Part shown: positions 1 to 64,000 of the stretch, in pieces
How positions within the stretch are numbered: the stretch's first letter is position 1
Layout: every line of letters begins with the position of its first letter
NCBI RefSeq assembly: GCF_000284315.1
Contig: NC_017094.1
Location: forward strand, 1,705,486-1,769,485
Reading direction: 5' to 3'
DNA length: 64,000 bases
From: Leptospirillum ferrooxidans C2-3
Lineage (GTDB): Bacteria; Nitrospirota; Leptospirillia; Leptospirillales; Leptospirillaceae
The notes under the pieces: model-generated
The model's input: only the letters and a program-made list of their open reading frames with translations
What the model was told of the DNA's origin: nothing
Databases searched by the model: none
Made by a program: the position numbers and the translations under genes

Positions 1-283
1 AACGAAGGTGATCCATCGAGCCATTGGACGAAGGGTATCCCGACTGTGACAAGGAAAAAGAAATTCCTCCCCGAATCATCGTCAAACCCATTTGATGGGA
101 AAGCTCCCGAATCTCCTTCAGAAAAAGTTCCCCATCAGAATCGTTCTCTTCCGAAAGGATTGGCCAAAGGATTGTACCAATTCCTTCTTTGTTCAAAAGT
201 TTTGCTCGGTCAAGTGCCTCTTGTCTTGTCTCCCCTGCCAAGTAAAGCATTTCTATATTTTTCGAAAACAAACTGTCGGACAT
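1..283 (-). CDS. Proline dehydrogenase, N-terminal part (cut by window edge)
   Basis: Only the first 94 codons are present; the gene runs off the left edge. The translation begins MSDSLFSKNIEMLYLAGETR and continues with a LNKEGIG segment. This matches the N-terminal pattern of PRODH-type proline dehydrogenases (a Y-x-AGET helix, then R-x-LN-x-EGIG at the first beta strand). The family is a FAD-dependent TIM barrel that oxidises proline to pyrroline-5-carboxylate and passes electrons to quinone. The ATG at 283 is preceded by GGAG seven bases upstream, which fixes the start. It lies 49 bases downstream of the SNF2 helicase gene on the same strand and may share its transcript. The catalytic barrel lies outside the window, so the family call rests on the N-terminus alone. 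Confidence 0.6.
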   Translation of the reverse strand, partial: MSDSLFSKNIEMLYLAGETRQEALDRAKLLNKEGIGTILWPILSEENDSDGELFLKEIRELSHQMGLTMIRGGISFSLSQSGYPSSNGSMDHLR

Positions 284-332
284 ATTTTTTCTCCATATTG
301 AATCACCCTATTGATTTCAGACTATTACGATA

Positions 333-3300
333 CTAAAGGAATTCACCATCACTTGAAAGAAGTGATTCGATTTCTGTCAGATCAAGTCCCTCCGACAGCT
401 CAAATGTCTCATCTGCCATCACTTTGGCAAACAGGGCCACCTTTTTTTCTTTTAACCTCGCAACATGCTCCTCAACAGTTCCTCTTGTCAGAAAACGGTA
501 AACGAAGACTGTTTTATCCTGCCCCATACGATGAGCACGGTCTGTTGCCTGATTTTCAACTTGAGGATTCCACCATGGATCATAATGAAAAACATAGTCG
601 GCATTCGTCAATGTTAAACCAACACCACCAGCCTTCAGACTTGACAAAAACAACCTTGGAGACAGTTCGTCATTATTTTGGAAAATCTCCACCATCCTTT
701 GACGATCAACAAGTGATGTCCCCCCGTCAAGACGCAAAACGGGAATCCGTTCTGCCCTGAAGTACTCCTCAAAACGATCAAGAACTCCAACAAACTGAGA
801 AAAAAGAATCACTCCATGGCCATCCTCCAGTGCTTCTGAGATTTTTTCTTTAACTATTTGAAACTTAGCGGGATTTTCAAAATCAAGAGGTGGATCACGC
901 TTCACCAGATCAGGATGGCAACAGAACCTCCGGAGAGTCATCAAAAGAGAAAAAACACCCAGACGATAAGCTCCTCCGCTGATCCCTTTCAGACTATGGC
1001 GTCCATTCTCCTTAAGCTTCTTGTACTCTTGTCTCTCTTCAGGGGTCGGATCTATCCAATAGTCGATCATAATCTTTGGAGGAAGGTCTTTTAAGACATT
1101 CTCCTTTGTTCTTCTGAGAATCAAAGGAGCGATCAAAGATCGAAGAAGGGCGATCCGATCGGAATCCCATTTTCCAAATCCTCCCTCTTCGACGAATATC
1201 CTCTCAAATCGACGTCTGCTTCCCAAAAGACCAGGCATGACAAATGCAAATATCGACCAAAGATCCATAAGATGGTTCTCGATAGGCGTTCCGGACAAGG
1301 CGAGTTTGAAGGAAGACTTCAGGGAAAAGAGGGCAGAGGCAATTCCCGAAGCAGGATTTTTTATGACTTGGGCCTCGTCCAGAATAATGCCATGGAATCG
1401 GACCTTTACCATCTCCTCAAGATCATTTCGGACTGTACCATAGGTTGAAAGGATAACGTTTTGAAGAAGTGCCTGGTTCCATCGCTCCCATCTTCCAGCT
1501 CCATGGTGAATCGCTACCGTAAGGGTTGCCGCATATTTTGAAATTTCTTTTTCCCAATTAAACAGCAATGTTGCTGGAAGAACGATCAAGGTTGGAGGGA
1601 GAGTTTCGGAATGAGTTTTTGCACGCTCCGCTTCAAGTACAAGTTCTGAAAGGACTGTCAAGGTTTTTCCAAGTCCCATTTCATCCGCAAGAATACCTCC
1701 CAAGCCTGATAACCTGAGAGAGTGTATCCAGGCAACACCATCGATCTGGTACTCCCTTAGGGGAATCTTAACAGCTCCTTCAAGGAAGGAAGATTGCTTT
1801 GCGGACAAGGAGGACACTTTAAATGGAAATAAGCGGTCAACGAGTTCTTCATCCGGTAAAAACGGCAGATCGGGTCGACTTCGGAGGAGAATAGAAGCGT
1901 AATACTGACTGATGATGGATCGTCCATCTTTATCAGGCTCGAGCAAAAGAACCAGATCATGCATTTTTTGCTGAAACTCCTGATCCATCAAAACAGCAAA
2001 ACCTTCGGACAGGTGCAAGACAGGATCACCCGCATCCTCTCTTGAGACAGGCATACTCCAAACATGGTCTTTCCACTTTAAAATACAATGACTCAAAATC
2101 TTGTGATTGAATAAATCATTCCTTTCAGAAGACAAGGATTTGGATGAAAGCTTGACGAAAAGGTCTACCTCCCCTGAATATAATAGATTTTCTGAAGACT
2201 CAAGCTCCCCTCTCGCAAAGCCAGCTTTTTCAAGAGAGGGCAAAACTTTTTGGTAGACAACACTTCGATTTTCATTGGAAAAGGAGATCCATTGATCCGT
2301 TGAACCGCGTCCAAGATTTTTTTCAACGATATTTCTGTAAAAAAGTTCTTTCTGCCGATCCCGATGAATCAAGCATAGATGATCTGGATAGCGTCGATCG
2401 TCACACCATAATACGTCCCCGATATTGAGTCTTTGAGGTCCGAACAAAGGAAACTTTATTCCCACTGAGAATAGGTAGATAAAAAGACTGACCCCTTTTC
2501 GATGGAAATCTCGAATATCGACAACGGGATTCCATTTTTCTCCTTGTAAAAGTTTTGGAGGGTACGGGAAATCTTTCAAATGAAAACTCAGGGAATCTTC
2601 TGATGTTAAAAAACTGGATTGATACAATAGATCTGCAGGTTGAAGAAAAAAAGTCGCTTGAAGAAAAGAAATCACCCTCTCAGAAAGTTTCCCGTCAATA
2701 AAAAATAAACTTTTTTCAGACAATAAAATACAAGTAACTTCACCCAAGCAGAAAAACTGAACAAACGATGATGGATGTTTTTTCCCCATAATCACCCATG
2801 AAGAATCAAGGTGAATGGTTCGGTTTTGAATGTTCGGAACCCAAATTCCTATCCAATGAAAAGAGGCAATAGCGAACGGTAGTGTGAACCAATTGCCATC
2901 AACACACTTCTCTATAATGAACGGACTTTCATTGATCAGCCTTTTTAAGACGTTGATGGACTTTGGTATAAAAAGGTTAACCTGCCGACCTCCAAGACTG
3001 ATAAGCTTTGAAATTTGAAAATAAGACTCCATCTCCAAAAAAAATCGGTTTTCCGGACGATGGGAATATCCTGGCAAATGACTTCGAAGACGAACTCCCT
3101 TTATCGTTTCCGAATCAATTGGAACTCGGTAGCGATCAGCAACAATAAACCCCTTCTCACCTTGCTGCTCATGCCATAACAGTCTGTCAGGCTTTGGACT
3201 CGCAGGTTCTACGACTGAAGGACTTGATGGAAAATCCTTTTTTTTCCGAAACGCTATTTCAGTTTGTTTGATACTGTCCGTTATCGGGGTTTTTCCTGGT

Positions 3301-3671
3301 GGAAACGGACATTGATCATTCTCCAAACAATATGCAATCGCCGATATGACATGGGAACAGGCACCAGAAAAACCGGAATAGTATTCTGGAGAACAGACGG
3401 AGCAGGATATTTCCTGGTAGGAGTTTTTATCACCAAGGTGTACCAAAACAGGAGAGGCGTCTTGTGTATGGTATAAGAACTTGACAGATAAAGGGTAACT
3501 TGAAGTTTTTACCTCATCGAGAATTGCCGTTTTTTGAAATGAGACCGCACTTGAAAAAAGAAGTGCTCCCACTTGGTTCCGCAATTCAGCAAGCGTTTTA
3601 GGCCAAGTCGACTTCATTGCCACCCAAGAAAAATAGAGTTCATTTTGATTTTCTGTTAGAAAACGCAGCAA
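333..3671 (-). CDS. SWIM-domain SNF2-family DNA-dependent ATPase/helicase
   Basis: A protein of about 1,112 residues with the two RecA-like lobes of SNF2/HepA ATPases in its C-terminal half. Visible motifs are DEMGLGKT (motif I), DEAQ (motif II), SGTPIENH (motif III), an LRRTKE segment and the distal GGVGLTLTNADYV and QATDRAHRMGQ motifs. Near residues 90-107 is a C-x2-C-x11-C-x-H cluster resembling a SWIM zinc-binding domain, the usual N-terminal partner in bacterial SWIM/SNF2 proteins. The middle is poorly conserved. Such proteins translocate on duplex DNA, but the cellular role of this subfamily is not settled. The start is uncertain: TTG at 3671 lacks a clear ribosome site, and an ATG at 3617 (residue 19) is an alternative. 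It follows lexA and a small membrane protein on the same strand. Confidence 0.88.
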   Translation of the reverse strand: MLRFLTENQNELYFSWVAMKSTWPKTLAELRNQVGALLFSSAVSFQKTAILDEVKTSSYPLSVKFLYHTQDASPVLVHLGDKNSYQEISCSVCSPEYYSGFSGACSHVISAIAYCLENDQCPFPPGKTPITDSIKQTEIAFRKKKDFPSSPSVVEPASPKPDRLLWHEQQGEKGFIVADRYRVPIDSETIKGVRLRSHLPGYSHRPENRFFLEMESYFQISKLISLGGRQVNLFIPKSINVLKRLINESPFIIEKCVDGNWFTLPFAIASFHWIGIWVPNIQNRTIHLDSSWVIMGKKHPSSFVQFFCLGEVTCILLSEKSLFFIDGKLSERVISFLQATFFLQPADLLYQSSFLTSEDSLSFHLKDFPYPPKLLQGEKWNPVVDIRDFHRKGVSLFIYLFSVGIKFPLFGPQRLNIGDVLWCDDRRYPDHLCLIHRDRQKELFYRNIVEKNLGRGSTDQWISFSNENRSVVYQKVLPSLEKAGFARGELESSENLLYSGEVDLFVKLSSKSLSSERNDLFNHKILSHCILKWKDHVWSMPVSREDAGDPVLHLSEGFAVLMDQEFQQKMHDLVLLLEPDKDGRSIISQYYASILLRSRPDLPFLPDEELVDRLFPFKVSSLSAKQSSFLEGAVKIPLREYQIDGVAWIHSLRLSGLGGILADEMGLGKTLTVLSELVLEAERAKTHSETLPPTLIVLPATLLFNWEKEISKYAATLTVAIHHGAGRWERWNQALLQNVILSTYGTVRNDLEEMVKVRFHGIILDEAQVIKNPASGIASALFSLKSSFKLALSGTPIENHLMDLWSIFAFVMPGLLGSRRRFERIFVEEGGFGKWDSDRIALLRSLIAPLILRRTKENVLKDLPPKIMIDYWIDPTPEERQEYKKLKENGRHSLKGISGGAYRLGVFSLLMTLRRFCCHPDLVKRDPPLDFENPAKFQIVKEKISEALEDGHGVILFSQFVGVLDRFEEYFRAERIPVLRLDGGTSLVDRQRMVEIFQNNDELSPRLFLSSLKAGGVGLTLTNADYVFHYDPWWNPQVENQATDRAHRMGQDKTVFVYRFLTRGTVEEHVARLKEKKVALFAKVMADETFELSEGLDLTEIESLLSSDGEFL

Positions 3672-3731
3672 TAAAATAAGGGATATTGATACTCAATGGT
3701 GGCTACAGCGGATATCTTAAGAGGGGCAAGT

Positions 3732-4196
3732 CTAAACGGTACTGCCGATTTCTTTTATTAGAAGGAGTGCCGAAAAAAGGATCCCTAGAACCAATGCCCC
3801 TCCTATGATCAGAAAAGCTCTTTTTTTATCAAGCTCGTGCGCATGTTGAGAAACTTTTTCAAAGCGCCCCGAAATATTGGTCCTTCCTAAAAAAGCATCG
3901 ACAACACAAAAGGAAAGAAAACTCTGAAGAAAAGTAATTGCCGTGATAAAAGATAAAATCATCAGCCCTATGGTGAACAAAAGCGGGTGGTCAAGAACAG
4001 AAGGCCAACGCTCATTATAGACAATCACAGCAACAAACCCAAAGAACGCCACAAAACCTCGCAGCGCTCGGCCTTTTGCATTCAGATTCCTAATGCCGGG
4101 ACAGTAACGTTTCGAGTCGGGACCCAAATCATCCAAAGAAGTTGGTATTTCCGAATTCTCTGGATCGGATGGGTGATTTTTATCTGGTTCCATCAA
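3732..4196 (-). CDS. Small membrane protein of unknown function
   Basis: A protein of 154 residues that I do not recognise. It has a hydrophilic acidic N-terminus of about 45 residues, then three likely membrane segments at roughly 46-60, 70-92 and 126-147. A polar segment rich in K, E and H (QHAHELDKKRAF) precedes the last helix. Its start overlaps the lexA stop in an ATGA arrangement (4 bases), so translation is probably coupled to lexA. Its position between lexA and a SNF2 helicase could suggest a damage-linked role, but no motif supports this. The ORF is well filled and the overlap is typical of real genes, so its existence is fairly safe even though its function is not. Confidence 0.7.
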   Translation of the reverse strand: MMEPDKNHPSDPENSEIPTSLDDLGPDSKRYCPGIRNLNAKGRALRGFVAFFGFVAVIVYNERWPSVLDHPLLFTIGLMILSFITAITFLQSFLSFCVVDAFLGRTNISGRFEKVSQHAHELDKKRAFLIIGGALVLGILFSALLLIKEIGSTV

Positions 4197-4876
4197 TTTC
4201 GTCCTCCGTTTCGACTCAATGATCGGAAAATTCCAATCAAGCGTCCTTGGACAAGATCAGCCTCATCGTCCGGTAATATAATCCTATCAGGATAAGAGGG
4301 GTTGGCCGCCCGTAAAAGTAGTCTTCCATTATGGTGAAGATAGGTTTTTAAAGTCATCTCGCCTTGAATTTGGGCAACAATGATATCTCCATTAGAAACG
4401 TTGCCACCTTTTTTAATAAATGCAAGGTCTCCGTCGTAAATTCCTGCACCAATCATGCTATCGCCTATAACAGTTAATACAAAATCAGGTCTTTCGGAAA
4501 GAAAAGACGATGGAATGGTAATTTGACCATCGGATAGATGATCAGAACCTGTCGCAACGCCAGCTCTGACTCTGCCAACTCGAGGAACGGTAAGCCATTC
4601 GGAAGAAATGGTTTCATCCTGGAAACTAGAAGATTTTGCAGTTAGACGGATCCCTCTCGCTTTTCCGGGAATTCTTTGGATATAACCTTTTTTTTCGAGG
4701 GCTTCAAGATGGGTTCCCGCACTTTTAGGGTACGGGATGCCCAGATGATTAGCAATTTCTGTAATTGTGGGAGGTGATGAATTTGCCTGCATCCAAGAAA
4801 GGATAAAACGAAGCACTTCTTCTTGGCGTTCGGTTAAAGGTTTCACTTTTCTGGTGGTACCGCCATCCAATGACAT
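4193..4876 (-). CDS. lexA: LexA-type SOS repressor (S24 self-cleaving protease)
   Basis: A protein of 227 residues, close to usual LexA length. The N-terminal winged helix-turn-helix (about 12-78) begins with the typical LTERQEEVLRFI and includes SPPTITEIANHLG as the recognition region. The C-terminal S24 peptidase domain contains the Ala105-Gly106 cleavage site (VRAGVA), the nucleophile Ser140 in GDSMIGAGI and the general base Lys177 in EMTLKTY. All elements for RecA-stimulated self-cleavage are therefore present. The start ATG has AAGGGG five bases upstream, and only nine bases separate it from the nuoN stop. There is thus no room for an ordinary autoregulated lexA promoter except inside nuoN. 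The downstream membrane-protein gene overlaps its stop by four bases. Confidence 0.95.
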   Translation of the reverse strand: MSLDGGTTRKVKPLTERQEEVLRFILSWMQANSSPPTITEIANHLGIPYPKSAGTHLEALEKKGYIQRIPGKARGIRLTAKSSSFQDETISSEWLTVPRVGRVRAGVATGSDHLSDGQITIPSSFLSERPDFVLTVIGDSMIGAGIYDGDLAFIKKGGNVSNGDIIVAQIQGEMTLKTYLHHNGRLLLRAANPSYPDRIILPDDEADLVQGRLIGIFRSLSRNGGRN

Positions 4877-4885
4877 TGTTTCCCC

Positions 4886-6331
4886 TTAGGGGATAAAGAT
4901 AGCAAGAGAAGACTTTATATATTCAACAAATGGAGTTGGATATACTCCGAGGAATACTGTCATTCCAGCAGTCAATAAAAGCCCGATTCTTCCCATTGAA
5001 GATGACGTGAATTCAACTGAAGCCTCTGGATCTTTCATATACATTAACATCACTAATCTGAGATAGTAAAAAGCTCCTATCGCGGCAAAAATAATACCAA
5101 CAACAGCTAACCAAGCATACCCTGCATGAATGACAGCAAAGAATATATAGAACTTTGCCAAGAATCCTCCAAAAGGGGGAATCCCTGCCAAAGAGAACAT
5201 AAATACCAGCATTGTAAACGCTGCGATTGGATGTCTTTTATAGAGACCGACAAAATCGGATATCTCTTCCCCTTCTTCCCCGGACTTTCTGAGCATCAAA
5301 ACAATTCCGAAAGCGCCGAGAGTCATGAACATGTAGACAAACACATAAAACATTAATGCGAATAAAGACTCTCTATTGGGTTGTAGAAGTGCCATGGAAG
5401 CATATCCAGCATGTCCGATAGAAGAATATGCCAACATGCGCTTGATATTGGTTTGTCGTAGAGCAACCAAATTTCCAACAAGCATGGACAAAATGGAAAG
5501 GATGATAATTAATAAATTCCAGTCCATTTTATCTGCGGAAAATGATACCCAAAATACTCTCAGAAAAACGCCAAAAGCTGCTATTTTGGATGCTGTAGCC
5601 ATAAATCCAGTCACAACTGTTGGTGCACCTTCATAAACATCTGGTGTCCACATATGAAAAGGAGCTGCAGAAATCTTGAATGCAAATCCTACAAGAGTCA
5701 AAACGATTCCTAGAAGAACCATAGGTTTTAAGGATCCAGGATTCGCGACAAAGGCTGCGATACCTGAGATTGTTTCAGTGCCGGTGGCTCCGTAAAGAAA
5801 AGAAATACCGAAAAGGAAAATTGCCGCAGAAAAGGCACCAAGAAGGAAATATTTGAACGATGCCTCAACGGACCGGTGCGATCCCCTTTTAAGTCCTACC
5901 ATGACATAAAAACAGAGGCTCATGAGTTCGATCCCGAGGAATAGTGTGATCAGATCGCCAGCGGAGACCATCACCATCATTCCAACAGTCGAAAACAGAA
6001 TAAATGCGTAGTATTCCCCTATGTGAATGTCTTCACGGTCAAGATAGGGCAATGAAAAAAGGATGGTGATAATTGCTGCAACATAAATAATCATTTTAAA
6101 AAAATTAGAAAAAGGGTCGATTATATAAAGGCCTTGGTACAGAGGAAGGCCTTTGCCATTAAGACCATAAGAGGCAATCATGGCAAATATAAGGGATGCG
6201 ATTGTAAAGTAGGCGAGCCATGAGCGTTTTTCGTTGGGGATCATTGTATCAAGAATTAAGATCACGCACCCAAAAAACGTCAGATAAATTTCTGGCATCG
6301 TCCCAAGTATATTTACCAGAGAAAAAGACAT
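4886..6331 (-). CDS. nuoN: NADH-quinone oxidoreductase subunit N
   Basis: A 481-residue, strongly hydrophobic protein with about 14 predicted membrane helices. It belongs to the antiporter-like proton-pumping subunits of complex I. Characteristic segments are the ELMSLCFYVMVGLKR region with the conserved glutamate of helix 5, GFAFKISAAPFHMWTPDVYEG with the lysine and histidine of helices 7-8, and the RQTNIKRMLAYSSIGHAGY segment. The start at 6331 is preceded by GAGGGGG. It is the last gene of the nuo run, 57 bases after nuoM, and lexA follows after nine bases. In the complex it sits in the membrane arm between NuoK and NuoM. Confidence 0.97.
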   Translation of the reverse strand: MSFSLVNILGTMPEIYLTFFGCVILILDTMIPNEKRSWLAYFTIASLIFAMIASYGLNGKGLPLYQGLYIIDPFSNFFKMIIYVAAIITILFSLPYLDREDIHIGEYYAFILFSTVGMMVMVSAGDLITLFLGIELMSLCFYVMVGLKRGSHRSVEASFKYFLLGAFSAAIFLFGISFLYGATGTETISGIAAFVANPGSLKPMVLLGIVLTLVGFAFKISAAPFHMWTPDVYEGAPTVVTGFMATASKIAAFGVFLRVFWVSFSADKMDWNLLIIILSILSMLVGNLVALRQTNIKRMLAYSSIGHAGYASMALLQPNRESLFALMFYVFVYMFMTLGAFGIVLMLRKSGEEGEEISDFVGLYKRHPIAAFTMLVFMFSLAGIPPFGGFLAKFYIFFAVIHAGYAWLAVVGIIFAAIGAFYYLRLVMLMYMKDPEASVEFTSSSMGRIGLLLTAGMTVFLGVYPTPFVEYIKSSLAIFIP

Positions 6332-6388
6332 TAGACCCCCTCAATCAATTTCTTTGCATCAACCCCAGAATAATAGCAATCAACGTGT

Positions 6389-7903
6389 CTAGAATCCGCT
6401 CTTTAGACTTGCAAGCGGGGAAGTCGTGTTGACCTGTCCAATGAGATGATTAACGCTAACATGTAACATTGATAACAGAGCATTTGGCTGTACTCCGAGC
6501 CATACGACAATCACCAATAGTGGAAGCAAGGAAGCCCACTCATAACGATTCATGTCAGGCAATGACCAGGATCGGGGTTCATATTTCCCCCAAACAACTT
6601 TGGAAAGCAGATAAAGCATATACAATGCAGCCAGAATAATACCGATTGCTGCGATGACGCCGACTGCAGCATTGGCTCTGAAGGTTCCAAGAAGAACAAG
6701 GAACTCTCCAACAAAAGAGTTCAATCCTGGAAGGCCAAGCGAAGAAAGGGAAAAAATAACCAGCATGGTTGAAAACACAGGCATTACCTTTGCAATGCCT
6801 CCGTAATCCGAAAGAAGCCTGGAATGGGTTCTATCGTAGAGGACACCAACACAAAGGAAGAGAGCACCAGTTGTTACGCCATGGTTAATCATTTGAAGGA
6901 TTGCTCCCTCCACACCCTGTACATTGAAAACGAATATTCCCAAGGTGACAAAACCCATATGGCTTACGGAAGAGTATGCGATCAATTTTTTCATGTCTTC
7001 TTGGGCAAGAGCCATCAGGGCTCCCCAAATAATTCCAATGAGAGACAGTGCAAAAATCAACCCTGTAAAAAACATGGATGCTTTAGGAAACATGGGAAGA
7101 GAGAAGCGTATAAAACCATATGCCCCCATTTTCAACATGACAGAAGCAAGGATAACGGATCCTGCTGTAGGTGCTTCCACATGTGCATCAGGTAACCAAG
7201 TATGAAATGGAAACATTGGGACCTTAACCGCAAATGCAAGAAACAGGGCGACAAAGGCAAAGTCTTGGAAGATGGGAGAGTAATGTTGGCCCATCAAAGC
7301 CACAATATTAAAAGTATGCCCACCCTCAAAATAGAGAGAAATGATCGCCAGGAGCAAAAAGAGAGATCCTGCAAGGGTATACAAAAAGAATTTTATAGTG
7401 GCATAGATTCGATTTGGTCCTCCCCATACACCAATGATCAGGAACATCGGAATCAGCATTGCTTCCCAGAAAACATAAAAAAGAATGAAATCTAGTGCAG
7501 CAAAAACACCTATCATAGCGCCTTCAAGAATCAAGATTGCAATCATGAACTCAGTGACGCGTTTTTTGATTCCAACCCAACTGGTAAAGATGCACATTGG
7601 CATGAGAAGAGTTGTCATGATGATCAGGACCAGACTAATTCCATCGATACCGAGGGTATAATGAATATTGGCAAATGGAATCCAAAGGTGGTCCTCGCCA
7701 AATTGCATTTGAAAGGTTCCGGGATTGCCACCAATCAAAAGAGACAATGAAGCAATAAACTCAACTACAGTGATGCCAACCGCTACCCATTTTACTGTCG
7801 TATCGGAATCTTTCATTTTCATGAAAGGAAGAAGAAAAATTCCGCCAATAATAGGGAAAAAAATCAAGAAGGTTAGAATCGGGATCGAGAGAAAAGTCAT
7901 CAT
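6389..7903 (-). CDS. nuoM: NADH-quinone oxidoreductase subunit M
   Basis: A 504-residue polytopic membrane protein of the antiporter-like complex I family. Recognisable segments are FYVFWEAMLIPMFLIIGVWGG with the helix-5 glutamate, AVKVPMFPFHTWLPDAHVEAP with the conserved lysine and histidine, and DMKKLIAYSSVSHMGFV. It forms one of three proton channels in the membrane arm. Two adjacent ATG codons open the frame, with GAGG just upstream. The gene lies 29 bases after nuoL. Only one nuoM-like gene is present in the window, so there is no sign of the duplicated NuoM arrangement found in some related lineages. Confidence 0.97.
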   Translation of the reverse strand: MMTFLSIPILTFLIFFPIIGGIFLLPFMKMKDSDTTVKWVAVGITVVEFIASLSLLIGGNPGTFQMQFGEDHLWIPFANIHYTLGIDGISLVLIIMTTLLMPMCIFTSWVGIKKRVTEFMIAILILEGAMIGVFAALDFILFYVFWEAMLIPMFLIIGVWGGPNRIYATIKFFLYTLAGSLFLLLAIISLYFEGGHTFNIVALMGQHYSPIFQDFAFVALFLAFAVKVPMFPFHTWLPDAHVEAPTAGSVILASVMLKMGAYGFIRFSLPMFPKASMFFTGLIFALSLIGIIWGALMALAQEDMKKLIAYSSVSHMGFVTLGIFVFNVQGVEGAILQMINHGVTTGALFLCVGVLYDRTHSRLLSDYGGIAKVMPVFSTMLVIFSLSSLGLPGLNSFVGEFLVLLGTFRANAAVGVIAAIGIILAALYMLYLLSKVVWGKYEPRSWSLPDMNRYEWASLLPLLVIVVWLGVQPNALLSMLHVSVNHLIGQVNTTSPLASLKSGF

Positions 7904-7932
7904 GTTCCTCGGTTCAGGGTTAAGCCAATCAA

Positions 7933-9864
7933 TTATCGGACAAAAAGAAACAAACTCACCATGCCAAAAAGACCAATAGCCATTACCAAAGCATAGTTCT
8001 GCAACTGACCTGTCTGGACCCTGCGAATCGTTGCAGCACTAGTTTGGCAGAACTCCGCGACACCATTAACAATTCCGTCAATAACTCCCTTGTCGACTTC
8101 TTTCCACAAAAGGAATGACAGAAATATTGTTGGCTTCACAAAGACGAGGTCATAGAACTCATCAAAAAACCATTTATTGAGTGATATAGAATATAACCAC
8201 TTGAATTGTTGTGCTATTTTTTGTGGTATGGTCGAAGGTTTTCCATACAGGAGATAAGCCAATAAAATACCCAAGAGCGCAACAATAACCGAGATTGATT
8301 TCAACGTATCATCCGACAATTCCGGTCGCCCAAAGGGATGAGGGATCGGCATCGATTGGGAGAGGAATCCGATAATATCGTAATGAATACCTCCCCATCC
8401 TGCGACAAGAGCCATTACAGCAAGAAAAAGCAGAGGGAAGGTCATGACAAAGGGACTTTCATGGGGCGCATGTCCTTCATGCCCATGATGATGTTCTCCT
8501 TCCGAAAACTTCTCCTTGCCCAAAAACACCACAAAAACCAATCGAAAAGTATAAAATGCTGTTAGCATGGCCGTAAATACGCCTATCATCCAAAACACAT
8601 GACCGGACGGTCCCGACTGAAATGCATCCGACAATATGAGGTCTTTGGAGTAGAACCCAGCAAACGGGGGCAATCCGGATAATGCAAGAGAACCAATGAG
8701 CATAGTCGCAAATGTAATTTTCATTGCTCGGGATAAGCCCCCCATCCGGAAGATGTCCTGTTCTCCGGACATTGAATGGATAACGGAGCCGGCTCCTAAA
8801 AAGAGCAATGCTTTGAAAAAGCCGTGGGTTAACAAATGAAAGATTCCAGCACCATATGCCCCGATGCCACATGCCATAACCATGTATCCGAGTTGACTCA
8901 TAGTTGAATAAGCGACAATTTTTTTGATGTCGCGCTGAGTTAAAGCGATTGTGGCAGCCACAATCGCAGTTAAAGCTCCAGTCCATGCGACAACGGACAT
9001 GGCAACAGGAGAAGCATTGTAAATGGGATTAAGACGCACAATCATAAAAATACCGGCTGTAACCATTGTTGCAGCGTGGATTAAAGCAGAAATCGGTGTT
9101 GGACCTTCCATCGCGTCCGGTAACCAGGGGTGAAGAGGTAACTGGGCTGACTTACCGACAGCTCCCACGAATAACAACAAAGCAATGACGGTAATCACTG
9201 AATATTGAGTTGTCCCGTTAAAAGCACTCCAAAGATTGATTGTGTCATGTAAATGAGCAGGAAGTTTTTGAAAAATTTCGGAGTAATTCAACGTACCAAA
9301 AATGACATATACCAATAAAATTCCAAGCATGAATCCAAAGTCACCAATTCGATTCATTATGAAAGCTTTGTTGGCTGCAACCCAAGATGGCTTTCTTTCA
9401 TACCAATGAACAATAAGAATATATGAACAGAATCCGACAGCTTCCCAGAATACGAACAGTTCGAGAAGATTGTCTGACATCAGCAACATGATCATAGAAA
9501 AGGTGAATAAAGAGATATATGCAAAAAAACGGTCATAGCCTGAATCATCCTTCATGTATCCCACTGTGTATATATGAACCAATGTGGAAACGGTGGTCAC
9601 CATAACAAGCATAATGGCTGTGAGATGGTCAACCATCAAAGATATGGCGACATGCAGGCTGCCGGAGTCAATCCAGTCAAATAACTTAATATGTACTGGC
9701 GGAGCAGACATGGTTTCTGAAAAAGCCTTCAGTGATAGAACCCAGGAGACAACCATGAGGGGAACTGTGACAATATGCCCCTTGCCTTTGAAGTAAGGCC
9801 AAAAGATTCCTGTGATCAAGAAACCGACCAAAGGAAGCAGGGGGATCAAAACATAAAAACTCAT
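7933..9864 (-). CDS. nuoL: NADH-quinone oxidoreductase subunit L
   Basis: A protein of about 643 residues, the largest and most distal membrane-arm subunit, with the long C-terminal amphipathic helix typical of NuoL. The core motifs are FWEAVGFCSYILIVHWYER, GKSAQLPLHPWLPDAMEGPTP with the functional lysine, and DIKKIVAYSTMSQLGYM. A histidine-rich stretch (GEHHHGHEGHAPHE) lies in a loop near residues 451-464; such runs are variable among NuoL proteins. I chose the ATG at 9864 rather than the TTG one codon earlier because GGGAG lies five bases upstream of it. It follows nuoK closely in the operon. Confidence 0.97.
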   Translation of the reverse strand: MSFYVLIPLLPLVGFLITGIFWPYFKGKGHIVTVPLMVVSWVLSLKAFSETMSAPPVHIKLFDWIDSGSLHVAISLMVDHLTAIMLVMVTTVSTLVHIYTVGYMKDDSGYDRFFAYISLFTFSMIMLLMSDNLLELFVFWEAVGFCSYILIVHWYERKPSWVAANKAFIMNRIGDFGFMLGILLVYVIFGTLNYSEIFQKLPAHLHDTINLWSAFNGTTQYSVITVIALLLFVGAVGKSAQLPLHPWLPDAMEGPTPISALIHAATMVTAGIFMIVRLNPIYNASPVAMSVVAWTGALTAIVAATIALTQRDIKKIVAYSTMSQLGYMVMACGIGAYGAGIFHLLTHGFFKALLFLGAGSVIHSMSGEQDIFRMGGLSRAMKITFATMLIGSLALSGLPPFAGFYSKDLILSDAFQSGPSGHVFWMIGVFTAMLTAFYTFRLVFVVFLGKEKFSEGEHHHGHEGHAPHESPFVMTFPLLFLAVMALVAGWGGIHYDIIGFLSQSMPIPHPFGRPELSDDTLKSISVIVALLGILLAYLLYGKPSTIPQKIAQQFKWLYSISLNKWFFDEFYDLVFVKPTIFLSFLLWKEVDKGVIDGIVNGVAEFCQTSAATIRRVQTGQLQNYALVMAIGLFGMVSLFLFVR

Positions 9865-9880
9865 CAACTCTCCCTTCGGA

Positions 9881-10183
9881 CTACAACTTCAATATATTGA
9901 AGTCATCGATGTTAACGCTGCCTTTAAGACGGAATAAGGAGATAATAATTCCTAATCCAATAGCCACTTCTGCAGCCGCGACTGTGATCACAAAAAAGAC
10001 AAGGATTTGGGCATCAATAACATGTTGATATTTACTAAATGCTACAAAGTTCACGTTGACAGCATTGAGCATGATTTCAATACAAAGAAGTACGACCAAA
10101 GTATTCCGTCTGACAAGTACACCAATAAGACCTATTAGAAAAAGAGCAGAACTCAATCCTACATACCATGACAAAGGAACCAT
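9881..10183 (-). CDS. nuoK: NADH-quinone oxidoreductase subunit K
   Basis: A 100-residue protein with three membrane helices, the standard NuoK size. The segment VVLLCIEIMLNAVNVNFVAF carries one of the two buried glutamates of the membrane-arm charge relay, and VTVAAAEVAIGLGIIISLFR carries the other. The start ATG has GGGGGAG upstream at normal spacing. It lies about 80 bases after nuoJ, a slightly larger gap than most in this operon. Confidence 0.96.
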   Translation of the reverse strand: MVPLSWYVGLSSALFLIGLIGVLVRRNTLVVLLCIEIMLNAVNVNFVAFSKYQHVIDAQILVFFVITVAAAEVAIGLGIIISLFRLKGSVNIDDFNILKL

Positions 10184-10265
10184 TTGACAAACTCCCCCTA
10201 TTACAGGAATAAAGCACTACCCTTGATTCATTAAGGATTCTTTCGGCAGCTACTATACATGAATA

Positions 10266-10775
10266 TCACCGGAACTTCAGCTTCCCCTTAGCCATGACGA
10301 TTGCTCCCACAAGGGCAATAAGAAGGACAAGGGAGGCAATCTCAAACGGAAACAGGTATTTAGTGTATAGAACCATACCAATCATCTCCGTATTACCAAG
10401 AGGCTGAACACCTGGCTGTGGAACAGGAGGAAGTTCGGGATAGAAATGGGTCCGGGAAATGAGGAAAGCGACTTCTATTGCGGCGACAACAGCAGCGCCA
10501 AAAACAATAGGCGACTGCTTTTGCAAAACACGTCCCTGAGTCTGGACGTTTAATAACATGACAACAAAAATGTAGAGAACCAGAATGGCGCCTGCGTAGA
10601 CCAACAACTGTACCCCGGCAAGAAACTCAGCCTCAAGGATGATATAAAGCCCTGCTACGTGGGCAAACATGGATAACAAAGACATTGCAGAGTACAAAGG
10701 GTTTTTAAAAATAACTACCATCAGGGCTGAAAGCAGGATGGCTCCTCCAAAATAAACAAAAGACAATATTTCCAT
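10266..10775 (-). CDS. nuoJ: NADH-quinone oxidoreductase subunit J
   Basis: A protein of 169 residues with five membrane helices, matching NuoJ. The PLYSAMSLLSMFAHVAGLYIILEAEFLA segment (described here as residues about 25-52) is the family signature, and a GAILVLYIFVVMLLN helix carries the pi-bulge region. An in-frame ATG exists 29 codons earlier, but the ATG at 10775 has a strong AGGAGG ten bases upstream and begins with the expected MEILSFVYFGGAIL. I therefore prefer the shorter form. This start overlaps the extreme end of nuoI, so the two are probably translationally coupled. Confidence 0.95.
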   Translation of the reverse strand: MEILSFVYFGGAILLSALMVVIFKNPLYSAMSLLSMFAHVAGLYIILEAEFLAGVQLLVYAGAILVLYIFVVMLLNVQTQGRVLQKQSPIVFGAAVVAAIEVAFLISRTHFYPELPPVPQPGVQPLGNTEMIGMVLYTKYLFPFEIASLVLLIALVGAIVMAKGKLKFR

Positions 10776-10783
10776 GCTTTGAA

Positions 10784-11344
10784 TCAACCTCCTGATTTGA
10801 CTGATGGAATCGGTGGGAAGTGATATCTTCCCTCTTCTTTTCCGGAATTTTCGGCTTCCCACATGTTTTTAAACTTTAAATATTCAACAGAATCTTGCTC
10901 GCATTTATCACCAAGGGTCAATAACTGTTCTTTGGAGTAGATTAATCCTTCCCTTGTGAAAGAAGAATGAGCATACTCCTTAGTCATTGCCAATGCGTTC
11001 ACTGGACAGGCCACCACACAAAAACCACAAAATATACATCGCGTAAAGTCCAACGTATATTCTTTTGCGTAACGTCTGTCTGGAAATTCTGGGTGAATAT
11101 CACCGACTACTGAGATCGCTTTGGCTGGACAGATAGCTTCACATAAATCACATCCCACGCATCTTTCTTGTTCATTTTCATAGCGTCGCTGGACAATGAA
11201 TCCCCTATACCCATCGGGGAGAGTTAATTTTTCATGCGGATATTGTAATGTAACCGCTTTTTTGAACATATGCCGAAATGTCAGTTTGAGGCCAGACATA
11301 ATTTCCCCAAACATGATCGTATTCAGAAAATTTTTAATTCCCAT
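10784..11344 (-). CDS. nuoI: NADH-quinone oxidoreductase subunit I (two [4Fe-4S] ferredoxin subunit)
   Basis: A protein of 186 residues when started at the ATG at 11344, which has TAGGAG five bases upstream. A longer reading would overlap nuoH by about 75 bases and adds no homologous sequence. Two ferredoxin motifs are visible, CVGCDLCEAICP and CIFCGFCVVACP; they bind clusters N6a and N6b that lead electrons from NuoG toward N2 in NuoB. The N-terminus carries the amphipathic region that attaches it to the membrane arm. The gene lies 29 bases after nuoH. Confidence 0.96.
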   Translation of the reverse strand: MGIKNFLNTIMFGEIMSGLKLTFRHMFKKAVTLQYPHEKLTLPDGYRGFIVQRRYENEQERCVGCDLCEAICPAKAISVVGDIHPEFPDRRYAKEYTLDFTRCIFCGFCVVACPVNALAMTKEYAHSSFTREGLIYSKEQLLTLGDKCEQDSVEYLKFKNMWEAENSGKEEGRYHFPPIPSVKSGG

Positions 11345-11373
11345 ATGAACTCCTACGGTCTCTCGACCAGATA

Positions 11374-12387
11374 TCAATGACGGATCGCGTAAACGACAAA
11401 AGCAGTGACGATAACATTCGCAAACGAGAGCGGAAGCATGATTTTCCACCCAAACTTCATAAGCTGATCATATCGCAATCGAGGCAATGTTGCCCGGATC
11501 CAAAAGAAGAAGAAGAGAAAAAAGTAGATTTTTAACATGAACCAGATAACAGGTGGGACAAAATCAAGCATTGGTAATGGAGATCCCCATCCGCCCAGGA
11601 ATAAAACTGTGGCAACACACGACACCACAATCATATTGGCATATTCAGCTAAATAATATAAGGAAAAACGCATTCCAGAATATTCCGTAAAAAAGCCGGC
11701 AACAAGTTCTGATTCTGCTTCAGGCAGATCAAAAGGAGTTCGGTTTGTTTCTGCAATACCTGAGATCAGGTAAATGACAAAGGCTATAATCTGAGGAAAA
11801 ATGTACCAATGCCAAAAACCTCCTTGTTGTGCTTTTTCAATCTGAACAAGTGAAAGGGATCCTCCCAAGATCAATACACCAATAATGCTCATTCCCGCAT
11901 TCAACTCATAACTGATGACCTGCGCCGCTGACCTCAGTGCTCCCATGATGGAATACTTGCTATTGGAAGCCCAACCACCAAGAAGGATCCCGTAAGCACC
12001 AATAGATGAAAGAGCAAGGATATAAATCATTCCGATATTGATATCCGTAAGGTAAGGATGAGTTGTAATTCCGCCAAAGTGAAATGAGTCTCTACCAAAA
12101 GGAATCACTGCGAATGATAAAATAGCCGGGACAAGGGATATAATTGGTGCAATTTTAAAAATGGCCTTATTGGCTTCCTGAGGAATAATGTCTTCTTTCG
12201 AAACCAATTTGATTCCATCAGCCAAAGGCTGGAGTAAGCCCCATGGACCCACTTCCATCGGTCCAAGCCTGTCCTGCATAAAACTTAAAACCTTTCTTTC
12301 CAGATAGGTCAAATATGCAACCATCGTCAAAACCACAAACAATAACCCGGCAATAACGACAACAGCAGCTAAAATATCATTCAGCAA
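11374..12387 (-). CDS. nuoH: NADH-quinone oxidoreductase subunit H
   Basis: A 337-residue membrane protein with eight or nine helices that joins the peripheral and membrane arms and contributes to the quinone site. Conserved pieces include YLERKVLSFMQDRLGPMEVG near the N-terminus and AETNRTPFDLPEAESELVAG, the acidic loop that is the family hallmark. The start is a TTG at 12387 with AAGGAAG six to eight bases upstream; no better ATG begins the frame before the first helix. It lies 73 bases after nuoG. Confidence 0.96.
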   Translation of the reverse strand: MLNDILAAVVVIAGLLFVVLTMVAYLTYLERKVLSFMQDRLGPMEVGPWGLLQPLADGIKLVSKEDIIPQEANKAIFKIAPIISLVPAILSFAVIPFGRDSFHFGGITTHPYLTDINIGMIYILALSSIGAYGILLGGWASNSKYSIMGALRSAAQVISYELNAGMSIIGVLILGGSLSLVQIEKAQQGGFWHWYIFPQIIAFVIYLISGIAETNRTPFDLPEAESELVAGFFTEYSGMRFSLYYLAEYANMIVVSCVATVLFLGGWGSPLPMLDFVPPVIWFMLKIYFFLFFFFWIRATLPRLRYDQLMKFGWKIMLPLSFANVIVTAFVVYAIRH

Positions 12388-12460
12388 AGGACTTCCTTTC
12401 CAAGAAAAACGAAACGGAGAGTATGAAAAAACATTTCAACTACATTAAGAAGAGGCCAGA

Positions 12461-15106
12461 TTACTCAATTTTTTTCAAGGTTACCCTGGTCCGCAACATT
12501 GTTACCGTATGACAAGGGCCTGAGTAGTTCATTTCACCAGGGAACAGTGATAACAAATCAGGAGAAACAAAATGGTATGGTACCTGCAACTCATTTTCAG
12601 TCACACCTGAAGTCAGTTCGACCGGAATGGTACAAGTGCCATATTTGTTTTCAATAAGCACTAACTCATTCTTTTTGATCTTCAGTTTTTTGGCAGTCTG
12701 ACGATTGATTCGGAGAGAAGCTGCAGACTTCATTTTCATGAGGCTTGGATCAAGAAGAGTCATCTTTCCGGAATGAAAAAGAGACTTGTTAAGTGCCAAT
12801 ACAAATTCTCCCTCTCCTGAAATATTCTCAGGAAGAATTGGTGAATGGGCTGACGAAGCTTCTTTGTGATTGGAATGCATTTTTTGGGAAACAGTATTTC
12901 TGTCTGCCTTATGAGGAGGCTGAGGGGTCTGTGTGGGTAGGATCAGATTTCCCGTTGGGCCCATAAAATGTTCCCCATTGCGTGTCGAAGGAGAAAGATC
13001 AGGCATCAATGTGAAAATTTCTTTTGAAATTTCGCTGGTTGATCCATTCGATAATGGATGGCCCATACTCTCGGAAAGTCGAGAAACGATTTCACCATCA
13101 GACAGAGATTCGCCCCAATAAGTCATGGCAGGGCTAAGAGATTGGACGAACCCTTCAACACTAACAACATGTCCAGCTCGTTCGTATGAAGAAGCAGCCG
13201 GCAAAAGATAATGAGCTTGATCAGAGAGACTTGTCTGAAATAAATCTATTGAAACAATTAACTCCAGTTTCGCCAGAATTTCATGAACACCAGAATGAGG
13301 TGAAAAATGGGTTAAGGGATTTTCCCCGAAAGAAATGAGTCCCTTGATATTTCCTGCATTGATTCCCTCGAGAATCTCCTTTAAGCCGCCACCTTTCCCA
13401 TAAGACAGGTGATCGCCCCAGGTTGATTCCCATTTCTTCTTACATTCGGAGTCTTGTGAATCCAACAAGCCCGGAAGCCATTCATATGTCGCTCCCATCA
13501 TAAGAACACCTAGATCGTTCCCAACTTCTGGCAGAGGAAGAATTCCACAACCTTCTTTCTCGACCCAACCCAAAGATTGAACCATCCGGAGCAAATTCTC
13601 CATCGCTGCATAGGCAGACTGAATTCGATGGAATACTCTCCCAGTGATAATGATTCCTGTCTGAGCTTCTCTCAGATCCTGAACTAAGCGGGTATAAGCC
13701 TGAGGATCAACATTAAATGACTTGAAGAGCTCTTCTTTTCTGGAAAGAAAATCAGGATGCCTATGTGCCTCTTGAGAAGAAATCTCCTCAGACAAAATCC
13801 AAGCAAATAAGCCTTCGCCACCAGGCAACACTCGAATGTGGTCTTTGGCTCTAGATGTTATCGAAACAGACTCGGAGCCCACATAATACATTCGAGATTT
13901 TTCTTTCCTAACAGCTCTCTTTAGAAACAGTCCAGTAATATTTGACTCTGAAGTCGGGTCAGCTCCGATCACGAGAATGACTTTTGCTTTCAATAGATCC
14001 TGATGATCAACCATTGGCCTCAATGTACCAGTTGCTTTTCCGATGGGATAAGCAGCATTCATGAATCCATAGCGAGCACCCGAATCAATATAATTGGATC
14101 GCAAAACTCGGCGGGAGAACCCTTGGATCAAGTAGGCATCTTCCATGGGGATTCTTGGGGAAACCAGGGTGGCGATTCGATCTGGTCCTACCCTAACAAT
14201 AGAGCTTAGTTTTTCAGCCAGTTCTGGAATGACTGAATCCCATTCAGTGGGTACCAAACGAGAGAAAGACCTTGCATAAGGTTTGTCTAGTCGTTCGGTA
14301 GACTGCACATGAGAAAAACCGAATCGTCCAATTGCACAGAGAGAGCCCTCATTCGGCCCCTCTCCTTCGGAAGAAGTGACTCTGATGATGGCTTCTTTCT
14401 CGGTTTCTACATTCATCTGGCAACCTGATGCGCAATAAGTACAGGTTGTCTTTGTTTTCTCGAGCTGCCATGGACGATATTGATACCGGACAAACTTATC
14501 GGTAATGGCTCCTGTTGGACACACTTCCAAGCAATCCCCGCAAAATTCGCAATCCAGCTTTTTGCCGAGAGGAGGACCTATAACTGTGTCAAATCCACGA
14601 TTGATGAATCCAATGGCATGTACATCCTGAACCTCATCACAAATCCTTACGCATTTTCCACAGAGGATACAGCGATTCGAGTTAAAAACAAGCACATCAC
14701 TTTTAATATCTTCCACTTCATCATTTCGATGCGATTCGAAACGAGAATCACTCGCTCCGTAAGAAAATGACATATTTTGAAGCGGGCATTCTCCTCCGCA
14801 GTCACAAACAGGGCAATCCAGCGGATGATGGAGCAACAGTAGCTCAAGATTTGTTTTTCTGGCATCAGCAACCTTCGCTGACTCGGTCAGAATGCGCATC
14901 CCATCAGAAACGGGCGTCACACAGGACATGACAACCCGCTTGGAATCCTCTAGTTCCACTGCGCAAATTCGGCACGAACCGGCAGGATCCATCCTCGGAT
15001 GGTAACAAAAAGTGGGAATGGAAATACCCGCTTTTTCCGCAGCCTTCAATATTGTTGAGGTTGCATCAACCTCAACCTCAACCCCATTTACAAATACTTT
15101 AACCAT
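12461..15106 (-). CDS. nuoG: NADH-quinone oxidoreductase subunit G (iron-sulfur, molybdopterin-fold)
   Basis: A protein of about 881 residues from the ATG at 15106, which has GGGGGAG upstream. The N-terminal [2Fe-2S] ferredoxin domain has Cys34, Cys45, Cys48 and Cys62. The His-Cys3 cluster (His94, Cys98, Cys101, Cys107) follows, then two [4Fe-4S] motifs at Cys146-149-152-156 and Cys186-189-192-196. A further TCTYCASGCQM motif with a later Cys in GSLC is the site for the off-path N7 cluster, which many complex I enzymes lack. The remainder is a degenerate molybdopterin-oxidoreductase fold with a C-terminal dinucleotide-binding-like beta barrel. An upstream in-frame ATG at 15220 would overlap nuoF and is unlikely. 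Confidence 0.95.
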   Translation of the reverse strand: MVKVFVNGVEVEVDATSTILKAAEKAGISIPTFCYHPRMDPAGSCRICAVELEDSKRVVMSCVTPVSDGMRILTESAKVADARKTNLELLLLHHPLDCPVCDCGGECPLQNMSFSYGASDSRFESHRNDEVEDIKSDVLVFNSNRCILCGKCVRICDEVQDVHAIGFINRGFDTVIGPPLGKKLDCEFCGDCLEVCPTGAITDKFVRYQYRPWQLEKTKTTCTYCASGCQMNVETEKEAIIRVTSSEGEGPNEGSLCAIGRFGFSHVQSTERLDKPYARSFSRLVPTEWDSVIPELAEKLSSIVRVGPDRIATLVSPRIPMEDAYLIQGFSRRVLRSNYIDSGARYGFMNAAYPIGKATGTLRPMVDHQDLLKAKVILVIGADPTSESNITGLFLKRAVRKEKSRMYYVGSESVSITSRAKDHIRVLPGGEGLFAWILSEEISSQEAHRHPDFLSRKEELFKSFNVDPQAYTRLVQDLREAQTGIIITGRVFHRIQSAYAAMENLLRMVQSLGWVEKEGCGILPLPEVGNDLGVLMMGATYEWLPGLLDSQDSECKKKWESTWGDHLSYGKGGGLKEILEGINAGNIKGLISFGENPLTHFSPHSGVHEILAKLELIVSIDLFQTSLSDQAHYLLPAASSYERAGHVVSVEGFVQSLSPAMTYWGESLSDGEIVSRLSESMGHPLSNGSTSEISKEIFTLMPDLSPSTRNGEHFMGPTGNLILPTQTPQPPHKADRNTVSQKMHSNHKEASSAHSPILPENISGEGEFVLALNKSLFHSGKMTLLDPSLMKMKSAASLRINRQTAKKLKIKKNELVLIENKYGTCTIPVELTSGVTENELQVPYHFVSPDLLSLFPGEMNYSGPCHTVTMLRTRVTLKKIE

Positions 15107-15137
15107 CACTGAGAACTCCCCCGGAAGGCTTTTCGCC

Positions 15138-16991
15138 CTAAATAATAGCCCTGAATTTGCAGGCATCAACACAAGCCTTGCAGCGAATGCATGTAGTGAG
15201 ATCGATATGAGCAACCTCACCTTTTTCCCATGTCACCGATCCGGATGGACACACTGGTTCACAAAGTCCACAGGTCGTACAATCTTCTTCAATGACCACA
15301 TATTTGATGAGATCATTGCATACTGTTCCGGGGCAACGCTTATCTCGAATATGCGCCTCGTACTCGTCACGGAAATATCTGATGGTCGAAAGAACCGGAT
15401 TAGGCGCAGCTCCTCCAAGTCCACATAGGGAATTGGACTTGATATACATGGAAAGGCGAACAAGTTCATCAAGATCCCCTTCCTGGCCTTTTCCCTCAGT
15501 AATTCTGGTCAGGATGTCGAGCATGATCTTTGAACCAACCCTGCAGGGAGTACATTCACCACATGATTCATCCTGAGTGAACTTTAGGAAGAATTTGGCT
15601 GTATCCACGATACAGGCCGCTTCGTCCATAATCACAATTCCGCCCGATCCCATAATGGCACCAGCAGAAACAACATTTTCAAAATCAACAGGAGTGTCAA
15701 GGCCACTTGTGGGAATACAACCACCTGAAGGCCCTCCTAACTGGGCCGCCTTGAACGGAATTTTCTTTTCAACCATTCCGCCACCAATGGAGAAAACAAT
15801 TTCTCTCAGCGGGGTTCCTGCAGGAACTTCGATCAAACCGGTGTTTTTAATTGAACCGGTCAGAGCAAAAGTCTTCGTCCCCTTGGTCTTCTCACTACCG
15901 TATGAGGCATACCAATCGCCACCGCCAAGAATAATATGGCCAATATTTGCCAATGTCTCAACATTATTGATAACGGAAGGCTTCCCCCAAACTCCTTTTT
16001 GGGCTGGAAATGGAGGTTTTGGCCAAGGCATTCCACGCTCTCCCATTAAAGAGGCTAAGAGAGCCGTTTCCTCACCACAAACATAAGCGCCCGCTCCCTC
16101 CTTGATTTCGAGGTCAAAAGACAAATCTGATCCCAGAATATTTTCCCCAAGAAAGTTTCTTTCTCTGGCATCATTGATCGCTTTCTGCAAACGCTTGATC
16201 GCAAGCGGATATTCAGCGCGACAATATATATATCCTTTTTTGGCATGTCCAACGGCAAAGGAAGCAAGGATCATACCTTCTATCACGGAATGAGGGTCAC
16301 CCTCCAGAACGGAGCGATCCATAAAAGCACCAGGATCACCTTCATCAGCATTACAAACTACGTATTTTTCTGGACCGGGAGATTTACGCGTCAGGTTCCA
16401 CTTCATTCCTGTAGGGAAACCGCCGCCGCCCCGCCCACGCAATCCTGACTTCGTAACCTCATCAATAACCTGTTCCGGGGTCATTGATGAAAGGACTTTC
16501 TTCAAGGCCTTGTACCCATCCATTGCGATATAATCGTCAATGCTCAACGGATCGATCATTCCGCATCGTTTCGAAACGATCTTGACCTGCCCCTTGAAAA
16601 AAGGAATTTCCTGCATCATGGGAAGACCAGCAAAAGCTTCTGCCCCAGGTATGGAAATCTGGCAAACAGCATATTTTTTTGCAAACTCATTTTTGTTGAA
16701 ATGTGCATCAAGAATTTGAGTCAGGGTATTTGGCTTGACATTACGATAAGAGACCCTGTTTTTACCTGGCATTGTAATGTCAACCAGCGGCTCATTGTGG
16801 CACATACCAATACACCCGGTGGGCACAACCTTCACTGCCAAATTTCTGGAAGCTACCTCTTTGAGAATTAATTCATGTAAAGCCTTCGCCCCTGATGCCA
16901 AGCCACATGTAGCCATTCCTATATGAATGACTGGCAGGGAAGACTGCTCTTCTAAATGTAGAGAAGAATCTTCAAGCACCTCGGTTAACAT
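15138..16991 (-). CDS. nuoF: NuoF-type NADH-binding flavoprotein with extra N- and C-terminal iron-sulfur domains
   Basis: A protein of 617 residues, far longer than the usual NuoF of about 430-450. Residues about 20-100 form a thioredoxin-like ferredoxin module (MATCGLASGA, then PTGCIGMCHNEP). The central part is canonical: GLRGRGGGGFPTGMKW binds FMN and NADH, CNADEGDPGAFMDR follows, and ESCGECTPCRVG with a later SLCGLG binds [4Fe-4S] N3. The C-terminus adds a two-cluster ferredoxin (CTTCGLCEPVCP and CIRCKACVDACK). This layout is that of HydB/HndC-like flavoproteins of NAD(P)-linked and electron-bifurcating hydrogenases, yet it sits in a full complex I operon between nuoE and nuoG. A tight hairpin precedes its ribosome site. 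Confidence 0.93.
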   Translation of the reverse strand: MLTEVLEDSSLHLEEQSSLPVIHIGMATCGLASGAKALHELILKEVASRNLAVKVVPTGCIGMCHNEPLVDITMPGKNRVSYRNVKPNTLTQILDAHFNKNEFAKKYAVCQISIPGAEAFAGLPMMQEIPFFKGQVKIVSKRCGMIDPLSIDDYIAMDGYKALKKVLSSMTPEQVIDEVTKSGLRGRGGGGFPTGMKWNLTRKSPGPEKYVVCNADEGDPGAFMDRSVLEGDPHSVIEGMILASFAVGHAKKGYIYCRAEYPLAIKRLQKAINDARERNFLGENILGSDLSFDLEIKEGAGAYVCGEETALLASLMGERGMPWPKPPFPAQKGVWGKPSVINNVETLANIGHIILGGGDWYASYGSEKTKGTKTFALTGSIKNTGLIEVPAGTPLREIVFSIGGGMVEKKIPFKAAQLGGPSGGCIPTSGLDTPVDFENVVSAGAIMGSGGIVIMDEAACIVDTAKFFLKFTQDESCGECTPCRVGSKIMLDILTRITEGKGQEGDLDELVRLSMYIKSNSLCGLGGAAPNPVLSTIRYFRDEYEAHIRDKRCPGTVCNDLIKYVVIEEDCTTCGLCEPVCPSGSVTWEKGEVAHIDLTTCIRCKACVDACKFRAII

Positions 16992-17008
16992 GACATCCTA
17001 CCCTCTCT

Positions 17009-17025
17009 CCCTGAAACATTCAGGG
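17009..17025 (-). repeat. Perfect inverted repeat just upstream of the nuoF ribosome site
   Basis: The arms CCCTGAA and TTCAGGG (7 bp, 3-base loop) form a tight hairpin in the nuoE-nuoF intergenic RNA. It ends directly beside the purine-rich GGGAGAGAGGG stretch that precedes the nuoF start at 16991. It has no following T-run, so it is not an intrinsic terminator. It could affect translation or mark an RNA processing point, but this is inference. Confidence 0.5.
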
Positions 17026-17122
17026 TCCAGATTTAAAATATATTTTTTGAATCTTCGGTTGACATTCTCTCTTTGAGCACAAATTCCATATTATCGACTC
17101 AAGGAAAAAAAGAATCTCCTTG

Positions 17123-17629
17123 TTAAGCCGATTCTGACGCAGACAAATGCTCTGACTCAAGATCCTTAATCAAGCCAAGCATTTTATCTGGAGAAAGTTT
17201 TCCATACGCGGTATCCGTTACCATGGCCATAGGCGCCAAAGCACAAGACCCCAAACAGGAAACTGGTTCCAAGGTAAAAAGCATATCTTCGGTGTTCTCT
17301 CCTGGCTCAATCTTTAACTCTTCCTTGACTTTATCAACCAGAAGCCCTGCACCTCTTACATGACAGGCCGTCCCTACACATATCTTGAGAACGTATTTGC
17401 CTCTTGGCTCCCGATAAAACTGGGAGTAAAAAGTCAATACGCCATACATCTTGCTTTTGGGAATCTCAAGATACTCACCTATCATATCCAGCGCATCAGC
17501 TGGAACATATCCATATTTTTCCTGGATTCTTTGTAAGATTTGAACGACGGTCCCTTCCCTGTTTCCGAATTCGTCGCACAAATTCTCAATAAAATCCTGA
17601 TCAACTTCTATATGTTTTGTCTGGCTCAT
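17123..17629 (-). CDS. nuoE: NADH-quinone oxidoreductase subunit E ([2Fe-2S], thioredoxin-like)
   Basis: A protein of about 168 residues. The N-terminal helical bundle contains GTVVQILQRIQEKYGYVP. It is followed by the thioredoxin-like domain, whose four ligands appear in CVGTACHVRGA (two Cys five apart) and CLGSCALAPM (two Cys four apart). These hold the N1a cluster. The frame is open 18 codons further upstream, but the ATG at 17629 has GAGGG seven bases upstream and begins just before the conserved helices. It lies about 140 bases after nuoD and about 130 before nuoF, the two loosest gaps in the operon core. Confidence 0.94.
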   Translation of the reverse strand: MSQTKHIEVDQDFIENLCDEFGNREGTVVQILQRIQEKYGYVPADALDMIGEYLEIPKSKMYGVLTFYSQFYREPRGKYVLKICVGTACHVRGAGLLVDKVKEELKIEPGENTEDMLFTLEPVSCLGSCALAPMAMVTDTAYGKLSPDKMLGLIKDLESEHLSASESA

Positions 17630-17771
17630 GTTCGAACCCTCAACTATGGGAATGCTCTCTCCCGAATTCATTTTCCGGAACAAAACCTTTCCGGGCTTGT
17701 CAGGAATATAACAACATTATTATCAGAGAACCTGATAACCTCGGACCCTGACGATCCGATTTCGGCAAAAT

Positions 17772-19055
17772 CTAACGGTCACATTCACCCATCACAATAT
17801 CAAGAGTACCAAATATCGTAACAATATCCGCCACCATATACCCCTTGGCCATATGATCCAGTGCGCCAATATGGATAAAGGAAGGCGCTCGGATTTTCAT
17901 CCGATAGGGCTTACCAGAACCATCACTGACAATATAAAATCCTAATTCGCCTTTAGGTGTTTCAGTACCGCAATAGGTATCCCCCGGAGGAACCTTGAAA
18001 CCTTGTACAACCAAGAGAAAATGATGGATCAAGGTTTCCATGTTATGCATCACCTTCCCTTTGTCCGGGAAAGTGATTTTATGATCATCTGTCAGAATCC
18101 TGCCGGGCGGTAACTTATCCAGACATTGCCGGATGATTTTCGAACTTTCCCGCATTTCTTCAATTCTGATCCAGTAACGATCGTAAACATCCCCATTTGT
18201 TCCAACAGGGACATTCCACTCCACTTGATCATACACCCCATAGGGCTCGTATTTTCTCAAGTCATAATCCACCCCAGAGCCACGTAGGCTCGGACCGGAT
18301 ACACCAAAATTGATTGCATCCTCACCTGTAATAACAGCAATGTTTTTAGTGCGGGCAAGCCAAATCCTGTTCGTTTCAAGAAGAATATTATATTCTTTAA
18401 TATTCCCCTCAAAAGCATCCAAAAACTTATAAAGTCGTGTAATAAATTCTTTGGGAAGATCTGCATCGACTCCTCCGACCCTATAGTAGTTGGATGTAAG
18501 CCTTGCGCCACAAATCATTTCAAACAAGTCAAGAAGCTCTTCTCTCTCCCTGAACGTATAAAAGAAAACGCTCATCGCACCAATATCCAATGCCTGAGTA
18601 CCAAGCCAAAAGAGATGGTTCACAATTCTCTGGACTTCTGCCACTATAGTCCGGATATATTCAGCTCTTTCCGGGACCTTGATTTCGAGCAATTTCTCCA
18701 CTGCTCGGACGAACGCATAATTATTCGCCATAGCAGAAACATAGTCGAGGCGATCAGTCATCGGAATAATTTGGTTATAAGTGCGATACTCTGCGATCTT
18801 CTCGGTTCCCCGGTGCAAATATCCTAGATCGGGAATGGAACGTTTGATTCTTTCTCCGTCAAGATCCAGGAGAACACGAAGAACACCGTGCGTACTTGGA
18901 TGCTGGGGACCCATATTCAAAAGAAATTGATCTGTCTGAATGGATGAGTCCAGATCATTCAAAACCGTCTGGCGCAGAGACGACAAAACCACTTCTCTCC
19001 GCCTGGTTTCTTCGATACGATCAGCTACCTTATCTACTACCTTTTCCTGCTCCAA
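17772..19055 (-). CDS. nuoD: NADH-quinone oxidoreductase subunit D (49-kDa-type)
   Basis: A 427-residue protein with the NuoD signature LLNMGPQHPSTHGVLR near residue 45 and the C-terminal IHIGALDHMAKGYMVADIVTIFGTLDIVMGECDR region (here about residues 394-427). It forms the quinone pocket with NuoB and is related to the [NiFe]-hydrogenase large subunit but lacks the metal-binding cysteines. The start is TTG at 19055, supported by GGGGAG nine bases upstream. nuoC and nuoD are separate genes here, unlike the fused form in enterobacteria. Confidence 0.96.
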   Translation of the reverse strand: MEQEKVVDKVADRIEETRRREVVLSSLRQTVLNDLDSSIQTDQFLLNMGPQHPSTHGVLRVLLDLDGERIKRSIPDLGYLHRGTEKIAEYRTYNQIIPMTDRLDYVSAMANNYAFVRAVEKLLEIKVPERAEYIRTIVAEVQRIVNHLFWLGTQALDIGAMSVFFYTFREREELLDLFEMICGARLTSNYYRVGGVDADLPKEFITRLYKFLDAFEGNIKEYNILLETNRIWLARTKNIAVITGEDAINFGVSGPSLRGSGVDYDLRKYEPYGVYDQVEWNVPVGTNGDVYDRYWIRIEEMRESSKIIRQCLDKLPPGRILTDDHKITFPDKGKVMHNMETLIHHFLLVVQGFKVPPGDTYCGTETPKGELGFYIVSDGSGKPYRMKIRAPSFIHIGALDHMAKGYMVADIVTIFGTLDIVMGECDR

Positions 19056-19145
19056 GGGCCGATACTCCCCTATCCATATTTGTTAAAACCAGACACGGAA
19101 ATCTCCAGAAAACCCCCTGGATCCGATCCATATCATCAATTCAAC

Positions 19146-19679
19146 TTATTCCTTAGCGGTAATTTTTTTATGATCCACTGTGATACGCTGCATTTTAGGA
19201 ACAAAAGACATATCTTCTCGCCAACCTTTGCCGATCAAGGGAAAATCTTTCCTGAGCGGATATCCTTCATCATAGTCATCCGGCATCAAGATCCGCCTAA
19301 GATCGGGATGACCTCGGAACTGAATGCCCATCATGTCGTAGACTTCCCGCTCCATAAATTCGGCACCTTTCCATATTCCCACAATCGAGTCAACAACGGG
19401 AGAAGTTTCAGATACCCTTTGTTTTACCATGATCCGATGTTTTCTCGACATAGAATACAGAATGACAACAACCTCGAATCTCTCCGATTCCTTGGGGTAG
19501 TCGACAGAAACCACATCCACTATATAGTCATAATCGTATCGGGGATCATCATGGAGAGATTGAAATACCGAAAGCGCACCATCCGGTTTCAGATATACAG
19601 TCAGATCTCCCAAGGCCTCACGGGAGCCCAGAAAAACATCAGGCCACTCCCTAGAAATGCTTTCAGCGACTAGATGCAT
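19146..19679 (-). CDS. nuoC: NADH-quinone oxidoreductase subunit C (30-kDa-type)
   Basis: A 177-residue peripheral-arm subunit. The C-terminal signature FMEREVYDMMGIQFRGHPDL, followed by RRILMPDDYDEGYPLRKDFP, is typical of the 30-kDa subunit. It packs against NuoD, which follows 90 bases later. The ATG at 19679 has AAAGGG upstream and lies three bases after the nuoB stop. Confidence 0.96.
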   Translation of the reverse strand: MHLVAESISREWPDVFLGSREALGDLTVYLKPDGALSVFQSLHDDPRYDYDYIVDVVSVDYPKESERFEVVVILYSMSRKHRIMVKQRVSETSPVVDSIVGIWKGAEFMEREVYDMMGIQFRGHPDLRRILMPDDYDEGYPLRKDFPLIGKGWREDMSFVPKMQRITVDHKKITAKE

Positions 19680-19682
19680 CTC

Positions 19683-20216
19683 TTAAACCCTTTCCGACCT
19701 GGTGGCACCAACAGGAAAGTTTCCAGGAAATACAGGACGATCTTTCATGATCTTTTCCTGAAGTTTGAAAAGTCCATCAAGGAGCGCTTCAGGCCTGGGC
19801 GGACAACCCGGAACATACACATCAACAGGAATTAACCTATCAACGCCCTGTACAACACTATAGCTGTCATAGATATTTCCGGAAGTAGCGCAAGACCCCA
19901 TGGCGATCACATACCTGGGCTCCGGCATCTGATCATAGATTCTTCGAACAACAGGCGCCATTTTTCTGGTTAATGTACCTGCTACGATCATCAGATCCGA
20001 TTGTCTCGGGGAGGCTCTGAAAACCCCTGCACCAAAACGGTCTATATCAAATCGGGAAGCCACAACGCCGATCATCTCGATAGCGCAGCATGCCAAGCCA
20101 AAGGTCATTGGCCAAATTGCTGACTTTCTTGACCAGTTAATGACCTCATTGACTGCATCCTGCAAACGCATCGTAACGACTGATAGCTCTCCATCCTTCT
20201 CATGATTCATTCCCAT
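19683..20216 (-). CDS. nuoB: NADH-quinone oxidoreductase subunit B (N2 cluster)
   Basis: A protein of about 177 residues. The N2 [4Fe-4S] ligands are visible as the tandem cysteines in GLACCAIEM, the Cys in [14 protein letters not shown], and the Cys in [15 protein letters not shown]2 passes electrons to quinone. The gene overlaps the end of nuoA. Two starts compete: ATG at 20216, seven bases after AGGAG, and ATG at 20210, which would make an ATGA overlap with the nuoA stop. I prefer 20216 on spacing. Confidence 0.95.
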
Positions 20217-20578
20217 TCCAAAGCTCCTTTGCGCCATGCATAGACATATCCGACCAACAATACAAAAATAAAGATCATCATTTCGACCAACCCGAACAAT
20301 CCGAGTCGATTAAAGTCTACTGCCCACGGATATAGGAAAACGACTTCCACATCAAAGACGAGAAACAACATAGCAATCACATAATACCTTACGGAAATTC
20401 GCTCCCGAGCATCATTGATTGGGGGGACACCACACTCATAAGGAGAATCTTTTTCCTTATAAGGATTTTTGGGTCTGATTAATCGCCCTACAGTGATGGA
20501 GACAGCTCCAAAACCGATAGCAACTAGTAGGAAGAGCAAGATAGGGATATAGTGCTCCGGATTTGAAACAGAAAACAT
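20207..20578 (-). CDS. nuoA: NADH-quinone oxidoreductase subunit A
   Basis: A 123-residue membrane protein with three helices. The loop after the first helix contains [10 protein letters not shown], the conserved Cys-containing loop near the quinone site, and the second helix contains [15 protein letters not shown]. It is the first gene of the nuo operon. The start has GGAG eight bases upstream, and a promoter lies about 80-105 bases further up. Confidence 0.96.
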
Positions 20579-20654
20579 CCGAATTCTCCAATAGCTTCTT
20601 TAAGGAGTGAGTAGTGCCACGAACAAGGCACCGGTTTTAGGGAAAAGGTTCTTC

Positions 20655-20684
20655 ATTGTATTGACCAAGACCGAGTCTTGTCAA
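20655..20684 (-). promoter_or_regulatory. Sigma-70-like promoter of the nuo operon
   Basis: On the minus strand the sequence reads TTGACA, an 18-base spacer, then TACAAT, a near-consensus housekeeping promoter. The predicted start of transcription near 20648 would leave a leader of about 70 bases before nuoA. That leader contains a small GTGCC/GGCAC hairpin. The whole spacer is part of a dyad (separate entry), which would put a bound regulator between the two promoter boxes. Confidence 0.6.
20661..20684. promoter_or_regulatory. Operator-like dyad inside the nuo promoter
   Basis: Arms CAAGAC and GTCTTG (20666-20671 and 20675-20680) flank a CGA centre. They are extended outward by TTGA and TCAA with one unpaired base, giving 10-bp near-perfect symmetry over 24 bases. 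It covers the -35 box and the entire spacer. Size and position fit a dimeric repressor or a MerR-type activator that acts on long (18-19 base) spacers. The regulator is unknown. Confidence 0.5.
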
Positions 20685-20729
20685 TATTAGACGGACCGAT
20701 TCGGCGAACATTACGATTGAACGATGGGA

Positions 20730-20762
20730 TGGTACAAATCAGGTATAGGTTGATTTGTACCA
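20730..20762. repeat. Perfect 12-bp inverted repeat between secA and nuoA
   Basis: TGGTACAAATCA and TGATTTGTACCA flank a nine-base loop, with no mismatch. There is no T-run on either side, so it is not a classical intrinsic terminator. Overlapping shorter repeats share the region: TGGGATGG (20725-20732) can pair with CCATCCCA (20785-20792), and ATCAGGTAT (20738-20746) with ATACCTGAT (20831-20839). Alternative pairings are thus possible. It lies downstream of secA and upstream of the nuo promoter. Confidence 0.6.
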
Positions 20763-20856
20763 CACATTGGATCCGAGAGATACCCCATCCCAACTTTTGC
20801 AGAATAAATTTTTTCGTTTATTCATTATTCATACCTGATCGAAAAAAGATCTCCGA

Positions 20857-23592
20857 TCACTGTCCATGGCATTTCTTGTACTTTTTTCCACTCCCACACG
20901 GACATAAATCGTTTCGTCCTATTTTGGGATCTCTTAATTCTGCATCTGACGGAGAAGCCATTGGAGCTCCCCAAGGGAGAAATCCCTCCTCCATTTGCGG
21001 AGGCATACCGAATGAAACGGTATCGGAAGATGATGCAACTGGGTAACCTGCTTGAGACTCATCCAATGGGTGGATGTATTGCAAGTTATCAAGTTCAGGA
21101 TATTCCGGAAGACTTGCATCCTCTTCCATCCGGCTGGCACTACCAACAAGTAGAATCACCGACTCTTCCACATTTGCGATAAAGCTCTCAAAGAGATCAA
21201 AACCTTCCCGCCTATATTCCACAAGAGGGTCTTTCTGCCCATATCCTCTCAATCCGATACCTTCTTTGAGATGATCCATGTTCAAAAGATGCTCTTTCCA
21301 AAGCGAGTCGAGGTTTTGGAGGACAAAGTAGCGAACAATCGACCAAAAGGCTTCACTTCCAAACAGGGATTCCTTTTCTTTTAAAAAGTCTTGGTGCTTC
21401 TCCAGAAGTTCATTCCTGAGAGCATCAATCCCCAAATCCCTAATAGATTCCGGATTGATAGTCATCCCTGTTTTTTCCTGAACCCCTTCACATAACCCTG
21501 GCAAATCCCATGTTTCCGGGTATTGGTCCTCCGGGGCAAAGATCATAAGCAGTTTATCGATAATGGTTTCAGCCCACTCGTATAACCTCTCTGAAAGATC
21601 TTCTCCTTTCAAGGTTTTTTTGCGCATCTCATAAAAAATCAGTCTTTGCTGATTCATAACATCATCATATTCAATAAGCTGTTTGCGTATATCGAAATGG
21701 TAGTTCTCTACCTTTTTCTGTGCATTCTCAATGGCTTTGCTCACAAAACCATGCTCAATAGGAACACCATCTTCGACGCCCATCCGCTCCATAAGGCCTT
21801 TGATGCGCTCTGCTCCAAAAATTCTGAGAAGGTCATCCTCAAGAGACAAATAGAATCGAGAAGAGCCTGGATCTCCTTGCCTCCCGGACCGTCCTCTCAA
21901 CTGATTGTCAATACGTCGACTCTCGTGGCGCTCAGTCCCAATAATATGAAGCCCACCAGCAGCCATCACAGCTTCTTTTTCAGAGTGAAGATCTTTATCA
22001 AGCGCTTCATGAAGTGCATTCATCTCGTCTTCCGACAATGACTTACCAGCTTTTTCAAGATCTGAAACACGGGCTTTGAGCAAAAACTCCGAATTCCCTC
22101 CCAATAAAATATCAGTCCCTCGACCCGCCATGTTGGTTGCAATCGTTACCATCCCAAGACGGCCTGCCTGAGCAACAATCTCAGCTTCCAGCTCGTGAAA
22201 TTTAGCATTCAGAACATTATGGGGAATATTGGCTTCCCTTAGAAGTGAAGCGAGATGCTCGGATTTCTCAATGGATACCGTTCCTACAAGAATAGGTTGT
22301 CCTGTTTTATGTCTGGCTAAGATATCTTCAACAATCGCATTATTTTTTTCACGGTTAGTGCGATAAATCTGGTCGGGAAGATCGTGTCGGATCATCTTTC
22401 TGTTGGTTGGAACAACAACGACATCAAGTCCATAGATCTTATGAAACTCAGTTGCTTCGGTATCCGCAGTCCCTGTCATACCGGAAAGTTTTCCGTACAT
22501 ACGGAAAAAATTCTGGAAGGTGACCGTTGCCAACGTCTGATTCTCCATCTGGATAGCCACTTTTTCTTTTGCTTCCACAGCCTGATGGAGGCCCTCACCC
22601 CAACGGCGTCCCGGCATAAGCCGGCCGGTGAACTCATCAACGATGATCACTTCTCCATTTTTCACCACGTACTCGACATCCCGACGATAGACATGGTGGG
22701 CTTTCAGAGCCTGAAGGACGTGATGGAACCAGGATATATTATTGACATCGTAAAGGTTATGGATACCGAGCAACTCCTCAACGGCATTATTCCCTTCATC
22801 TGTCAGAGTTGCAGATTTCAGTTTCTCATCCACCTTGAAATGGAGGTCTTTTTTCAAGTGCTTCATGATCCGGTCAACCTTCACATACATATCGGTTGAC
22901 TCTTCAGCCTGTCCAGAAATAATAAGAGGTGTGCGAGCCTCATCAATCAAAATACTGTCCACTTCATCCACGATAGCGAAATGGAGCCCCCGTTGAACAA
23001 ACTCAGAAAGGTCATACTTCATATTGTCACGCAGGTAATCGAATCCAAACTCATTGTTGGTTCCGTAAGTAACATCTGCAGCATAAGCGGCTTTGCGATC
23101 AACATCTTCAATATCATGCTGGACAATTCCCGTCGTAAGACCCAGAAAATGATAAAGATGCCCCATCCATTCCGAATCTCTTCTTGCTAAATAATCATTA
23201 ACCGTAATAACGTGAACGCCCTTCCCCTCCAATGCATTGAGATAGACCGGCAGGGTCGCAACCAGCGTTTTACCTTCCCCCGTTTTCATCTCTGCGATTT
23301 TACCTTCGTGAAGGACAATGCCGCCGATCAGTTGGGAATCAAAGTGTCGCATCCCAAACACTCTTTTTCCGGACTCCCGAACAACGGCAAAAGCCTCTGG
23401 AAGTAAATCATCCGTTGTTTCACCCGCTGCAATCCGCTTTTTGAATAACTCACTTTGGCCCCTAAGTTCATCATCTGACATTCGCGAGATTTGGGGTTCA
23501 AGAGCATTGATGGAATCAACAATACGGTATATTCGCTTCAATTCTCTTTGGTTTCGAGTCGGAAAAATAGACGACAGCAAATCTTTAAACAT
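20857..23592 (-). CDS. secA: Preprotein translocase ATPase SecA
   Basis: A protein of about 911 residues with full SecA architecture. Early helicase motifs include [14 protein letters not shown] (Walker A) and [16 protein letters not shown] (Walker B and following). The second nucleotide-binding domain contains [13 protein letters not shown] and [14 protein letters not shown]. The C-terminal tail ends in [14 protein letters not shown], the zinc-binding motif that contacts SecB and the ribosome. SecA drives unfolded proteins through SecYEG. The start is best placed at the third of three consecutive start-like codons (23592), five bases after GGAG. It is the last gene of the long run beginning at rny. 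Confidence 0.97.
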
Positions 23593-23622
23593 CATCACTC
23601 CTAAGATAGATGGTCTTCCCAA

Positions 23623-24519
23623 TCATTCAGTCAGAACTTCACTTGCCAAAAATGCTATAGGGTCGATAGGTTTCCCAAATTTTCTGAGCTCAAAGTGGAG
23701 ATGAGGACCATTTGTCATCCCCGAAAGACCAACAGTACCGATGATATTCCCGCGGTGGACCATCTCACCTTCACGAACGTCCACTTTTCCAAGGTGAGCA
23801 TAAATCGATGTCAGCCCCATCCCATGAAATAACATGACATATCGGCCATAGTCTGACGCAAATCCGGTCTGGAGAACAAAACCATCAGAGGGGGCCATAA
23901 CCACAGTCCCGACTTTCTGCGCAATATCGATTCCCGGATGAAACTCTTCTCCTGTTCCCATCTGGCTTTTTCTTTTTCCAAAAGGAGAAGTGATCCAACC
24001 CTTGAGAGGCATTTGCCATTGCCCCTGAATTTCAAAATGGCTCCATCTGATTTTCTTTCCTAAAACGACCGGAACACCTCCAGACCTTTTCAGATTGGAG
24101 GGAGTCCCCCCATTGGATGAATCCCTAAAGTTCGGTGAAACATTTTGATCCACTTTCCCAGAAGCTTCCCCCTGTGAATTCAAAGAAGGATTTCCAGTGT
24201 TCGAGCCTTCCGTCATTTTTGATATTTGGCCATCAAGAAGATTGACCTGTGATAGTTCAGCCTCAAGTTGTTCCAGCTTCTTCCGATAATCCTCAAGATG
24301 CATTTTTTGTGTTTGGGTCTCAAGAATCAAGTTATGATAAAAAACAAATTTTTTGGCTTCTACGACATAAAAGAAAATCATTGTGCCGATTCCGAACAAA
24401 AACAGGACAAAACCGACAATCACAAGATGAAACATCCAACGAGGAAGAGTCCATTGAATGGACTTTTCCGTTGCCCCCGGAAGGATTGTGATAGTAACGG
24501 TTCTTGGCATTTTTGCCAT
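23623..24519 (-). CDS. Membrane-anchored M23 (LytM-type) peptidase
   Basis: A protein of 298 residues with a short basic N-terminus, one membrane helix at about 30-52 and a coiled coil at about 60-98. A linker rich in S, G and N follows, then an M23 domain. The zinc and catalytic residues appear in HPGIDIA (His194, Asp198), AHLG (His242) and HLHFEL (His273, His275), so it should be an active endopeptidase rather than a degenerate LytM factor. The layout (TM, coiled coil, M23) matches periplasmic peptidoglycan hydrolases of the NlpD/MepM type. Its start overlaps the cutA stop by one base (TAATG). Confidence 0.92.
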   Translation of the reverse strand: MAKMPRTVTITILPGATEKSIQWTLPRWMFHLVIVGFVLFLFGIGTMIFFYVVEAKKFVFYHNLILETQTQKMHLEDYRKKLEQLEAELSQVNLLDGQISKMTEGSNTGNPSLNSQGEASGKVDQNVSPNFRDSSNGGTPSNLKRSGGVPVVLGKKIRWSHFEIQGQWQMPLKGWITSPFGKRKSQMGTGEEFHPGIDIAQKVGTVVMAPSDGFVLQTGFASDYGRYVMLFHGMGLTSIYAHLGKVDVREGEMVHRGNIIGTVGLSGMTNGPHLHFELRKFGKPIDPIAFLASEVLTE

Positions 24520-24869
24520 TAGGTTTCACCTGGTGGAGTATCTTTTGGATGAAGTGGGGAAATAGATTCCAAAATCCAGGAGAGGTAGGAAGAAGATCCT
24601 CCATCAATCGCCTGGAAAATGATTTCAGGAACCTCATACGGATGACTTTTCTTGACCTGCTCAATCAGCAGATCTGAACAATCGGATGTTGTCTTTAAAA
24701 GGATCATCACTTCTATCCCCCTGACAACATCCCCTTCCCATCGATAGATAGAAAGACCTGGCTCAAAGACATGACCACAGGCGACAAGCCCTTTCTCAAC
24801 AAGGGATTCGACAAGGTTGCAGGCTTCATTCCTGTCCGGGTGAGAGATCCATACAGACATGAAACTCAT
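24519..24869 (-). CDS. cutA: CutA1-family divalent-cation tolerance protein
   Basis: A 116-residue protein with the CutA pattern: a first strand, ACNLVESLVEKGLVACGHVFEPGLSIYRWEG split over residues 16-46, EVMILLKTTSDCSDLLIEQVKKSHPYEVPEII in the middle, and a final segment carrying the SYLSWI tryptophan. CutA forms ferredoxin-like trimers; metal binding is reported, but its physiological role is unclear. The start overlaps the preceding epimerase gene by four bases (ATGA). A second in-frame ATG three codons later is an alternative. Confidence 0.9.
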   Translation of the reverse strand: MSFMSVWISHPDRNEACNLVESLVEKGLVACGHVFEPGLSIYRWEGDVVRGIEVMILLKTTSDCSDLLIEQVKKSHPYEVPEIIFQAIDGGSSSYLSWILESISPLHPKDTPPGET

Positions 24870-25801
24870 TTTGAATGACTCATAAAGTACTCCAGAGTCT
24901 TCTTTAGTCCTTCCAAGAGACTCACCTCAGCCATCCAGTCCCATTCCGAATCCGGCCTGTTTGTGGAAAGCACTCTTGCACGACCGACCGGAGCCGTTCC
25001 GCCTTCATACTCTAAGGGAACATCTCTACCGGAGAGAAGTCTCAGTTGTGTAAAAACCTCTCTCTCAGTTCCAGCCTCATATCCGGAAATATGGACAACT
25101 CCTCTAACCTTTTCGGTCAGAATGGATGTGATGGCTCTCACCGCATCATCAATGTAAAGGTAATCTCTATATTTCAAGCCATTGTTCTTGAGTCGCATTG
25201 ACCAGTACGGATATCCGTCCAAAATGAACCTGGAAGCCCTGGCAATAAATCCTCCCTCCGCAGATTGGCGCATTCCTGGACCATAAACCGGGGGAAGTCT
25301 CACAATCGAAAAAGGAACTCCTTGCGCACCCAGACGATACTGAAGATATCGTTCAGCCAAAAGATGTGCTGAACCGTAAGGATTTTCAGGATTGGCCGGG
25401 GTCGACTCATCTTTCGGCTCCTGACTACCTCCGGAGAGGACCTCTCCTGTGCTGACAAAGACAACAGCTTCAATCGGAAGATCACTCAAAGACTCTGTCA
25501 GACGAAGAATAGGGAGAATCGTTCTTTCCAAATCTTTTTCAGGTTGTTCCGCAGACACATCCGGATCAGACTGACCTGCAACATGAATATATACGAAAGG
25601 TAATTTAGGATCGACATAGCGCTTGAGAAGCTTGGGTTGTGAGAGGTCTGCCTTTTCAAAGGCCAATCGTTTCTGTGCCAGCAGAGGAGAAACACCACTT
25701 TTGAGGTCATCGATCGCAAGAACCTCCATTCCCAAGGACGCCAATTCTCTTGACAGTGCCCCACCAATAAACCCCGCACCACCTCCGACGATTAGTTTCA
25801 A
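24866..25801 (-). CDS. NAD-dependent epimerase/dehydratase-like SDR protein with altered catalytic motif
   Basis: A 311-residue extended short-chain dehydrogenase. The N-terminal Rossmann motif is GGGAGFIGG, followed by an acidic residue in AIDDLKSG that suits NAD. The VFVSTGEV strand supplies the usual catalytic Ser. The expected Y-x3-K site reads NPYGSAHLLAE, so His replaces the lysine. Relatives in sugar-nucleotide metabolism need that lysine, so this enzyme may have changed chemistry or may only bind substrate. The start is a TTG with AAAGG upstream. It follows tlyA by 42 bases and overlaps cutA. No sugar-nucleotide genes are nearby to suggest a substrate. Confidence 0.8.
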   Translation of the reverse strand: MKLIVGGGAGFIGGALSRELASLGMEVLAIDDLKSGVSPLLAQKRLAFEKADLSQPKLLKRYVDPKLPFVYIHVAGQSDPDVSAEQPEKDLERTILPILRLTESLSDLPIEAVVFVSTGEVLSGGSQEPKDESTPANPENPYGSAHLLAERYLQYRLGAQGVPFSIVRLPPVYGPGMRQSAEGGFIARASRFILDGYPYWSMRLKNNGLKYRDYLYIDDAVRAITSILTEKVRGVVHISGYEAGTEREVFTQLRLLSGRDVPLEYEGGTAPVGRARVLSTNRPDSEWDWMAEVSLLEGLKKTLEYFMSHSK

Positions 25802-25843
25802 GTCTAAAAACGCCTTTCATTTGAAATGGAATAGACCGTTCCC

Positions 25844-26641
25844 TTATTGGGGAGGCTTTCTCGAAAGGAAGAGGAGATATTCCTGATTACCTTTTCTCCC
25901 CTGGATAAGGGACGGGAAACACCCCTTGACCTGCCATCCTGATTCCTCGGCAAAAAGAAAGAAGCTGGCAATCAAACTCCGTTGCAAAATCGGGTCCCGA
26001 ACCACCCCTCCGGGACCGACAAACCGGGAAGCCGCTTCAAACTGAGGCTTGAAAAGCGGGAGAAAAATGCCTCCGCTTCGCAACAGGTATTCAACGGTCG
26101 GAAGAATTTTCCGAAGAGAAATGAATGAAAGATCAGCAACAACTCCATCCACTGGCCATGAAGGAACCCAAGAGCCAAGATGGCGCACATTCACACCATC
26201 AATGCTGGAAACTCTGTTATCTGAAAGGAGTGACGATGCCAGTTGTCCACGGCCAACATCTACTGCCAGAACTCGACTCGCACCTTTTCTGATCAAACAA
26301 TCCGTAAAGCCACCAGTTGATGCCCCAAGATCAACATACGAACGCCCTTCAGGAGAAATCCCAAAAAAATTCAGGGCACCCTGAAGTTTCTCCCCGCCCC
26401 TCCCAACAAAAGGAGCAGGAAGTGATTTTTCAGGCAATAAAGAAAGATCATCAAATCTGGCTTGATCGGATGGTTTTTTTTTAACAACCCCTTTAACGCT
26501 GACCCTGCCACTTTCAATCAGGATCAAAGCGCTCTCCCTGGAATCTGCCCATCCCTTCTTGAGAACAAGGGAGTCCAGCCGTTTAATGTCTCCCAATGAT
26601 ACCTCTACCTTTTGGGAAATCAATTTCCTCCGGAAATCCAT
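25844..26641 (-). CDS. tlyA: TlyA-family rRNA 2'-O-methyltransferase
   Basis: A protein of about 265 residues. The N-terminal S4 RNA-binding domain (RLDSLVLKKGWADSRESALI) is followed by a FtsJ-type Rossmann methyltransferase domain with the SAM motif YVDLGASTGGFTDCL. The family methylates 16S and 23S rRNA cytidines and is often annotated as hemolysin A. The overlap with the dxs stop (22 bases) reproduces the widely conserved xseB-ispA-dxs-tlyA order. The ATG at 26641 has only a weak ribosome site; an in-frame TTG slightly downstream is possible. Confidence 0.92.
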   Translation of the reverse strand: MDFRRKLISQKVEVSLGDIKRLDSLVLKKGWADSRESALILIESGRVSVKGVVKKKPSDQARFDDLSLLPEKSLPAPFVGRGGEKLQGALNFFGISPEGRSYVDLGASTGGFTDCLIRKGASRVLAVDVGRGQLASSLLSDNRVSSIDGVNVRHLGSWVPSWPVDGVVADLSFISLRKILPTVEYLLRSGGIFLPLFKPQFEAASRFVGPGGVVRDPILQRSLIASFFLFAEESGWQVKGCFPSLIQGRKGNQEYLLFLSRKPPQ

Positions 26642-28509
26642 GTCCTGACTTTTTCCAAAACCTTTTCGGATGTCAGACCGACATGATCCCTCAAAAACTT
26701 GATTCCTCCATGCTCGACGTACTCATCTCCAATACCAAGACGCATCAGGTTCGTCGAAGATAGAAGTCCATGATCCGAAGACCACTCCAAAATGGCTGCA
26801 CCAACACCTCCTATCAAAGAACCTTCCTCAATGGAAACCAGCTTTTTCTTCCCGGAAATCAGCTTTTCAAGGAGTTCTCCATCAAGCGGTTTGGCAAAAC
26901 GAAGATTGACAACCCCTACAGACCGTCCCTCAAGAGCGAGCTGTTTGGCTACTTCAACAGCAAGAGGAACCATCTGCCCATAGGCCAAAAGGGTTACATC
27001 GGAACCTTCGGAAAGAACCTCTGCCTTTCCAATGGGGATTTCCCGGAAATCTTGTTCAAGCCCGACTCCCTCACCCTCACCTCTTGGGTATCGGACAGCA
27101 ATTGGTCCTTCATGCCTGAGAGCTGTATACATCATATGTCTCAACTCATTTTCATCTTTTGGAGACATCAGGACCATATTCGGGATATGTCTCAGGTAGG
27201 CGATATCAAACACCCCATGGTGCGTAGGCCCATCCTCCCCGACGAGTCCTCCCCTGTCCAGAGCAAAAAACACAGAAAGATTCTGCAAACATATATCATG
27301 AACAAGCTGGTCATATGCTCGCTGAAGGAAAGTCGAATAGATCGCTACAACAGGTTTGGCTCCCTGGGCAGCCATTCCGCCAGCAAGAGCAACGGCATGC
27401 TGTTCGGCAATTCCCACATCACAGAAACGATCCGGATGGATTTTGGAGAAATCGGACAAACCGGTTCCTTCGGGCATGGCTGCCGTAATGGCAAAAAGCT
27501 TGGGGAAAATCTCAGCAAGGTCTAGCATTGTCTGGGAAAAGACCTTAGTGTAAGTCGGCCTCGATGAGGGCTTTTTGATAAACTCACCGGTTTTAATGTC
27601 AAAGGGTGTTACCCCATGAAACTTGACCGGGTTATTTTCAGCAGGTGCATATCCCTTTCCCTTGACCGTGATCACATGAAGCAACACCGCACCAGGATGA
27701 TTCCGAAGCCTGGATAATGTCTCCAAAAGCAATGGAAGATCATGTCCATCAATAGGACCTACATAATGGAGTCCCATCTCCTCAAACCATATCCCTGGCT
27801 GGGAGATCATTCCGACCATGGAATCGTGGGCTGCACGAGCAAACTTGGCGACCTGATTTCCGATGACGGGGATTCCCTTCATTGCATCTTCGGTTTTTTC
27901 ACGAAGCCCTGACCATCTGGGATCGGATGTAATTCGAGCAAGCATTGTGGACAAGGCACCCACATTCTCAGAGATTGACATCTCGTTGTCATTAAGGATG
28001 ATGAGAAGATCCTTATTCCTATGCCCGGCCTGGTTTAATCCTTCCATGGCCATACCTGCCGTAAGAGATCCATCCCCAACAACACAGGCTACCCGATAAT
28101 CGTCCCCCGAGAGATCCCTGGCCTCTGCCATTCCCAAGGCAACGGAGATGGCCGTCCCGGCATGGCCGGCGGAAAAGGCATCATGAGGGCTCTCTTCCCG
28201 TTTCGGAAAACCTGCAAGCCCCTGCCACTGACGAATTGTGGACAAGCGGTCCAGACGTCCCGTCAGCATCTTGTGGGGATAAGCCTGATGCCCAACATCC
28301 CAGACAATTCTGTCACGCTCAGTATCAAAAATGCGATGCAGTGCGATCGTCAGCTCCACCACACCAAGTCCTCCTCCAAAGTGACCACCAACTTTGGAAA
28401 GGACTTGGATCATTTCCAATCGAATTTCCTGTGCGAGATTCCCCATTTCGTCCATTGTGAGCTTTTTGATATCTCTTGGCCCACCAATTCTTTTAAGGAT
28501 GTCAGTCAT
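26620..28509 (-). CDS. dxs: 1-Deoxy-D-xylulose-5-phosphate synthase
   Basis: A protein of 629 residues, the normal length. Thiamine diphosphate and metal binding are visible in GDGSLTAGMAMEGLNQAG (about 145-162) and LNDNEMSIS, with the conserved histidines of VGHQAYPHK (His74) and AGHAGTA (His116). A central pyrimidine-binding domain includes DVGIAEQHAVALAGGMA and is followed by a C-terminal transketolase-like domain. It condenses pyruvate and glyceraldehyde-3-phosphate at the head of the MEP isoprenoid pathway. It overlaps ispA by one base, so supply of precursor and prenyl chain building are co-expressed. Confidence 0.97.
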   Translation of the reverse strand: MTDILKRIGGPRDIKKLTMDEMGNLAQEIRLEMIQVLSKVGGHFGGGLGVVELTIALHRIFDTERDRIVWDVGHQAYPHKMLTGRLDRLSTIRQWQGLAGFPKREESPHDAFSAGHAGTAISVALGMAEARDLSGDDYRVACVVGDGSLTAGMAMEGLNQAGHRNKDLLIILNDNEMSISENVGALSTMLARITSDPRWSGLREKTEDAMKGIPVIGNQVAKFARAAHDSMVGMISQPGIWFEEMGLHYVGPIDGHDLPLLLETLSRLRNHPGAVLLHVITVKGKGYAPAENNPVKFHGVTPFDIKTGEFIKKPSSRPTYTKVFSQTMLDLAEIFPKLFAITAAMPEGTGLSDFSKIHPDRFCDVGIAEQHAVALAGGMAAQGAKPVVAIYSTFLQRAYDQLVHDICLQNLSVFFALDRGGLVGEDGPTHHGVFDIAYLRHIPNMVLMSPKDENELRHMMYTALRHEGPIAVRYPRGEGEGVGLEQDFREIPIGKAEVLSEGSDVTLLAYGQMVPLAVEVAKQLALEGRSVGVVNLRFAKPLDGELLEKLISGKKKLVSIEEGSLIGGVGAAILEWSSDHGLLSSTNLMRLGIGDEYVEHGGIKFLRDHVGLTSEKVLEKVRTWISGGN

Positions 28510-29432
28510 TAATTCCTTCTCTCTATAATATATCGTGCAATTCCCCTCAGATGATCAGCTTTTTCACCTAACCCGGAAACAGCATCAAGAGCAGCTTCAA
28601 GCTTCTCTTTTGCCATTTTTTTGGCCCCATCAATACCTAGGAGGGCGGGATATGTATTTTTTAAATGATTGTTATCTTTTTGTGCTGCCTTTCCAAGAGT
28701 TGCGGCATCACCCTCAACATCAAGGAGATCATCGGCGATCTGGAACGCGACGCCGACTGATTCACCATATTGATCCAGTGAGTTAAATTCGGAAGCACCT
28801 GCCTCCCCTAACAATGCACCAATCCTGACAGATGAAAGGATCAGTGCTCCTGTTTTGTGCCTGTGCAGAAACTCCAGGTCTTCAAGAGAAATCCGTCGAC
28901 CTTCACTTTCCATATCAAGCATCTGACCACCAACCATTCCAGCCAGACCCGATCCGTGAGAAAGCTCCCGCACAACAGCCAGTCTCACTTTTTCAGAAGA
29001 CAGCTCATCATAACGGGGATCGGACAAAATCGTAAAGGCATAAGTCAAAAGGGCATCCCCTGCAAGGATTGCTGTTGCATCCCCAAAAACAACATGATTG
29101 GTTGGCTTTCCACGACGGAGATCATCATTATCCATTGCAGGCAGATCATCATGAATCAATGAATAGGTATGAATGAGTTCAAGAGGAAGAAGAAGTGGGA
29201 TATAAGGTTCGGGATCATGACCGACAGAAGAAAGCGCCGCCATCGACAGGATTGGACGAATCCGCTTTCCACCAGCGAGCAGGCTATACCGCATAGATTC
29301 GGACAAACGACCGAACCGACCCGCCCATGGCTCCAGAAATAGGGAAGACAATGCGGAATCCACCAAAGCTTTACCATAGTCCAGAAAAGCTTCTATCTCT
29401 TTCCCGGAATTATTTTTGACCAACTCAACCAC
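28509..29432 (-). CDS. ispA: Polyprenyl (farnesyl/geranylgeranyl) diphosphate synthase
   Basis: A protein of about 307 residues. The first aspartate-rich motif is HDDLPAMDNDDLRRGKPTNH and the second is FQIADDLLD; both bind magnesium-diphosphate. GGKRIRP supplies the usual K-R pair. The spacing of the first motif (two extra residues between the aspartate groups) is that of bacterial farnesyl or short-chain synthases. The open frame extends upstream, but I prefer GTG at 29432, which overlaps the end of xseB and has GAGGAG ten bases upstream. Exact chain length cannot be read from sequence alone. Confidence 0.93.
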   Translation of the reverse strand: MVELVKNNSGKEIEAFLDYGKALVDSALSSLFLEPWAGRFGRLSESMRYSLLAGGKRIRPILSMAALSSVGHDPEPYIPLLLPLELIHTYSLIHDDLPAMDNDDLRRGKPTNHVVFGDATAILAGDALLTYAFTILSDPRYDELSSEKVRLAVVRELSHGSGLAGMVGGQMLDMESEGRRISLEDLEFLHRHKTGALILSSVRIGALLGEAGASEFNSLDQYGESVGVAFQIADDLLDVEGDAATLGKAAQKDNNHLKNTYPALLGIDGAKKMAKEKLEAALDAVSGLGEKADHLRGIARYIIERRN

Positions 29433-29700
29433 CGTTCTCTCTCTCCTCGTTTTTATTGACCGGAACCTGATCCTCAAAGGGAACTTCCATATCCCCCTTC
29501 ATCAGAAGAGTTATGCGACGCTCCGTATTCTCGAGAACCCCCCGGCATTCCTTCGACAGAACAACCCCTTCCTCAAAAAGGGCTATGGCTTTTTCCAGCG
29601 GAAGACCACCACCCTCCATGAGGGAAACAATCTCCTCTAGCCTGGCCATTTTTTTCTCAAAAGAATCGGCTCCTTGAGAGGATTTACGACTAGCCACCAC
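29425..29700 (-). CDS. xseB: Exodeoxyribonuclease VII small subunit
   Basis: A 91-residue protein with the XseB pattern FEKKMARLEEIVSLMEGG, followed by LPLEKAIALFEEGVVLSKEC. Both segments form a helical hairpin that binds several copies to each XseA. The start is GTG at 29700, inside the last codons of xseA (11-base overlap), so both subunits are probably made by coupled translation. The C-terminus is basic and acidic mixed and less conserved. Confidence 0.94.
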   Translation of the reverse strand: MVASRKSSQGADSFEKKMARLEEIVSLMEGGGLPLEKAIALFEEGVVLSKECRGVLENTERRITLLMKGDMEVPFEDQVPVNKNEERENGG

Positions 29701-31258
29701 TATTCTCCTCTCCTATTGCTCCATGTGGTGAAATAGAGACAGGAAAGGATGGGGCCTCAAGATGGGCCGCAGCCACATTCTCAACACTGAGGATCAAGGA
29801 ATAGCCCTCCATCATTGCAGAAAGTCTTTCCCCTTTTTGAGGAGGCGAAGATTGTGTGACAAGCTGGCCAGACTCAAGATGAAACAAAAGAGCGTATCCC
29901 TTCTGGAGAACACCCATTGGCCCAAGTTGGGCAATACTTCCCTCAAGATGACCAAGGCGTTCCCGAAGACGAGAAGCTGAAAGCGACATCGATCGGACAA
30001 GCCTGTCTTCATAAAAAGAGAGACGGGCAGCCTGTTCGCCGATCGTAACATTCAATGATTGGGAAAGACGAGAAAAGAAAGCAGACAGGAGACGATGTGT
30101 CACCATTGTGGCTTCTGAAGGACTTCTCAGGCGAGACACCCACTTCGAAAGTTTTTCTGAGGATAGATTTTTCTGAGCGGTAACAAGACTTCTCATGACT
30201 TCTGACTGTCGGTCAAGTTGTTTTCTGGCGATATAAAGGCGCGCGCCCATGGAGGCGCCCATTCTTCTGGAAAACCAATCCAGAGAATGAACCCTGGAAG
30301 AAAGCCTGTGAGGGAAACGATGAAGTTGCTCATCAAGGGACTTCCTTTTGCTTTGAACATCTGCAAGGAGACGGAGCATTTCCCTTCGACTTCGCATGTC
30401 GAGAATACCCAAGCTGGATAAGATAGGTCGATTGTCAGAAATCACTTTTTCAGCTGCTTCTGATGGAGTTGCAACGCGAAGGTCACTTGCAAGGTCCGCA
30501 ATCGTGATATCTGTCTCATGTCCCACAGCTGATACAACGGGCACAGATGAAGAGAGAATTCCCCTTGCCAGTCGTTCACTATTAAATGGCCACAGGTCTT
30601 CCACTGAACCACCGCCCCTTGCGATGACAATAACATCCACTTCAGGAATGGCCTGCGCTGCCAGAAGAGCGGAGAAAATCTCTTCTGGCACGCCCGCACC
30701 CTGAACCCGAACGGGAACAACAACAATAGGGACCGCTGGATTCCTTTGTCCGGAGATCCGGAGAAAGTCCCAGAGTACAGAGCCTGTCCGGCTCGTCAAT
30801 AAGGCAACCTTTCTCGGAAAGGAAGGGATTCGTCTTTTTCGTCCTGGAGCAAGAAGCCCCTCCGAATCAAGCAACTCTTTCACCCGTCGGAACTCCAGAT
30901 GGAAACGTCCCAAGCCGGAAGCCTCCATCGAGAGAATCACCAATTGATACTCTCCACGGGCTTCATAAACAGTGAGTCTTGCTCGCACTAAAACTTTTAA
31001 CCCATCCTTGGGGACAATTCGTGACATCTCCATTGCGCCACGAAAAAAGACGGCTTTTATCTGGGAAAAGTCATCCTTCAAGGTCAGATAGGCATGGCCG
31101 GATGGTTTTGCCACCTTGACATTCGACAATTCCCCCTCCAGAAAGATCGTTCCGGGAAAAGCGGACTCAATCGTCCCCTTGACAGCAAGCGTCAATTCCG
31201 AAACGGTGAAAACATCCTGAATTCCAGTATTTTTCAAACGACCCGAATCGATCGCCAT
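29690..31258 (-). CDS. xseA: Exodeoxyribonuclease VII large subunit
   Basis: A protein of about 522 residues starting at the ATG at 31258, right after the stop of the upstream phosphodiesterase gene and with GGGAGG upstream. The long open frame before it is out of phase with that gene and is discounted. An N-terminal OB-fold (VSELTLAVKGTIESAFPGTIFLEGELSN, residues about 13-40) precedes the catalytic region with the family segment IVIARGGGSVEDLWPFN and VSAVGHETDITIADLASDLRVATPS, split here by position 260-320. The C-terminal half is coiled coil. The enzyme degrades single-stranded DNA to oligonucleotides. Confidence 0.95.
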   Translation of the reverse strand: MAIDSGRLKNTGIQDVFTVSELTLAVKGTIESAFPGTIFLEGELSNVKVAKPSGHAYLTLKDDFSQIKAVFFRGAMEMSRIVPKDGLKVLVRARLTVYEARGEYQLVILSMEASGLGRFHLEFRRVKELLDSEGLLAPGRKRRIPSFPRKVALLTSRTGSVLWDFLRISGQRNPAVPIVVVPVRVQGAGVPEEIFSALLAAQAIPEVDVIVIARGGGSVEDLWPFNSERLARGILSSSVPVVSAVGHETDITIADLASDLRVATPSEAAEKVISDNRPILSSLGILDMRSRREMLRLLADVQSKRKSLDEQLHRFPHRLSSRVHSLDWFSRRMGASMGARLYIARKQLDRQSEVMRSLVTAQKNLSSEKLSKWVSRLRSPSEATMVTHRLLSAFFSRLSQSLNVTIGEQAARLSFYEDRLVRSMSLSASRLRERLGHLEGSIAQLGPMGVLQKGYALLFHLESGQLVTQSSPPQKGERLSAMMEGYSLILSVENVAAAHLEAPSFPVSISPHGAIGEENSGG

Positions 31259-31259
31259 C

Positions 31260-32087
31260 TTAAGGAAAGACCTCCCGGAAAAGCTCAGCCTTTTCGATAC
31301 GAACCCCATTTGATGTTGAGGAAATCCCCAGCAAAAGGGCACAAAACAACAACTCCCCTTCTCCCACAGTAAAAGGGGCCGGGACATGTGTCCGGTATTT
31401 TGAAAGGGCCATTTCCGGAGCAACCCCAATAACCGACCAATGCGGGCCGGAAAGACCGACATCGGTGAGATACCAGGAACCTCCAGGTAGCTTTTCCAAG
31501 TCATTCGTCTGGACATGGGTATGGGTTCCGTACATGGCAGCCACCCTCCCATCAAGATGGAACCCCATCGCCCGCTTTTCTCCGCTGGCCTCTCCATGGA
31601 AATCCACAAGGACCAAATCAGGCGATATCCCCTGATCACTCCATCCGGACAAAACTTGGTCTGCCGCGTGAAAAGGACAGTCGGATGGAGCCATGAACAC
31701 CCTTCCGATCAAATTCAGGACTCCGACTCTCAAACCATTATCAAGAACATAGATTCCTGAACCAACCCCGGGACAAAGACTCGAATAATTCAGCGGACGG
31801 AGAACCTTTCCATCCTTTTGGAGCAGATCGATCACACCCTTCTGGTCAAACAGGTGGTTTCCCGTCGTAATCACCGATACGCCCATATCAAAACATTCTT
31901 GGGCGGTCTTTGTGTTCACCCCTTTCCCACCGGCCAGGTTCTCGCCATTGATGACTGTAAAAACAACTCTTCTTTGCGAAGAGATCTTTTCAAGCCCCAA
32001 TGACAAGGCCTTCCGGCCAGGTCGACCAAAAACATCCCCAACAACCACGATCCAAGATAGCGAATGATTCAACTCATCAGCGGGCAT
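31260..32087 (-). CDS. YmdB-type metallophosphoesterase (TIGR00282 family)
   Basis: A 275-residue protein with a calcineurin-like phosphoesterase core. The motifs are VVVGDVFGRPGR, INGENLAGGKGV, TTGNHLFDQKG, VDFHGEASGEK and MYGTHTHVQTND, giving a complete set of metal ligands. In Bacillus the homologue YmdB hydrolyses 2',3'-cyclic nucleotides and affects biofilm development, and its gene follows the RNase Y gene as it does here. The start overlaps the rny stop by 11 bases. The conserved pairing suggests a shared role in RNA turnover. Confidence 0.9.
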   Translation of the reverse strand: MPADELNHSLSWIVVVGDVFGRPGRKALSLGLEKISSQRRVVFTVINGENLAGGKGVNTKTAQECFDMGVSVITTGNHLFDQKGVIDLLQKDGKVLRPLNYSSLCPGVGSGIYVLDNGLRVGVLNLIGRVFMAPSDCPFHAADQVLSGWSDQGISPDLVLVDFHGEASGEKRAMGFHLDGRVAAMYGTHTHVQTNDLEKLPGGSWYLTDVGLSGPHWSVIGVAPEMALSKYRTHVPAPFTVGEGELLFCALLLGISSTSNGVRIEKAELFREVFP

Positions 32088-33642
32088 ATTCGACGATCCG
32101 ACTCTCCCTGATGACTGTCACCCTGATCTGACCGGGGTATGTCAACTCAGACTCGATCTTCTTCGCGATCTCCCTTGAGATGGTCGAAAGATCCTCGTCA
32201 TTGATTTCATCCTGCTTGACAATGATGCGAATCTCCCGACCTGCCTGAATTGCGTAAGCCTTTTCAACGCCCTTGAAGGAGTTGGCAATATCTTCGAGTT
32301 TTTCTAGTCGTTTCAAATAAGCGTCCATACTTTCACGCCTTGCACCGGGCCGGGCTGCCGAGATCGCATCGGCTGCCGCAACCAGAACAGACTCCAGACA
32401 AGATGGCTCAACATCTCCATGATGGGAGGCAATCGCGTTGATAACCCCCTCAGGCTCGCCATACTTTCTGGCCGCTTCGGCTCCAAGCTGAGGATGAGTC
32501 CCCTCATTTTCATGAGTCAGAGACTTTCCGATATCGTGCAAAAATGCAGCACGTTTTGCCAGCTTGGCATCAATTCCGATCTCTGCCGCCATCATGGCGG
32601 CCAGGTTGGCCACTTCCTGTGCATGCAAAAGATTGTTCTGGCCATAGCTTGTCCGGAACTTGAGCTTCCCCACAAGCTTCAGAATTTCAGGATGAATATC
32701 CGAAATTCCAAGCGAAAAAGCGACTCGCTCAGCTTCTTCTTTCAACGTCTGGTCAAGCTCCTTTCGAACCTTCTCCACAACCTCCTCGATTCTGGAGGGA
32801 TGAACTCGACCATCAAGAAGCAGTCTTTCAAGAGCAATCTTTGCAACCTCTCGGCGTAATGGATCAAAGCCGGAGATAATAATGGCATCAGGAGTGTCAT
32901 CAATAATCAGATCGACCCCGGTCGCTAACTGGAATGCCCTTATATTACGGCCTTCACGACCAATAATCCGTCCTTTCACATCTTCTGAGGCGATTGGAAC
33001 AACTGAAACGCTGACCTCTGCCACATGGTCATTCGCATATCGCTGGATAGCGTGGGTCATGATCTCCCTGCTTTTACGCTGGGCGTTTTCCTTTGCCTCC
33101 CGCTCGAACTTCTGTGCAGAACGGGAAACATCCATCCGAATAAGGTCTTCCGCTTCACGCAATAGCCGTTCCCTGGATTCTTCCAGGGACAGACCGGATA
33201 TCTCTTCCAGTTTTCGATGCTCTAGAGAAATCATTTCTTCAAGAGCCGATTCCTTCGCAACGAGAAGCCTGTCCCGGAGCTTCAGTCCCTCAAGATCCTT
33301 TTCGAGTTTCAGCTTCAGTGCCTCAAGGCTTTTCTGCAAATCCTCCATGGAAGATTCCCGAAGCTTGAGCGCCTGGTCTCTGGCCAGATCGACCTGCCTT
33401 CTCTGGTTAGCCTCTTCCTCAAACTGGACTTTCGCCTTGAATGCGATCTCTCTGGCTTCAAGCTCGGCGTTTCTGACAATCGATTCCTTCCGTCGAATAG
33501 CCTCTTCCTCAATTTCAGAAGCAATCCGTTTTCTCTCAGCAACAATCCCGTCAACCTTCTTTTCGGCAAGGGAGCGGCCCAAAACAATACCTACCCCCAA
33601 GGCGAGGCCAACGCCCAAAAATATTATTATGCCTGTGAGCAT
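32077..33642 (-). CDS. rny: Ribonuclease Y
   Basis: A protein of 521 residues in the classic layout: an N-terminal membrane helix (residues about 3-22), a long coiled coil to about 200, a KH domain (about 222-255, GRIIGREGRNIRAF) and an HD domain with His369-Asp370 in FLHDIGKS and a later SHHGD. RNase Y is a membrane-bound endonuclease that starts mRNA decay. It leads a packed run of eleven genes ending at secA. The 228-base region upstream (33643-33870) is unusually AT-rich and probably holds the promoter; it contains a TTGACC but no convincing -10 partner at standard spacing. Confidence 0.96.
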   Translation of the reverse strand: MLTGIIIFLGVGLALGVGIVLGRSLAEKKVDGIVAERKRIASEIEEEAIRRKESIVRNAELEAREIAFKAKVQFEEEANQRRQVDLARDQALKLRESSMEDLQKSLEALKLKLEKDLEGLKLRDRLLVAKESALEEMISLEHRKLEEISGLSLEESRERLLREAEDLIRMDVSRSAQKFEREAKENAQRKSREIMTHAIQRYANDHVAEVSVSVVPIASEDVKGRIIGREGRNIRAFQLATGVDLIIDDTPDAIIISGFDPLRREVAKIALERLLLDGRVHPSRIEEVVEKVRKELDQTLKEEAERVAFSLGISDIHPEILKLVGKLKFRTSYGQNNLLHAQEVANLAAMMAAEIGIDAKLAKRAAFLHDIGKSLTHENEGTHPQLGAEAARKYGEPEGVINAIASHHGDVEPSCLESVLVAAADAISAARPGARRESMDAYLKRLEKLEDIANSFKGVEKAYAIQAGREIRIIVKQDEINDEDLSTISREIAKKIESELTYPGQIRVTVIRESRIVEYAR

Positions 33643-33870
33643 GAGACCACCTCAGCATTCTTCTTTAAATCCATTTTGAAAACCATTTTTTCATATTTCA
33701 TAAATAGATAATAAAATCATCACAATATTCCAAAGAATTATCATAACACAATACAGGTCAAAATGAAACCTTTAAACACATAACTCTTTTTTAAATATAA
33801 ACTAATTAACAATAAGAACTATCCGACCGAAGTGGCGAAAGACTACTCCGGATTTCTCCATCCATTTCCC

Positions 33871-35148
33871 CTAATCAGCCTCCTCTCCATTTCTGGAGTG
33901 TAAGCCCTTCTCCCAACCCGACTGACCGGGCTGATAGTAGTTGTGTTCAGGCGGAATCGACCTCTGGGGAGAAATTCCCTTTGGCTGATCAGGTGGATAA
34001 AGATAACTGGACTTCCCTTCTCGCTTAAAATAAATAGGAACGGGCGGAAGAAACCCATCCCTGACAGCTTGAATGGAGCGATCAATCGCTTTGTAGGCGG
34101 CATTGCTTTTTGGAGACAGGGCAAGGTAAATGGTCGTTTCTGACAAAATAATACGCGCTTCGGGCAATCCGATAGCAGAAACTGCGGCAAGACAAGACGT
34201 CGCCATCGTCAGGGCAAAAGGTTCCGCAAGCCCAATATCTTCGGAGGCCAGAATAATCAATCTTCTGGCGATATACAGAGGGTCCTCCCCTGACTCGATC
34301 ATCCGGGAAAGCCAATGGAGAGCTCCATTTGGATCGTGGTTCCTGACCGACTTGATAAATGATGAAATCAAATCAAAATGATTTTCCCGATCAAGATAAA
34401 GCCCGCCTGTTTGCCCCATTCCGTTCAGGAGGGAGGCTTCAGCGATCACAACCTCCTTTTGATCGGAGTGAGAGCGATCCATTTCAAAAGCCCATTCGAG
34501 CGCGCCAAGCATTCTCCTTGCATCTCCACCGGACCTCTCAAGAAGAAGTTTTCGCCCGCTCCCAGAAATGACAACTGGCCGACCGGACTGTCCCGAAAGA
34601 AACAAAATGGCCCGATCCAGAATCTGGCCAATCTCCTCAGGAACAAGAGGGCGAAACTTGATCGAAAGGACTCTTGAAGCAAGAGCCGGGAGAAAGGTTC
34701 TCAAGGGGTTTTCATTCGAAAGTCCAATCAGAATAATATCCCCTTCATCCACCGGCGCGATCAGGAGATCCTGGTGAGTTTTTCCAAGCCTGTCTATTTC
34801 TTCCACGACAAGAACATGTCTCGAACCTGCTTTGCGGTCTCCCTTTGCCCGATCAATCGATTGTCTTATTTCTGAAGCGGATGTTTCCGAGCCCCTCAGT
34901 GTTGTTTGGCAAACTTTATGCAGCTTGAAAAAAAGATGGATAAAAGCCGATTTTCCACATCCTGGAGGACCATAAAGAACCAGTGACCGCAAAAAACCCG
35001 TTTCCAGAACATGACGCAGGACCCCTCCCTCCTTTGAAACATCCTGTCCGATAAATCCCAATGGACCATCAAGTGATTCAGGCCAAAGACGAGCGGCAAG
35101 AGTCGCAAAAGGAAGGCTTGGTGGACCATCACCAAAAATGGATTTCAT
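33871..35148 (-). CDS. rarA: RarA/MgsA-type AAA+ replication-recombination ATPase
   Basis: A protein of 425 residues with RarA features. Walker A is GPPGCGKS (residues 60-67), the Walker B region is VLVVEEIDRLGKTHQD, and the sensor 1 region is ILIGLSNENPL. The C-terminal half has the SDPLYIARRL-like segment (here EDPLYIARRLIILASEDIGLAEP split at residues about 290-312) typical of RarA tetramerisation domains. Walker B reads EEID rather than the common DEIH, a mild departure. RarA acts at stalled forks with SSB. The gene sits downstream of the 6S RNA gene. Confidence 0.92.
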   Translation of the reverse strand: MKSIFGDGPPSLPFATLAARLWPESLDGPLGFIGQDVSKEGGVLRHVLETGFLRSLVLYGPPGCGKSAFIHLFFKLHKVCQTTLRGSETSASEIRQSIDRAKGDRKAGSRHVLVVEEIDRLGKTHQDLLIAPVDEGDIILIGLSNENPLRTFLPALASRVLSIKFRPLVPEEIGQILDRAILFLSGQSGRPVVISGSGRKLLLERSGGDARRMLGALEWAFEMDRSHSDQKEVVIAEASLLNGMGQTGGLYLDRENHFDLISSFIKSVRNHDPNGALHWLSRMIESGEDPLYIARRLIILASEDIGLAEPFALTMATSCLAAVSAIGLPEARIILSETTIYLALSPKSNAAYKAIDRSIQAVRDGFLPPVPIYFKREGKSSYLYPPDQPKGISPQRSIPPEHNYYQPGQSGWEKGLHSRNGEEAD

Positions 35149-35223
35149 GGAATTGGCATCCTGCTATAGGGAAAATCGGGGAATGGGCAATGTCGGGAAA
35201 AGACCGTCACATGATCAAATAAT

Positions 35224-35397
35224 GCCCCGCTACTGCCGTTACGGTTTTTTTTGAGATACCTTAGGGGATAAGGATTGGTGCTGTAGGCCATTTTAGGCTT
35301 CCCGGAGGTTTCCGGGCATGCTCACCATGAACACTGACACACCATTTCTCAAGATTTACAGGTAACAAATTAAACCGCGCCTCGTACAGAGCAGGGC
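35224..35397 (-). ncRNA. ssrS: 6S RNA (RNA polymerase regulator)
   Basis: The minus strand contains GGTGAGCATGCCCGG, a short loop, then CCGGGAAGCCTAAAATGG. This is nearly identical in sequence and order to the conserved central-apical part of 6S RNA (GGUGAGCAUGCUCGG...CCGAGAAGCCUUAAAACUG in E. coli). The ends pair well: GCCCTGCT at the 5' end with AGCGGGGC at the 3' end, then CTG with CAG and CGGTTT with AAACCG, followed by an internal TTGAGA/TCTCAA stem around a large bubble. The length of about 174 bases is right. It lies directly downstream of zapA, the conserved location in many bacteria. Ends are estimated from the closing stem and may be off by a few bases. Confidence 0.92.
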
Positions 35398-35407
35398 TTC
35401 AATCATT

Positions 35408-35749
35408 CTATTCCTGTCTTCCTGGATCAACAAGTACTTTCTTGGAAGATGCCTGGATATCAAGAAGATTCTTTACAGTCGTATCAAACAAACTTTTCCA
35501 GCGATCATTTTCCTTTTTGAGCTGTGATATTTCTCGGTCTTTACTCAGAACCTCATAGTTCTTTTCGATGGCAACAATAAGCCCTATGACCTCCATTTTC
35601 AGATTATCAGATGCCATGATCTTGGCAACATGAGCCGCAATCATCCGCCCGGACTCTGCCATCTGTTCGGGCTCGAAGACACCTTTGATGGTGAGTGTCT
35701 GCTCACCGATACGAACATAACAGACCGTATTTTTTTGAGAGGTCTTCAT
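35408..35749 (-). CDS. zapA: ZapA-like cell-division protein
   Basis: A 113-residue protein with a ZapA pattern. VRIGEQTLTIKG forms the N-terminal strands, the AAHVAKIMASDNLKMEVIGL helix follows (about residues 38-60), and the C-terminus is a long coiled coil (SKDREISQLKKENDRWK). ZapA cross-links FtsZ filaments at the division site. Its start overlaps the upstream coiled-coil gene by four bases (ATGA), and the 6S RNA gene begins about ten bases after its stop. This zapA-ssrS linkage supports both calls. Confidence 0.85.
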   Translation of the reverse strand: MKTSQKNTVCYVRIGEQTLTIKGVFEPEQMAESGRMIAAHVAKIMASDNLKMEVIGLIVAIEKNYEVLSKDREISQLKKENDRWKSLFDTTVKNLLDIQASSKKVLVDPGRQE

Positions 35750-36030
35750 GTGGTTTTATGACCTTCCGGACGACTCTTGTCATTGGAAGAGTCGAGCGCC
35801 TTTTCCAGAGTCAATTCAATCCTTTTCAGTGTTTCTCTCAAAAACACCCTTTCCCGATGCGATAGATTGAGGCGATGAATAAGCCTTGCCTTTTCCCCCT
35901 CAACGGAGCGAAGCTCCTGCCGAAGGGAGAGGATTTCCTTTGTCTGAAGATCGAGAAGTGCCTTCAGGGAATGGACTGCGTCCTGAAGCGTCCGGGCATG
36001 CTCCCATTCGACCGGATCTCCGAAAAGCAT
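35746..36030 (-). CDS. Small coiled-coil protein upstream of zapA
   Basis: A protein of 94 residues that is almost entirely predicted helix with heptad character (ALLDLQTKEILSLRQELRSV, then EKARLIHRL and FLRETLKRIELTLEKAL). It has no signal peptide or membrane segment. GGGAG lies nine bases before the ATG. Its fixed position before zapA and its coiled-coil form recall ZapB-like partners of ZapA, but such sequences carry little specific signal, so this is an inference from context only. Confidence 0.75.
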   Translation of the reverse strand: MLFGDPVEWEHARTLQDAVHSLKALLDLQTKEILSLRQELRSVEGEKARLIHRLNLSHRERVFLRETLKRIELTLEKALDSSNDKSRPEGHKTT

Positions 36031-36035
36031 CTACT

Positions 36036-38084
36036 TCATCTCCCTGAGATAAAAAGAGTCGGAGGGGACTTCTGGAGAACAGCGTGGTTCCAGAGAACCT
36101 CCCTCGCATAACGCCTGGTCTCAGTATAGGGAATCCCTTCGATAAAAAAGTCCCAATCCATCGATGCAATGCCTGACCACCTGACAATCGAGTGCATTCC
36201 CGCATTATAGGAGGCAACCGCACGCTCCGGGTTTCCCGGAAAATGATCAAATAGTCTCTTCAGATATAGACCACCAATCAGGGCATTGACATAATCACCC
36301 CGAAGTGACCCGAGATTCAAGCGGGCATCCTCCAAAAGCGAAGGGCTCTCATGACTGATCGTGGAGAGTGCCGTCATCGGCATGAGCTGCATCACTCCCA
36401 TGGCTCCATCGATAGACAGGACCGTTGGATCAAACCGGCTTTCCTGCCGGGCAATGGACACAGCCCATGTAACCGGAACCCCCGACCGCTGAAAAGCGGA
36501 AATTACTGATGGAGAAAGAGACTCGGTCTTGGATAAAACAATCGATGGTCGAGTTCTTCCAAGAACAGCATCGATCAGGAGAAGTTTTCGGACGGGATCA
36601 AGATGAAGATCCAAAGCTCCATACCTGAGAAATCTCTCCTTCGTCATCAAATGATCCCGATACGCAACATAATCGGTCCAGGCGGCCCCCCACAACCCCA
36701 ATTGAATCAACTTCAGAAGCCTCTGCCGATGGGACAACGTCAAATGAGACATCTGTGGAGACGGATGATGGAAGGCAACAGGCAAACTCCCGCAATCGTC
36801 TCCGCAGGACAAACTCGCCCAAAGCGAATAAACAGACTCGGGCCATAACTTCATGACCTTGCGGTAGCGTCTTTGGGCTTGTTCAAGTCGATGTTCCCGT
36901 GCATCGAGTCTTCCCAAAAAATAAGTGACACGGGGAAGAAGCTCATCATCCCCTTCATCTATCAGGATTGAGGAAAGCTCCTTCCATAGGGTACGGGCTT
37001 GTTCTGTTTCTCCATGGGAAAAGAACCAGAGCCCTGAAAGCCACAAGGAAGTCTCGCCGGATGAGAGGGACTTCAGCGGAGGCGGAGGTAACCAGAGAGG
37101 ATCAAAAGTGGTTTTTCCCGACGCAATCGAGGCCCGGAGAGAAGCATTGGAAAGGACTCTTCCTGCTATAGACAAAGGATAACGGGAGAGAAAATGGTGA
37201 AGGCAATCTTGCTTCACCGTGTTGGAACCTTCTGCCGAGCACCCTTCAAGCCACAAAGATGACAAAAGCTTTGCCCCTTTTGCCGACTTGCCTTTTTCAA
37301 TCAGGGACAGTGCCTCATCTTTTCTGGACTCGGAAAGAAGGCCGGAAGCCGCAAAAAGGATTGCCCGGTCGCGATAGGGAAAAGCAGGACGAGTTTTGAG
37401 ATAGGCCAATGCTTCATTCAAAACAATTTTCTTTTGTCCCATGGAATAAAGTGTTCTCCAACGTGGGATCAGGAATGCCCCCATGGATGCGTTATTTGGT
37501 AAACGCTGGAGGGCAAGCCCCGCTTCCGGAGCAAGAGGATGATCCTGGTAAATGCTCTTCCAAAGTGCCAAAGCCCGTTGGAAATGGCCCCGGTGATATT
37601 CCAACAGGGATCGTTGCCACAACGCCTGAGCGGAATGGGAACCAGATCCTCCTTCCGGATGAAAATAATTCGAGTCTGGGAACATTGCTGACAATCGGCG
37701 AAAAAGAGAGTCCCCTGAATATTTCTTTCCCATCTGTCCCTGGTAGGCTCTCCAGAAAACAAGGTCCGCATTCCTGCCCACATGTCTCAGGACTTTCCTG
37801 ATTTTGGAATCCGACAGGGAAGCTGGAGGATTGAGGTATCCTTCAAGGAGGTAATATTGATTGCGTCGCTGCCGGGAAAATCCATTGACTTCCGGGACTG
37901 TAATCTTTCGGATGTCTGCTTTCGCCTTTTTTTCATCCCCAAAAGACAGATCTCTGACAACCCTGACAAGTGGATTTCCAGAAGATCGACCCTGGAGGGA
38001 AGTATCCGCATAAGCAGAAAAAAATGGGAAAAGAATCGTTATGGAAACAGACAAGACAATCCCGGAGAACCTATTGAATGACAT
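36036..38084 (-). CDS. Soluble lytic murein transglycosylase-like protein
   Basis: A protein of 682 residues with an N-terminal signal peptide (about 1-26, ending SAYA). A long helical superhelix of repeats follows, and the C-terminal SLT domain has the catalytic glutamate near residue 548 in ARQESRFDP, then GAMGVMQLMPMTA and ASYNAGMHSI. It cleaves peptidoglycan to 1,6-anhydro products in the periplasm. The start lies inside the end of the TonB-like gene with GGAGGG just upstream, so the two are coupled. Together with zapA and the coiled-coil gene downstream it forms an envelope and division cluster. Confidence 0.92.
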   Translation of the reverse strand: MSFNRFSGIVLSVSITILFPFFSAYADTSLQGRSSGNPLVRVVRDLSFGDEKKAKADIRKITVPEVNGFSRQRRNQYYLLEGYLNPPASLSDSKIRKVLRHVGRNADLVFWRAYQGQMGKKYSGDSLFRRLSAMFPDSNYFHPEGGSGSHSAQALWQRSLLEYHRGHFQRALALWKSIYQDHPLAPEAGLALQRLPNNASMGAFLIPRWRTLYSMGQKKIVLNEALAYLKTRPAFPYRDRAILFAASGLLSESRKDEALSLIEKGKSAKGAKLLSSLWLEGCSAEGSNTVKQDCLHHFLSRYPLSIAGRVLSNASLRASIASGKTTFDPLWLPPPPLKSLSSGETSLWLSGLWFFSHGETEQARTLWKELSSILIDEGDDELLPRVTYFLGRLDAREHRLEQAQRRYRKVMKLWPESVYSLWASLSCGDDCGSLPVAFHHPSPQMSHLTLSHRQRLLKLIQLGLWGAAWTDYVAYRDHLMTKERFLRYGALDLHLDPVRKLLLIDAVLGRTRPSIVLSKTESLSPSVISAFQRSGVPVTWAVSIARQESRFDPTVLSIDGAMGVMQLMPMTALSTISHESPSLLEDARLNLGSLRGDYVNALIGGLYLKRLFDHFPGNPERAVASYNAGMHSIVRWSGIASMDWDFFIEGIPYTETRRYAREVLWNHAVLQKSPPTLFISGR

Positions 38085-39210
38085 GGAACCCTCCGTTATA
38101 AAAAATAAAGGCCCAGGTCAATGTTAGCTCTTTTTTATGAAAGGCGGTCGGGAGTGGAATATAGGGAGATGCCACACGGACAATTCTCAATGCTTCTTCG
38201 TCAAGAATGGCCGACCCGGAACTTCTTGAAAGAGTCACCCCGTCCAGTGTTCCGTCCGCAAGGATTCGGAAGGTCACAAGAGCCCGGCCCGTTATTCCCC
38301 GAGAGGCAGCCTCTTCAGGATATTCTCCTATTGTCTCAAAGCGTTCCTGTATTCGCTTTATATAGCTTGAATAGGTTTCATCTTCCAGATTGGCCATAAT
38401 CCGGTCTGTTGGATCGGGCTTGTCCGAATATGCCGGAGATAGATCCTTGGAAAGATTCAGGTTCTTGGAAAAAGGATCCCCCAGAGATTCCTGGGACAAG
38501 ATCCGATTGAGATCCTTTGGTGAGATTTTCCGGACAATTTTCGTTGGTTTTTCCGGTTTTTCACTTGGAGAGACTGGAGCCGTTTTAGCCATTCGTTCAG
38601 AATGTTTTTCAGTCTCCTTGGCTTTGTTATGATTAGGGTGATCATGCCTTTCGGATTTTTTGACCTGTGAAAGCCCGGGTTCCATCTTGGCAAGGGGAGC
38701 TTCCCTTTCCGGCTCCGATGGTGCAACCTTTGGACGGGGCGTTACCACTCTTGGCGGAGGGGGTGCGGTCGATGGCCTTAAAACTGTTTTCGAGTCATGA
38801 TGGTTAGGCTTGCCTGAAAGGGAATGTCCTTTCGGAAGCGGCGGAGCAACCGTCCGGGTCGATTGAGGAACCTTTGATGGATCAAGGATGTCAACAAATA
38901 CAGGCTTTCTTTCTTCTGCCAGCTTTTTTCTCATCGCCTCGGTCATCGGTGGTTTTTGTGGAGCGATCAGATCCTCAAGACGATTCAAAAGCGCAGGATC
39001 CTTGATCATCAAAAGCAACAAGGAGCCGTGAAGCAGGATGGAGACAAGGACAAACCAGCGAAAGGCCCACCGTATATCGTCTTCACCATGGTTAACAAGA
39101 ATCAGCGCCTGCCGGTAAGGAGGCTTTTCAAATGCATCGAATTCGATGATACCCGCTCCTCGAAAGGCGCAACTCGCCCACGGTTGATTTTTCTCTCTTC
39201 TTGAGTCCAA
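38071..39210 (-). CDS. TonB-like energy-transducer protein
   Basis: A protein of about 379 residues with a cytoplasmic N-terminus and one membrane helix at about 48-70 (FRWFVLVSILLHGSLLLLMI). A long periplasmic linker rich in P, K and E follows, then a C-terminal TonB-type domain (about 290-379) containing GITGRALVTFRILADGTLD and SSGSAILDEEALRIV. TonB proteins couple the proton gradient to outer-membrane transporters, but no exbB/exbD or TonB-dependent receptor is in the window. The start is a TTG without a clear ribosome site; no ATG lies before the membrane helix in frame, so the true start could be shorter. Confidence 0.85.
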   Translation of the reverse strand: MDSRREKNQPWASCAFRGAGIIEFDAFEKPPYRQALILVNHGEDDIRWAFRWFVLVSILLHGSLLLLMIKDPALLNRLEDLIAPQKPPMTEAMRKKLAEERKPVFVDILDPSKVPQSTRTVAPPLPKGHSLSGKPNHHDSKTVLRPSTAPPPPRVVTPRPKVAPSEPEREAPLAKMEPGLSQVKKSERHDHPNHNKAKETEKHSERMAKTAPVSPSEKPEKPTKIVRKISPKDLNRILSQESLGDPFSKNLNLSKDLSPAYSDKPDPTDRIMANLEDETYSSYIKRIQERFETIGEYPEEAASRGITGRALVTFRILADGTLDGVTLSRSSGSAILDEEALRIVRVASPYIPLPTAFHKKELTLTWAFIFYNGGFHVIQ

Positions 39211-39232
39211 ATTGAACCATCTATGGTTTCCC

Positions 39233-39261
39233 TTGTGATATTCTATTCGAACAACTAATCA
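39233..39261 (+). promoter_or_regulatory. Possible promoter for rsmA
   Basis: TTGTGA and TAATCA lie 17 bases apart, about 40 bases before the rsmA start, in the short divergent region between the TonB-like gene and rsmA. Both boxes deviate from consensus, so this is only a candidate. Confidence 0.3.
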
Positions 39262-39300
39262 AAACAAAATCTCAAGATCGGAGAAGCTCCTGCTCCCCCC

Positions 39301-40152
39301 ATGGAAAAGATGATGACGATCCCGCCCCACAGAGCCAGAAAAAGTCTGGGGCAAAATTTTCTGACTGATCCGTCCATAGCTCAAAAAATTGTGGATTTCC
39401 TTGATCCCGCCATTCCGAAGGAAACACCATTGATAGAGATCGGACCGGGGAAAGGGATTCTCACAAGGGCTCTCCTGAATAAAACATCAAACCTTATCCT
39501 TCTGGAAAAGGATAACACTCTGATTCCAGACCTAACGGAGCGTTTCGGAACCATTCCCGGAGTCAGGATCATCCGGGCCGATGCGCTTGATTATCCTTTT
39601 GGGGAAGGAGATGCCTACCAGTCTCCCCCATTCTCCGGAGGGGACTACCGGATCGTGTCAAACCTCCCATACAATATATCCGTACCATTGTTGTTTCGAT
39701 TTTTGTCGACTCCAAAACCGCCCTTGGAAATGGTCCTGATGTTCCAGCGTGAAGTGGCCAGAAGGATCGTTGCTTCCACAGGATCCGATGATTACGGACA
39801 TCTGTCGGTAGCGATGGCGCTTTCGGCTTCGGCAAGAAAGGTTCTCGATCTGAAGCCCGGATCTTTCTATCCGGCACCAAAGGTTCACTCCTCTGTTGTT
39901 CTGATCCAGCCAAGGATCTTTGAGAGCGATGGAGAGAGGGAACAAATACGCAATGCATTAACTTTATCCAGAAAACTTTTTTCTTACAGGAGAAGGACCC
40001 TTCAAAACGCTCTACAACTGGCTTTTCCAGAAACACCTAAGAGTGATTTTGAGGAGATCATCAATCTATCAGGACTTTCTCCGGCAAAAAGAGTCGAACG
40101 GTTGCTTCCGGAGGAATTTCATCTCATATCCATGACAATGCAAGAAACCTGA
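39301..40152 (+). CDS. rsmA: 16S rRNA dimethyladenosine transferase
   Basis: A protein of 283 residues. The family N-terminus KSLGQNFLTDP, the SAM loop IEIGPGKGILT (about 46-55) and the catalytic NLPYN (121-125) are all present. The enzyme dimethylates two adjacent adenines at the 3' end of 16S rRNA (KsgA activity). The ATG at 39301 is followed by two more ATGs within five codons and no ribosome site is distinctive, so the start could shift by a few residues. It opens the plus-strand gene run. Confidence 0.96.
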   Translation: MEKMMTIPPHRARKSLGQNFLTDPSIAQKIVDFLDPAIPKETPLIEIGPGKGILTRALLNKTSNLILLEKDNTLIPDLTERFGTIPGVRIIRADALDYPFGEGDAYQSPPFSGGDYRIVSNLPYNISVPLLFRFLSTPKPPLEMVLMFQREVARRIVASTGSDDYGHLSVAMALSASARKVLDLKPGSFYPAPKVHSSVVLIQPRIFESDGEREQIRNALTLSRKLFSYRRRTLQNALQLAFPETPKSDFEEIINLSGLSPAKRVERLLPEEFHLISMTMQET

Positions 40153-40228
40153 AACAAAAACACGAATACACCGGAGAAATCTTTGAGAACCGGAATCCGA
40201 ACAAACAGAACAAGGAGAATATTATCCA

Positions 40229-41929
40229 GTGAATGCAGATATCCAGCCCATTGCCCCACCTGAACCGATCTTACCCGGAAAAGTAAGAATCATTCCATTA
40301 GGTGGAATCGGTGAAATTGGAATGAACATGACCGCATATGAAACATCCGAGGGAATTATTGTTGTGGATTGCGGCGTCCTTTTCCCGGAGGACGATCTTC
40401 TCGGCATTGACCTGATCATCCCAGACTTTTCCTATCTCAAGGAAAATCGTAAAAAAGTTCTTGCACTTTTCCTGACCCATGGTCATGAAGACCATATTGG
40501 AGCCGTCCCCTACTTTCTTCGGGAGTTCAATGTTCCGATTTTTGGAACAGCACTGACACTTGGACTTCTTGAAGGCAAGCTCAAGCAACATAAAAACATT
40601 ACAGAAACGAAGCTTGTGACACTGAAGCCGAGAGAAGCCTGCACAATGGGGCCCTTTTCGGTCGAACCCATCCGGATTACCCATTCCATCGCAGACGGGG
40701 TTTCCTTTGCGATCACAACGGAGGCCGGCACAATCCTCCATACCGGTGACTTTAAGGTTGACCTGACCCCCATCGACGGAGAGCATTTCGACATGCACCG
40801 ATTTTGCGCACTCGGAGACCAGGGCATCCTCTGTCTCATGAGTGACAGCACCAATTCAGAAAAATCCGGGCTTTCCCTGTCGGAAGCCCTCGTGGCTGAA
40901 CCACTTCATCAGTTGATCTCAATGGCACCAGGAAGGGTCATCGTGGCAACATTCTCATCCAATATCCACAGATTGCAACAGGTGGCGGATGTTTCTATCC
41001 GGCTGGGAAGAAAGATTGCATTTACTGGCCGCTCGATGGAAACAAACTACAAGATCGCTACTGAACTGGGTTATCTGCACATCCCTGCGGACAAGGTTAT
41101 AAAACTTGACCAGGCAACCCTACTTCCCCCCGGGGAGGTGACAATCATCACAACCGGAAGCCAGGGGGAGCCAATGAGTGCCCTTTTCCGTATGGCTCTT
41201 GGTGATCACAAACATATTGCCATCGGACCAAATGACACGATTTTGTTATCCGCACGGGTAATTCCCGGAAACGAAAGGGCCATCGGCAAAATCATCAACC
41301 TCCTCTCCAGAAAAGGCGCTGTTGTCCATTATCAGAGAGTCTCTGAAATACATGTTTCTGGCCATGCAAGTCAGGAAGATCAAAAGATGATGATCCGGAT
41401 GCTCAAACCAAAGTTCTTTGTACCCATGCATGGTGAGTACAGAATGCTTTCAAGACATGCAAAGACAGCCATGGCTACAGGGGTCCCGGAACATAATGTT
41501 TTTGTCATTGAAAACGGTGATGTCCTTGAACTTGGGCCGGATCAGGCTGAAGTACTTCAGAAGATACCCAGCGGAAGAACCTTTGTGGATGGAAAAGGTG
41601 TTGGAGATGTCGAAGAAGTTGTGATCCGCGATCGACAAAGGCTTGGCTCGGATGGCATTGTGACCGTGATCGTTGCACTTTCCCAGCAAACTGGTGATAT
41701 GGTCATGGGTCCTGAAGTCACAACCAGGGGTGTTGTCCTCTCAGATCTTTCTCTCGAACTGACAGCGCTGATCAAAACTCATGTGGAAATTGCCATCAAC
41801 TCCTCCGAGCCTGAGGTCAGGAAAGAGTCATCCGCTCTCAAAACAATGATCCACAATAGCCTTAGAAAGTATTTCAAGAAGAACTTTGAGCGGGACCCTG
41901 TCATCATTCCCATCATACTCGAGATGTAA
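40229..41929 (+). CDS. rnj: Ribonuclease J
   Basis: A protein of 566 residues with metallo-beta-lactamase and beta-CASP domains. The metal site is FLTHGHEDHIG (His84, His86, Asp88, His89), with GDFKVDLTP and SGHASQEDQKMMIRML further along. RNase J combines 5'-3' exonuclease and endonuclease activity. The GTG start has AAGGAG eleven bases upstream. With rny in the same window, this organism has the Bacillus-type RNA decay enzymes although its envelope genes are those of a diderm. Confidence 0.96.
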   Translation: MNADIQPIAPPEPILPGKVRIIPLGGIGEIGMNMTAYETSEGIIVVDCGVLFPEDDLLGIDLIIPDFSYLKENRKKVLALFLTHGHEDHIGAVPYFLREFNVPIFGTALTLGLLEGKLKQHKNITETKLVTLKPREACTMGPFSVEPIRITHSIADGVSFAITTEAGTILHTGDFKVDLTPIDGEHFDMHRFCALGDQGILCLMSDSTNSEKSGLSLSEALVAEPLHQLISMAPGRVIVATFSSNIHRLQQVADVSIRLGRKIAFTGRSMETNYKIATELGYLHIPADKVIKLDQATLLPPGEVTIITTGSQGEPMSALFRMALGDHKHIAIGPNDTILLSARVIPGNERAIGKIINLLSRKGAVVHYQRVSEIHVSGHASQEDQKMMIRMLKPKFFVPMHGEYRMLSRHAKTAMATGVPEHNVFVIENGDVLELGPDQAEVLQKIPSGRTFVDGKGVGDVEEVVIRDRQRLGSDGIVTVIVALSQQTGDMVMGPEVTTRGVVLSDLSLELTALIKTHVEIAINSSEPEVRKESSALKTMIHNSLRKYFKKNFERDPVIIPIILEM

Positions 41930-42014
41930 AAATGTCCCATAAAATCATATCAGCAGGAAAATCTTGAGTGTGGACAAACTGACGGAAAAGGACTCCTCCA
42001 GGGAGTCTCATCAT

Positions 42015-44213
42015 ATGAACACGCTCCTTCGAAGAGTGCAGCAAGTTTTTCTCTGGACGCTCACTTTGTTTCTCTTGATGTCCCTGTTGACATCAAACAG
42101 CAGCGACCCGTCCATCCTGACCGTCTCAAGCCTTTCCATACCCCGAAACACCATGGGTTTCTGGGGTGCGAGTGTGGCAGCCGTCCTTTATGAATCGCTT
42201 GGGCTATCCGCCATTCTTGCCCCTATCCTTCTGGCGAGTCTTTCACTTTTTCACCGACAGTCAAAAAATCCACCCCCATGGTCTATCCTGGGATGGATTC
42301 TCTTAACACTCTCCCTCCCACCACTTCTTTGCATGATATTTTCCAAAACTCTCACCGCCCCATACCAGCCTGGTGGCACCATTGGTGCAAAAATTCTTGC
42401 CTTTTCCCTTTCAAAGCTGAACAAGCCTGGCTCCATGCTCATTCTGGGAGGAATGCTGCTCACATCGCTTTTATTTCTTCTTGCTCCAATTGTGGCCTTT
42501 ATTGGAAGTCAAAAAGGAATATCCATCACAGACTGGCTGAGACAAAAAAGGGACTCGATCAGATCTCTATTGGTCAAGGACACCGATCCCCAATACATCG
42601 TTGTAAAAGAAGAAGAGACCTCACCATTGAATCCGAGCCAGATGGTTGAACCCCTGCCAGCAAAAGAAGAAGCCGTCGAGCAAAAACCAAAACCGAACCC
42701 AAATTCCAAAAAGAATCTCCCCGGACCTTCTGGCCCATCCGATTTTTCCAGACCACCCCTCCCGACCAGTGACCTTCTCGATCCATCGGGAACAGCAAAG
42801 GAGGTCATGCCCCAATCTCAAATAAGGGAAACAGAGAAAACACTTGCCGACCTTTTCAGGACTTATGGCGTCCCGGGAAAGATGGTTGGATCCCAACCCG
42901 GTCCCGTCGTGACCCTCTTTGAATTTCTGCCTGCTCCTGGAACAAAGGTCAGCCGGGTGACAAGTCTGACCAGCGAAATTTCCATGGCATTAAAAGCCCC
43001 TCAAGTCAATCTCCATGTTCCCATTCCCGGAAAATCCACGATTGGCCTCGAAGTTCCAAACCCTGTCAGACAACTTGTGACTTTCAGGGAAATCCTTTCC
43101 AGTCCCAGCTTTCGCTCTATCAACTCCCCCCTCTCCCTGGCCATCGGGAAAACGATCAACGGTGATCCCTACGCAGTGGATCTTGCCAGAATGCCGCATC
43201 TCTTAATTGCCGGTGCAACGGGAACGGGAAAATCCGTCTGCATGAATGTCCTCATTGCAAGCATTCTCATGAGCGCAAGACCGGAAGATGTCAGATTTAT
43301 CATGATCGACCCCAAAAGACTCGAGTTTGCGCCCTATGAAGGCATACCACATCTTCTGGGACCGGTCATAACCGACCCCAAGATTGCCGCATCCAAACTG
43401 CGGATTCTCGCAGATGAGATGATCAGGCGATATGATTTGATGAAAGACACCGGTGTCAGAAACATCAGCGAATACAGAAAGGCGGTGCCTGAGAAAGACT
43501 GGTTCCCCTTCATAGTGGTCTTGATCGACGAACTTGCCGATCTCATGCTGAGTCTGAAAAAAGATGTGGAACCGCCCATTATTCGGCTGGCCCAGATGGC
43601 GAGAGCGGCCGGCATCCATTTGATACTGGCAACACAAAGACCGTCTGTTGCTGTCCTGACCGGGCTGATCAAAGCAAATATTCCGACAAAGATCGCATTT
43701 CAGGTAACAAGCCAGATCGACTCCAGGGTCATACTCGACCAAGGAGGTGCAGAAAGTCTTCTGGGGGCTGGCGATATGCTGATGAGGCCTCCGGGAACGG
43801 ATGCGCTCAGGAGACTTCATGGAGCCTTTATTTCCGAATCAGAACTTTCAAGGCTTGTTACCTTCTGGAAAGAATCTCCCCGAGTCTCCACTGGAACAGA
43901 CAACAGCCTTGGCGATATCATGGAAAGGTTGACCCTTTCGGAAATTCCCGGAGATCAGCAAACCCGATACGGCTCCATGGACGATGATGACTCCTCGGAT
44001 TCCAATGATGGCCTCTATGAAGAAGCAGTCGCCATTGTCCGACGGCAGGGCAAAGCTTCCACATCCCTCATACAGAGACACCTCCGGATCGGCTACAACC
44101 GGGCGGCTCGCATCATTGAACGAATGGAAGAGGAAGGGCTGATCGGAAAACAGGATGGCAGTAAACCGAGACCGCTTTTAAAAGGACATAGAAATCATGA
44201 ACAGGAAGATTGA
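42015..44213 (+). CDS. ftsK: DNA translocase FtsK/SpoIIIE
   Basis: A protein of about 732 residues. There are four N-terminal membrane helices (to about 165), a proline- and lysine-rich linker, and a motor domain with Walker A GATGTGKSVCMN, FIVVLIDELADLM as the Walker B region, and LATQRPSVAVLTGLIKANIP. The C-terminal winged helix (RQGKASTSLIQRHLRIGYNRA) is the gamma domain that reads KOPS-like sequences. It moves chromosome ends through the division septum. The ATG at 42015 has GGGAG nine bases upstream; an in-frame TTG at 41964 is less likely. It overlaps lolA by 17 bases. Confidence 0.95.
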   Translation: MNTLLRRVQQVFLWTLTLFLLMSLLTSNSSDPSILTVSSLSIPRNTMGFWGASVAAVLYESLGLSAILAPILLASLSLFHRQSKNPPPWSILGWILLTLSLPPLLCMIFSKTLTAPYQPGGTIGAKILAFSLSKLNKPGSMLILGGMLLTSLLFLLAPIVAFIGSQKGISITDWLRQKRDSIRSLLVKDTDPQYIVVKEEETSPLNPSQMVEPLPAKEEAVEQKPKPNPNSKKNLPGPSGPSDFSRPPLPTSDLLDPSGTAKEVMPQSQIRETEKTLADLFRTYGVPGKMVGSQPGPVVTLFEFLPAPGTKVSRVTSLTSEISMALKAPQVNLHVPIPGKSTIGLEVPNPVRQLVTFREILSSPSFRSINSPLSLAIGKTINGDPYAVDLARMPHLLIAGATGTGKSVCMNVLIASILMSARPEDVRFIMIDPKRLEFAPYEGIPHLLGPVITDPKIAASKLRILADEMIRRYDLMKDTGVRNISEYRKAVPEKDWFPFIVVLIDELADLMLSLKKDVEPPIIRLAQMARAAGIHLILATQRPSVAVLTGLIKANIPTKIAFQVTSQIDSRVILDQGGAESLLGAGDMLMRPPGTDALRRLHGAFISESELSRLVTFWKESPRVSTGTDNSLGDIMERLTLSEIPGDQQTRYGSMDDDDSSDSNDGLYEEAVAIVRRQGKASTSLIQRHLRIGYNRAARIIERMEEEGLIGKQDGSKPRPLLKGHRNHEQED

Positions 44214-44916
44214 TACAAAAGTGGTAATCCCGACCACGCTATCCAGAGTGGCGGCCATTGCCTGGCTCGCACTACCTGCTTTTCTGTTTTCCATCTCAGC
44301 CATCCCTGTTCATGCGGAAGAGCTCTCCCCCCAGGGGATGTTGAAAAAAATGTCAGCCTCCGTCAAAAAACACCCTGGCTTTACTGCAAGATTCCGCCAG
44401 ACACTCTCCCCGCCAAATAGTGGAGCGATCCGGTCGGAGGGAGACCTGATTTTTGGGCAGGGAGGAAAAATGATCCTCCATTACCAAAAACCCAAGGGAC
44501 AGGTCCTTCTGCTGTTAGGAAACAAAATGTCATTTTATATTCCTCAAAACACTCAGTTGATCAACAAAACACTCAAAAGCCGGACCATTCCGGAGACCCC
44601 TGCACTTTTGCTGGAAAAAATCGCAGAGCTTGACCAATATTTCTACATACGTCCCGAGTCTCCCGGGAAAAGTGTTTCGGGGGAGACGATTTCTTTGGTA
44701 CCCAAAGAAGCAGACAGACATCTGGCCCTCGCCAGAATTACCATCGACCCCAAAACATGGCTTCCCCAAAAAATTGTGTTCATGGAGGTCAACGGCGTCA
44801 TACTTTCGATCACCCTTACCGATATCCGGACACTTTCGACACTCCCCAACCAATCGTTCACAATGGACATCCCTCCGGGAACAACCATTGCCCAAAGCCC
44901 TGAAGGATCAAACTGA
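44197..44916 (+). CDS. lolA: Outer-membrane lipoprotein carrier LolA-like
   Basis: A protein of 239 residues with a signal peptide ending near residue 40 (IPVHA). The mature part matches LolA: HPGFTARFRQTL, EGDLIFGQGGKMILHYQKPKG at about residues 79-99, and the MSFYIPQNTQLI strand. LolA shuttles lipoproteins from LolCDE across the periplasm. It lies after ftsK, an order found in several bacteria, and its stop overlaps the uvrA start by one base (TGATG). The basic region before the signal helix is longer than usual, so translation could begin slightly later. Confidence 0.88.
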   Translation: MNRKIDTKVVIPTTLSRVAAIAWLALPAFLFSISAIPVHAEELSPQGMLKKMSASVKKHPGFTARFRQTLSPPNSGAIRSEGDLIFGQGGKMILHYQKPKGQVLLLLGNKMSFYIPQNTQLINKTLKSRTIPETPALLLEKIAELDQYFYIRPESPGKSVSGETISLVPKEADRHLALARITIDPKTWLPQKIVFMEVNGVILSITLTDIRTLSTLPNQSFTMDIPPGTTIAQSPEGSN

Positions 44917-47756
44917 TGCCATCAAGGAAAGCTGCCAAGCCCATTTCACAATCCAATGGAGCCACTTCTCCGATGGACTTCATTGTGATCAAGGGAGCAA
45001 GACAACACAATTTGAAGAATCTGGATATCTCCCTACCCCGGAACAAGCTGGTGGTGATTACCGGTCTTTCAGGGTCGGGGAAAAGCTCTCTGGCTTTCGA
45101 TACACTTTACGCTGAGGGACAGAGACGTTATGTAGAATCCCTTTCTGCCTATGCCCGCCAGTTTCTGGAGATGATGGACAAACCAGATGTCGACAGTATT
45201 GACGGCCTCTCTCCCGCCATTGCAATCGACCAGAAGGTCACCTCCAAAAATCCCAGATCAACGGTGGGAACGGTGACAGAAATCCATGATTACCTGAGGC
45301 TTCTTTTTGCCCGTATCGGCCATCCCCATTGCCCGTCATGCGGACAGTCCGTCAGCCCACAGACAGTGACACAGATGGTCAATCAGCTCATGGGCGGTCC
45401 CGAGGGGGAAAAGCTCATCATACTCGCCCCGACGGTTTCTGACCGAAAGGGAGAATATCGAAAAGAGATCGCACGGATATTGAAAGAAGGATTTACCCGC
45501 ATCCGGCTTGACGGAGTTGTCATGCCCATTGAGGAAATCACGGAGATTGACCGAAAAAAATCCCACAGGATTGAAATCGTTATCGACCGTATTTCTCTTA
45601 GAGAGGGAATCCGGCAGAGACTAGCCGAAAGCATCGAGACAGGACTGACTCATGGCGGCGGGATGGTCATCATCCACCGCCCTGACCTGAAAACAGACTT
45701 GATTCTTTCAGAGCGTCAGGCCTGCACGACCTGCAATATCAGCCTTCCGGAAATCACACCCCGACTATTCTCCTTCAATTCTCCATATGGAGCCTGTTCA
45801 AAATGCTCCGGGCTCGGAGTCCTCCTTGAGGTTGACCCGACACTTCTCGTACCCTACCCGGATCTCTCCATTGCGGAAACGGCGATCAAGATTCTGGAAC
45901 ACCGAGCCTTTTCCGACATTCGAAACCGTTTCATCAAGTTTTTGGAAATCTCCGGAATTTCCAGGTTCACTCCATTTGGGAAACTTCCGGAATCGGAAAG
46001 GGAGATGATCTTTCATGGAACCTCTCCAGAGAAGGGTTCCCCACAGAACATCCGATTTGCAGGCCTCCTTGGTTTTTTGCAGGATCTTTACCATAAGGGG
46101 AATCTTTCCATCTGGGCAAAGTCGGAGCTTGAAAGCGTCATGTCCGAAAAGGATTGTGATGCCTGTGGTGGAGCCCGGCTGAACCCCGAGGCGCTCGCCG
46201 TTCGTGTCTCTGATCTTTCGATCAGGGACTTTTCGAACATGACGATTCATCAGGCATCTTGTTTTATTGATCAGATGACTCTTTCCGAAAAAGAAAAAAC
46301 CATCTCCGAAAGGATCCTGAAGGAAATCCGTTCGAGGCTGAATTTTCTTCGGGAGGTCGGACTTGAGTACCTGACGCTCTCAAGAAGCGCCGGTACTCTT
46401 TCCGGTGGCGAATCCCAAAGGATCCGTCTTGCGACACAGATCGGGTCCGGATTAACAGGAGTTCTGTATATCCTCGACGAACCCTCCATCGGACTTCACC
46501 CCCGGGATAACCAGAAACTTCTCAAAACTCTTCTTCATCTGCGGGATATCGGAAATACAGTGATTGTTGTTGAACATGATGAAGAAACCATTTTGCTCGC
46601 GGATGATGTTGTGGACATGGGGCCCGGTGCCGGCAGGATGGGAGGAGAAATCCTGTCCCATGGAACCCCCATTGAGATCCGTAACGATCCAAAATCCCTG
46701 ACCGGTGACTACCTTTCGGGAAGAAAGAAGATCGAACGGAAAAAAAATCTTCAAAAACCATCGGAATGGCTTTCCATCATCGGTGCGTCGGAACACAACC
46801 TCAGGAATATTGATGCCCATTTCCCCCTAGGGATGATGACAGTCGTTACCGGAGTTTCGGGATCGGGAAAAAGCACACTTGTCATCGATATCCTATACAA
46901 GCGCTTGGCAAAGGTCTTCTCCCAGGGACGGGAAAAGCCCGGAAAGTGCCGGGAACTTCGTGGTGTGGACAGGATTGACAAAGTTGTCAACATTGACCAA
47001 AGCCCGATCGGACGGACTCCCCGATCCAATCCAGCCACCTATACCGGTGTTTTCACCCCGATCAGGGACCTTTTCGCTCAGGTTCCGGAATCCAGGGCAA
47101 GAGGATATGAACAAGGACGATTCAGCTTCAATGTGAAAGGCGGACGTTGCGAAGCCTGCCAGGGCGATGGAGTCCTCAAAATCGAAATGCACTTTCTGCC
47201 GGATGTCTACGTCACATGCGATCAGTGCAATGGACTCCGATATAACAGGGAGACCTTGGAGATTCTCTATCACGGAAAAAACATCTCGGAAATCCTTTCC
47301 ATGACCGTGGAGGAAGCACTGGATTTTTTTGCACCCGTCCCGATTGTCCGATCCAAGCTTTTAACCCTTCGGGATGTTGGGCTTGACTACATCCATCTTG
47401 GACAAGCCGCCACGACTCTTTCCGGAGGAGAAGCGCAGAGAATCAAACTGTCCAAGGAACTTTCAAGAAGATCGACCGGCAAAACCCTTTACATTCTCGA
47501 CGAGCCGACTACCGGCCTTCACTTCGCGGACATCCAAAAGCTTTTGGATACACTGCATACACTTGTCGAACAGGGAAATACAGTCATCATTATCGAACAT
47601 AACATTGATGTCATCCGGGGAGCAGACCATTTGATTGATCTCGGGCCGGAAGGCGGGGACAGGGGAGGACAGATTGTCACGACAGGCTCGCCGGAGGAAG
47701 TGATGAAAAGCAGGAACTCCTATACAGGAGAGGCCTTACGGAAAAGGGTCCTGTGA
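44916..47756 (+). CDS. uvrA: UvrABC excinuclease subunit A
   Basis: A protein of 946 residues, full length. There are two ABC ATPase modules: the first Walker A is GLSGSGKSSLAFDT, with LSGGESQRIRLATQIGSGL and a DEPSIGLHP motif. The second is GVSGSGKSTLVIDI, with LSGGEAQRIKLSKEL and DEPTTGLH. Zinc fingers are visible in CPSCG, CTTC...CSKCSG and CEACQGDGVLKIEM...CDQCNG. UvrA loads UvrB at lesions in nucleotide excision repair. The start overlaps lolA by one base. No LexA-box-like dyad was evident in front because lolA runs into it. Confidence 0.97.
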   Translation: MPSRKAAKPISQSNGATSPMDFIVIKGARQHNLKNLDISLPRNKLVVITGLSGSGKSSLAFDTLYAEGQRRYVESLSAYARQFLEMMDKPDVDSIDGLSPAIAIDQKVTSKNPRSTVGTVTEIHDYLRLLFARIGHPHCPSCGQSVSPQTVTQMVNQLMGGPEGEKLIILAPTVSDRKGEYRKEIARILKEGFTRIRLDGVVMPIEEITEIDRKKSHRIEIVIDRISLREGIRQRLAESIETGLTHGGGMVIIHRPDLKTDLILSERQACTTCNISLPEITPRLFSFNSPYGACSKCSGLGVLLEVDPTLLVPYPDLSIAETAIKILEHRAFSDIRNRFIKFLEISGISRFTPFGKLPESEREMIFHGTSPEKGSPQNIRFAGLLGFLQDLYHKGNLSIWAKSELESVMSEKDCDACGGARLNPEALAVRVSDLSIRDFSNMTIHQASCFIDQMTLSEKEKTISERILKEIRSRLNFLREVGLEYLTLSRSAGTLSGGESQRIRLATQIGSGLTGVLYILDEPSIGLHPRDNQKLLKTLLHLRDIGNTVIVVEHDEETILLADDVVDMGPGAGRMGGEILSHGTPIEIRNDPKSLTGDYLSGRKKIERKKNLQKPSEWLSIIGASEHNLRNIDAHFPLGMMTVVTGVSGSGKSTLVIDILYKRLAKVFSQGREKPGKCRELRGVDRIDKVVNIDQSPIGRTPRSNPATYTGVFTPIRDLFAQVPESRARGYEQGRFSFNVKGGRCEACQGDGVLKIEMHFLPDVYVTCDQCNGLRYNRETLEILYHGKNISEILSMTVEEALDFFAPVPIVRSKLLTLRDVGLDYIHLGQAATTLSGGEAQRIKLSKELSRRSTGKTLYILDEPTTGLHFADIQKLLDTLHTLVEQGNTVIIIEHNIDVIRGADHLIDLGPEGGDRGGQIVTTGSPEEVMKSRNSYTGEALRKRVL

Positions 47757-48664
47757 TTTTACAGGGGATCACAAAAAGACTCATGACTCCAACAGGCATC
47801 ATGACCTTTTCCCTTTCAACCAATATTTTTCTGGCACTGGCAAAGATTACGTGGAGCCACAGGATTCACTCTGTATCCATGCTAGCGGACGGCTACCATG
47901 CCCTTCTGGACTCCGTTTCCGGGATTCTGTGCCTGGCGGCACTTCTTGTTGCCCAAAAGCCCCCTGACAAAGATCACCCTTACGGACATATCCGCTTTGA
48001 AGCCCTTGCGCAGCTGGGAGTGAGCGCCCTGCTTCTTTTTACCGGATATGAAGTTCTTTCAAGAACATATGATCAGTTCCATAACCAGATCACACCGAAT
48101 GTCACATCGGGTTCCTATGTCATCATGCTTTTGGCCATGGCTGTGCAGACGATCACGATGAGTCTTGAGAAGGTTGTCTACAAAAAAACCGGAAATGCTC
48201 TTGTCCACTCCGATGCGCTCCATTTCCAATCGGATATCCTGTCTTCGTTTACGGTGCTTGCGGGATTAGTGGCATCCGGACTGGGGTACCCTGTCATCGA
48301 TGAAATTGCGGGCCTTGCCATAGCGATCCTGATCGGACACGCAGGTTGGGAGCTTATGCGGGAGGGAACAAAGATCCTCTCCGATCATTCTCCGCTCGAT
48401 CCACAGGAAATCATTGAAATAGCCTTATCCACTCCGGGAGTCAAAAGCTGTTACCAGACCAGATCCCGCGGCTCATTGTCCCATATCACCATGGATATGA
48501 CCGTTGGAGTCGATGGATCCCTTACCGTCTCCCAGGCACATGGGATTGCCCATCTGGTGGAAAGTCGAATCCGGGAGAAACACCCAGCTGTCGTCGAAGT
48601 GATCATTCACATAGAACCCAATCAAACGGAGGAGGAACACCATGTCACCCCATATTCTCACTAA
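47753..48664 (+). CDS. CDF-family cation efflux protein
   Basis: A protein of 303 residues with about six membrane helices and a cytoplasmic C-terminal metal-sensing domain. The metal site of helix 2 appears as LADGYHALLDS (Asp46, His49, Asp53), with HPYGH in the next loop and ALVHSDALHFQSD in helix 5. The histidine of helix 2 is that of zinc, cobalt or iron transporters; the exact ion cannot be read. The C-terminal domain contains IIHIEPNQ. The GTG start overlaps the uvrA stop (GTGA), and the 3' end overlaps pdxA by 23 bases. Confidence 0.9.
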   Translation: MILQGITKRLMTPTGIMTFSLSTNIFLALAKITWSHRIHSVSMLADGYHALLDSVSGILCLAALLVAQKPPDKDHPYGHIRFEALAQLGVSALLLFTGYEVLSRTYDQFHNQITPNVTSGSYVIMLLAMAVQTITMSLEKVVYKKTGNALVHSDALHFQSDILSSFTVLAGLVASGLGYPVIDEIAGLAIAILIGHAGWELMREGTKILSDHSPLDPQEIIEIALSTPGVKSCYQTRSRGSLSHITMDMTVGVDGSLTVSQAHGIAHLVESRIREKHPAVVEVIIHIEPNQTEEEHHVTPYSH

Positions 48665-49673
48665 CTCTGAAAAACCACTTGCAATCACCATGGGAGATCC
48701 GGGGGGAATCGGGCCGGAGGTGATCGTCAAGTCCTGGTTGAATCCCGAGATTCAAAAAGTCGACCGGATTGTGATTGGTGACCCGGAAATCATGAAAGAT
48801 GTCGCCCGACGTTACGAACCCTCCCTCGTGGTCAGGACAATCACAGATGCCGAAGAGTTTTCAAAAGACCCGGGAGTCATGGATGTCATGATTCCCAGTC
48901 TGGACAAACCACTCGAATCAATCATCACGGAGTCAAACAGGCTCATGGCCGGCAGGTGGTCCTATGCCTGTGTCAGACAGGGAGTGGAGCTGTCCATGGT
49001 CCGAAAGGTTGCTGGTATTGTAACGGCCCCCCTGAACAAAAAGATGCTTCATGCTGCAGGCTATCAATATCCCGGCCACACAGAACTGATCGCAGCACTC
49101 ACGAATACAGAACATTACGGGATGATGCTTGTCGGAGGTCCACTCAGGGTCATCCTCGTTACCACACACATCCCGTTTAAAGACATCGCTTCAAAAATCA
49201 CAAAGGAGAGGGTTCTGGAAACCATTCGCCTTGCCAAACAAGCCACCGAGTATCTCGGTCTTGAAAACCCGAAGATCGCGGTTGCCGCACTGAACCCGCA
49301 TGCGGGAGAGGCTTCACTGTTCGGGAACGAGGAGGCAACGAGCATTTTCCCCGCCATTCTTGAAGCCAGATCAGAAGGAATTGAAGTCGATGGCCCCATT
49401 CCTGCAGATACGCTTTACGCTAAGGCAGCCCAAGGAAGATACTCGATCGTCGTCTCCCAGTACCATGATCAAGGCCTCATTCCTCTGAAGATGCTCTCAT
49501 TCGGCCAAGGCATTAATGTCACAGTCGGGATTCCCATCATCAGGACCTCAGTGGACCATGGCACAGCATACGATATCGTTGGAAAAGGCATTGCCAATCC
49601 GGGATCAATGACAGAAGCGGTCAAGCTAGCTCATGAACTTGTTCTCAGGGTTGAGAAAAATACAAAAAAATGA
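48642..49673 (+). CDS. pdxA: 4-Hydroxythreonine-4-phosphate dehydrogenase
   Basis: A protein of 343 residues with the PdxA pattern: ITMGDPGGIGPEVI at the N-terminus, GIVTAPLNKKML, YPGHTELIA with a metal-ligand histidine, LNPHAGE, and YHDQGLIPLKMLSFGQGINVT split over residues about 271-291. It oxidises 4-phosphohydroxythreonine in the deoxyxylulose-dependent pathway to pyridoxal phosphate, which uses the product of Dxs encoded in this window. GGAGGAGG eight bases before the ATG is a strong ribosome site. The start lies inside the end of the cation transporter gene. Confidence 0.96.
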   Translation: MSPHILTNSEKPLAITMGDPGGIGPEVIVKSWLNPEIQKVDRIVIGDPEIMKDVARRYEPSLVVRTITDAEEFSKDPGVMDVMIPSLDKPLESIITESNRLMAGRWSYACVRQGVELSMVRKVAGIVTAPLNKKMLHAAGYQYPGHTELIAALTNTEHYGMMLVGGPLRVILVTTHIPFKDIASKITKERVLETIRLAKQATEYLGLENPKIAVAALNPHAGEASLFGNEEATSIFPAILEARSEGIEVDGPIPADTLYAKAAQGRYSIVVSQYHDQGLIPLKMLSFGQGINVTVGIPIIRTSVDHGTAYDIVGKGIANPGSMTEAVKLAHELVLRVEKNTKK

Positions 49674-49769
49674 ACGACACAATGAAGGCCGGAGGATCCC
49701 TCTCAAGATTTGGGAGCATTCTTCCGATAGGACTCACGTATCCAAAGCGTACTTGGCCATAAGCAACGC

Positions 49770-49782
49770 TTGACACAGTCAA
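49770..49782 (+). promoter_or_regulatory. TTGAC palindrome upstream of the outer-membrane protein gene
   Basis: TTGAC-ACA-GTCAA is a perfect 5-bp dyad that also supplies a consensus TTGACA -35 box, about 65 bases before the ATG at 49837. No good -10 box is seen at 16-18 bases, where the sequence is T-rich. The same TTGAC/GTCAA ends occur in the dyad of the nuo promoter. The intergenic region 49674-49836 otherwise shows no gene. Confidence 0.3.
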
Positions 49783-49836
49783 AAAACAGTTTTCTTTTTC
49801 AGGAATGACAAAACCCTGAAGGAAAAGGAATCCACC

Positions 49837-50487
49837 ATGAGGACACCCAAAATGTCACGATTCATCAAAACCGTTTCTGCCTTTTTTCTTGTCGGAGCTC
49901 TCCTTTTGGCTTCAACCGTACCCACTAAAGCCTTTGCTGGAGTTGCCGCCAATGGGCAGCTGAACCTGATGGTTTTCGGGAACTATGACTTTACGGCACT
50001 CGACTCATCCAATCTTCCGATCAATCCAACAGGTCCTAATCAAACCTTTGCAAAGAGCTTTGAAAACGGGTACGGAGCAGGAATTGGATTTGCCTACTGG
50101 ATGACCGACAACATCGCATTCAGGATGATGGCCCAAGGAAACATGTTCCAGGGAAACCAGAGTGGTTTTTATTCCGCCAACTCCATCAAGTCCGCCCCCA
50201 TTACAGCTGGTCTTGAGTTTAACCTTTTGGGAGATCCCGAACACTTTTTCTACGCTGTTGTCGATGCAGGAGGAGCCTATCAGGAGCTCGTAACCGGAGC
50301 ATCCGCCTTTGGGGGCACTGAGCTTTCTCACGGTTGGTCCAGCTATGGTGATGCCGGAATCGGTATCAATTTCGCCTATTTTTTTGTAGAAGCCAAGGTC
50401 GCCTACCTTCCCCAGTTTATTCCCCAATTTACGCAGGGACAAAATGGGTCATTCTACATCCCGATCACCGCCGGATTCAGCTTCTAG
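49837..50487 (+). CDS. Outer-membrane beta-barrel protein (small porin-like)
   Basis: A protein of 216 residues with a signal peptide ending near residue 34 (TKAFA). A mature part follows with alternating hydrophobic and polar residues, many Gly, Asn and aromatic residues, and a C-terminal Phe after ITAGFSF, the usual BAM recognition end. The size suits an eight-stranded barrel like OmpW or OmpX, but no family-specific motif is clear. AAGGAAAAGG precedes the ATG. It is a single-gene unit with its own terminator, and gaps on both sides suggest independent, perhaps strong, expression. Confidence 0.8.
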   Translation: MRTPKMSRFIKTVSAFFLVGALLLASTVPTKAFAGVAANGQLNLMVFGNYDFTALDSSNLPINPTGPNQTFAKSFENGYGAGIGFAYWMTDNIAFRMMAQGNMFQGNQSGFYSANSIKSAPITAGLEFNLLGDPEHFFYAVVDAGGAYQELVTGASAFGGTELSHGWSSYGDAGIGINFAYFFVEAKVAYLPQFIPQFTQGQNGSFYIPITAGFSF

Positions 50488-50515
50488 ATCTGATCGATCC
50501 ATGGTTCAACATACC

Positions 50516-50548
50516 AAAAAGGCGCCGGGTCAATACGGCGCCTTTTTT
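50516..50548 (+). terminator. Intrinsic terminator after the outer-membrane protein gene
   Basis: A 12-bp stem (AAAAAGGCGCCG with CGGCGCCTTTTT) and an eight-base loop are followed by a run of T. The A-run before the stem makes it potentially bidirectional. It lies 29 bases after the barrel gene stop. Confidence 0.9.
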
Positions 50549-50597
50549 AGTGATCTGCTAATATGTTTATGATCTCTTCAATTCTCAAAAGACCATC

Positions 50598-51500
50598 ATG
50601 CAAACTTTTCGGTTGGAAGGACCCAACTTGGACAAGCTTCCCGGATTTCGTCCCCTCTCGCTTTTCCCGATATTCTTTTTTCTTCTTTTGACGACATGCC
50701 AGTCACTCCAGCCCCGAAACTCAACGCTTCTTTCAATCCCGAAGGCCCAGATCCTCCTCTCGGGGATCACCAAGGGCAAGGTGACTGTTGTCAAAACCTT
50801 CAATGGTCCTTCCGGATTGACTGGAATTTTGATCAAGGAGAATTCAACCCATCTCGCGATTGTCTACGCCACAGCAGATGCGAAAACACTCATTGCTGGA
50901 ACCCTCTTTGACAAAAATGGAATCAACCTCACCAAACAGTCTGCGGATGCCTTTCTGAAAGAAGAAACCAATTCTGCTCCCAAAAAAACACAATTTCAGG
51001 AAGATGAAGCAGATCAGATCAAGGTCTCCCCTTTCAAAATGGATCTGTTAGAAAAAGAGACCTCATTTCTTTCGCAGGGACAGGGATCCAAAGTTCTTTG
51101 GATTTTCTTTGATCCAAACTGTATCTGGTGTCATCGCCTTTTTCTCATGATCCATCAGCACCCCATTCCAGAAACAATCGAAATACGGTGGATTCCTGTC
51201 GGATTTCTCAAGTCAGGATCGATCGGAAAGGCTTCAGCCATCCTGAAAAACGGATTTGCTGAACTGAGCAAAGACGAAATCAACTTTGATACAGAAAACG
51301 AAGAGGGCGGAGCACCCATCATTTCCTCTCCAAAATTTCGCTCCATGGTTCAAAAGAACAACCGCATCCTGAAGCTTCTGGGGAATGGTGGTCTTGAAAC
51401 CCCCACTCTGATTTATCGGAAAAAAGGAATCAATTACCTCTTTCCTGGATTCCCTGACAAAGGGGAATGGGCAGGAATTATCGGAGCGCTCTCACCATAG
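50598..51500 (+). CDS. DsbG/DsbC-like thiol:disulfide interchange protein
   Basis: A protein of 300 residues. The N-terminal hydrophobic segment (about 19-33) ends in LLTTC, a possible but non-standard lipobox. Residues about 55-120 (VVKTFNGPSGLTGIL, then IAGTLFDKNGINLT) resemble the DsbG dimerisation domain. The thioredoxin-fold domain has FFDPNCIWCHRLF with the active pair Cys175-Ile-Trp-Cys178. A late GLETPTLIYRKKG supplies the cis-proline. The central linker is long and acidic. It probably reduces or isomerises periplasmic disulfides; the membrane partner DsbD is not in the window. Confidence 0.82.
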   Translation: MQTFRLEGPNLDKLPGFRPLSLFPIFFFLLLTTCQSLQPRNSTLLSIPKAQILLSGITKGKVTVVKTFNGPSGLTGILIKENSTHLAIVYATADAKTLIAGTLFDKNGINLTKQSADAFLKEETNSAPKKTQFQEDEADQIKVSPFKMDLLEKETSFLSQGQGSKVLWIFFDPNCIWCHRLFLMIHQHPIPETIEIRWIPVGFLKSGSIGKASAILKNGFAELSKDEINFDTENEEGGAPIISSPKFRSMVQKNNRILKLLGNGGLETPTLIYRKKGINYLFPGFPDKGEWAGIIGALSP

Positions 51501-51621
51501 GAAAACTCTTTCATTCTATTACCAGGAAGACTGGAACACATGCATCAAAAAGATAGCTTGATTTCCGATAACGCCATTCGCTTTCACCCTTCGTCATTTT
51601 TTGAACATTTGGCCTTATCCG

Positions 51622-52785
51622 ATGAATAAGGACGTTATTATTATCGGAGCAGGGGCAGCAGGAATGATGTGCGCGATTTCCGCAGGAGAAAGAGGACGCC
51701 GGGTGCTCCTAGTGGACCATTCCAGAACACTGGCTGGAAAGATACGCATTTCCGGAGGTGGAAGGTGCAATTTTACCAATCAAAATGTTGGAGCGGAAAA
51801 CTATATTTCGGCAAATCCGCATTTTTGCCGCTCTGCACTGTCAAGGTTTACACCACAAGATATTATCGGATACCTCCGAAAACATAATATTGACTGGCAA
51901 GAAAAAAAACTTGGCCAGCTCTTCTTAAAAAATACATCCAGAGATATCATCGATATGCTGAGGCAGGAATGTCTTGAAACGGGTGCTGAGTTTCTGACCG
52001 GCAAAGAAGTTGTCGAGGTCCATCATGAAGCAGGCAAAAAAGATCGAGAATTTACGGTCCTGATCGAAAACCAAGCGATCTCCGCGCCATCTCTCGTGAT
52101 TGCAACCGGAGGGTTGTCCGTTCCTGAAACGGGATCAAGCCCTTTCGGCTACAAGCTTGCAAAACAATTTGGATTGCAAGTCACGGAACTTAAACCCGGC
52201 CTGGTCCCAATAACAACACAATCAGGATTTCCGGACCTTGCGGGGATATCCATACACACCATTGCCACCTGCAACAAGATGAGCTTCAGAGAAGATCTCC
52301 TTTTCACTCATAATGGACTCAGCGGCCCTGCCATTCTCCAGATTTCATCTTATTGGAATTCTGGTGACCCGATTGAACTGGATCTTTTACCGGGTCTTGA
52401 GGATGTATTATTGGCCGATTACCCAGGAAAAAAATTGCTTTCGACAGCACTTGCCCAATATCTTCCAAAAAAATTTGCACAATACTATTGCCGCAATTGG
52501 CTGGAAGACAAAGCCATTGGTCACTATTCACTTAACCAACTCAAAATGATCGAGAAGAACCTCCATAGATTTTCCATAATCCCCACCGGGACCGAAGGAT
52601 TCAGAAAAGCAGAAGTCACTGTTGGCGGCGTTTCGACCCATGAGCTTTCATCAAAAAGTATGGAGTCGAAGAGAGTTCCAGGTCTTTTCTTTATCGGAGA
52701 AGTTGTCGACGTTACAGGATGGCTAGGAGGATATAACTTTCAGTGGGCATGGTCTTCAGGCTATGTGGCCGGAAGTTTTGCATGA
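51622..52785 (+). CDS. HI0933-family (BaiN-like) FAD-dependent oxidoreductase
   Basis: A protein of about 387 residues. The dinucleotide motif IIIGAGAAGMMCAISAG lies at the N-terminus, followed by ISGGGRCNFTNQN, the family hallmark. The C-terminal GLFFIGEVVDVTGWLGGYNF and QWAWSSGYVAG complete the FAD site. The family includes BaiN of bile-acid metabolism and the uncharacterised YhiN; the substrate cannot be predicted here. I prefer the ATG at 51622 to the TTG seven codons earlier. Its 3' end overlaps the convergent metallophosphoesterase gene by 25 bases. Confidence 0.9.
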   Translation: MNKDVIIIGAGAAGMMCAISAGERGRRVLLVDHSRTLAGKIRISGGGRCNFTNQNVGAENYISANPHFCRSALSRFTPQDIIGYLRKHNIDWQEKKLGQLFLKNTSRDIIDMLRQECLETGAEFLTGKEVVEVHHEAGKKDREFTVLIENQAISAPSLVIATGGLSVPETGSSPFGYKLAKQFGLQVTELKPGLVPITTQSGFPDLAGISIHTIATCNKMSFREDLLFTHNGLSGPAILQISSYWNSGDPIELDLLPGLEDVLLADYPGKKLLSTALAQYLPKKFAQYYCRNWLEDKAIGHYSLNQLKMIEKNLHRFSIIPTGTEGFRKAEVTVGGVSTHELSSKSMESKRVPGLFFIGEVVDVTGWLGGYNFQWAWSSGYVAGSFA

Positions 52786-53954
52786 ACTTTTTCTTCATTC
52801 TGAATAAGCTTATTGACGAGTGTCAGGACAACAACTTCAGGTCTGATCCCAAGTCGAACAGGAACACCAAAATACCCGACGCCGCCATGGATGAAAAGCT
52901 GTTGCAGTCGCCCATTCGAGGTACGCTTGAAAAGTCCTATATCCAGACGATGAAACAGTCTTGCCAAATTCCACCCGCTGCGAAACATTCCGATCTGGCC
53001 ACCATGGGTATGACCGGACAGTGTCAGGTCAGCATGGTAAGGGGAAAGAGTCTTCCAGACATCCGGTTGATGTGCCATCACAATGACAAGGCTTTCATTG
53101 CTTTCTGGTATTCTGGAAAAAGCGAGCGCCGGATTGGGCCCCCCTTCTGGAGAGACTTCTTTTCCGGCTGGGTCGGACAACCCTACAACCCAAAGATCTG
53201 CACCCTTTATAGATACAGCCCTGCTATCATTTTCAAGAAGATCAAACCCCCCATCCAAAAAAGCTGAATAAACGTCCTTGCCACCGATCCATTGTTCATG
53301 ATTTCCCATAACAAGGAATCGCCCGTAGCGCCCCTGGACATCTCCAAATATTCTTGAAAATCGTGGGACTTCTTCAATGGAGTGATCGATCATGTCCCCA
53401 GTAAATACCAAAAGGTCTGGTGCCAGGGACAGAACTGTCTCCCGAAGTCTTAAGAGGTCCCGTTCAAACAGAAACCCACCCACATGGACATCAGACAGTT
53501 GAACAACTCTAAGCCCATTCAAGCCATCAGACATATGAGGAATCTCAATTGTTATGTTTCTGACAAAGGGACCCTTCAGACGGTAAAAAAACGACACCAG
53601 AAAAACGACCATGAGACCTGAAAAAACGACTGGCCATGTCTGCTTGAGATTAAGACAGGATAGACATCCTACGGGATTCGAAAACATCAGCTGAAGCAAA
53701 AATCCCAACGCGATTTGGCCAGAAATAACAACGGAAAAAAAGAACTGCCCAAAAAAAACGGGAAACAGGCGAAATGGTCTTTTCAGCCCCAGACGGAAAG
53801 AAAGATTCAGCCAGAAAACCATAGCTGCAGAGGTTAACCAATAAAAATAAACAACAAGCGGATTGAAACCAAGAGACAAAAAGAACCGACCGACTACCCA
53901 CTGGCAAAAAACATAGAGAAACATCAAGATGAAAAAGAAAAACCTAAATCTCAT
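52761..53954 (-). CDS. Membrane metallophosphoesterase (YkuE-like)
   Basis: A protein of 397 residues. The first 150 residues hold about four membrane helices. The C-terminal calcineurin-type domain has the full metal set VVQLSDVHVGG, VFTGDMID, VMGNHEQW and SGHTHGGQIG. Relatives act on lipid-linked or nucleotide substrates at the membrane; YkuE and LpxH-like roles are both possible, so the substrate is left open. The start has no clear ribosome site. It lies 48 bases after mlaD on the same strand. Confidence 0.9.
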   Translation of the reverse strand: MRFRFFFFILMFLYVFCQWVVGRFFLSLGFNPLVVYFYWLTSAAMVFWLNLSFRLGLKRPFRLFPVFFGQFFFSVVISGQIALGFLLQLMFSNPVGCLSCLNLKQTWPVVFSGLMVVFLVSFFYRLKGPFVRNITIEIPHMSDGLNGLRVVQLSDVHVGGFLFERDLLRLRETVLSLAPDLLVFTGDMIDHSIEEVPRFSRIFGDVQGRYGRFLVMGNHEQWIGGKDVYSAFLDGGFDLLENDSRAVSIKGADLWVVGLSDPAGKEVSPEGGPNPALAFSRIPESNESLVIVMAHQPDVWKTLSPYHADLTLSGHTHGGQIGMFRSGWNLARLFHRLDIGLFKRTSNGRLQQLFIHGGVGYFGVPVRLGIRPEVVVLTLVNKLIQNEEKVHAKLPAT

Positions 53955-54002
53955 CGCGAACCAGCTTGTTCATCATCATGCGGAAAAATGAGAGTCTCTC
54001 CA

Positions 54003-54992
54003 TCAAAAAACATGGACTTCTACTGTAAAATAGCGGTGTGGATGATCTTTCATGTCCTTCAGCAAATCATTGACCCGATCGAGCGTCGCATTAAATTTTG
54101 CCGTCATTTGCTCATTATTTAAAAGCTCTCCCGCCACCCCTTTTCCATTTGCCAGATTTCTCAGCAGAGTATTCAGGGAAGCTAAACTTTGAGCGAGTGA
54201 TTTCGCCATATCCGGGTCATGCGACAACTCTCCGAAAGTTCCCTTCGGATCGTTCGCCGCCTGTAACAATTGGTCAAGATGATCAATGCTTCTTGAAAGT
54301 CTTCGGGCCATTTCGGGAGAATTCATCAACTGGGGAATCGTACCGCTTCCAGTTCTCATCGTCTGGGTAATGGCATTGAGATTTTTTGCAGACGCATCAA
54401 GATCCTGATACAGGGACTTGCTTGTGACAAGAGAGCCGATCGTCCCTTCTCCAGAGTTCAAGCCACCGATGAGTCTGTTCAACTCAAAAGAAAGCGCATT
54501 CAGGCTTTTCACCAGATGATTCCCTTTTCCGAGAACGGACTCAAGGGTCTGGGTTCCGGAACCCATGATAGGAATCGCAGGATTTAAAGGGCCTTTGCTC
54601 AGATCTCCGGGAATAAGCTCCACAAACTTGATTCCCATTAGTCCCTGTGTCTCGATTCTTGCAGTGGCCTCTTCCGAAAGGTCAGGAAGACGTGTTGCGT
54701 CCAGACGGAGTCCGACCTGCACAAATCGCTCTCCCTTGATCTGGACAAGATGGATCTCCTTCACAAATCCACTAGTGATACCGGCAAGACGAACAGGTGC
54801 ACCGACCGTCAACCCCCTTACATCCTTGAAAAGTACGGTCAGGTGGACCTGTTTTGAAAATATCTCATGGACCTTTCCATAGGTCACAATGGCGAGGATG
54901 CCCAAAAGAAAGCTCACCCCGACGATGATTCCCACACGCATTTCCGAAAATTTCACATTGACGCTTCTTTTCATGGCCATAAATCGACCCAT
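54003..54992 (-). CDS. mlaD: MlaD-like MCE-domain protein
   Basis: A protein of 329 residues with one N-terminal helix (VGIIVGVSFLLGILAIVTYG) and an MCE domain at about 40-120 (VHLTVLFKDVRGLTVGAPVRL, with LAGITSGFV). A long helical tail follows, with repeated LxxLLxxxNxPKGTFGEL-type segments that look like stacked heptads. It is much longer than E. coli MlaD (about 180 residues) and resembles single-MCE proteins whose helical tail forms a periplasmic tube. It should carry phospholipids between the membranes with MlaE and MlaF. Confidence 0.9.
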   Translation of the reverse strand: MGRFMAMKRSVNVKFSEMRVGIIVGVSFLLGILAIVTYGKVHEIFSKQVHLTVLFKDVRGLTVGAPVRLAGITSGFVKEIHLVQIKGERFVQVGLRLDATRLPDLSEEATARIETQGLMGIKFVELIPGDLSKGPLNPAIPIMGSGTQTLESVLGKGNHLVKSLNALSFELNRLIGGLNSGEGTIGSLVTSKSLYQDLDASAKNLNAITQTMRTGSGTIPQLMNSPEMARRLSRSIDHLDQLLQAANDPKGTFGELSHDPDMAKSLAQSLASLNTLLRNLANGKGVAGELLNNEQMTAKFNATLDRVNDLLKDMKDHPHRYFTVEVHVF

Positions 54993-55032
54993 CCCCCCGA
55001 AACTCTGCCATCAGAGCAAACAAACCGATGCT

Positions 55033-55755
55033 TCATACCGCCAGAAATGTCCTGACAAATGGGTCAGAACTTTCTGAAATGACATTCCGGTCACCTGTGA
55101 CCACAAGTGATCCGTCCTTTACAAATGTAAAGAAGTCCCCCACGCGAAAGGCATCCTGCAAATCATGTGTCACAACGAGGCTCGATGCGGCAAACTCCTT
55201 TTGGACTTGCCTGATCAGGTCACAAATGGACTTTGAGGTAAAAGGATCCAGCCCGGTGGTGGGTTCATCATATAACATGACCATCGGATCTTGGGGAGCC
55301 ATTGCCCTTGCAATCGCAACTCTCCGCTTCATCCCCCCGGATAGCTCCCCAGGATATAAGTTGATCGTTTCGATAAGCCCAACAAAGCTGAGAAGAAGTC
55401 GAACTCGCTCCTCTATTTCAGCATCGGTCATGTCGGTGTGCTCCCATAGCCAGAAACCGACATTCTCTCCAACCGTCAACGAATCAAAAAGTGCCCCTTC
55501 CTGAAAAACCATCCCAATTCGCTGGCGGTAAGACAGGAGTTCATTTTGGCTGAGGCTGTCAACGACCGCACCATTCACCACAATCCTTCCAGTCATGCAG
55601 TGAAGAAGCCCTAAAACTCCCTTTAGAAGAGTGGACTTTCCCGAACCGCTTCCTCCCAATATCACGAGCGTTTTCCCATCGGGGATTTCGATATTGATAT
55701 CCCTGACAATGACCTTTTCACCATACCCAAGGGAAACGTTTTCGAACTGGATCAC
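55033..55755 (-). CDS. mlaF: MlaF-like ABC transporter ATPase
   Basis: A protein of about 240 residues. Walker A is GGSGSGKSTLLKG, the signature is LSGGMKRRVAIARA, and Walker B is MVMLYDEPTTGLDP. The GTG at 55755 overlaps the mlaE stop (GTGA) and begins with the expected VIQFENVSLGYGE; the longer open frame upstream is a shadow of mlaE. It powers phospholipid movement with MlaE and MlaD. Confidence 0.95.
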   Translation of the reverse strand: MIQFENVSLGYGEKVIVRDINIEIPDGKTLVILGGSGSGKSTLLKGVLGLLHCMTGRIVVNGAVVDSLSQNELLSYRQRIGMVFQEGALFDSLTVGENVGFWLWEHTDMTDAEIEERVRLLLSFVGLIETINLYPGELSGGMKRRVAIARAMAPQDPMVMLYDEPTTGLDPFTSKSICDLIRQVQKEFAASSLVVTHDLQDAFRVGDFFTFVKDGSLVVTGDRNVISESSDPFVRTFLAV

Positions 55756-56510
55756 CCTTCGTTTCCCCAAAGATTGAGAAGAAGCTTGCTGATCAGAAAA
55801 TTCGCAACCAGTATCCAGACCGCAGCTGCAACGACAGCTCGGGTGGTTGTCCGACCAACCATCGCGGCACCTCCTCCGGCTTTCATTCCATAGAAGCACC
55901 CGACAGATGTGAGGATAAATCCAAAAAAAATCGGTTTAACCGCTCCATTCACCAAGTTTGGAAGTGTCAATGCTTCCCTTACCCCAGACCAATAAAGCGG
56001 AGCGGGAATATGTGCAGCCAAAAAAGCGATCACAAGACCGCCAAAAATCCCCAGAAAATCCCCTATGACAGACAGGATTGGCATCATCACAATCCCTGAA
56101 AGGATCCTGGGAGCCACGATTTGATCAATCGGATCAACACCCATTACGGACAAAGCCTCTATCTGGCTTGTGGCCTGCATCATCCCGACTTCGGAAGCAA
56201 TGCCGCTTGTCACTCTGGCGGACATCACAAGAGATGCCATCACCGGCCCCATATCCCGGACGATCGACGTTGTCACCACTTTACCTAAAAGCGCTTTGGC
56301 ACCATAGGGAGCCATAACAACCTCAAACTGCAATGCCATGTCGAGTCCTGCAAAAAGACTTGCCAAAAAAACAATTGGCACCGATCCGACCCCGATACGA
56401 TCCATCTGGATCAGAACTTCCCTGCTTCTGAAGTTTATCAGGGAATATCTCGCCGCATGATAGATCATAAGGCTAAAGGACTGGACGGATTCAATAAGGT
56501 CGACAAGCAT
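55752..56510 (-). CDS. mlaE: MlaE-like ABC transporter permease
   Basis: A protein of 252 residues with five to six membrane helices and the MlaE motifs VTSGIASEVGMMQATSQIEAL (about residues 102-122) and GMKAGGGAAMVGRTTTRAVV. It starts 24 bases after the nfo stop with a weak GGA upstream. The order mlaE-mlaF-mlaD matches the core of the Mla system; no mlaB or mlaC was seen. Confidence 0.94.
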   Translation of the reverse strand: MLVDLIESVQSFSLMIYHAARYSLINFRSREVLIQMDRIGVGSVPIVFLASLFAGLDMALQFEVVMAPYGAKALLGKVVTTSIVRDMGPVMASLVMSARVTSGIASEVGMMQATSQIEALSVMGVDPIDQIVAPRILSGIVMMPILSVIGDFLGIFGGLVIAFLAAHIPAPLYWSGVREALTLPNLVNGAVKPIFFGFILTSVGCFYGMKAGGGAAMVGRTTTRAVVAAAVWILVANFLISKLLLNLWGNEG

Positions 56511-56534
56511 TTCAGTGATTCCGGAGCATATCTG

Positions 56535-57461
56535 TCATTTTGGAGCGAACTCCCTCAACTGATCAATAAGATTGCCCAAAACAGGATCATTTTTTTCGGG
56601 CGGATTTTCCATTTCAGCAAGTCTCCTGATCACCGCAAGATTTAATATATCCTCCGGAGTCCCCTCTTTTTTGGGAGTTTCAAGAACCATTGGAGTATCA
56701 AAAAACCGCTGATCATGGAGGAGTCGCCAAAAAAACCACGGACCGATATGACCGATACCAATATGTGTATGCCGATCTTTTGCGGAACCCAGAGCAGCAT
56801 AAGCATCATTCAAATGAAAAGCATCCACCTTCCTCTTGGGGGCAGCATCAAGGAATCGGGAGATCGTTTCCAAATATCCTGATTCGTTTCTGATCTCGTA
56901 CCCACTTGCAAGAAGATGACATGAGTCAAGGCAGACTCCCATTTTCTCTGGTTGCCCCACCAGCTCCATAATACGAGCAATCTCTTCAGGAGATCTACCA
57001 AGGGTATGACCAGCTCCTGCCGTATTTTCTATAAGCAGTTTTGTCTTTCCGGATGACTTCTTCTCAACAACGGATGAGATCATCTCTGAAGCGCGTTCAA
57101 GTGCTTCTCCTATTGGCGCACCCCCACTAGATCCCGGATGAAGGACCAAGCCCAATGCACCTAGCCTGTTGGCAAGCTCCCATTCGAGATTCAGCGTGAT
57201 TGATGATTTTAGGATAAGGTCCGGGCGAGGGGTAGCCACGTTGATCAAATAGCTGGCATGAATCAGGAAAGGAGCGCCAGAGAGCTCCGAAAGACATCTG
57301 CTGCGAAATTCTTCAACCTCTTGATCTGTGAATTCAGGGAAATCCCATGTTCTCGAAGAGTGAGTGAAAATCTGGAAAGAGGAACAGTCGATACGGGAAG
57401 CCCTGGAAACAGATTCCGATATTCCACCGGCAATGGAAACATGAACGCCCGCCATTACCAT
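56535..57461 (-). CDS. nfo: Endonuclease IV (AP endonuclease)
   Basis: A protein of about 308 residues from the ATG at 57461 (GAGGTG six bases upstream). Zinc and active-site residues are seen in IHASYLINVATP, VLHPGSSGG, IENTAGAG, CLDSCHLLASGYEI and AFHLND, followed by DRHTHIGIGHIG. The enzyme cuts 5' of abasic sites. It precedes mlaE on the same strand, an unusual pairing of repair with lipid transport that probably reflects simple transcript sharing. Confidence 0.95.
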   Translation of the reverse strand: MVMAGVHVSIAGGISESVSRASRIDCSSFQIFTHSSRTWDFPEFTDQEVEEFRSRCLSELSGAPFLIHASYLINVATPRPDLILKSSITLNLEWELANRLGALGLVLHPGSSGGAPIGEALERASEMISSVVEKKSSGKTKLLIENTAGAGHTLGRSPEEIARIMELVGQPEKMGVCLDSCHLLASGYEIRNESGYLETISRFLDAAPKRKVDAFHLNDAYAALGSAKDRHTHIGIGHIGPWFFWRLLHDQRFFDTPMVLETPKKEGTPEDILNLAVIRRLAEMENPPEKNDPVLGNLIDQLREFAPK

Positions 57462-57536
57462 GGAGATCACCTCATGATTAAAAACCTATCGATAGGACAC
57501 ATTCCTGAGAGCAAGACTTGGGAAAGTGCCCAAGCC

Positions 57537-57563
57537 AAAAAAAGGGAGGGAGCCCCCCCTCCC
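57537..57563 (-). terminator. Intrinsic terminator downstream of the Spy-like gene
   Basis: On the minus strand GGGAGGG pairs with CCCTCCC around a six-base loop and is followed by seven T. It lies 45 bases after the Spy-like gene stop at 57608 and before nfo, so it separates the two units. Confidence 0.8.
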
Positions 57564-57607
57564 TCTCATGATTTCAAAAAAAGAACGCTCAGATAGCTCA
57601 CAAAATT

Positions 57608-58081
57608 CTAGTGCTTCACAGGAGGCGGTGAAATGGGATGATCATTCCCCCCCATCATCATCTGTTGCAATAGTTTTTTAACTTTCGCAAACTGCTGGTC
57701 GGTCAAAACCTTGTGGGCATCTGACAACATTTCAATCCGGGCTGTCATAATGTTTTTCTTATGTTGCAAAACCCTGTCAATATCCTTTTTTAGTACACTG
57801 ACATTGACATCTTTTTGCATGAGAAGCTGCATGCCTTCCATATGGATGAGGTGAATCCGGTTTTTCTCCACTTCTTTCAGTTTTTGGAACTTCATACTGA
57901 TCGCCTGCAATTTTGAAACCTGATCAGCTGTTAAGCCCAGATTCTCCTGATTCATCAAGTAGAAACCGATTGGACCATCCTGCATCGGACTGGCAGTTGC
58001 AACGAGTGGCTGAAAAAACAAGAGTGAAAAGGCAGACAACAACAAGAATACAACAGATACCTGAACCGACCGATTTCTCAT
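57608..58081 (-). CDS. Spy/CpxP-like periplasmic protein
   Basis: A protein of about 157 residues with a signal peptide (hydrophobic stretch VSVVFLLLSAFSLLFF, cleavage near ATAS) and an all-helical mature part. Two LTxxQ-like motifs are visible, LGLTADQVSKL and KVLTDQQFAKVKKL, the mark of the Spy/CpxP/CnrX group. Methionines are frequent (MMMGG near the end) and the tail is HPISPPPVKH. Members chaperone periplasmic proteins or sense metal and envelope stress. The ATG at 58081 has GGAGAG upstream. It has its own terminator, and its upstream region (58106-58203) could hold a promoter. Confidence 0.78.
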   Translation of the reverse strand: MRNRSVQVSVVFLLLSAFSLLFFQPLVATASPMQDGPIGFYLMNQENLGLTADQVSKLQAISMKFQKLKEVEKNRIHLIHMEGMQLLMQKDVNVSVLKKDIDRVLQHKKNIMTARIEMLSDAHKVLTDQQFAKVKKLLQQMMMGGNDHPISPPPVKH

Positions 58082-58203
58082 CGAAAAGAACTCTCCACCT
58101 CTCATCGACTATCTCAAAAAGCCTCATTTGAAGTCCTTCTGGGATGGCCACTTTATCATGACATGAGGCTATCACAGACCTTGAGGCTTGTCGAGATTGC
58201 AGG

Positions 58204-58612
58204 ATGACTGACAGACATCATCTGCCCGAGGAAATAAGGGCGAGGAGAAGATACTTGCCCCACAACTTCCCATGCTCCGAAGAAAGAAATCCGGATGACC
58301 GTTCAATCCCCTCGCTCAGGCTTCAAACAGACGAATGGGAGTTGATGGCCACTCAAATGACACCAGAAATCGGTAGGCTGCTTTGGACACCGGGAAAAAG
58401 AGGGGGATAAGATCACTCCATGGATCGGAAAAAAGATTAACACATCAGGGAAATATCCGAGAGGCTCCCTATTGGCACAATCGTTTGAATCACTGCAGGA
58501 ATTCTTGAAAAGAAGATTTCAAAACCGACAGATCGTTTCCCGGGAAAAATCATGGCAACCTGATCTGATTTTCAGCACAAGAAACGCTATTTGGAAGGAA
58601 GTGAGACAATAA
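58204..58612 (+). pseudogene. Possible frameshifted small gene (unknown function)
   Basis: From an ATG at 58204 a frame runs to TAA at about 58410. The next frame (+1), open from about 58361, continues to TAA at 58610-58612. The two overlap around AAAAAG-AGGGGG, so loss of one base there would give a single protein of about 135 residues ending in FSTRNAIWKEVRQ. The second part has protein-like composition (SLLAQSFESLQEFLKRRFQ) and its end overlaps the convergent histidine kinase gene by 26 bases. I do not recognise the product. The alternative is that 58106-58586 is simply non-coding with chance frames. A sequencing error is also possible. Confidence 0.35.
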
Positions 58613-59912
58613 ACATCGATCCTTCTCCGGGATGACTTTTCACACGGATCTCCCCGCGCAAAAGCTCAAGGACATGTTTGACAATGGAAAGTCCCAATCC
58701 AGTCCCTCCCAATTCCCGCGACCTCGCCCGATCCACCCGGTAGAACCTTTCGAAAATCCGACTCAAATCTTCCTTGGGAATCCCTATCCCGGAATCGCTT
58801 ACGGCAATTTCGATCCGTCCCGAAAGAAGCTGTCCGGAGATACGGACCGTTCCCCCCGCAGGAGTATACTTCAAGGCATTATCAAGCAAATTGGAGAGGA
58901 CAAGATTCATCTTGCCTTCATCTGTTTCATACATGAGTGAGGGAGGGTCAATCTCCACTTCAAGAAAGATATTTTTTTCTTTCGCCACCGAGCGAACTGC
59001 TTCCAGAATACGATCTACTTGGGTAGCCAGTTCCACTGGCTTCATTATCAAACTGGCTTTACCGGATTCAAGCGTGGCCAAATGAAGCAGATCGGTCACG
59101 ATCGAGTTCAGACGGTGAGACTGATTCACAATGATTTCAAGGAAGCTTCTTGCTGTTTTGGGATCATCAATCGCACCATCCATCAATGCTTCAGCAAAAC
59201 CAGAGATAGAGGTCAACGGTGTTCGGATTTCATGTGATACGTTCGCCACAAAATCCTTCCGGACCCTTTCAAGCCTCCGCATCTCTGTCAGATCATAAAA
59301 CAAAAAAATTCCATACCCTGACCTTGGAGCTCCATCTCCCGGTGTCCTAATCCCAAGAAGACTCCACGTCTTCGACAAACCGCCCGAATAAGTTACTTCC
59401 GTATGAACAGGATGATTCCCCGAGAGAACCTCTTCAATCAGATCGTCAATTCCAGCTTTTTTCGCCAGCAATCCAAGAGATTCGCCAACAATTCTCGTTT
59501 CATCAGGAAAAAAACGACAGAATGACTTGTTATGAAGGAGAACATGACCTTTTGTGTCAGTGACTGCAACTCCTTCAACCATATGATCAAGAACAGCCTC
59601 TGATCGGGCAGCAAGCTCTTTGACTTCAGACTCTTTTAGAAGCTTTTCGGCATGGGATCGACTGACTTGGATATAAATCTCATCAAGAAGATCATCAAAC
59701 CAGGTATTTTCCTGCATTTTTTGTGGCTTTTGAAACGCTGTCTTAATTTGGAAGCGAATTCTGCGGGAAATTAGGCTCAACAGTAGGAATAAAAATAGCA
59801 ATGAGGAGAGAATTAATATGGAGCGTTCGAACGTCTCATGAAGTCTCGAAAAGAACCAGCCTTCTGAAAAAGAGATCAGAAACAGGCTTATGACAACACC
59901 CCGGAAGGTCAC
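58587..59912 (-). CDS. PhoR-type sensor histidine kinase
   Basis: A protein of about 441 residues with two N-terminal membrane helices (about 8-20 and 33-50, no large periplasmic loop) and a PAS domain at about 100-215. A HisKA domain follows with the phosphorylated His in ANVSHEIRTPLTS (about residue 229), and then a HATPase domain with NLLDNALKYTP, DSGIGIP and GGTGLGLSIVKHVLELLRG. With so little outside the membrane it probably senses an internal or membrane signal. The GTG at 59912 is better placed after GGGAG than the TTG at 59918. It overlaps or abuts the response regulator gene. Confidence 0.93.
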   Translation of the reverse strand: MTFRGVVISLFLISFSEGWFFSRLHETFERSILILSSLLFLFLLLSLISRRIRFQIKTAFQKPQKMQENTWFDDLLDEIYIQVSRSHAEKLLKESEVKELAARSEAVLDHMVEGVAVTDTKGHVLLHNKSFCRFFPDETRIVGESLGLLAKKAGIDDLIEEVLSGNHPVHTEVTYSGGLSKTWSLLGIRTPGDGAPRSGYGIFLFYDLTEMRRLERVRKDFVANVSHEIRTPLTSISGFAEALMDGAIDDPKTARSFLEIIVNQSHRLNSIVTDLLHLATLESGKASLIMKPVELATQVDRILEAVRSVAKEKNIFLEVEIDPPSLMYETDEGKMNLVLSNLLDNALKYTPAGGTVRISGQLLSGRIEIAVSDSGIGIPKEDLSRIFERFYRVDRARSRELGGTGLGLSIVKHVLELLRGEIRVKSHPGEGSMFIVSLPSK

Positions 59913-59914
59913 TT

Positions 59915-60619
59915 TCAATCACTCCCGTCTGGATCATCCGAAAACTTATACCCGATCTGCTTTACAGTCTGGATCTTGTCCTGAAAGGGCCCCATCTTCT
60001 TTCTCAGCCTCCTGATGTGGACATCCACTGTCCTATCGGTCCCCTCATAGTCATCGCCCCAGACAAGATCCAGGAGAGTGGCCCGGTCAAGAACCCGACC
60101 AGCATTTTTCATCAATGTCTGCAAAAGGGAGAACTCCTTGGCTGTCAATGGCATTGTGACACCTTGGGCAATGGCTTCATGCCGGGACTCATTCACGGAG
60201 ATACTTCCGATCCGAATGATATCATCCGCCTTGACCTGAGGTTCCAGATGAACCCTCCTCAGGATCGCCCGTATTCTGGCAAGCAGCTCCTTGGGGTTAA
60301 AGGGCTTTACCAAATAGTCGTCCGCTCCAAGTTCGAGGCCAATAATCCGATCTGTTTCATCGGATTTTGCCGTCAGAATGATAACAGGGATCTGGTTTGT
60401 CTTGGTGTCTTTTTTCAGCATTCTGTTCAAGGAAAGCCCATCGATTCCCGGGAGCATCAGATCAAGAACAATCAGATCCGGCAACTGGGACTTTGCAAGC
60501 GCAAGACCATCTGTTCCATTTGATGCCTCAAGAACCTCATAATGTTCCTGGACAAGGTAATGTCGGGCCAATGTCCGAATATCCGCTTCATCCTCTATCA
60601 GTAGAATCCGTCGACTCAT
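59915..60619 (-). CDS. PhoB/OmpR-family response regulator
   Basis: A protein of about 234 residues. The receiver domain has the acidic pair in LIEDEADI, the phosphorylated Asp (LIVLDLMLPGIDG), and ILTAKSDE with the conserved lysine. The C-terminal winged helix contains LTAKEFSLLQTLMKNAGRVLDR and VDVHIRRLRKKMG. The ATG at 60619 overlaps the JAMM gene stop by one base (TGATG) and has AAGGAGG seven bases upstream. Its target genes are unknown; tight linkage to the sulfur-carrier cluster suggests control of, or response to, that pathway. Confidence 0.93.
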   Translation of the reverse strand: MSRRILLIEDEADIRTLARHYLVQEHYEVLEASNGTDGLALAKSQLPDLIVLDLMLPGIDGLSLNRMLKKDTKTNQIPVIILTAKSDETDRIIGLELGADDYLVKPFNPKELLARIRAILRRVHLEPQVKADDIIRIGSISVNESRHEAIAQGVTMPLTAKEFSLLQTLMKNAGRVLDRATLLDLVWGDDYEGTDRTVDVHIRRLRKKMGPFQDKIQTVKQIGYKFSDDPDGSD

Positions 60620-61047
60620 CAATCATCCTCCTTCACAATGAGAGGAACTTCCGTTATTTTACCGTCCTTGATCTGAAACATTCTTAAACTGGGAGGTGTC
60701 GTTACGGGAGAAGTGATAAGGTAAAAAAGATCCGGATAATAGGCCAGGTTCACATCCACCACAGAGGGGTAAGCCTCGGAGATAGAATGAGAATGGTAGA
60801 TTCCCCAAAGCGACAATCCATCGAGCCTAAGGGATTTCCCGACTGAAAACTGCTCTTTGGGATCCATCTGATATCTGACAGGAGAGTGAAGGGTGTTTGT
60901 CATGGGAATGACACGGACCGGGGTACCTTTTTGGTCTGAGGCAATAAGACCACAACATTCCTCTGGGTGCACCGAACGGGCATGGGCAACAATGGACTGG
61001 TATAGTGCCATCGAAAAAAAAATAGGCTGGGGAGATTCATTCGCCAA
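60619..61047 (-). CDS. JAMM/Mov34 metalloprotease (Mec/HcyD-like)
   Basis: A protein of about 142 residues. The JAMM motif is HSHSISEAYPSVVD (His-x-His-x7-Ser-x2-Asp) with the upstream glutamate in HPEECCGLIAS, so it is probably an active zinc protease. Stand-alone bacterial members remove a residue or an amino acid from the Gly-Gly tail of sulfur-carrier proteins (Mec on CysO-Cys, HcyD on HcyS-Ala). The start is uncertain: TTG at 61047 follows AAGG and keeps the full first strand; ATG at 61011 is possible. It follows the E1-like gene and precedes the response regulator. Confidence 0.85.
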   Translation of the reverse strand: MANESPQPIFFSMALYQSIVAHARSVHPEECCGLIASDQKGTPVRVIPMTNTLHSPVRYQMDPKEQFSVGKSLRLDGLSLWGIYHSHSISEAYPSVVDVNLAYYPDLFYLITSPVTTPPSLRMFQIKDGKITEVPLIVKEDD

Positions 61048-61061
61048 GAGACAACCTTGAA

Positions 61062-61892
61062 CTAAATGGCACAGATCACGTCGGTGGAACCAGTTACCGA
61101 GTGGATCGTCGCTTTGGGACCACAAAGCTTGCATTCAGGATCCTTTGGGACCCGAACTCTCCGAAAATCCATTGAAAGGGCATCATAAAGCAGGAGGCGA
61201 TCCGACAAGGGCTCACCGATTCCCAGCAATAGCTTGACGACCTCAGCTGCCTGCAATGTTCCAATTGTTCCTGCAAGAACCCCTAGAACTCCCGCTTCCG
61301 AGCAAGAAGGAACCAGTCCTGGAGGTGGAGCCTCAGGGTAGAGACAGCGATAGCAAGGTGTATCCATGTATCCCCTGATTGCAATGACCTGCCCCTCAAA
61401 CCTCAGAATCGATCCGGAAACCAGTGGTTTCTTCAAAAAATAGGCCGCATCATTTACAACATAACGCGTTCCGAAATTATCCGACCCGTCAACAATGACA
61501 TCATACCCGGAGAAAAGCTCCATGGCATTTTCGGATGTCAATCGTTCCTGATGGCAAATAACCTGCACATCCGGGTTGAGCTCATTCATCGTCTTTTGTG
61601 CCGATAAAACTTTAGGAACACCCAATGTCGCGGTGGAATGGATGATTTGCCTTTGCAGATTTGACATGTCAACAGTGTCAAGGTCCACCAGACCAATCTT
61701 GCCAACACCTGCAGCGGCCAGGTAAAGAGCCACAGGACTTCCCAAACCGCCCGCTCCAATAATCAGGACGCTCGAACCCAACAGGGTCCGCTGACCAATG
61801 CCCCCTACCTCTTTTAAGATAATGTGGCGGCCATAACGAATGATCTGCTCTTCAGTCATCTCATTGACCGGCTTTGCAATCCCATGACTCAT
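61062..61892 (-). CDS. E1-like sulfur-carrier adenylyltransferase (MoeB/ThiF/HcyF family)
   Basis: A protein of 276 residues. The ATP site is IIGAGGLGSPVALYLAAAGV with the following DLDTVDMSNLQRQI, and the adenylation arginine is present. Zinc pairs CYRC and CKLC are intact, and a Cys in VPSCSEAGVLG occupies the catalytic loop. It should adenylate the C-terminal glycine of a MoaD-like protein ready for sulfur transfer. GGGGAG precedes the ATG. A second E1 of this family is encoded at the right edge of the window, so the cluster has two. Confidence 0.92.
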   Translation of the reverse strand: MSHGIAKPVNEMTEEQIIRYGRHIILKEVGGIGQRTLLGSSVLIIGAGGLGSPVALYLAAAGVGKIGLVDLDTVDMSNLQRQIIHSTATLGVPKVLSAQKTMNELNPDVQVICHQERLTSENAMELFSGYDVIVDGSDNFGTRYVVNDAAYFLKKPLVSGSILRFEGQVIAIRGYMDTPCYRCLYPEAPPPGLVPSCSEAGVLGVLAGTIGTLQAAEVVKLLLGIGEPLSDRLLLYDALSMDFRRVRVPKDPECKLCGPKATIHSVTGSTDVICAI

Positions 61893-62000
61893 TGATCTCT
61901 CCCCTGGAGATTTTTTCCAGTCTCTTCCCTGAATGAAATAAGCGGGGTCCTACCTGATTGATGATATTAAAAAACGAAACATTCTTCCAATAAAGTACGG

Positions 62001-62243
62001 TTACCCCTCAAGGATACTTTTCTCAAGTGGATCCACGTGGACACCTTTTTTTCTGAGCCAATCGATTGTCGATTCAATCTCAGAAAGGTCTCCGACCAAC
62101 TCAAGCTCCATCCATCCGGTTTTATCCGAAACATCCGCTCTGCGGATATTCGGAATGACCTGAAAGTTTTTGGAGATCTCGTAGATGATTGGATCCCGAA
62201 CCCGGTCCTCGGGGAAGGTCAAATGAATTCGGAGTTGTGCCAT
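62001..62243 (-). CDS. Stand-alone NIL-domain protein
   Basis: A protein of about 80 residues. From the ATG at 62243 (GGGGGG upstream) it reads MAQLRIHLTFPEDRVRDPII and later TGWMELELVGDLSEIESTIDWL, the pattern of the NIL domain, an ACT-like fold otherwise found at the end of methionine transporters (MetN). Small NIL proteins also occur with homocysteine-forming sulfur-transfer enzymes. It lies four bases after the MoaD-like gene. Its role here is probably sulfur transfer or methionine sensing, which is an inference from linkage. Confidence 0.85.
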   Translation of the reverse strand: MAQLRIHLTFPEDRVRDPIIYEISKNFQVIPNIRRADVSDKTGWMELELVGDLSEIESTIDWLRKKGVHVDPLEKSILEG

Positions 62244-62247
62244 TAAA

Positions 62248-62526
62248 CTAAGCCCCCCCGGCAATCGCCGGAATAATAGATACCTCGTCACCGGGAGAGA
62301 TCGGAGTTGCCACACCCTCCCTGAATCGAATGTCCTCTTCATTGACATAAATATTGATGAACCGTCTAAGTTCACCGGACTCATCCATCATTCTTTCCCT
62401 CATTGCCGGGAATCGCGTGATCAAATTGTCCAAGATCTCCTTTACGGATGTTCCTTCCTCCGAAAGCTCAGATTGCCCACCGGCAAGAGGCCTTAAGGGA
62501 GTCGGTATGCGAACCAGTACAGACAT
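62248..62526 (-). CDS. MoaD/ThiS-like sulfur-carrier protein with masked C-terminus
   Basis: A protein of 92 residues with the beta-grasp ubiquitin-like pattern: VLVRIPTPLRPLAGG, a helix VKEILDNLITRFPAMRERM, FINIYVNEEDIRF and ISPGDEVSIIPAIAGGA. Sulfur carriers normally end in Gly-Gly; here one Ala follows (GGA-stop), so a protease must remove it before adenylation. This is exactly the feature of HcyS in the Wolinella homocysteine system. The JAMM protease and E1 needed are in the same operon. AGGAGG, which overlaps the threonine synthase stop, gives a strong ribosome site. Confidence 0.9.
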   Translation of the reverse strand: MSVLVRIPTPLRPLAGGQSELSEEGTSVKEILDNLITRFPAMRERMMDESGELRRFINIYVNEEDIRFREGVATPISPGDEVSIIPAIAGGA

Positions 62527-62534
62527 GAATCCTC

Positions 62535-63812
62535 CTAGGATTTCGGGTTGACGATCTGTCTAAAGGAAGACAGGTTGGGGTCGATACTGACCGGCTGGGA
62601 CAAAGAACCTGCAAGAGCTTCCATGGTTTTAAGTCCATTTCCGGTTATATAAGCAACGGTTAGCTCATCCGGTCGTATGGCTCCCTTTTCTGCCAGCTTT
62701 TTCAGGCAGGCCACAGTCACCCCTCCTGCAGTCTCGGCAAAGATACCTTCTGTTTCAGCAAGAAGTTTCATTCCGTCGATGATTTCCGAATCCGTGGCCT
62801 GTTCAACCTGCCCACCTGACTTTCCAACAACATCAAGAGCATAAAATCCGTCGGCAGGATTTCCGATCGCCAAAGATTTGGCAATGGTATTTGGACGAAC
62901 AGGAACAATGTGATTTTTTCCGGAAACATATGCCTGGTAAACAGGCGAACATCCCGATGCCTGGGCTCCATTGACCTTCAAAAGCGGATTTTCATCCACA
63001 AGGCCGAGGCGGGTAAACTCGTGAAAACCTTTCCAGATTTTTGTCAAAAGGGATCCCGACGCAATCGGAACAACAACTTGGTCCGGAACCCGCCACCCCA
63101 GCTGTTCAGCCGTTTCAAAAGCCAACGACTTGGAGCCTTCAGCATAATATGGGCGTATGTTGATATTGACAAAAGCCCATGGATATTCTGCGCCAATCTC
63201 GCTGCACAACCGGTTCACATCGTCATAGGTTCCCTTGACTGAAACGACCGTTGGCTTGTAAATCAGGTTACCTAAAACCTTTCCTGCTTCCAGATCATGT
63301 GGAATAAAAACAAAGCATTCCATACCGCAACTGGCAGCATGAGCTGAAACCGAATTGGCAAGATTGCCGGTCGAAGCACAGGCAATTGTTGTAAAACCTA
63401 ATTCCCTGGCTCTTGTAGTCGCCACCGCCACAACCCGATCCTTGAAAGACAAGGTCGGATGATTCACTGTGTCATTTTTAACGTATAGGTTTTTCAGGCC
63501 AAGAGCCCGACCAAGGCGATCTGCACGTACCAGTGGCGTCATACCGGCATGAAGTCCAGCCGTAGGCTCTCCAAGGACAGGCAACAGATCTTTGTATCTC
63601 CAGAGGGAAACTGGACCAGCCTCAATCGATTTTCGAGAGATCTTCCGTCCAATGACTTCATAATCATACTCAACTTCCAGGGGCCCAAAACAAAACTCAC
63701 AGACATGTATGGCTAAAAGCTCATATCTTCTGCCGCATTCACGGCATTTTAGCGCTTTCACGCCGGAATGGGCAGAAGGATCAGACTGGATTGGCACAGA
63801 CGGGTTGCTCAT
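62535..63812 (-). CDS. thrC: Threonine synthase (zinc-finger type)
   Basis: A protein of about 425 residues from the ATG at 63812 (GGAG ten bases upstream). A Cys4 zinc finger (CREC at 23-26, CEFC at 38-41) precedes a fold-type II PLP domain with the Schiff-base lysine in TLSFKDRVV (about 124), the ACASTGNLANSVSAHAA loop and IASGSLLTKI. The product forms threonine from O-phosphohomoserine. It starts inside the end of the upstream MoeB-like gene, and its stop overlaps the ribosome site of the sulfur carrier, so the three are co-translated. A role in sulfur incorporation beyond threonine synthesis is conceivable but unproven. Confidence 0.9.
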   Translation of the reverse strand: MSNPSVPIQSDPSAHSGVKALKCRECGRRYELLAIHVCEFCFGPLEVEYDYEVIGRKISRKSIEAGPVSLWRYKDLLPVLGEPTAGLHAGMTPLVRADRLGRALGLKNLYVKNDTVNHPTLSFKDRVVAVATTRARELGFTTIACASTGNLANSVSAHAASCGMECFVFIPHDLEAGKVLGNLIYKPTVVSVKGTYDDVNRLCSEIGAEYPWAFVNINIRPYYAEGSKSLAFETAEQLGWRVPDQVVVPIASGSLLTKIWKGFHEFTRLGLVDENPLLKVNGAQASGCSPVYQAYVSGKNHIVPVRPNTIAKSLAIGNPADGFYALDVVGKSGGQVEQATDSEIIDGMKLLAETEGIFAETAGGVTVACLKKLAEKGAIRPDELTVAYITGNGLKTMEALAGSLSQPVSIDPNLSSFRQIVNPKS

Positions 63813-64000
63813 AATCGTGAAGCTCCGTAATGGTTGGATTGTCACCGCAAACGGGACAACGGGGGTTTTTCCGGACACCCACTTTTCGAATAAGAACAGT
63901 CAAGGCATCGTAAGTTAAAAGATGGTTCGTCAGAAGGTCGCCTTTTCCCAAAAGGAACTTCAAAACTTCTGTGGCCTGAATTGAACCAATCACTCCGGCA
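63781..64000 (-). CDS. MoeB-like E1 enzyme, C-terminal end (cut by window edge)
   Basis: Only the last 72 residues are in the window; the gene continues past 64000. The sequence begins AGVIGSIQATEVLKFLLG, the end of the adenylation domain, and ends with the zinc-binding CPVCGDNPTITELHDYE typical of MoeB. It may activate MoaD for molybdenum cofactor synthesis or the nearby GGA-tailed carrier. Its stop overlaps the thrC start by 32 bases. Confidence 0.85.
   Translation of the reverse strand, partial: AGVIGSIQATEVLKFLLGKGDLLTNHLLTYDALTVLIRKVGVRKNPRCPVCGDNPTITELHDYEQPVCANPV

Follow-up and report, generated by a model that had tools for sequence, protein, structure and literature searches.

The DNA analysed is a stretch of 64,000 nucleotides (the window) from a genome that forms a single contig of 2,559,538 bases. 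It carries the complex I operon, nuoA–N, on the minus strand, with secA as the upstream neighbour of nuoA and lexA behind nuoN (Table 1). NCBIfam names cover nuoA, secA, nuoN and lexA, and the remaining nuo genes were named by reading open frames. The best NCBIfam models for nuoA all score under their cut-offs, yet every one of them names subunit A, and nuoA was matched in 56 of 61 genomes searched. The gap between nuoN and lexA is only about 10 bases, and lexA is possibly the far end of the nuo transcript. In all six genomes of three genera, termed g1 (the window's genus), g2 and g5, lexA shares the strand of nuoA and lies 15–16 kb downstream of it. The sister genus g3 has lexA-like genes elsewhere in the genome, and the g4 contig is too short to tell.

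Table 1. Features of the nuo locus in the window
Feature	Position	Strand	Remarks
lexA, directly after nuoN	4193..4876	-	TIGR00498, 168.2 bits vs cut-off 110.95
nuoA, first gene of complex I operon	20207..20578	-	top NuoA model in NCBIfam has E 1.1e-42, under its curated cut-off
76-base stretch, -10 box to nuoA start (includes untranslated leader)	20579..20654	-	10/76 columns vary among 3 congeners
-10 box TACAAT	20655..20660	-	TACAAT, TAGAAT or TAAAAT in 17/17 testable loci
Full quasi-palindrome, 12 pairs, loop 3, one unpaired base	20659..20686	.	3/17 testable family loci
18-base spacer, holds most of dyad	20661..20678	-	17 bases in 14 testable loci outside genus
Inner ungapped palindrome CAAGAC-N3-GTCTTG	20666..20680	.	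part of the dyad
-35 box TTGACA, nuo promoter	20679..20684	-	TTGAC invariant in 13 aligned family loci; TTGACA or TTGACT in 17/17 testable
secA, upstream neighbour, same strand as nuoA	20857..23622	-	NCBIfam 1236.5 bits vs cut-off 814

The promoter of the complex I operon

The nuoA–N operon has a housekeeping promoter of the sigma-70 type. Its -35 box TTGACA and -10 box TACAAT are separated by the spacer AGACTCGGTCTTGGTCAA, and a preliminary description of this DNA had given the coordinates and letters of both hexamers and the 18-base gap correctly. Sigma-70 promoters have TTGACA at -35 and a TATAAT-like -10 sequence 16–18 bases apart, and the nuo hexamers, with a spacer of 18, show this arrangement. 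They score 11 of 12 against the consensus, the best of five promoter matches within positions 19500–22000; shuffled versions of this segment have a mean of 4.1 promoter matches of any kind. The transcript would start about 7 bases past TACAAT. A literature search, with most subscription papers outside its coverage, found neither a transcription start map for Leptospirillum nor an account of the control of the complex I operon or the nuo promoter in Leptospirillum-type bacteria.

The promoter is inherited by the whole family. The family sample consists of 21 genomes, 18 of which have nuoA (no nuoA match in G011, G018 and G020), and 17 loci are testable, L006 being excluded because its contig ends 72 bases before nuoA. 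With nuoA starts picked by script, all 17 loci display TTGAC[A/T]-17/18-TA[C/G/A]AAT at 64, 76 or 79 bases before nuoA (76 in the window), and in an alignment of 13 of them the TTGAC and TA-AATG columns are invariant. The same promoter is found at the g3 loci L009, L015 and L016, where the upstream DNA is different by inspection and has no SecA C-terminal motif; at L004 and L005 the motif was missed by the script, though the upstream DNA reads like the end of secA. This near-fixed distance from nuoA, kept even where the upstream DNA differs, gives good support to the earlier assignment of the hexamers to complex I. The promoter, now exactly defined and conserved across five genera, is therefore ancestral to the family. 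As a separate observation, the nuoA leader in g3 (L007–L017) has a five-pair CUCCG/CGGAG hairpin over the likely ribosome-binding site, with pairs that vary on one side only and none that vary on both.

A symmetric site over the polymerase contacts

The nuo promoter also contains a symmetric element, TATTGACAAGAC-TCG-GTCTTGGTCAATA, which has a right arm of GTCTTG(G)TCAATA and forms 12 Watson-Crick pairs with one unpaired base. When Watson-Crick arms were sought, allowing loops of up to 8 bases and no more than one bulge or mismatch, it came out as the best dyad of the secA–nuoA intergenic region. The near-palindrome with 10-bp arms that had been described before is present, but its extent was taken too small, the 10 pairs being nested in the 12-pair dyad. 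The inner palindrome begins within the -35 box, at its fifth base; the full dyad includes two bases 5′ of that box and, at its other end, the first two of the -10 hexamer. Read without the gap, the outer palindrome over the same span is TATTGAC-N14-GTCAATA, and the centres of the inner and outer palindromes are half a base pair apart. Between secA and the promoter, at 20730–20762, a further inverted repeat has perfect 12-base arms around a 9-base loop and lacks a T-run; the two congeners have not kept it.

Symmetry of this extent over the polymerase contacts is beyond chance. Twelve pairs were reached three times when the 50-base promoter was shuffled 4000 times, twice in 4000 shuffles restricted to the spacer, and once when the 278-base intergenic region was shuffled 400 times. 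Four dyads of at least 12 pairs are found in the 64-kb window, as against 0–2 in each of 20 whole-window shuffles. The true surprise is less than 2 in 4000 suggests, because the site was picked out of a whole window.

The dyad is found only in the three genomes of the window's genus among the 17 testable family loci, each time with an 18-base spacer. The other 14 promoters all have 17-base spacers, and their best dyads have 0–6 pairs. The preliminary description had counted a lack of conservation in sister species against its reading, and the outcome is divided: the dyad is kept in all three congeners, but at the family level it is absent, as none of the 14 sister-genus promoters has it. Both the dyad and the 18-base spacer are derived features of a single genus and are younger than the promoter.

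Further genomic copies of the 24-base dyad, for which a search had also been suggested, did not turn up. With the loop left free and up to three mismatches allowed, the 24-mer occurs as one copy each in 3 of the 21 family genomes, and no additional copy is present in G000, G001 or G002. In the GTDB contig collection, from which the window's own genome is possibly absent, a pattern with the loop and one base free matched two records only, the nuo loci of the two congeners. The dyad pattern had no match in viral contigs, nor did the 282-base region in plasmids. The inner core with at most one mismatch is not enriched (7, 7 and 7 per strand in G000, G001 and G002 versus 11, 7 and 14 for the reversed pattern). 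Outer half-sites with at most two mismatches number 8, 4 and 5 in the same genomes versus 3, 1 and 4 for reversed controls, a mild excess provisionally put down to promoter-like composition. A global regulon and a shared or mobile element were rejected on these grounds: the 24-mer is single-copy, the inner core is unenriched, and plasmids and viral contigs gave no match.

Four of six inner-core near-matches in G000 were inspected, and three lie inside long open frames. The fourth (L046; the same in G002, L047) looks non-coding, is unlike the nuo promoter, and is located in a stretch that is near-identical between both genomes. Over positions 1300–1720 of L046 and L047, G000 and G002 are almost identical, outside genes too, as against about 78% identity in the nuo region; this perhaps reflects recent transfer.

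Conservation and competing readings

Among the three congeners, the -35 and -10 boxes are invariant, the spacer varies at one of 18 sites, which is in the 3-base loop, and all paired dyad positions are identical. Constraint thus acts on the core promoter and leader, whose columns vary little compared with those of the upstream DNA (108 of 169 aligned columns variable) and the fourfold sites of nuoA (33 of 52). In aligned intergenic DNA at 12461–26641, no more than one column varies over 30 bases in just two places, 20578–20610 and 20654–20688. Across the colinear region, however, 1025 of 22398 18-column stretches, mostly coding, are equally conserved. Nuo spacers of g3, which have no such dyad, serve as a control: in 10 of 55 pairs, 33–50 of 123 third positions differ, as in the three g1 pairs, and of the 17 spacer bases in these 10 pairs none has changed in five pairs, two in three pairs and eight in two pairs. 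A repressor operator should be conserved beyond a dyad-less promoter, but conservation fails to single out the dyad, because dyad-less spacers are as conserved in 5 of the 10 comparable pairs. Constraint on the spacer is therefore a general trait of the nuo promoter, symmetric or not, and no proof of the dyad. A sample of three species is, besides, too small for paired changes in the arms to show up.

The reading tentatively put forward here is that of a sigma-70 promoter that carries a candidate repressor operator peculiar to the genus. An operator role for the dyad, as the preliminary description had envisaged, is possible but unproven. The site is symmetric, rare by chance and placed over the polymerase contacts; on the other side, it is confined to one genus, is single-copy, and is conserved no better than spacers without a dyad. 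The half-base-pair shift in register between the inner and outer palindromes also speaks against an operator, since a single rigid dimer would not fit it easily. Beside the promoter, where the neighbours are secA and nuoA, no regulator gene is seen. The site has no further copies at other genes such as would make up a regulon, though a regulator with a single target does not strictly need them.

Nearly as likely as an operator is a plain constitutive promoter in which the palindrome is incidental. A template-switch (quasi-palindrome) mutation, for example, could have created it and at the same time added the base that took the spacer from 17 to 18, and slow evolution of the whole core promoter and leader could be the only reason why it was kept. 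The derived state of dyad and spacer in one genus, the 14 outgroup promoters with 17 bases and no such dyad, the single copy of the 24-mer, the equally conserved dyad-less spacers and the many equally conserved stretches of the colinear region all agree with this. Against it are the rarity of 12 pairs by chance and the arm positions that are unchanged in three species although the loop changed. The remaining readings are much less probable. That polymerase also starts on the plus strand, from TTGACC-16-AATATT, is unlikely. Divergent initiation at symmetric promoters has been put forward in the literature, which counts for a two-way promoter here, and the plus-strand pair is present in all three congeners, with 9 of 12 consensus positions in the window. 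However, there is no convincing plus-strand gene downstream, only a 122-aa open frame spanning non-coding DNA and the tail of secA, and the sequence beyond the dyad is not conserved. MerR-type activation, in which a regulator on the spacer dyad twists the DNA and so aligns the -35 and -10 boxes, had been suggested by the way the dyad fills the spacer, and is very unlikely. MerR promoters have spacers of 19–20 bases (PMC9909328), not 18, and the arms of the nuo dyad extend into both hexamers. Such help is unneeded, because both hexamers are near consensus, and no regulator gene is seen adjoining the promoter, between secA and nuoA. MerR-type activation was rejected on spacer length and on the strength of the hexamers.

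At the RNA level, the dyad might act as a hairpin in read-through transcripts from secA, with a role in processing or decay. This is highly improbable, although the fold of the intergenic RNA beats those of 199 out of 200 shuffled sequences (z -2.93). The predicted minimum-energy fold self-pairs the dyad only in part, no T-run follows it, the three species have no compensatory change, and the promoter persists at loci where secA is not upstream; the best Rfam match (E 0.61, 22.7 bits versus a gathering score of 134) is taken as chance. Control by LexA was tested because lexA follows nuoN, an order found in all six genomes of g1, g2 and g5 that would place the nuo promoter under LexA feedback if the dyad were a LexA operator. 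This is scarcely credible. The dyad core is absent, within two mismatches, from six recA and lexA loci of g1 (about 3.7 kb), for which reason LexA feedback was ruled out; g2 and g5 have the same nuo–lexA linkage without the dyad in 2 of 2 testable loci, and a different motif, GGTG-N10-(C/A)ACC, is found upstream of recA and lexA-like genes.

The GGTG-N10-(C/A)ACC motif deserves separate mention. It precedes recA in g1 (L059–L061), and the near-palindrome GGTGAACAAATGATCACC or close variants are located upstream of lexA-like genes in g3 and of one in g2 (L083, L085, L086, L092, L098 and L101), in a survey with script-picked starts, some of them doubtful for recA, that covered 15 of 17 recA loci. 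It may possibly be the LexA box of the Leptospirillum family. The motif is a lead only, because in g1 it can also be read as an extended -10 promoter (TGTAAAAT).

A candidate switch and its relation to known systems

If the dyad is functional, occlusion by a dimer is the preferred mechanism, because the dyad overlies the -35 box and reaches the edge of the -10 box. In the window's genus the spacer has acquired one base and turned into a near-perfect palindrome over the -35 box that touches the -10 box. A homodimeric repressor might then grip the two mirror half-sites, whose starts are 21 bases, or about two helical turns, apart, and the bound dimer would keep RNA polymerase off both hexamers. 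Complex I would thereby have a switch of its own, with no other target.

It is an established idea that iron oxidisers make NADH by driving electrons uphill through complex I. If the dyad is an operator, the control of a core respiratory operon has changed recently. In its widest form, the proposal is that iron-oxidising acidophiles of one genus acquired, over their complex I promoter, a repressor site dedicated to this one target, such that the whole nuo operon with its terminal lexA is switched as a unit, by a device younger than the promoter and outside the known respiratory regulons; this is rather doubtful. The dyad itself is a small, defined element, rare by chance and genus-specific, and is a candidate switch only.

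Several known systems share properties with the nuo site. Symmetric bidirectional promoters also have a mirror -35-like sequence on the other strand, but the nuo site has no convincing gene or conserved sequence on its other side. MerR-family activated promoters have a dyad in the spacer, where most of the nuo dyad also lies; the nuo promoter differs in its 18-base spacer, compared with 19–20 bases in MerR promoters, in its strong hexamers and in arms that run into both of them. Steric-repression operators that lie over the -35 box and spacer of sigma-70 promoters differ from the nuo dyad in that the latter is a candidate site from sequence alone, with a single genomic copy and in one genus. 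They resemble it in having near-consensus hexamers and a palindrome placed over the polymerase contacts.
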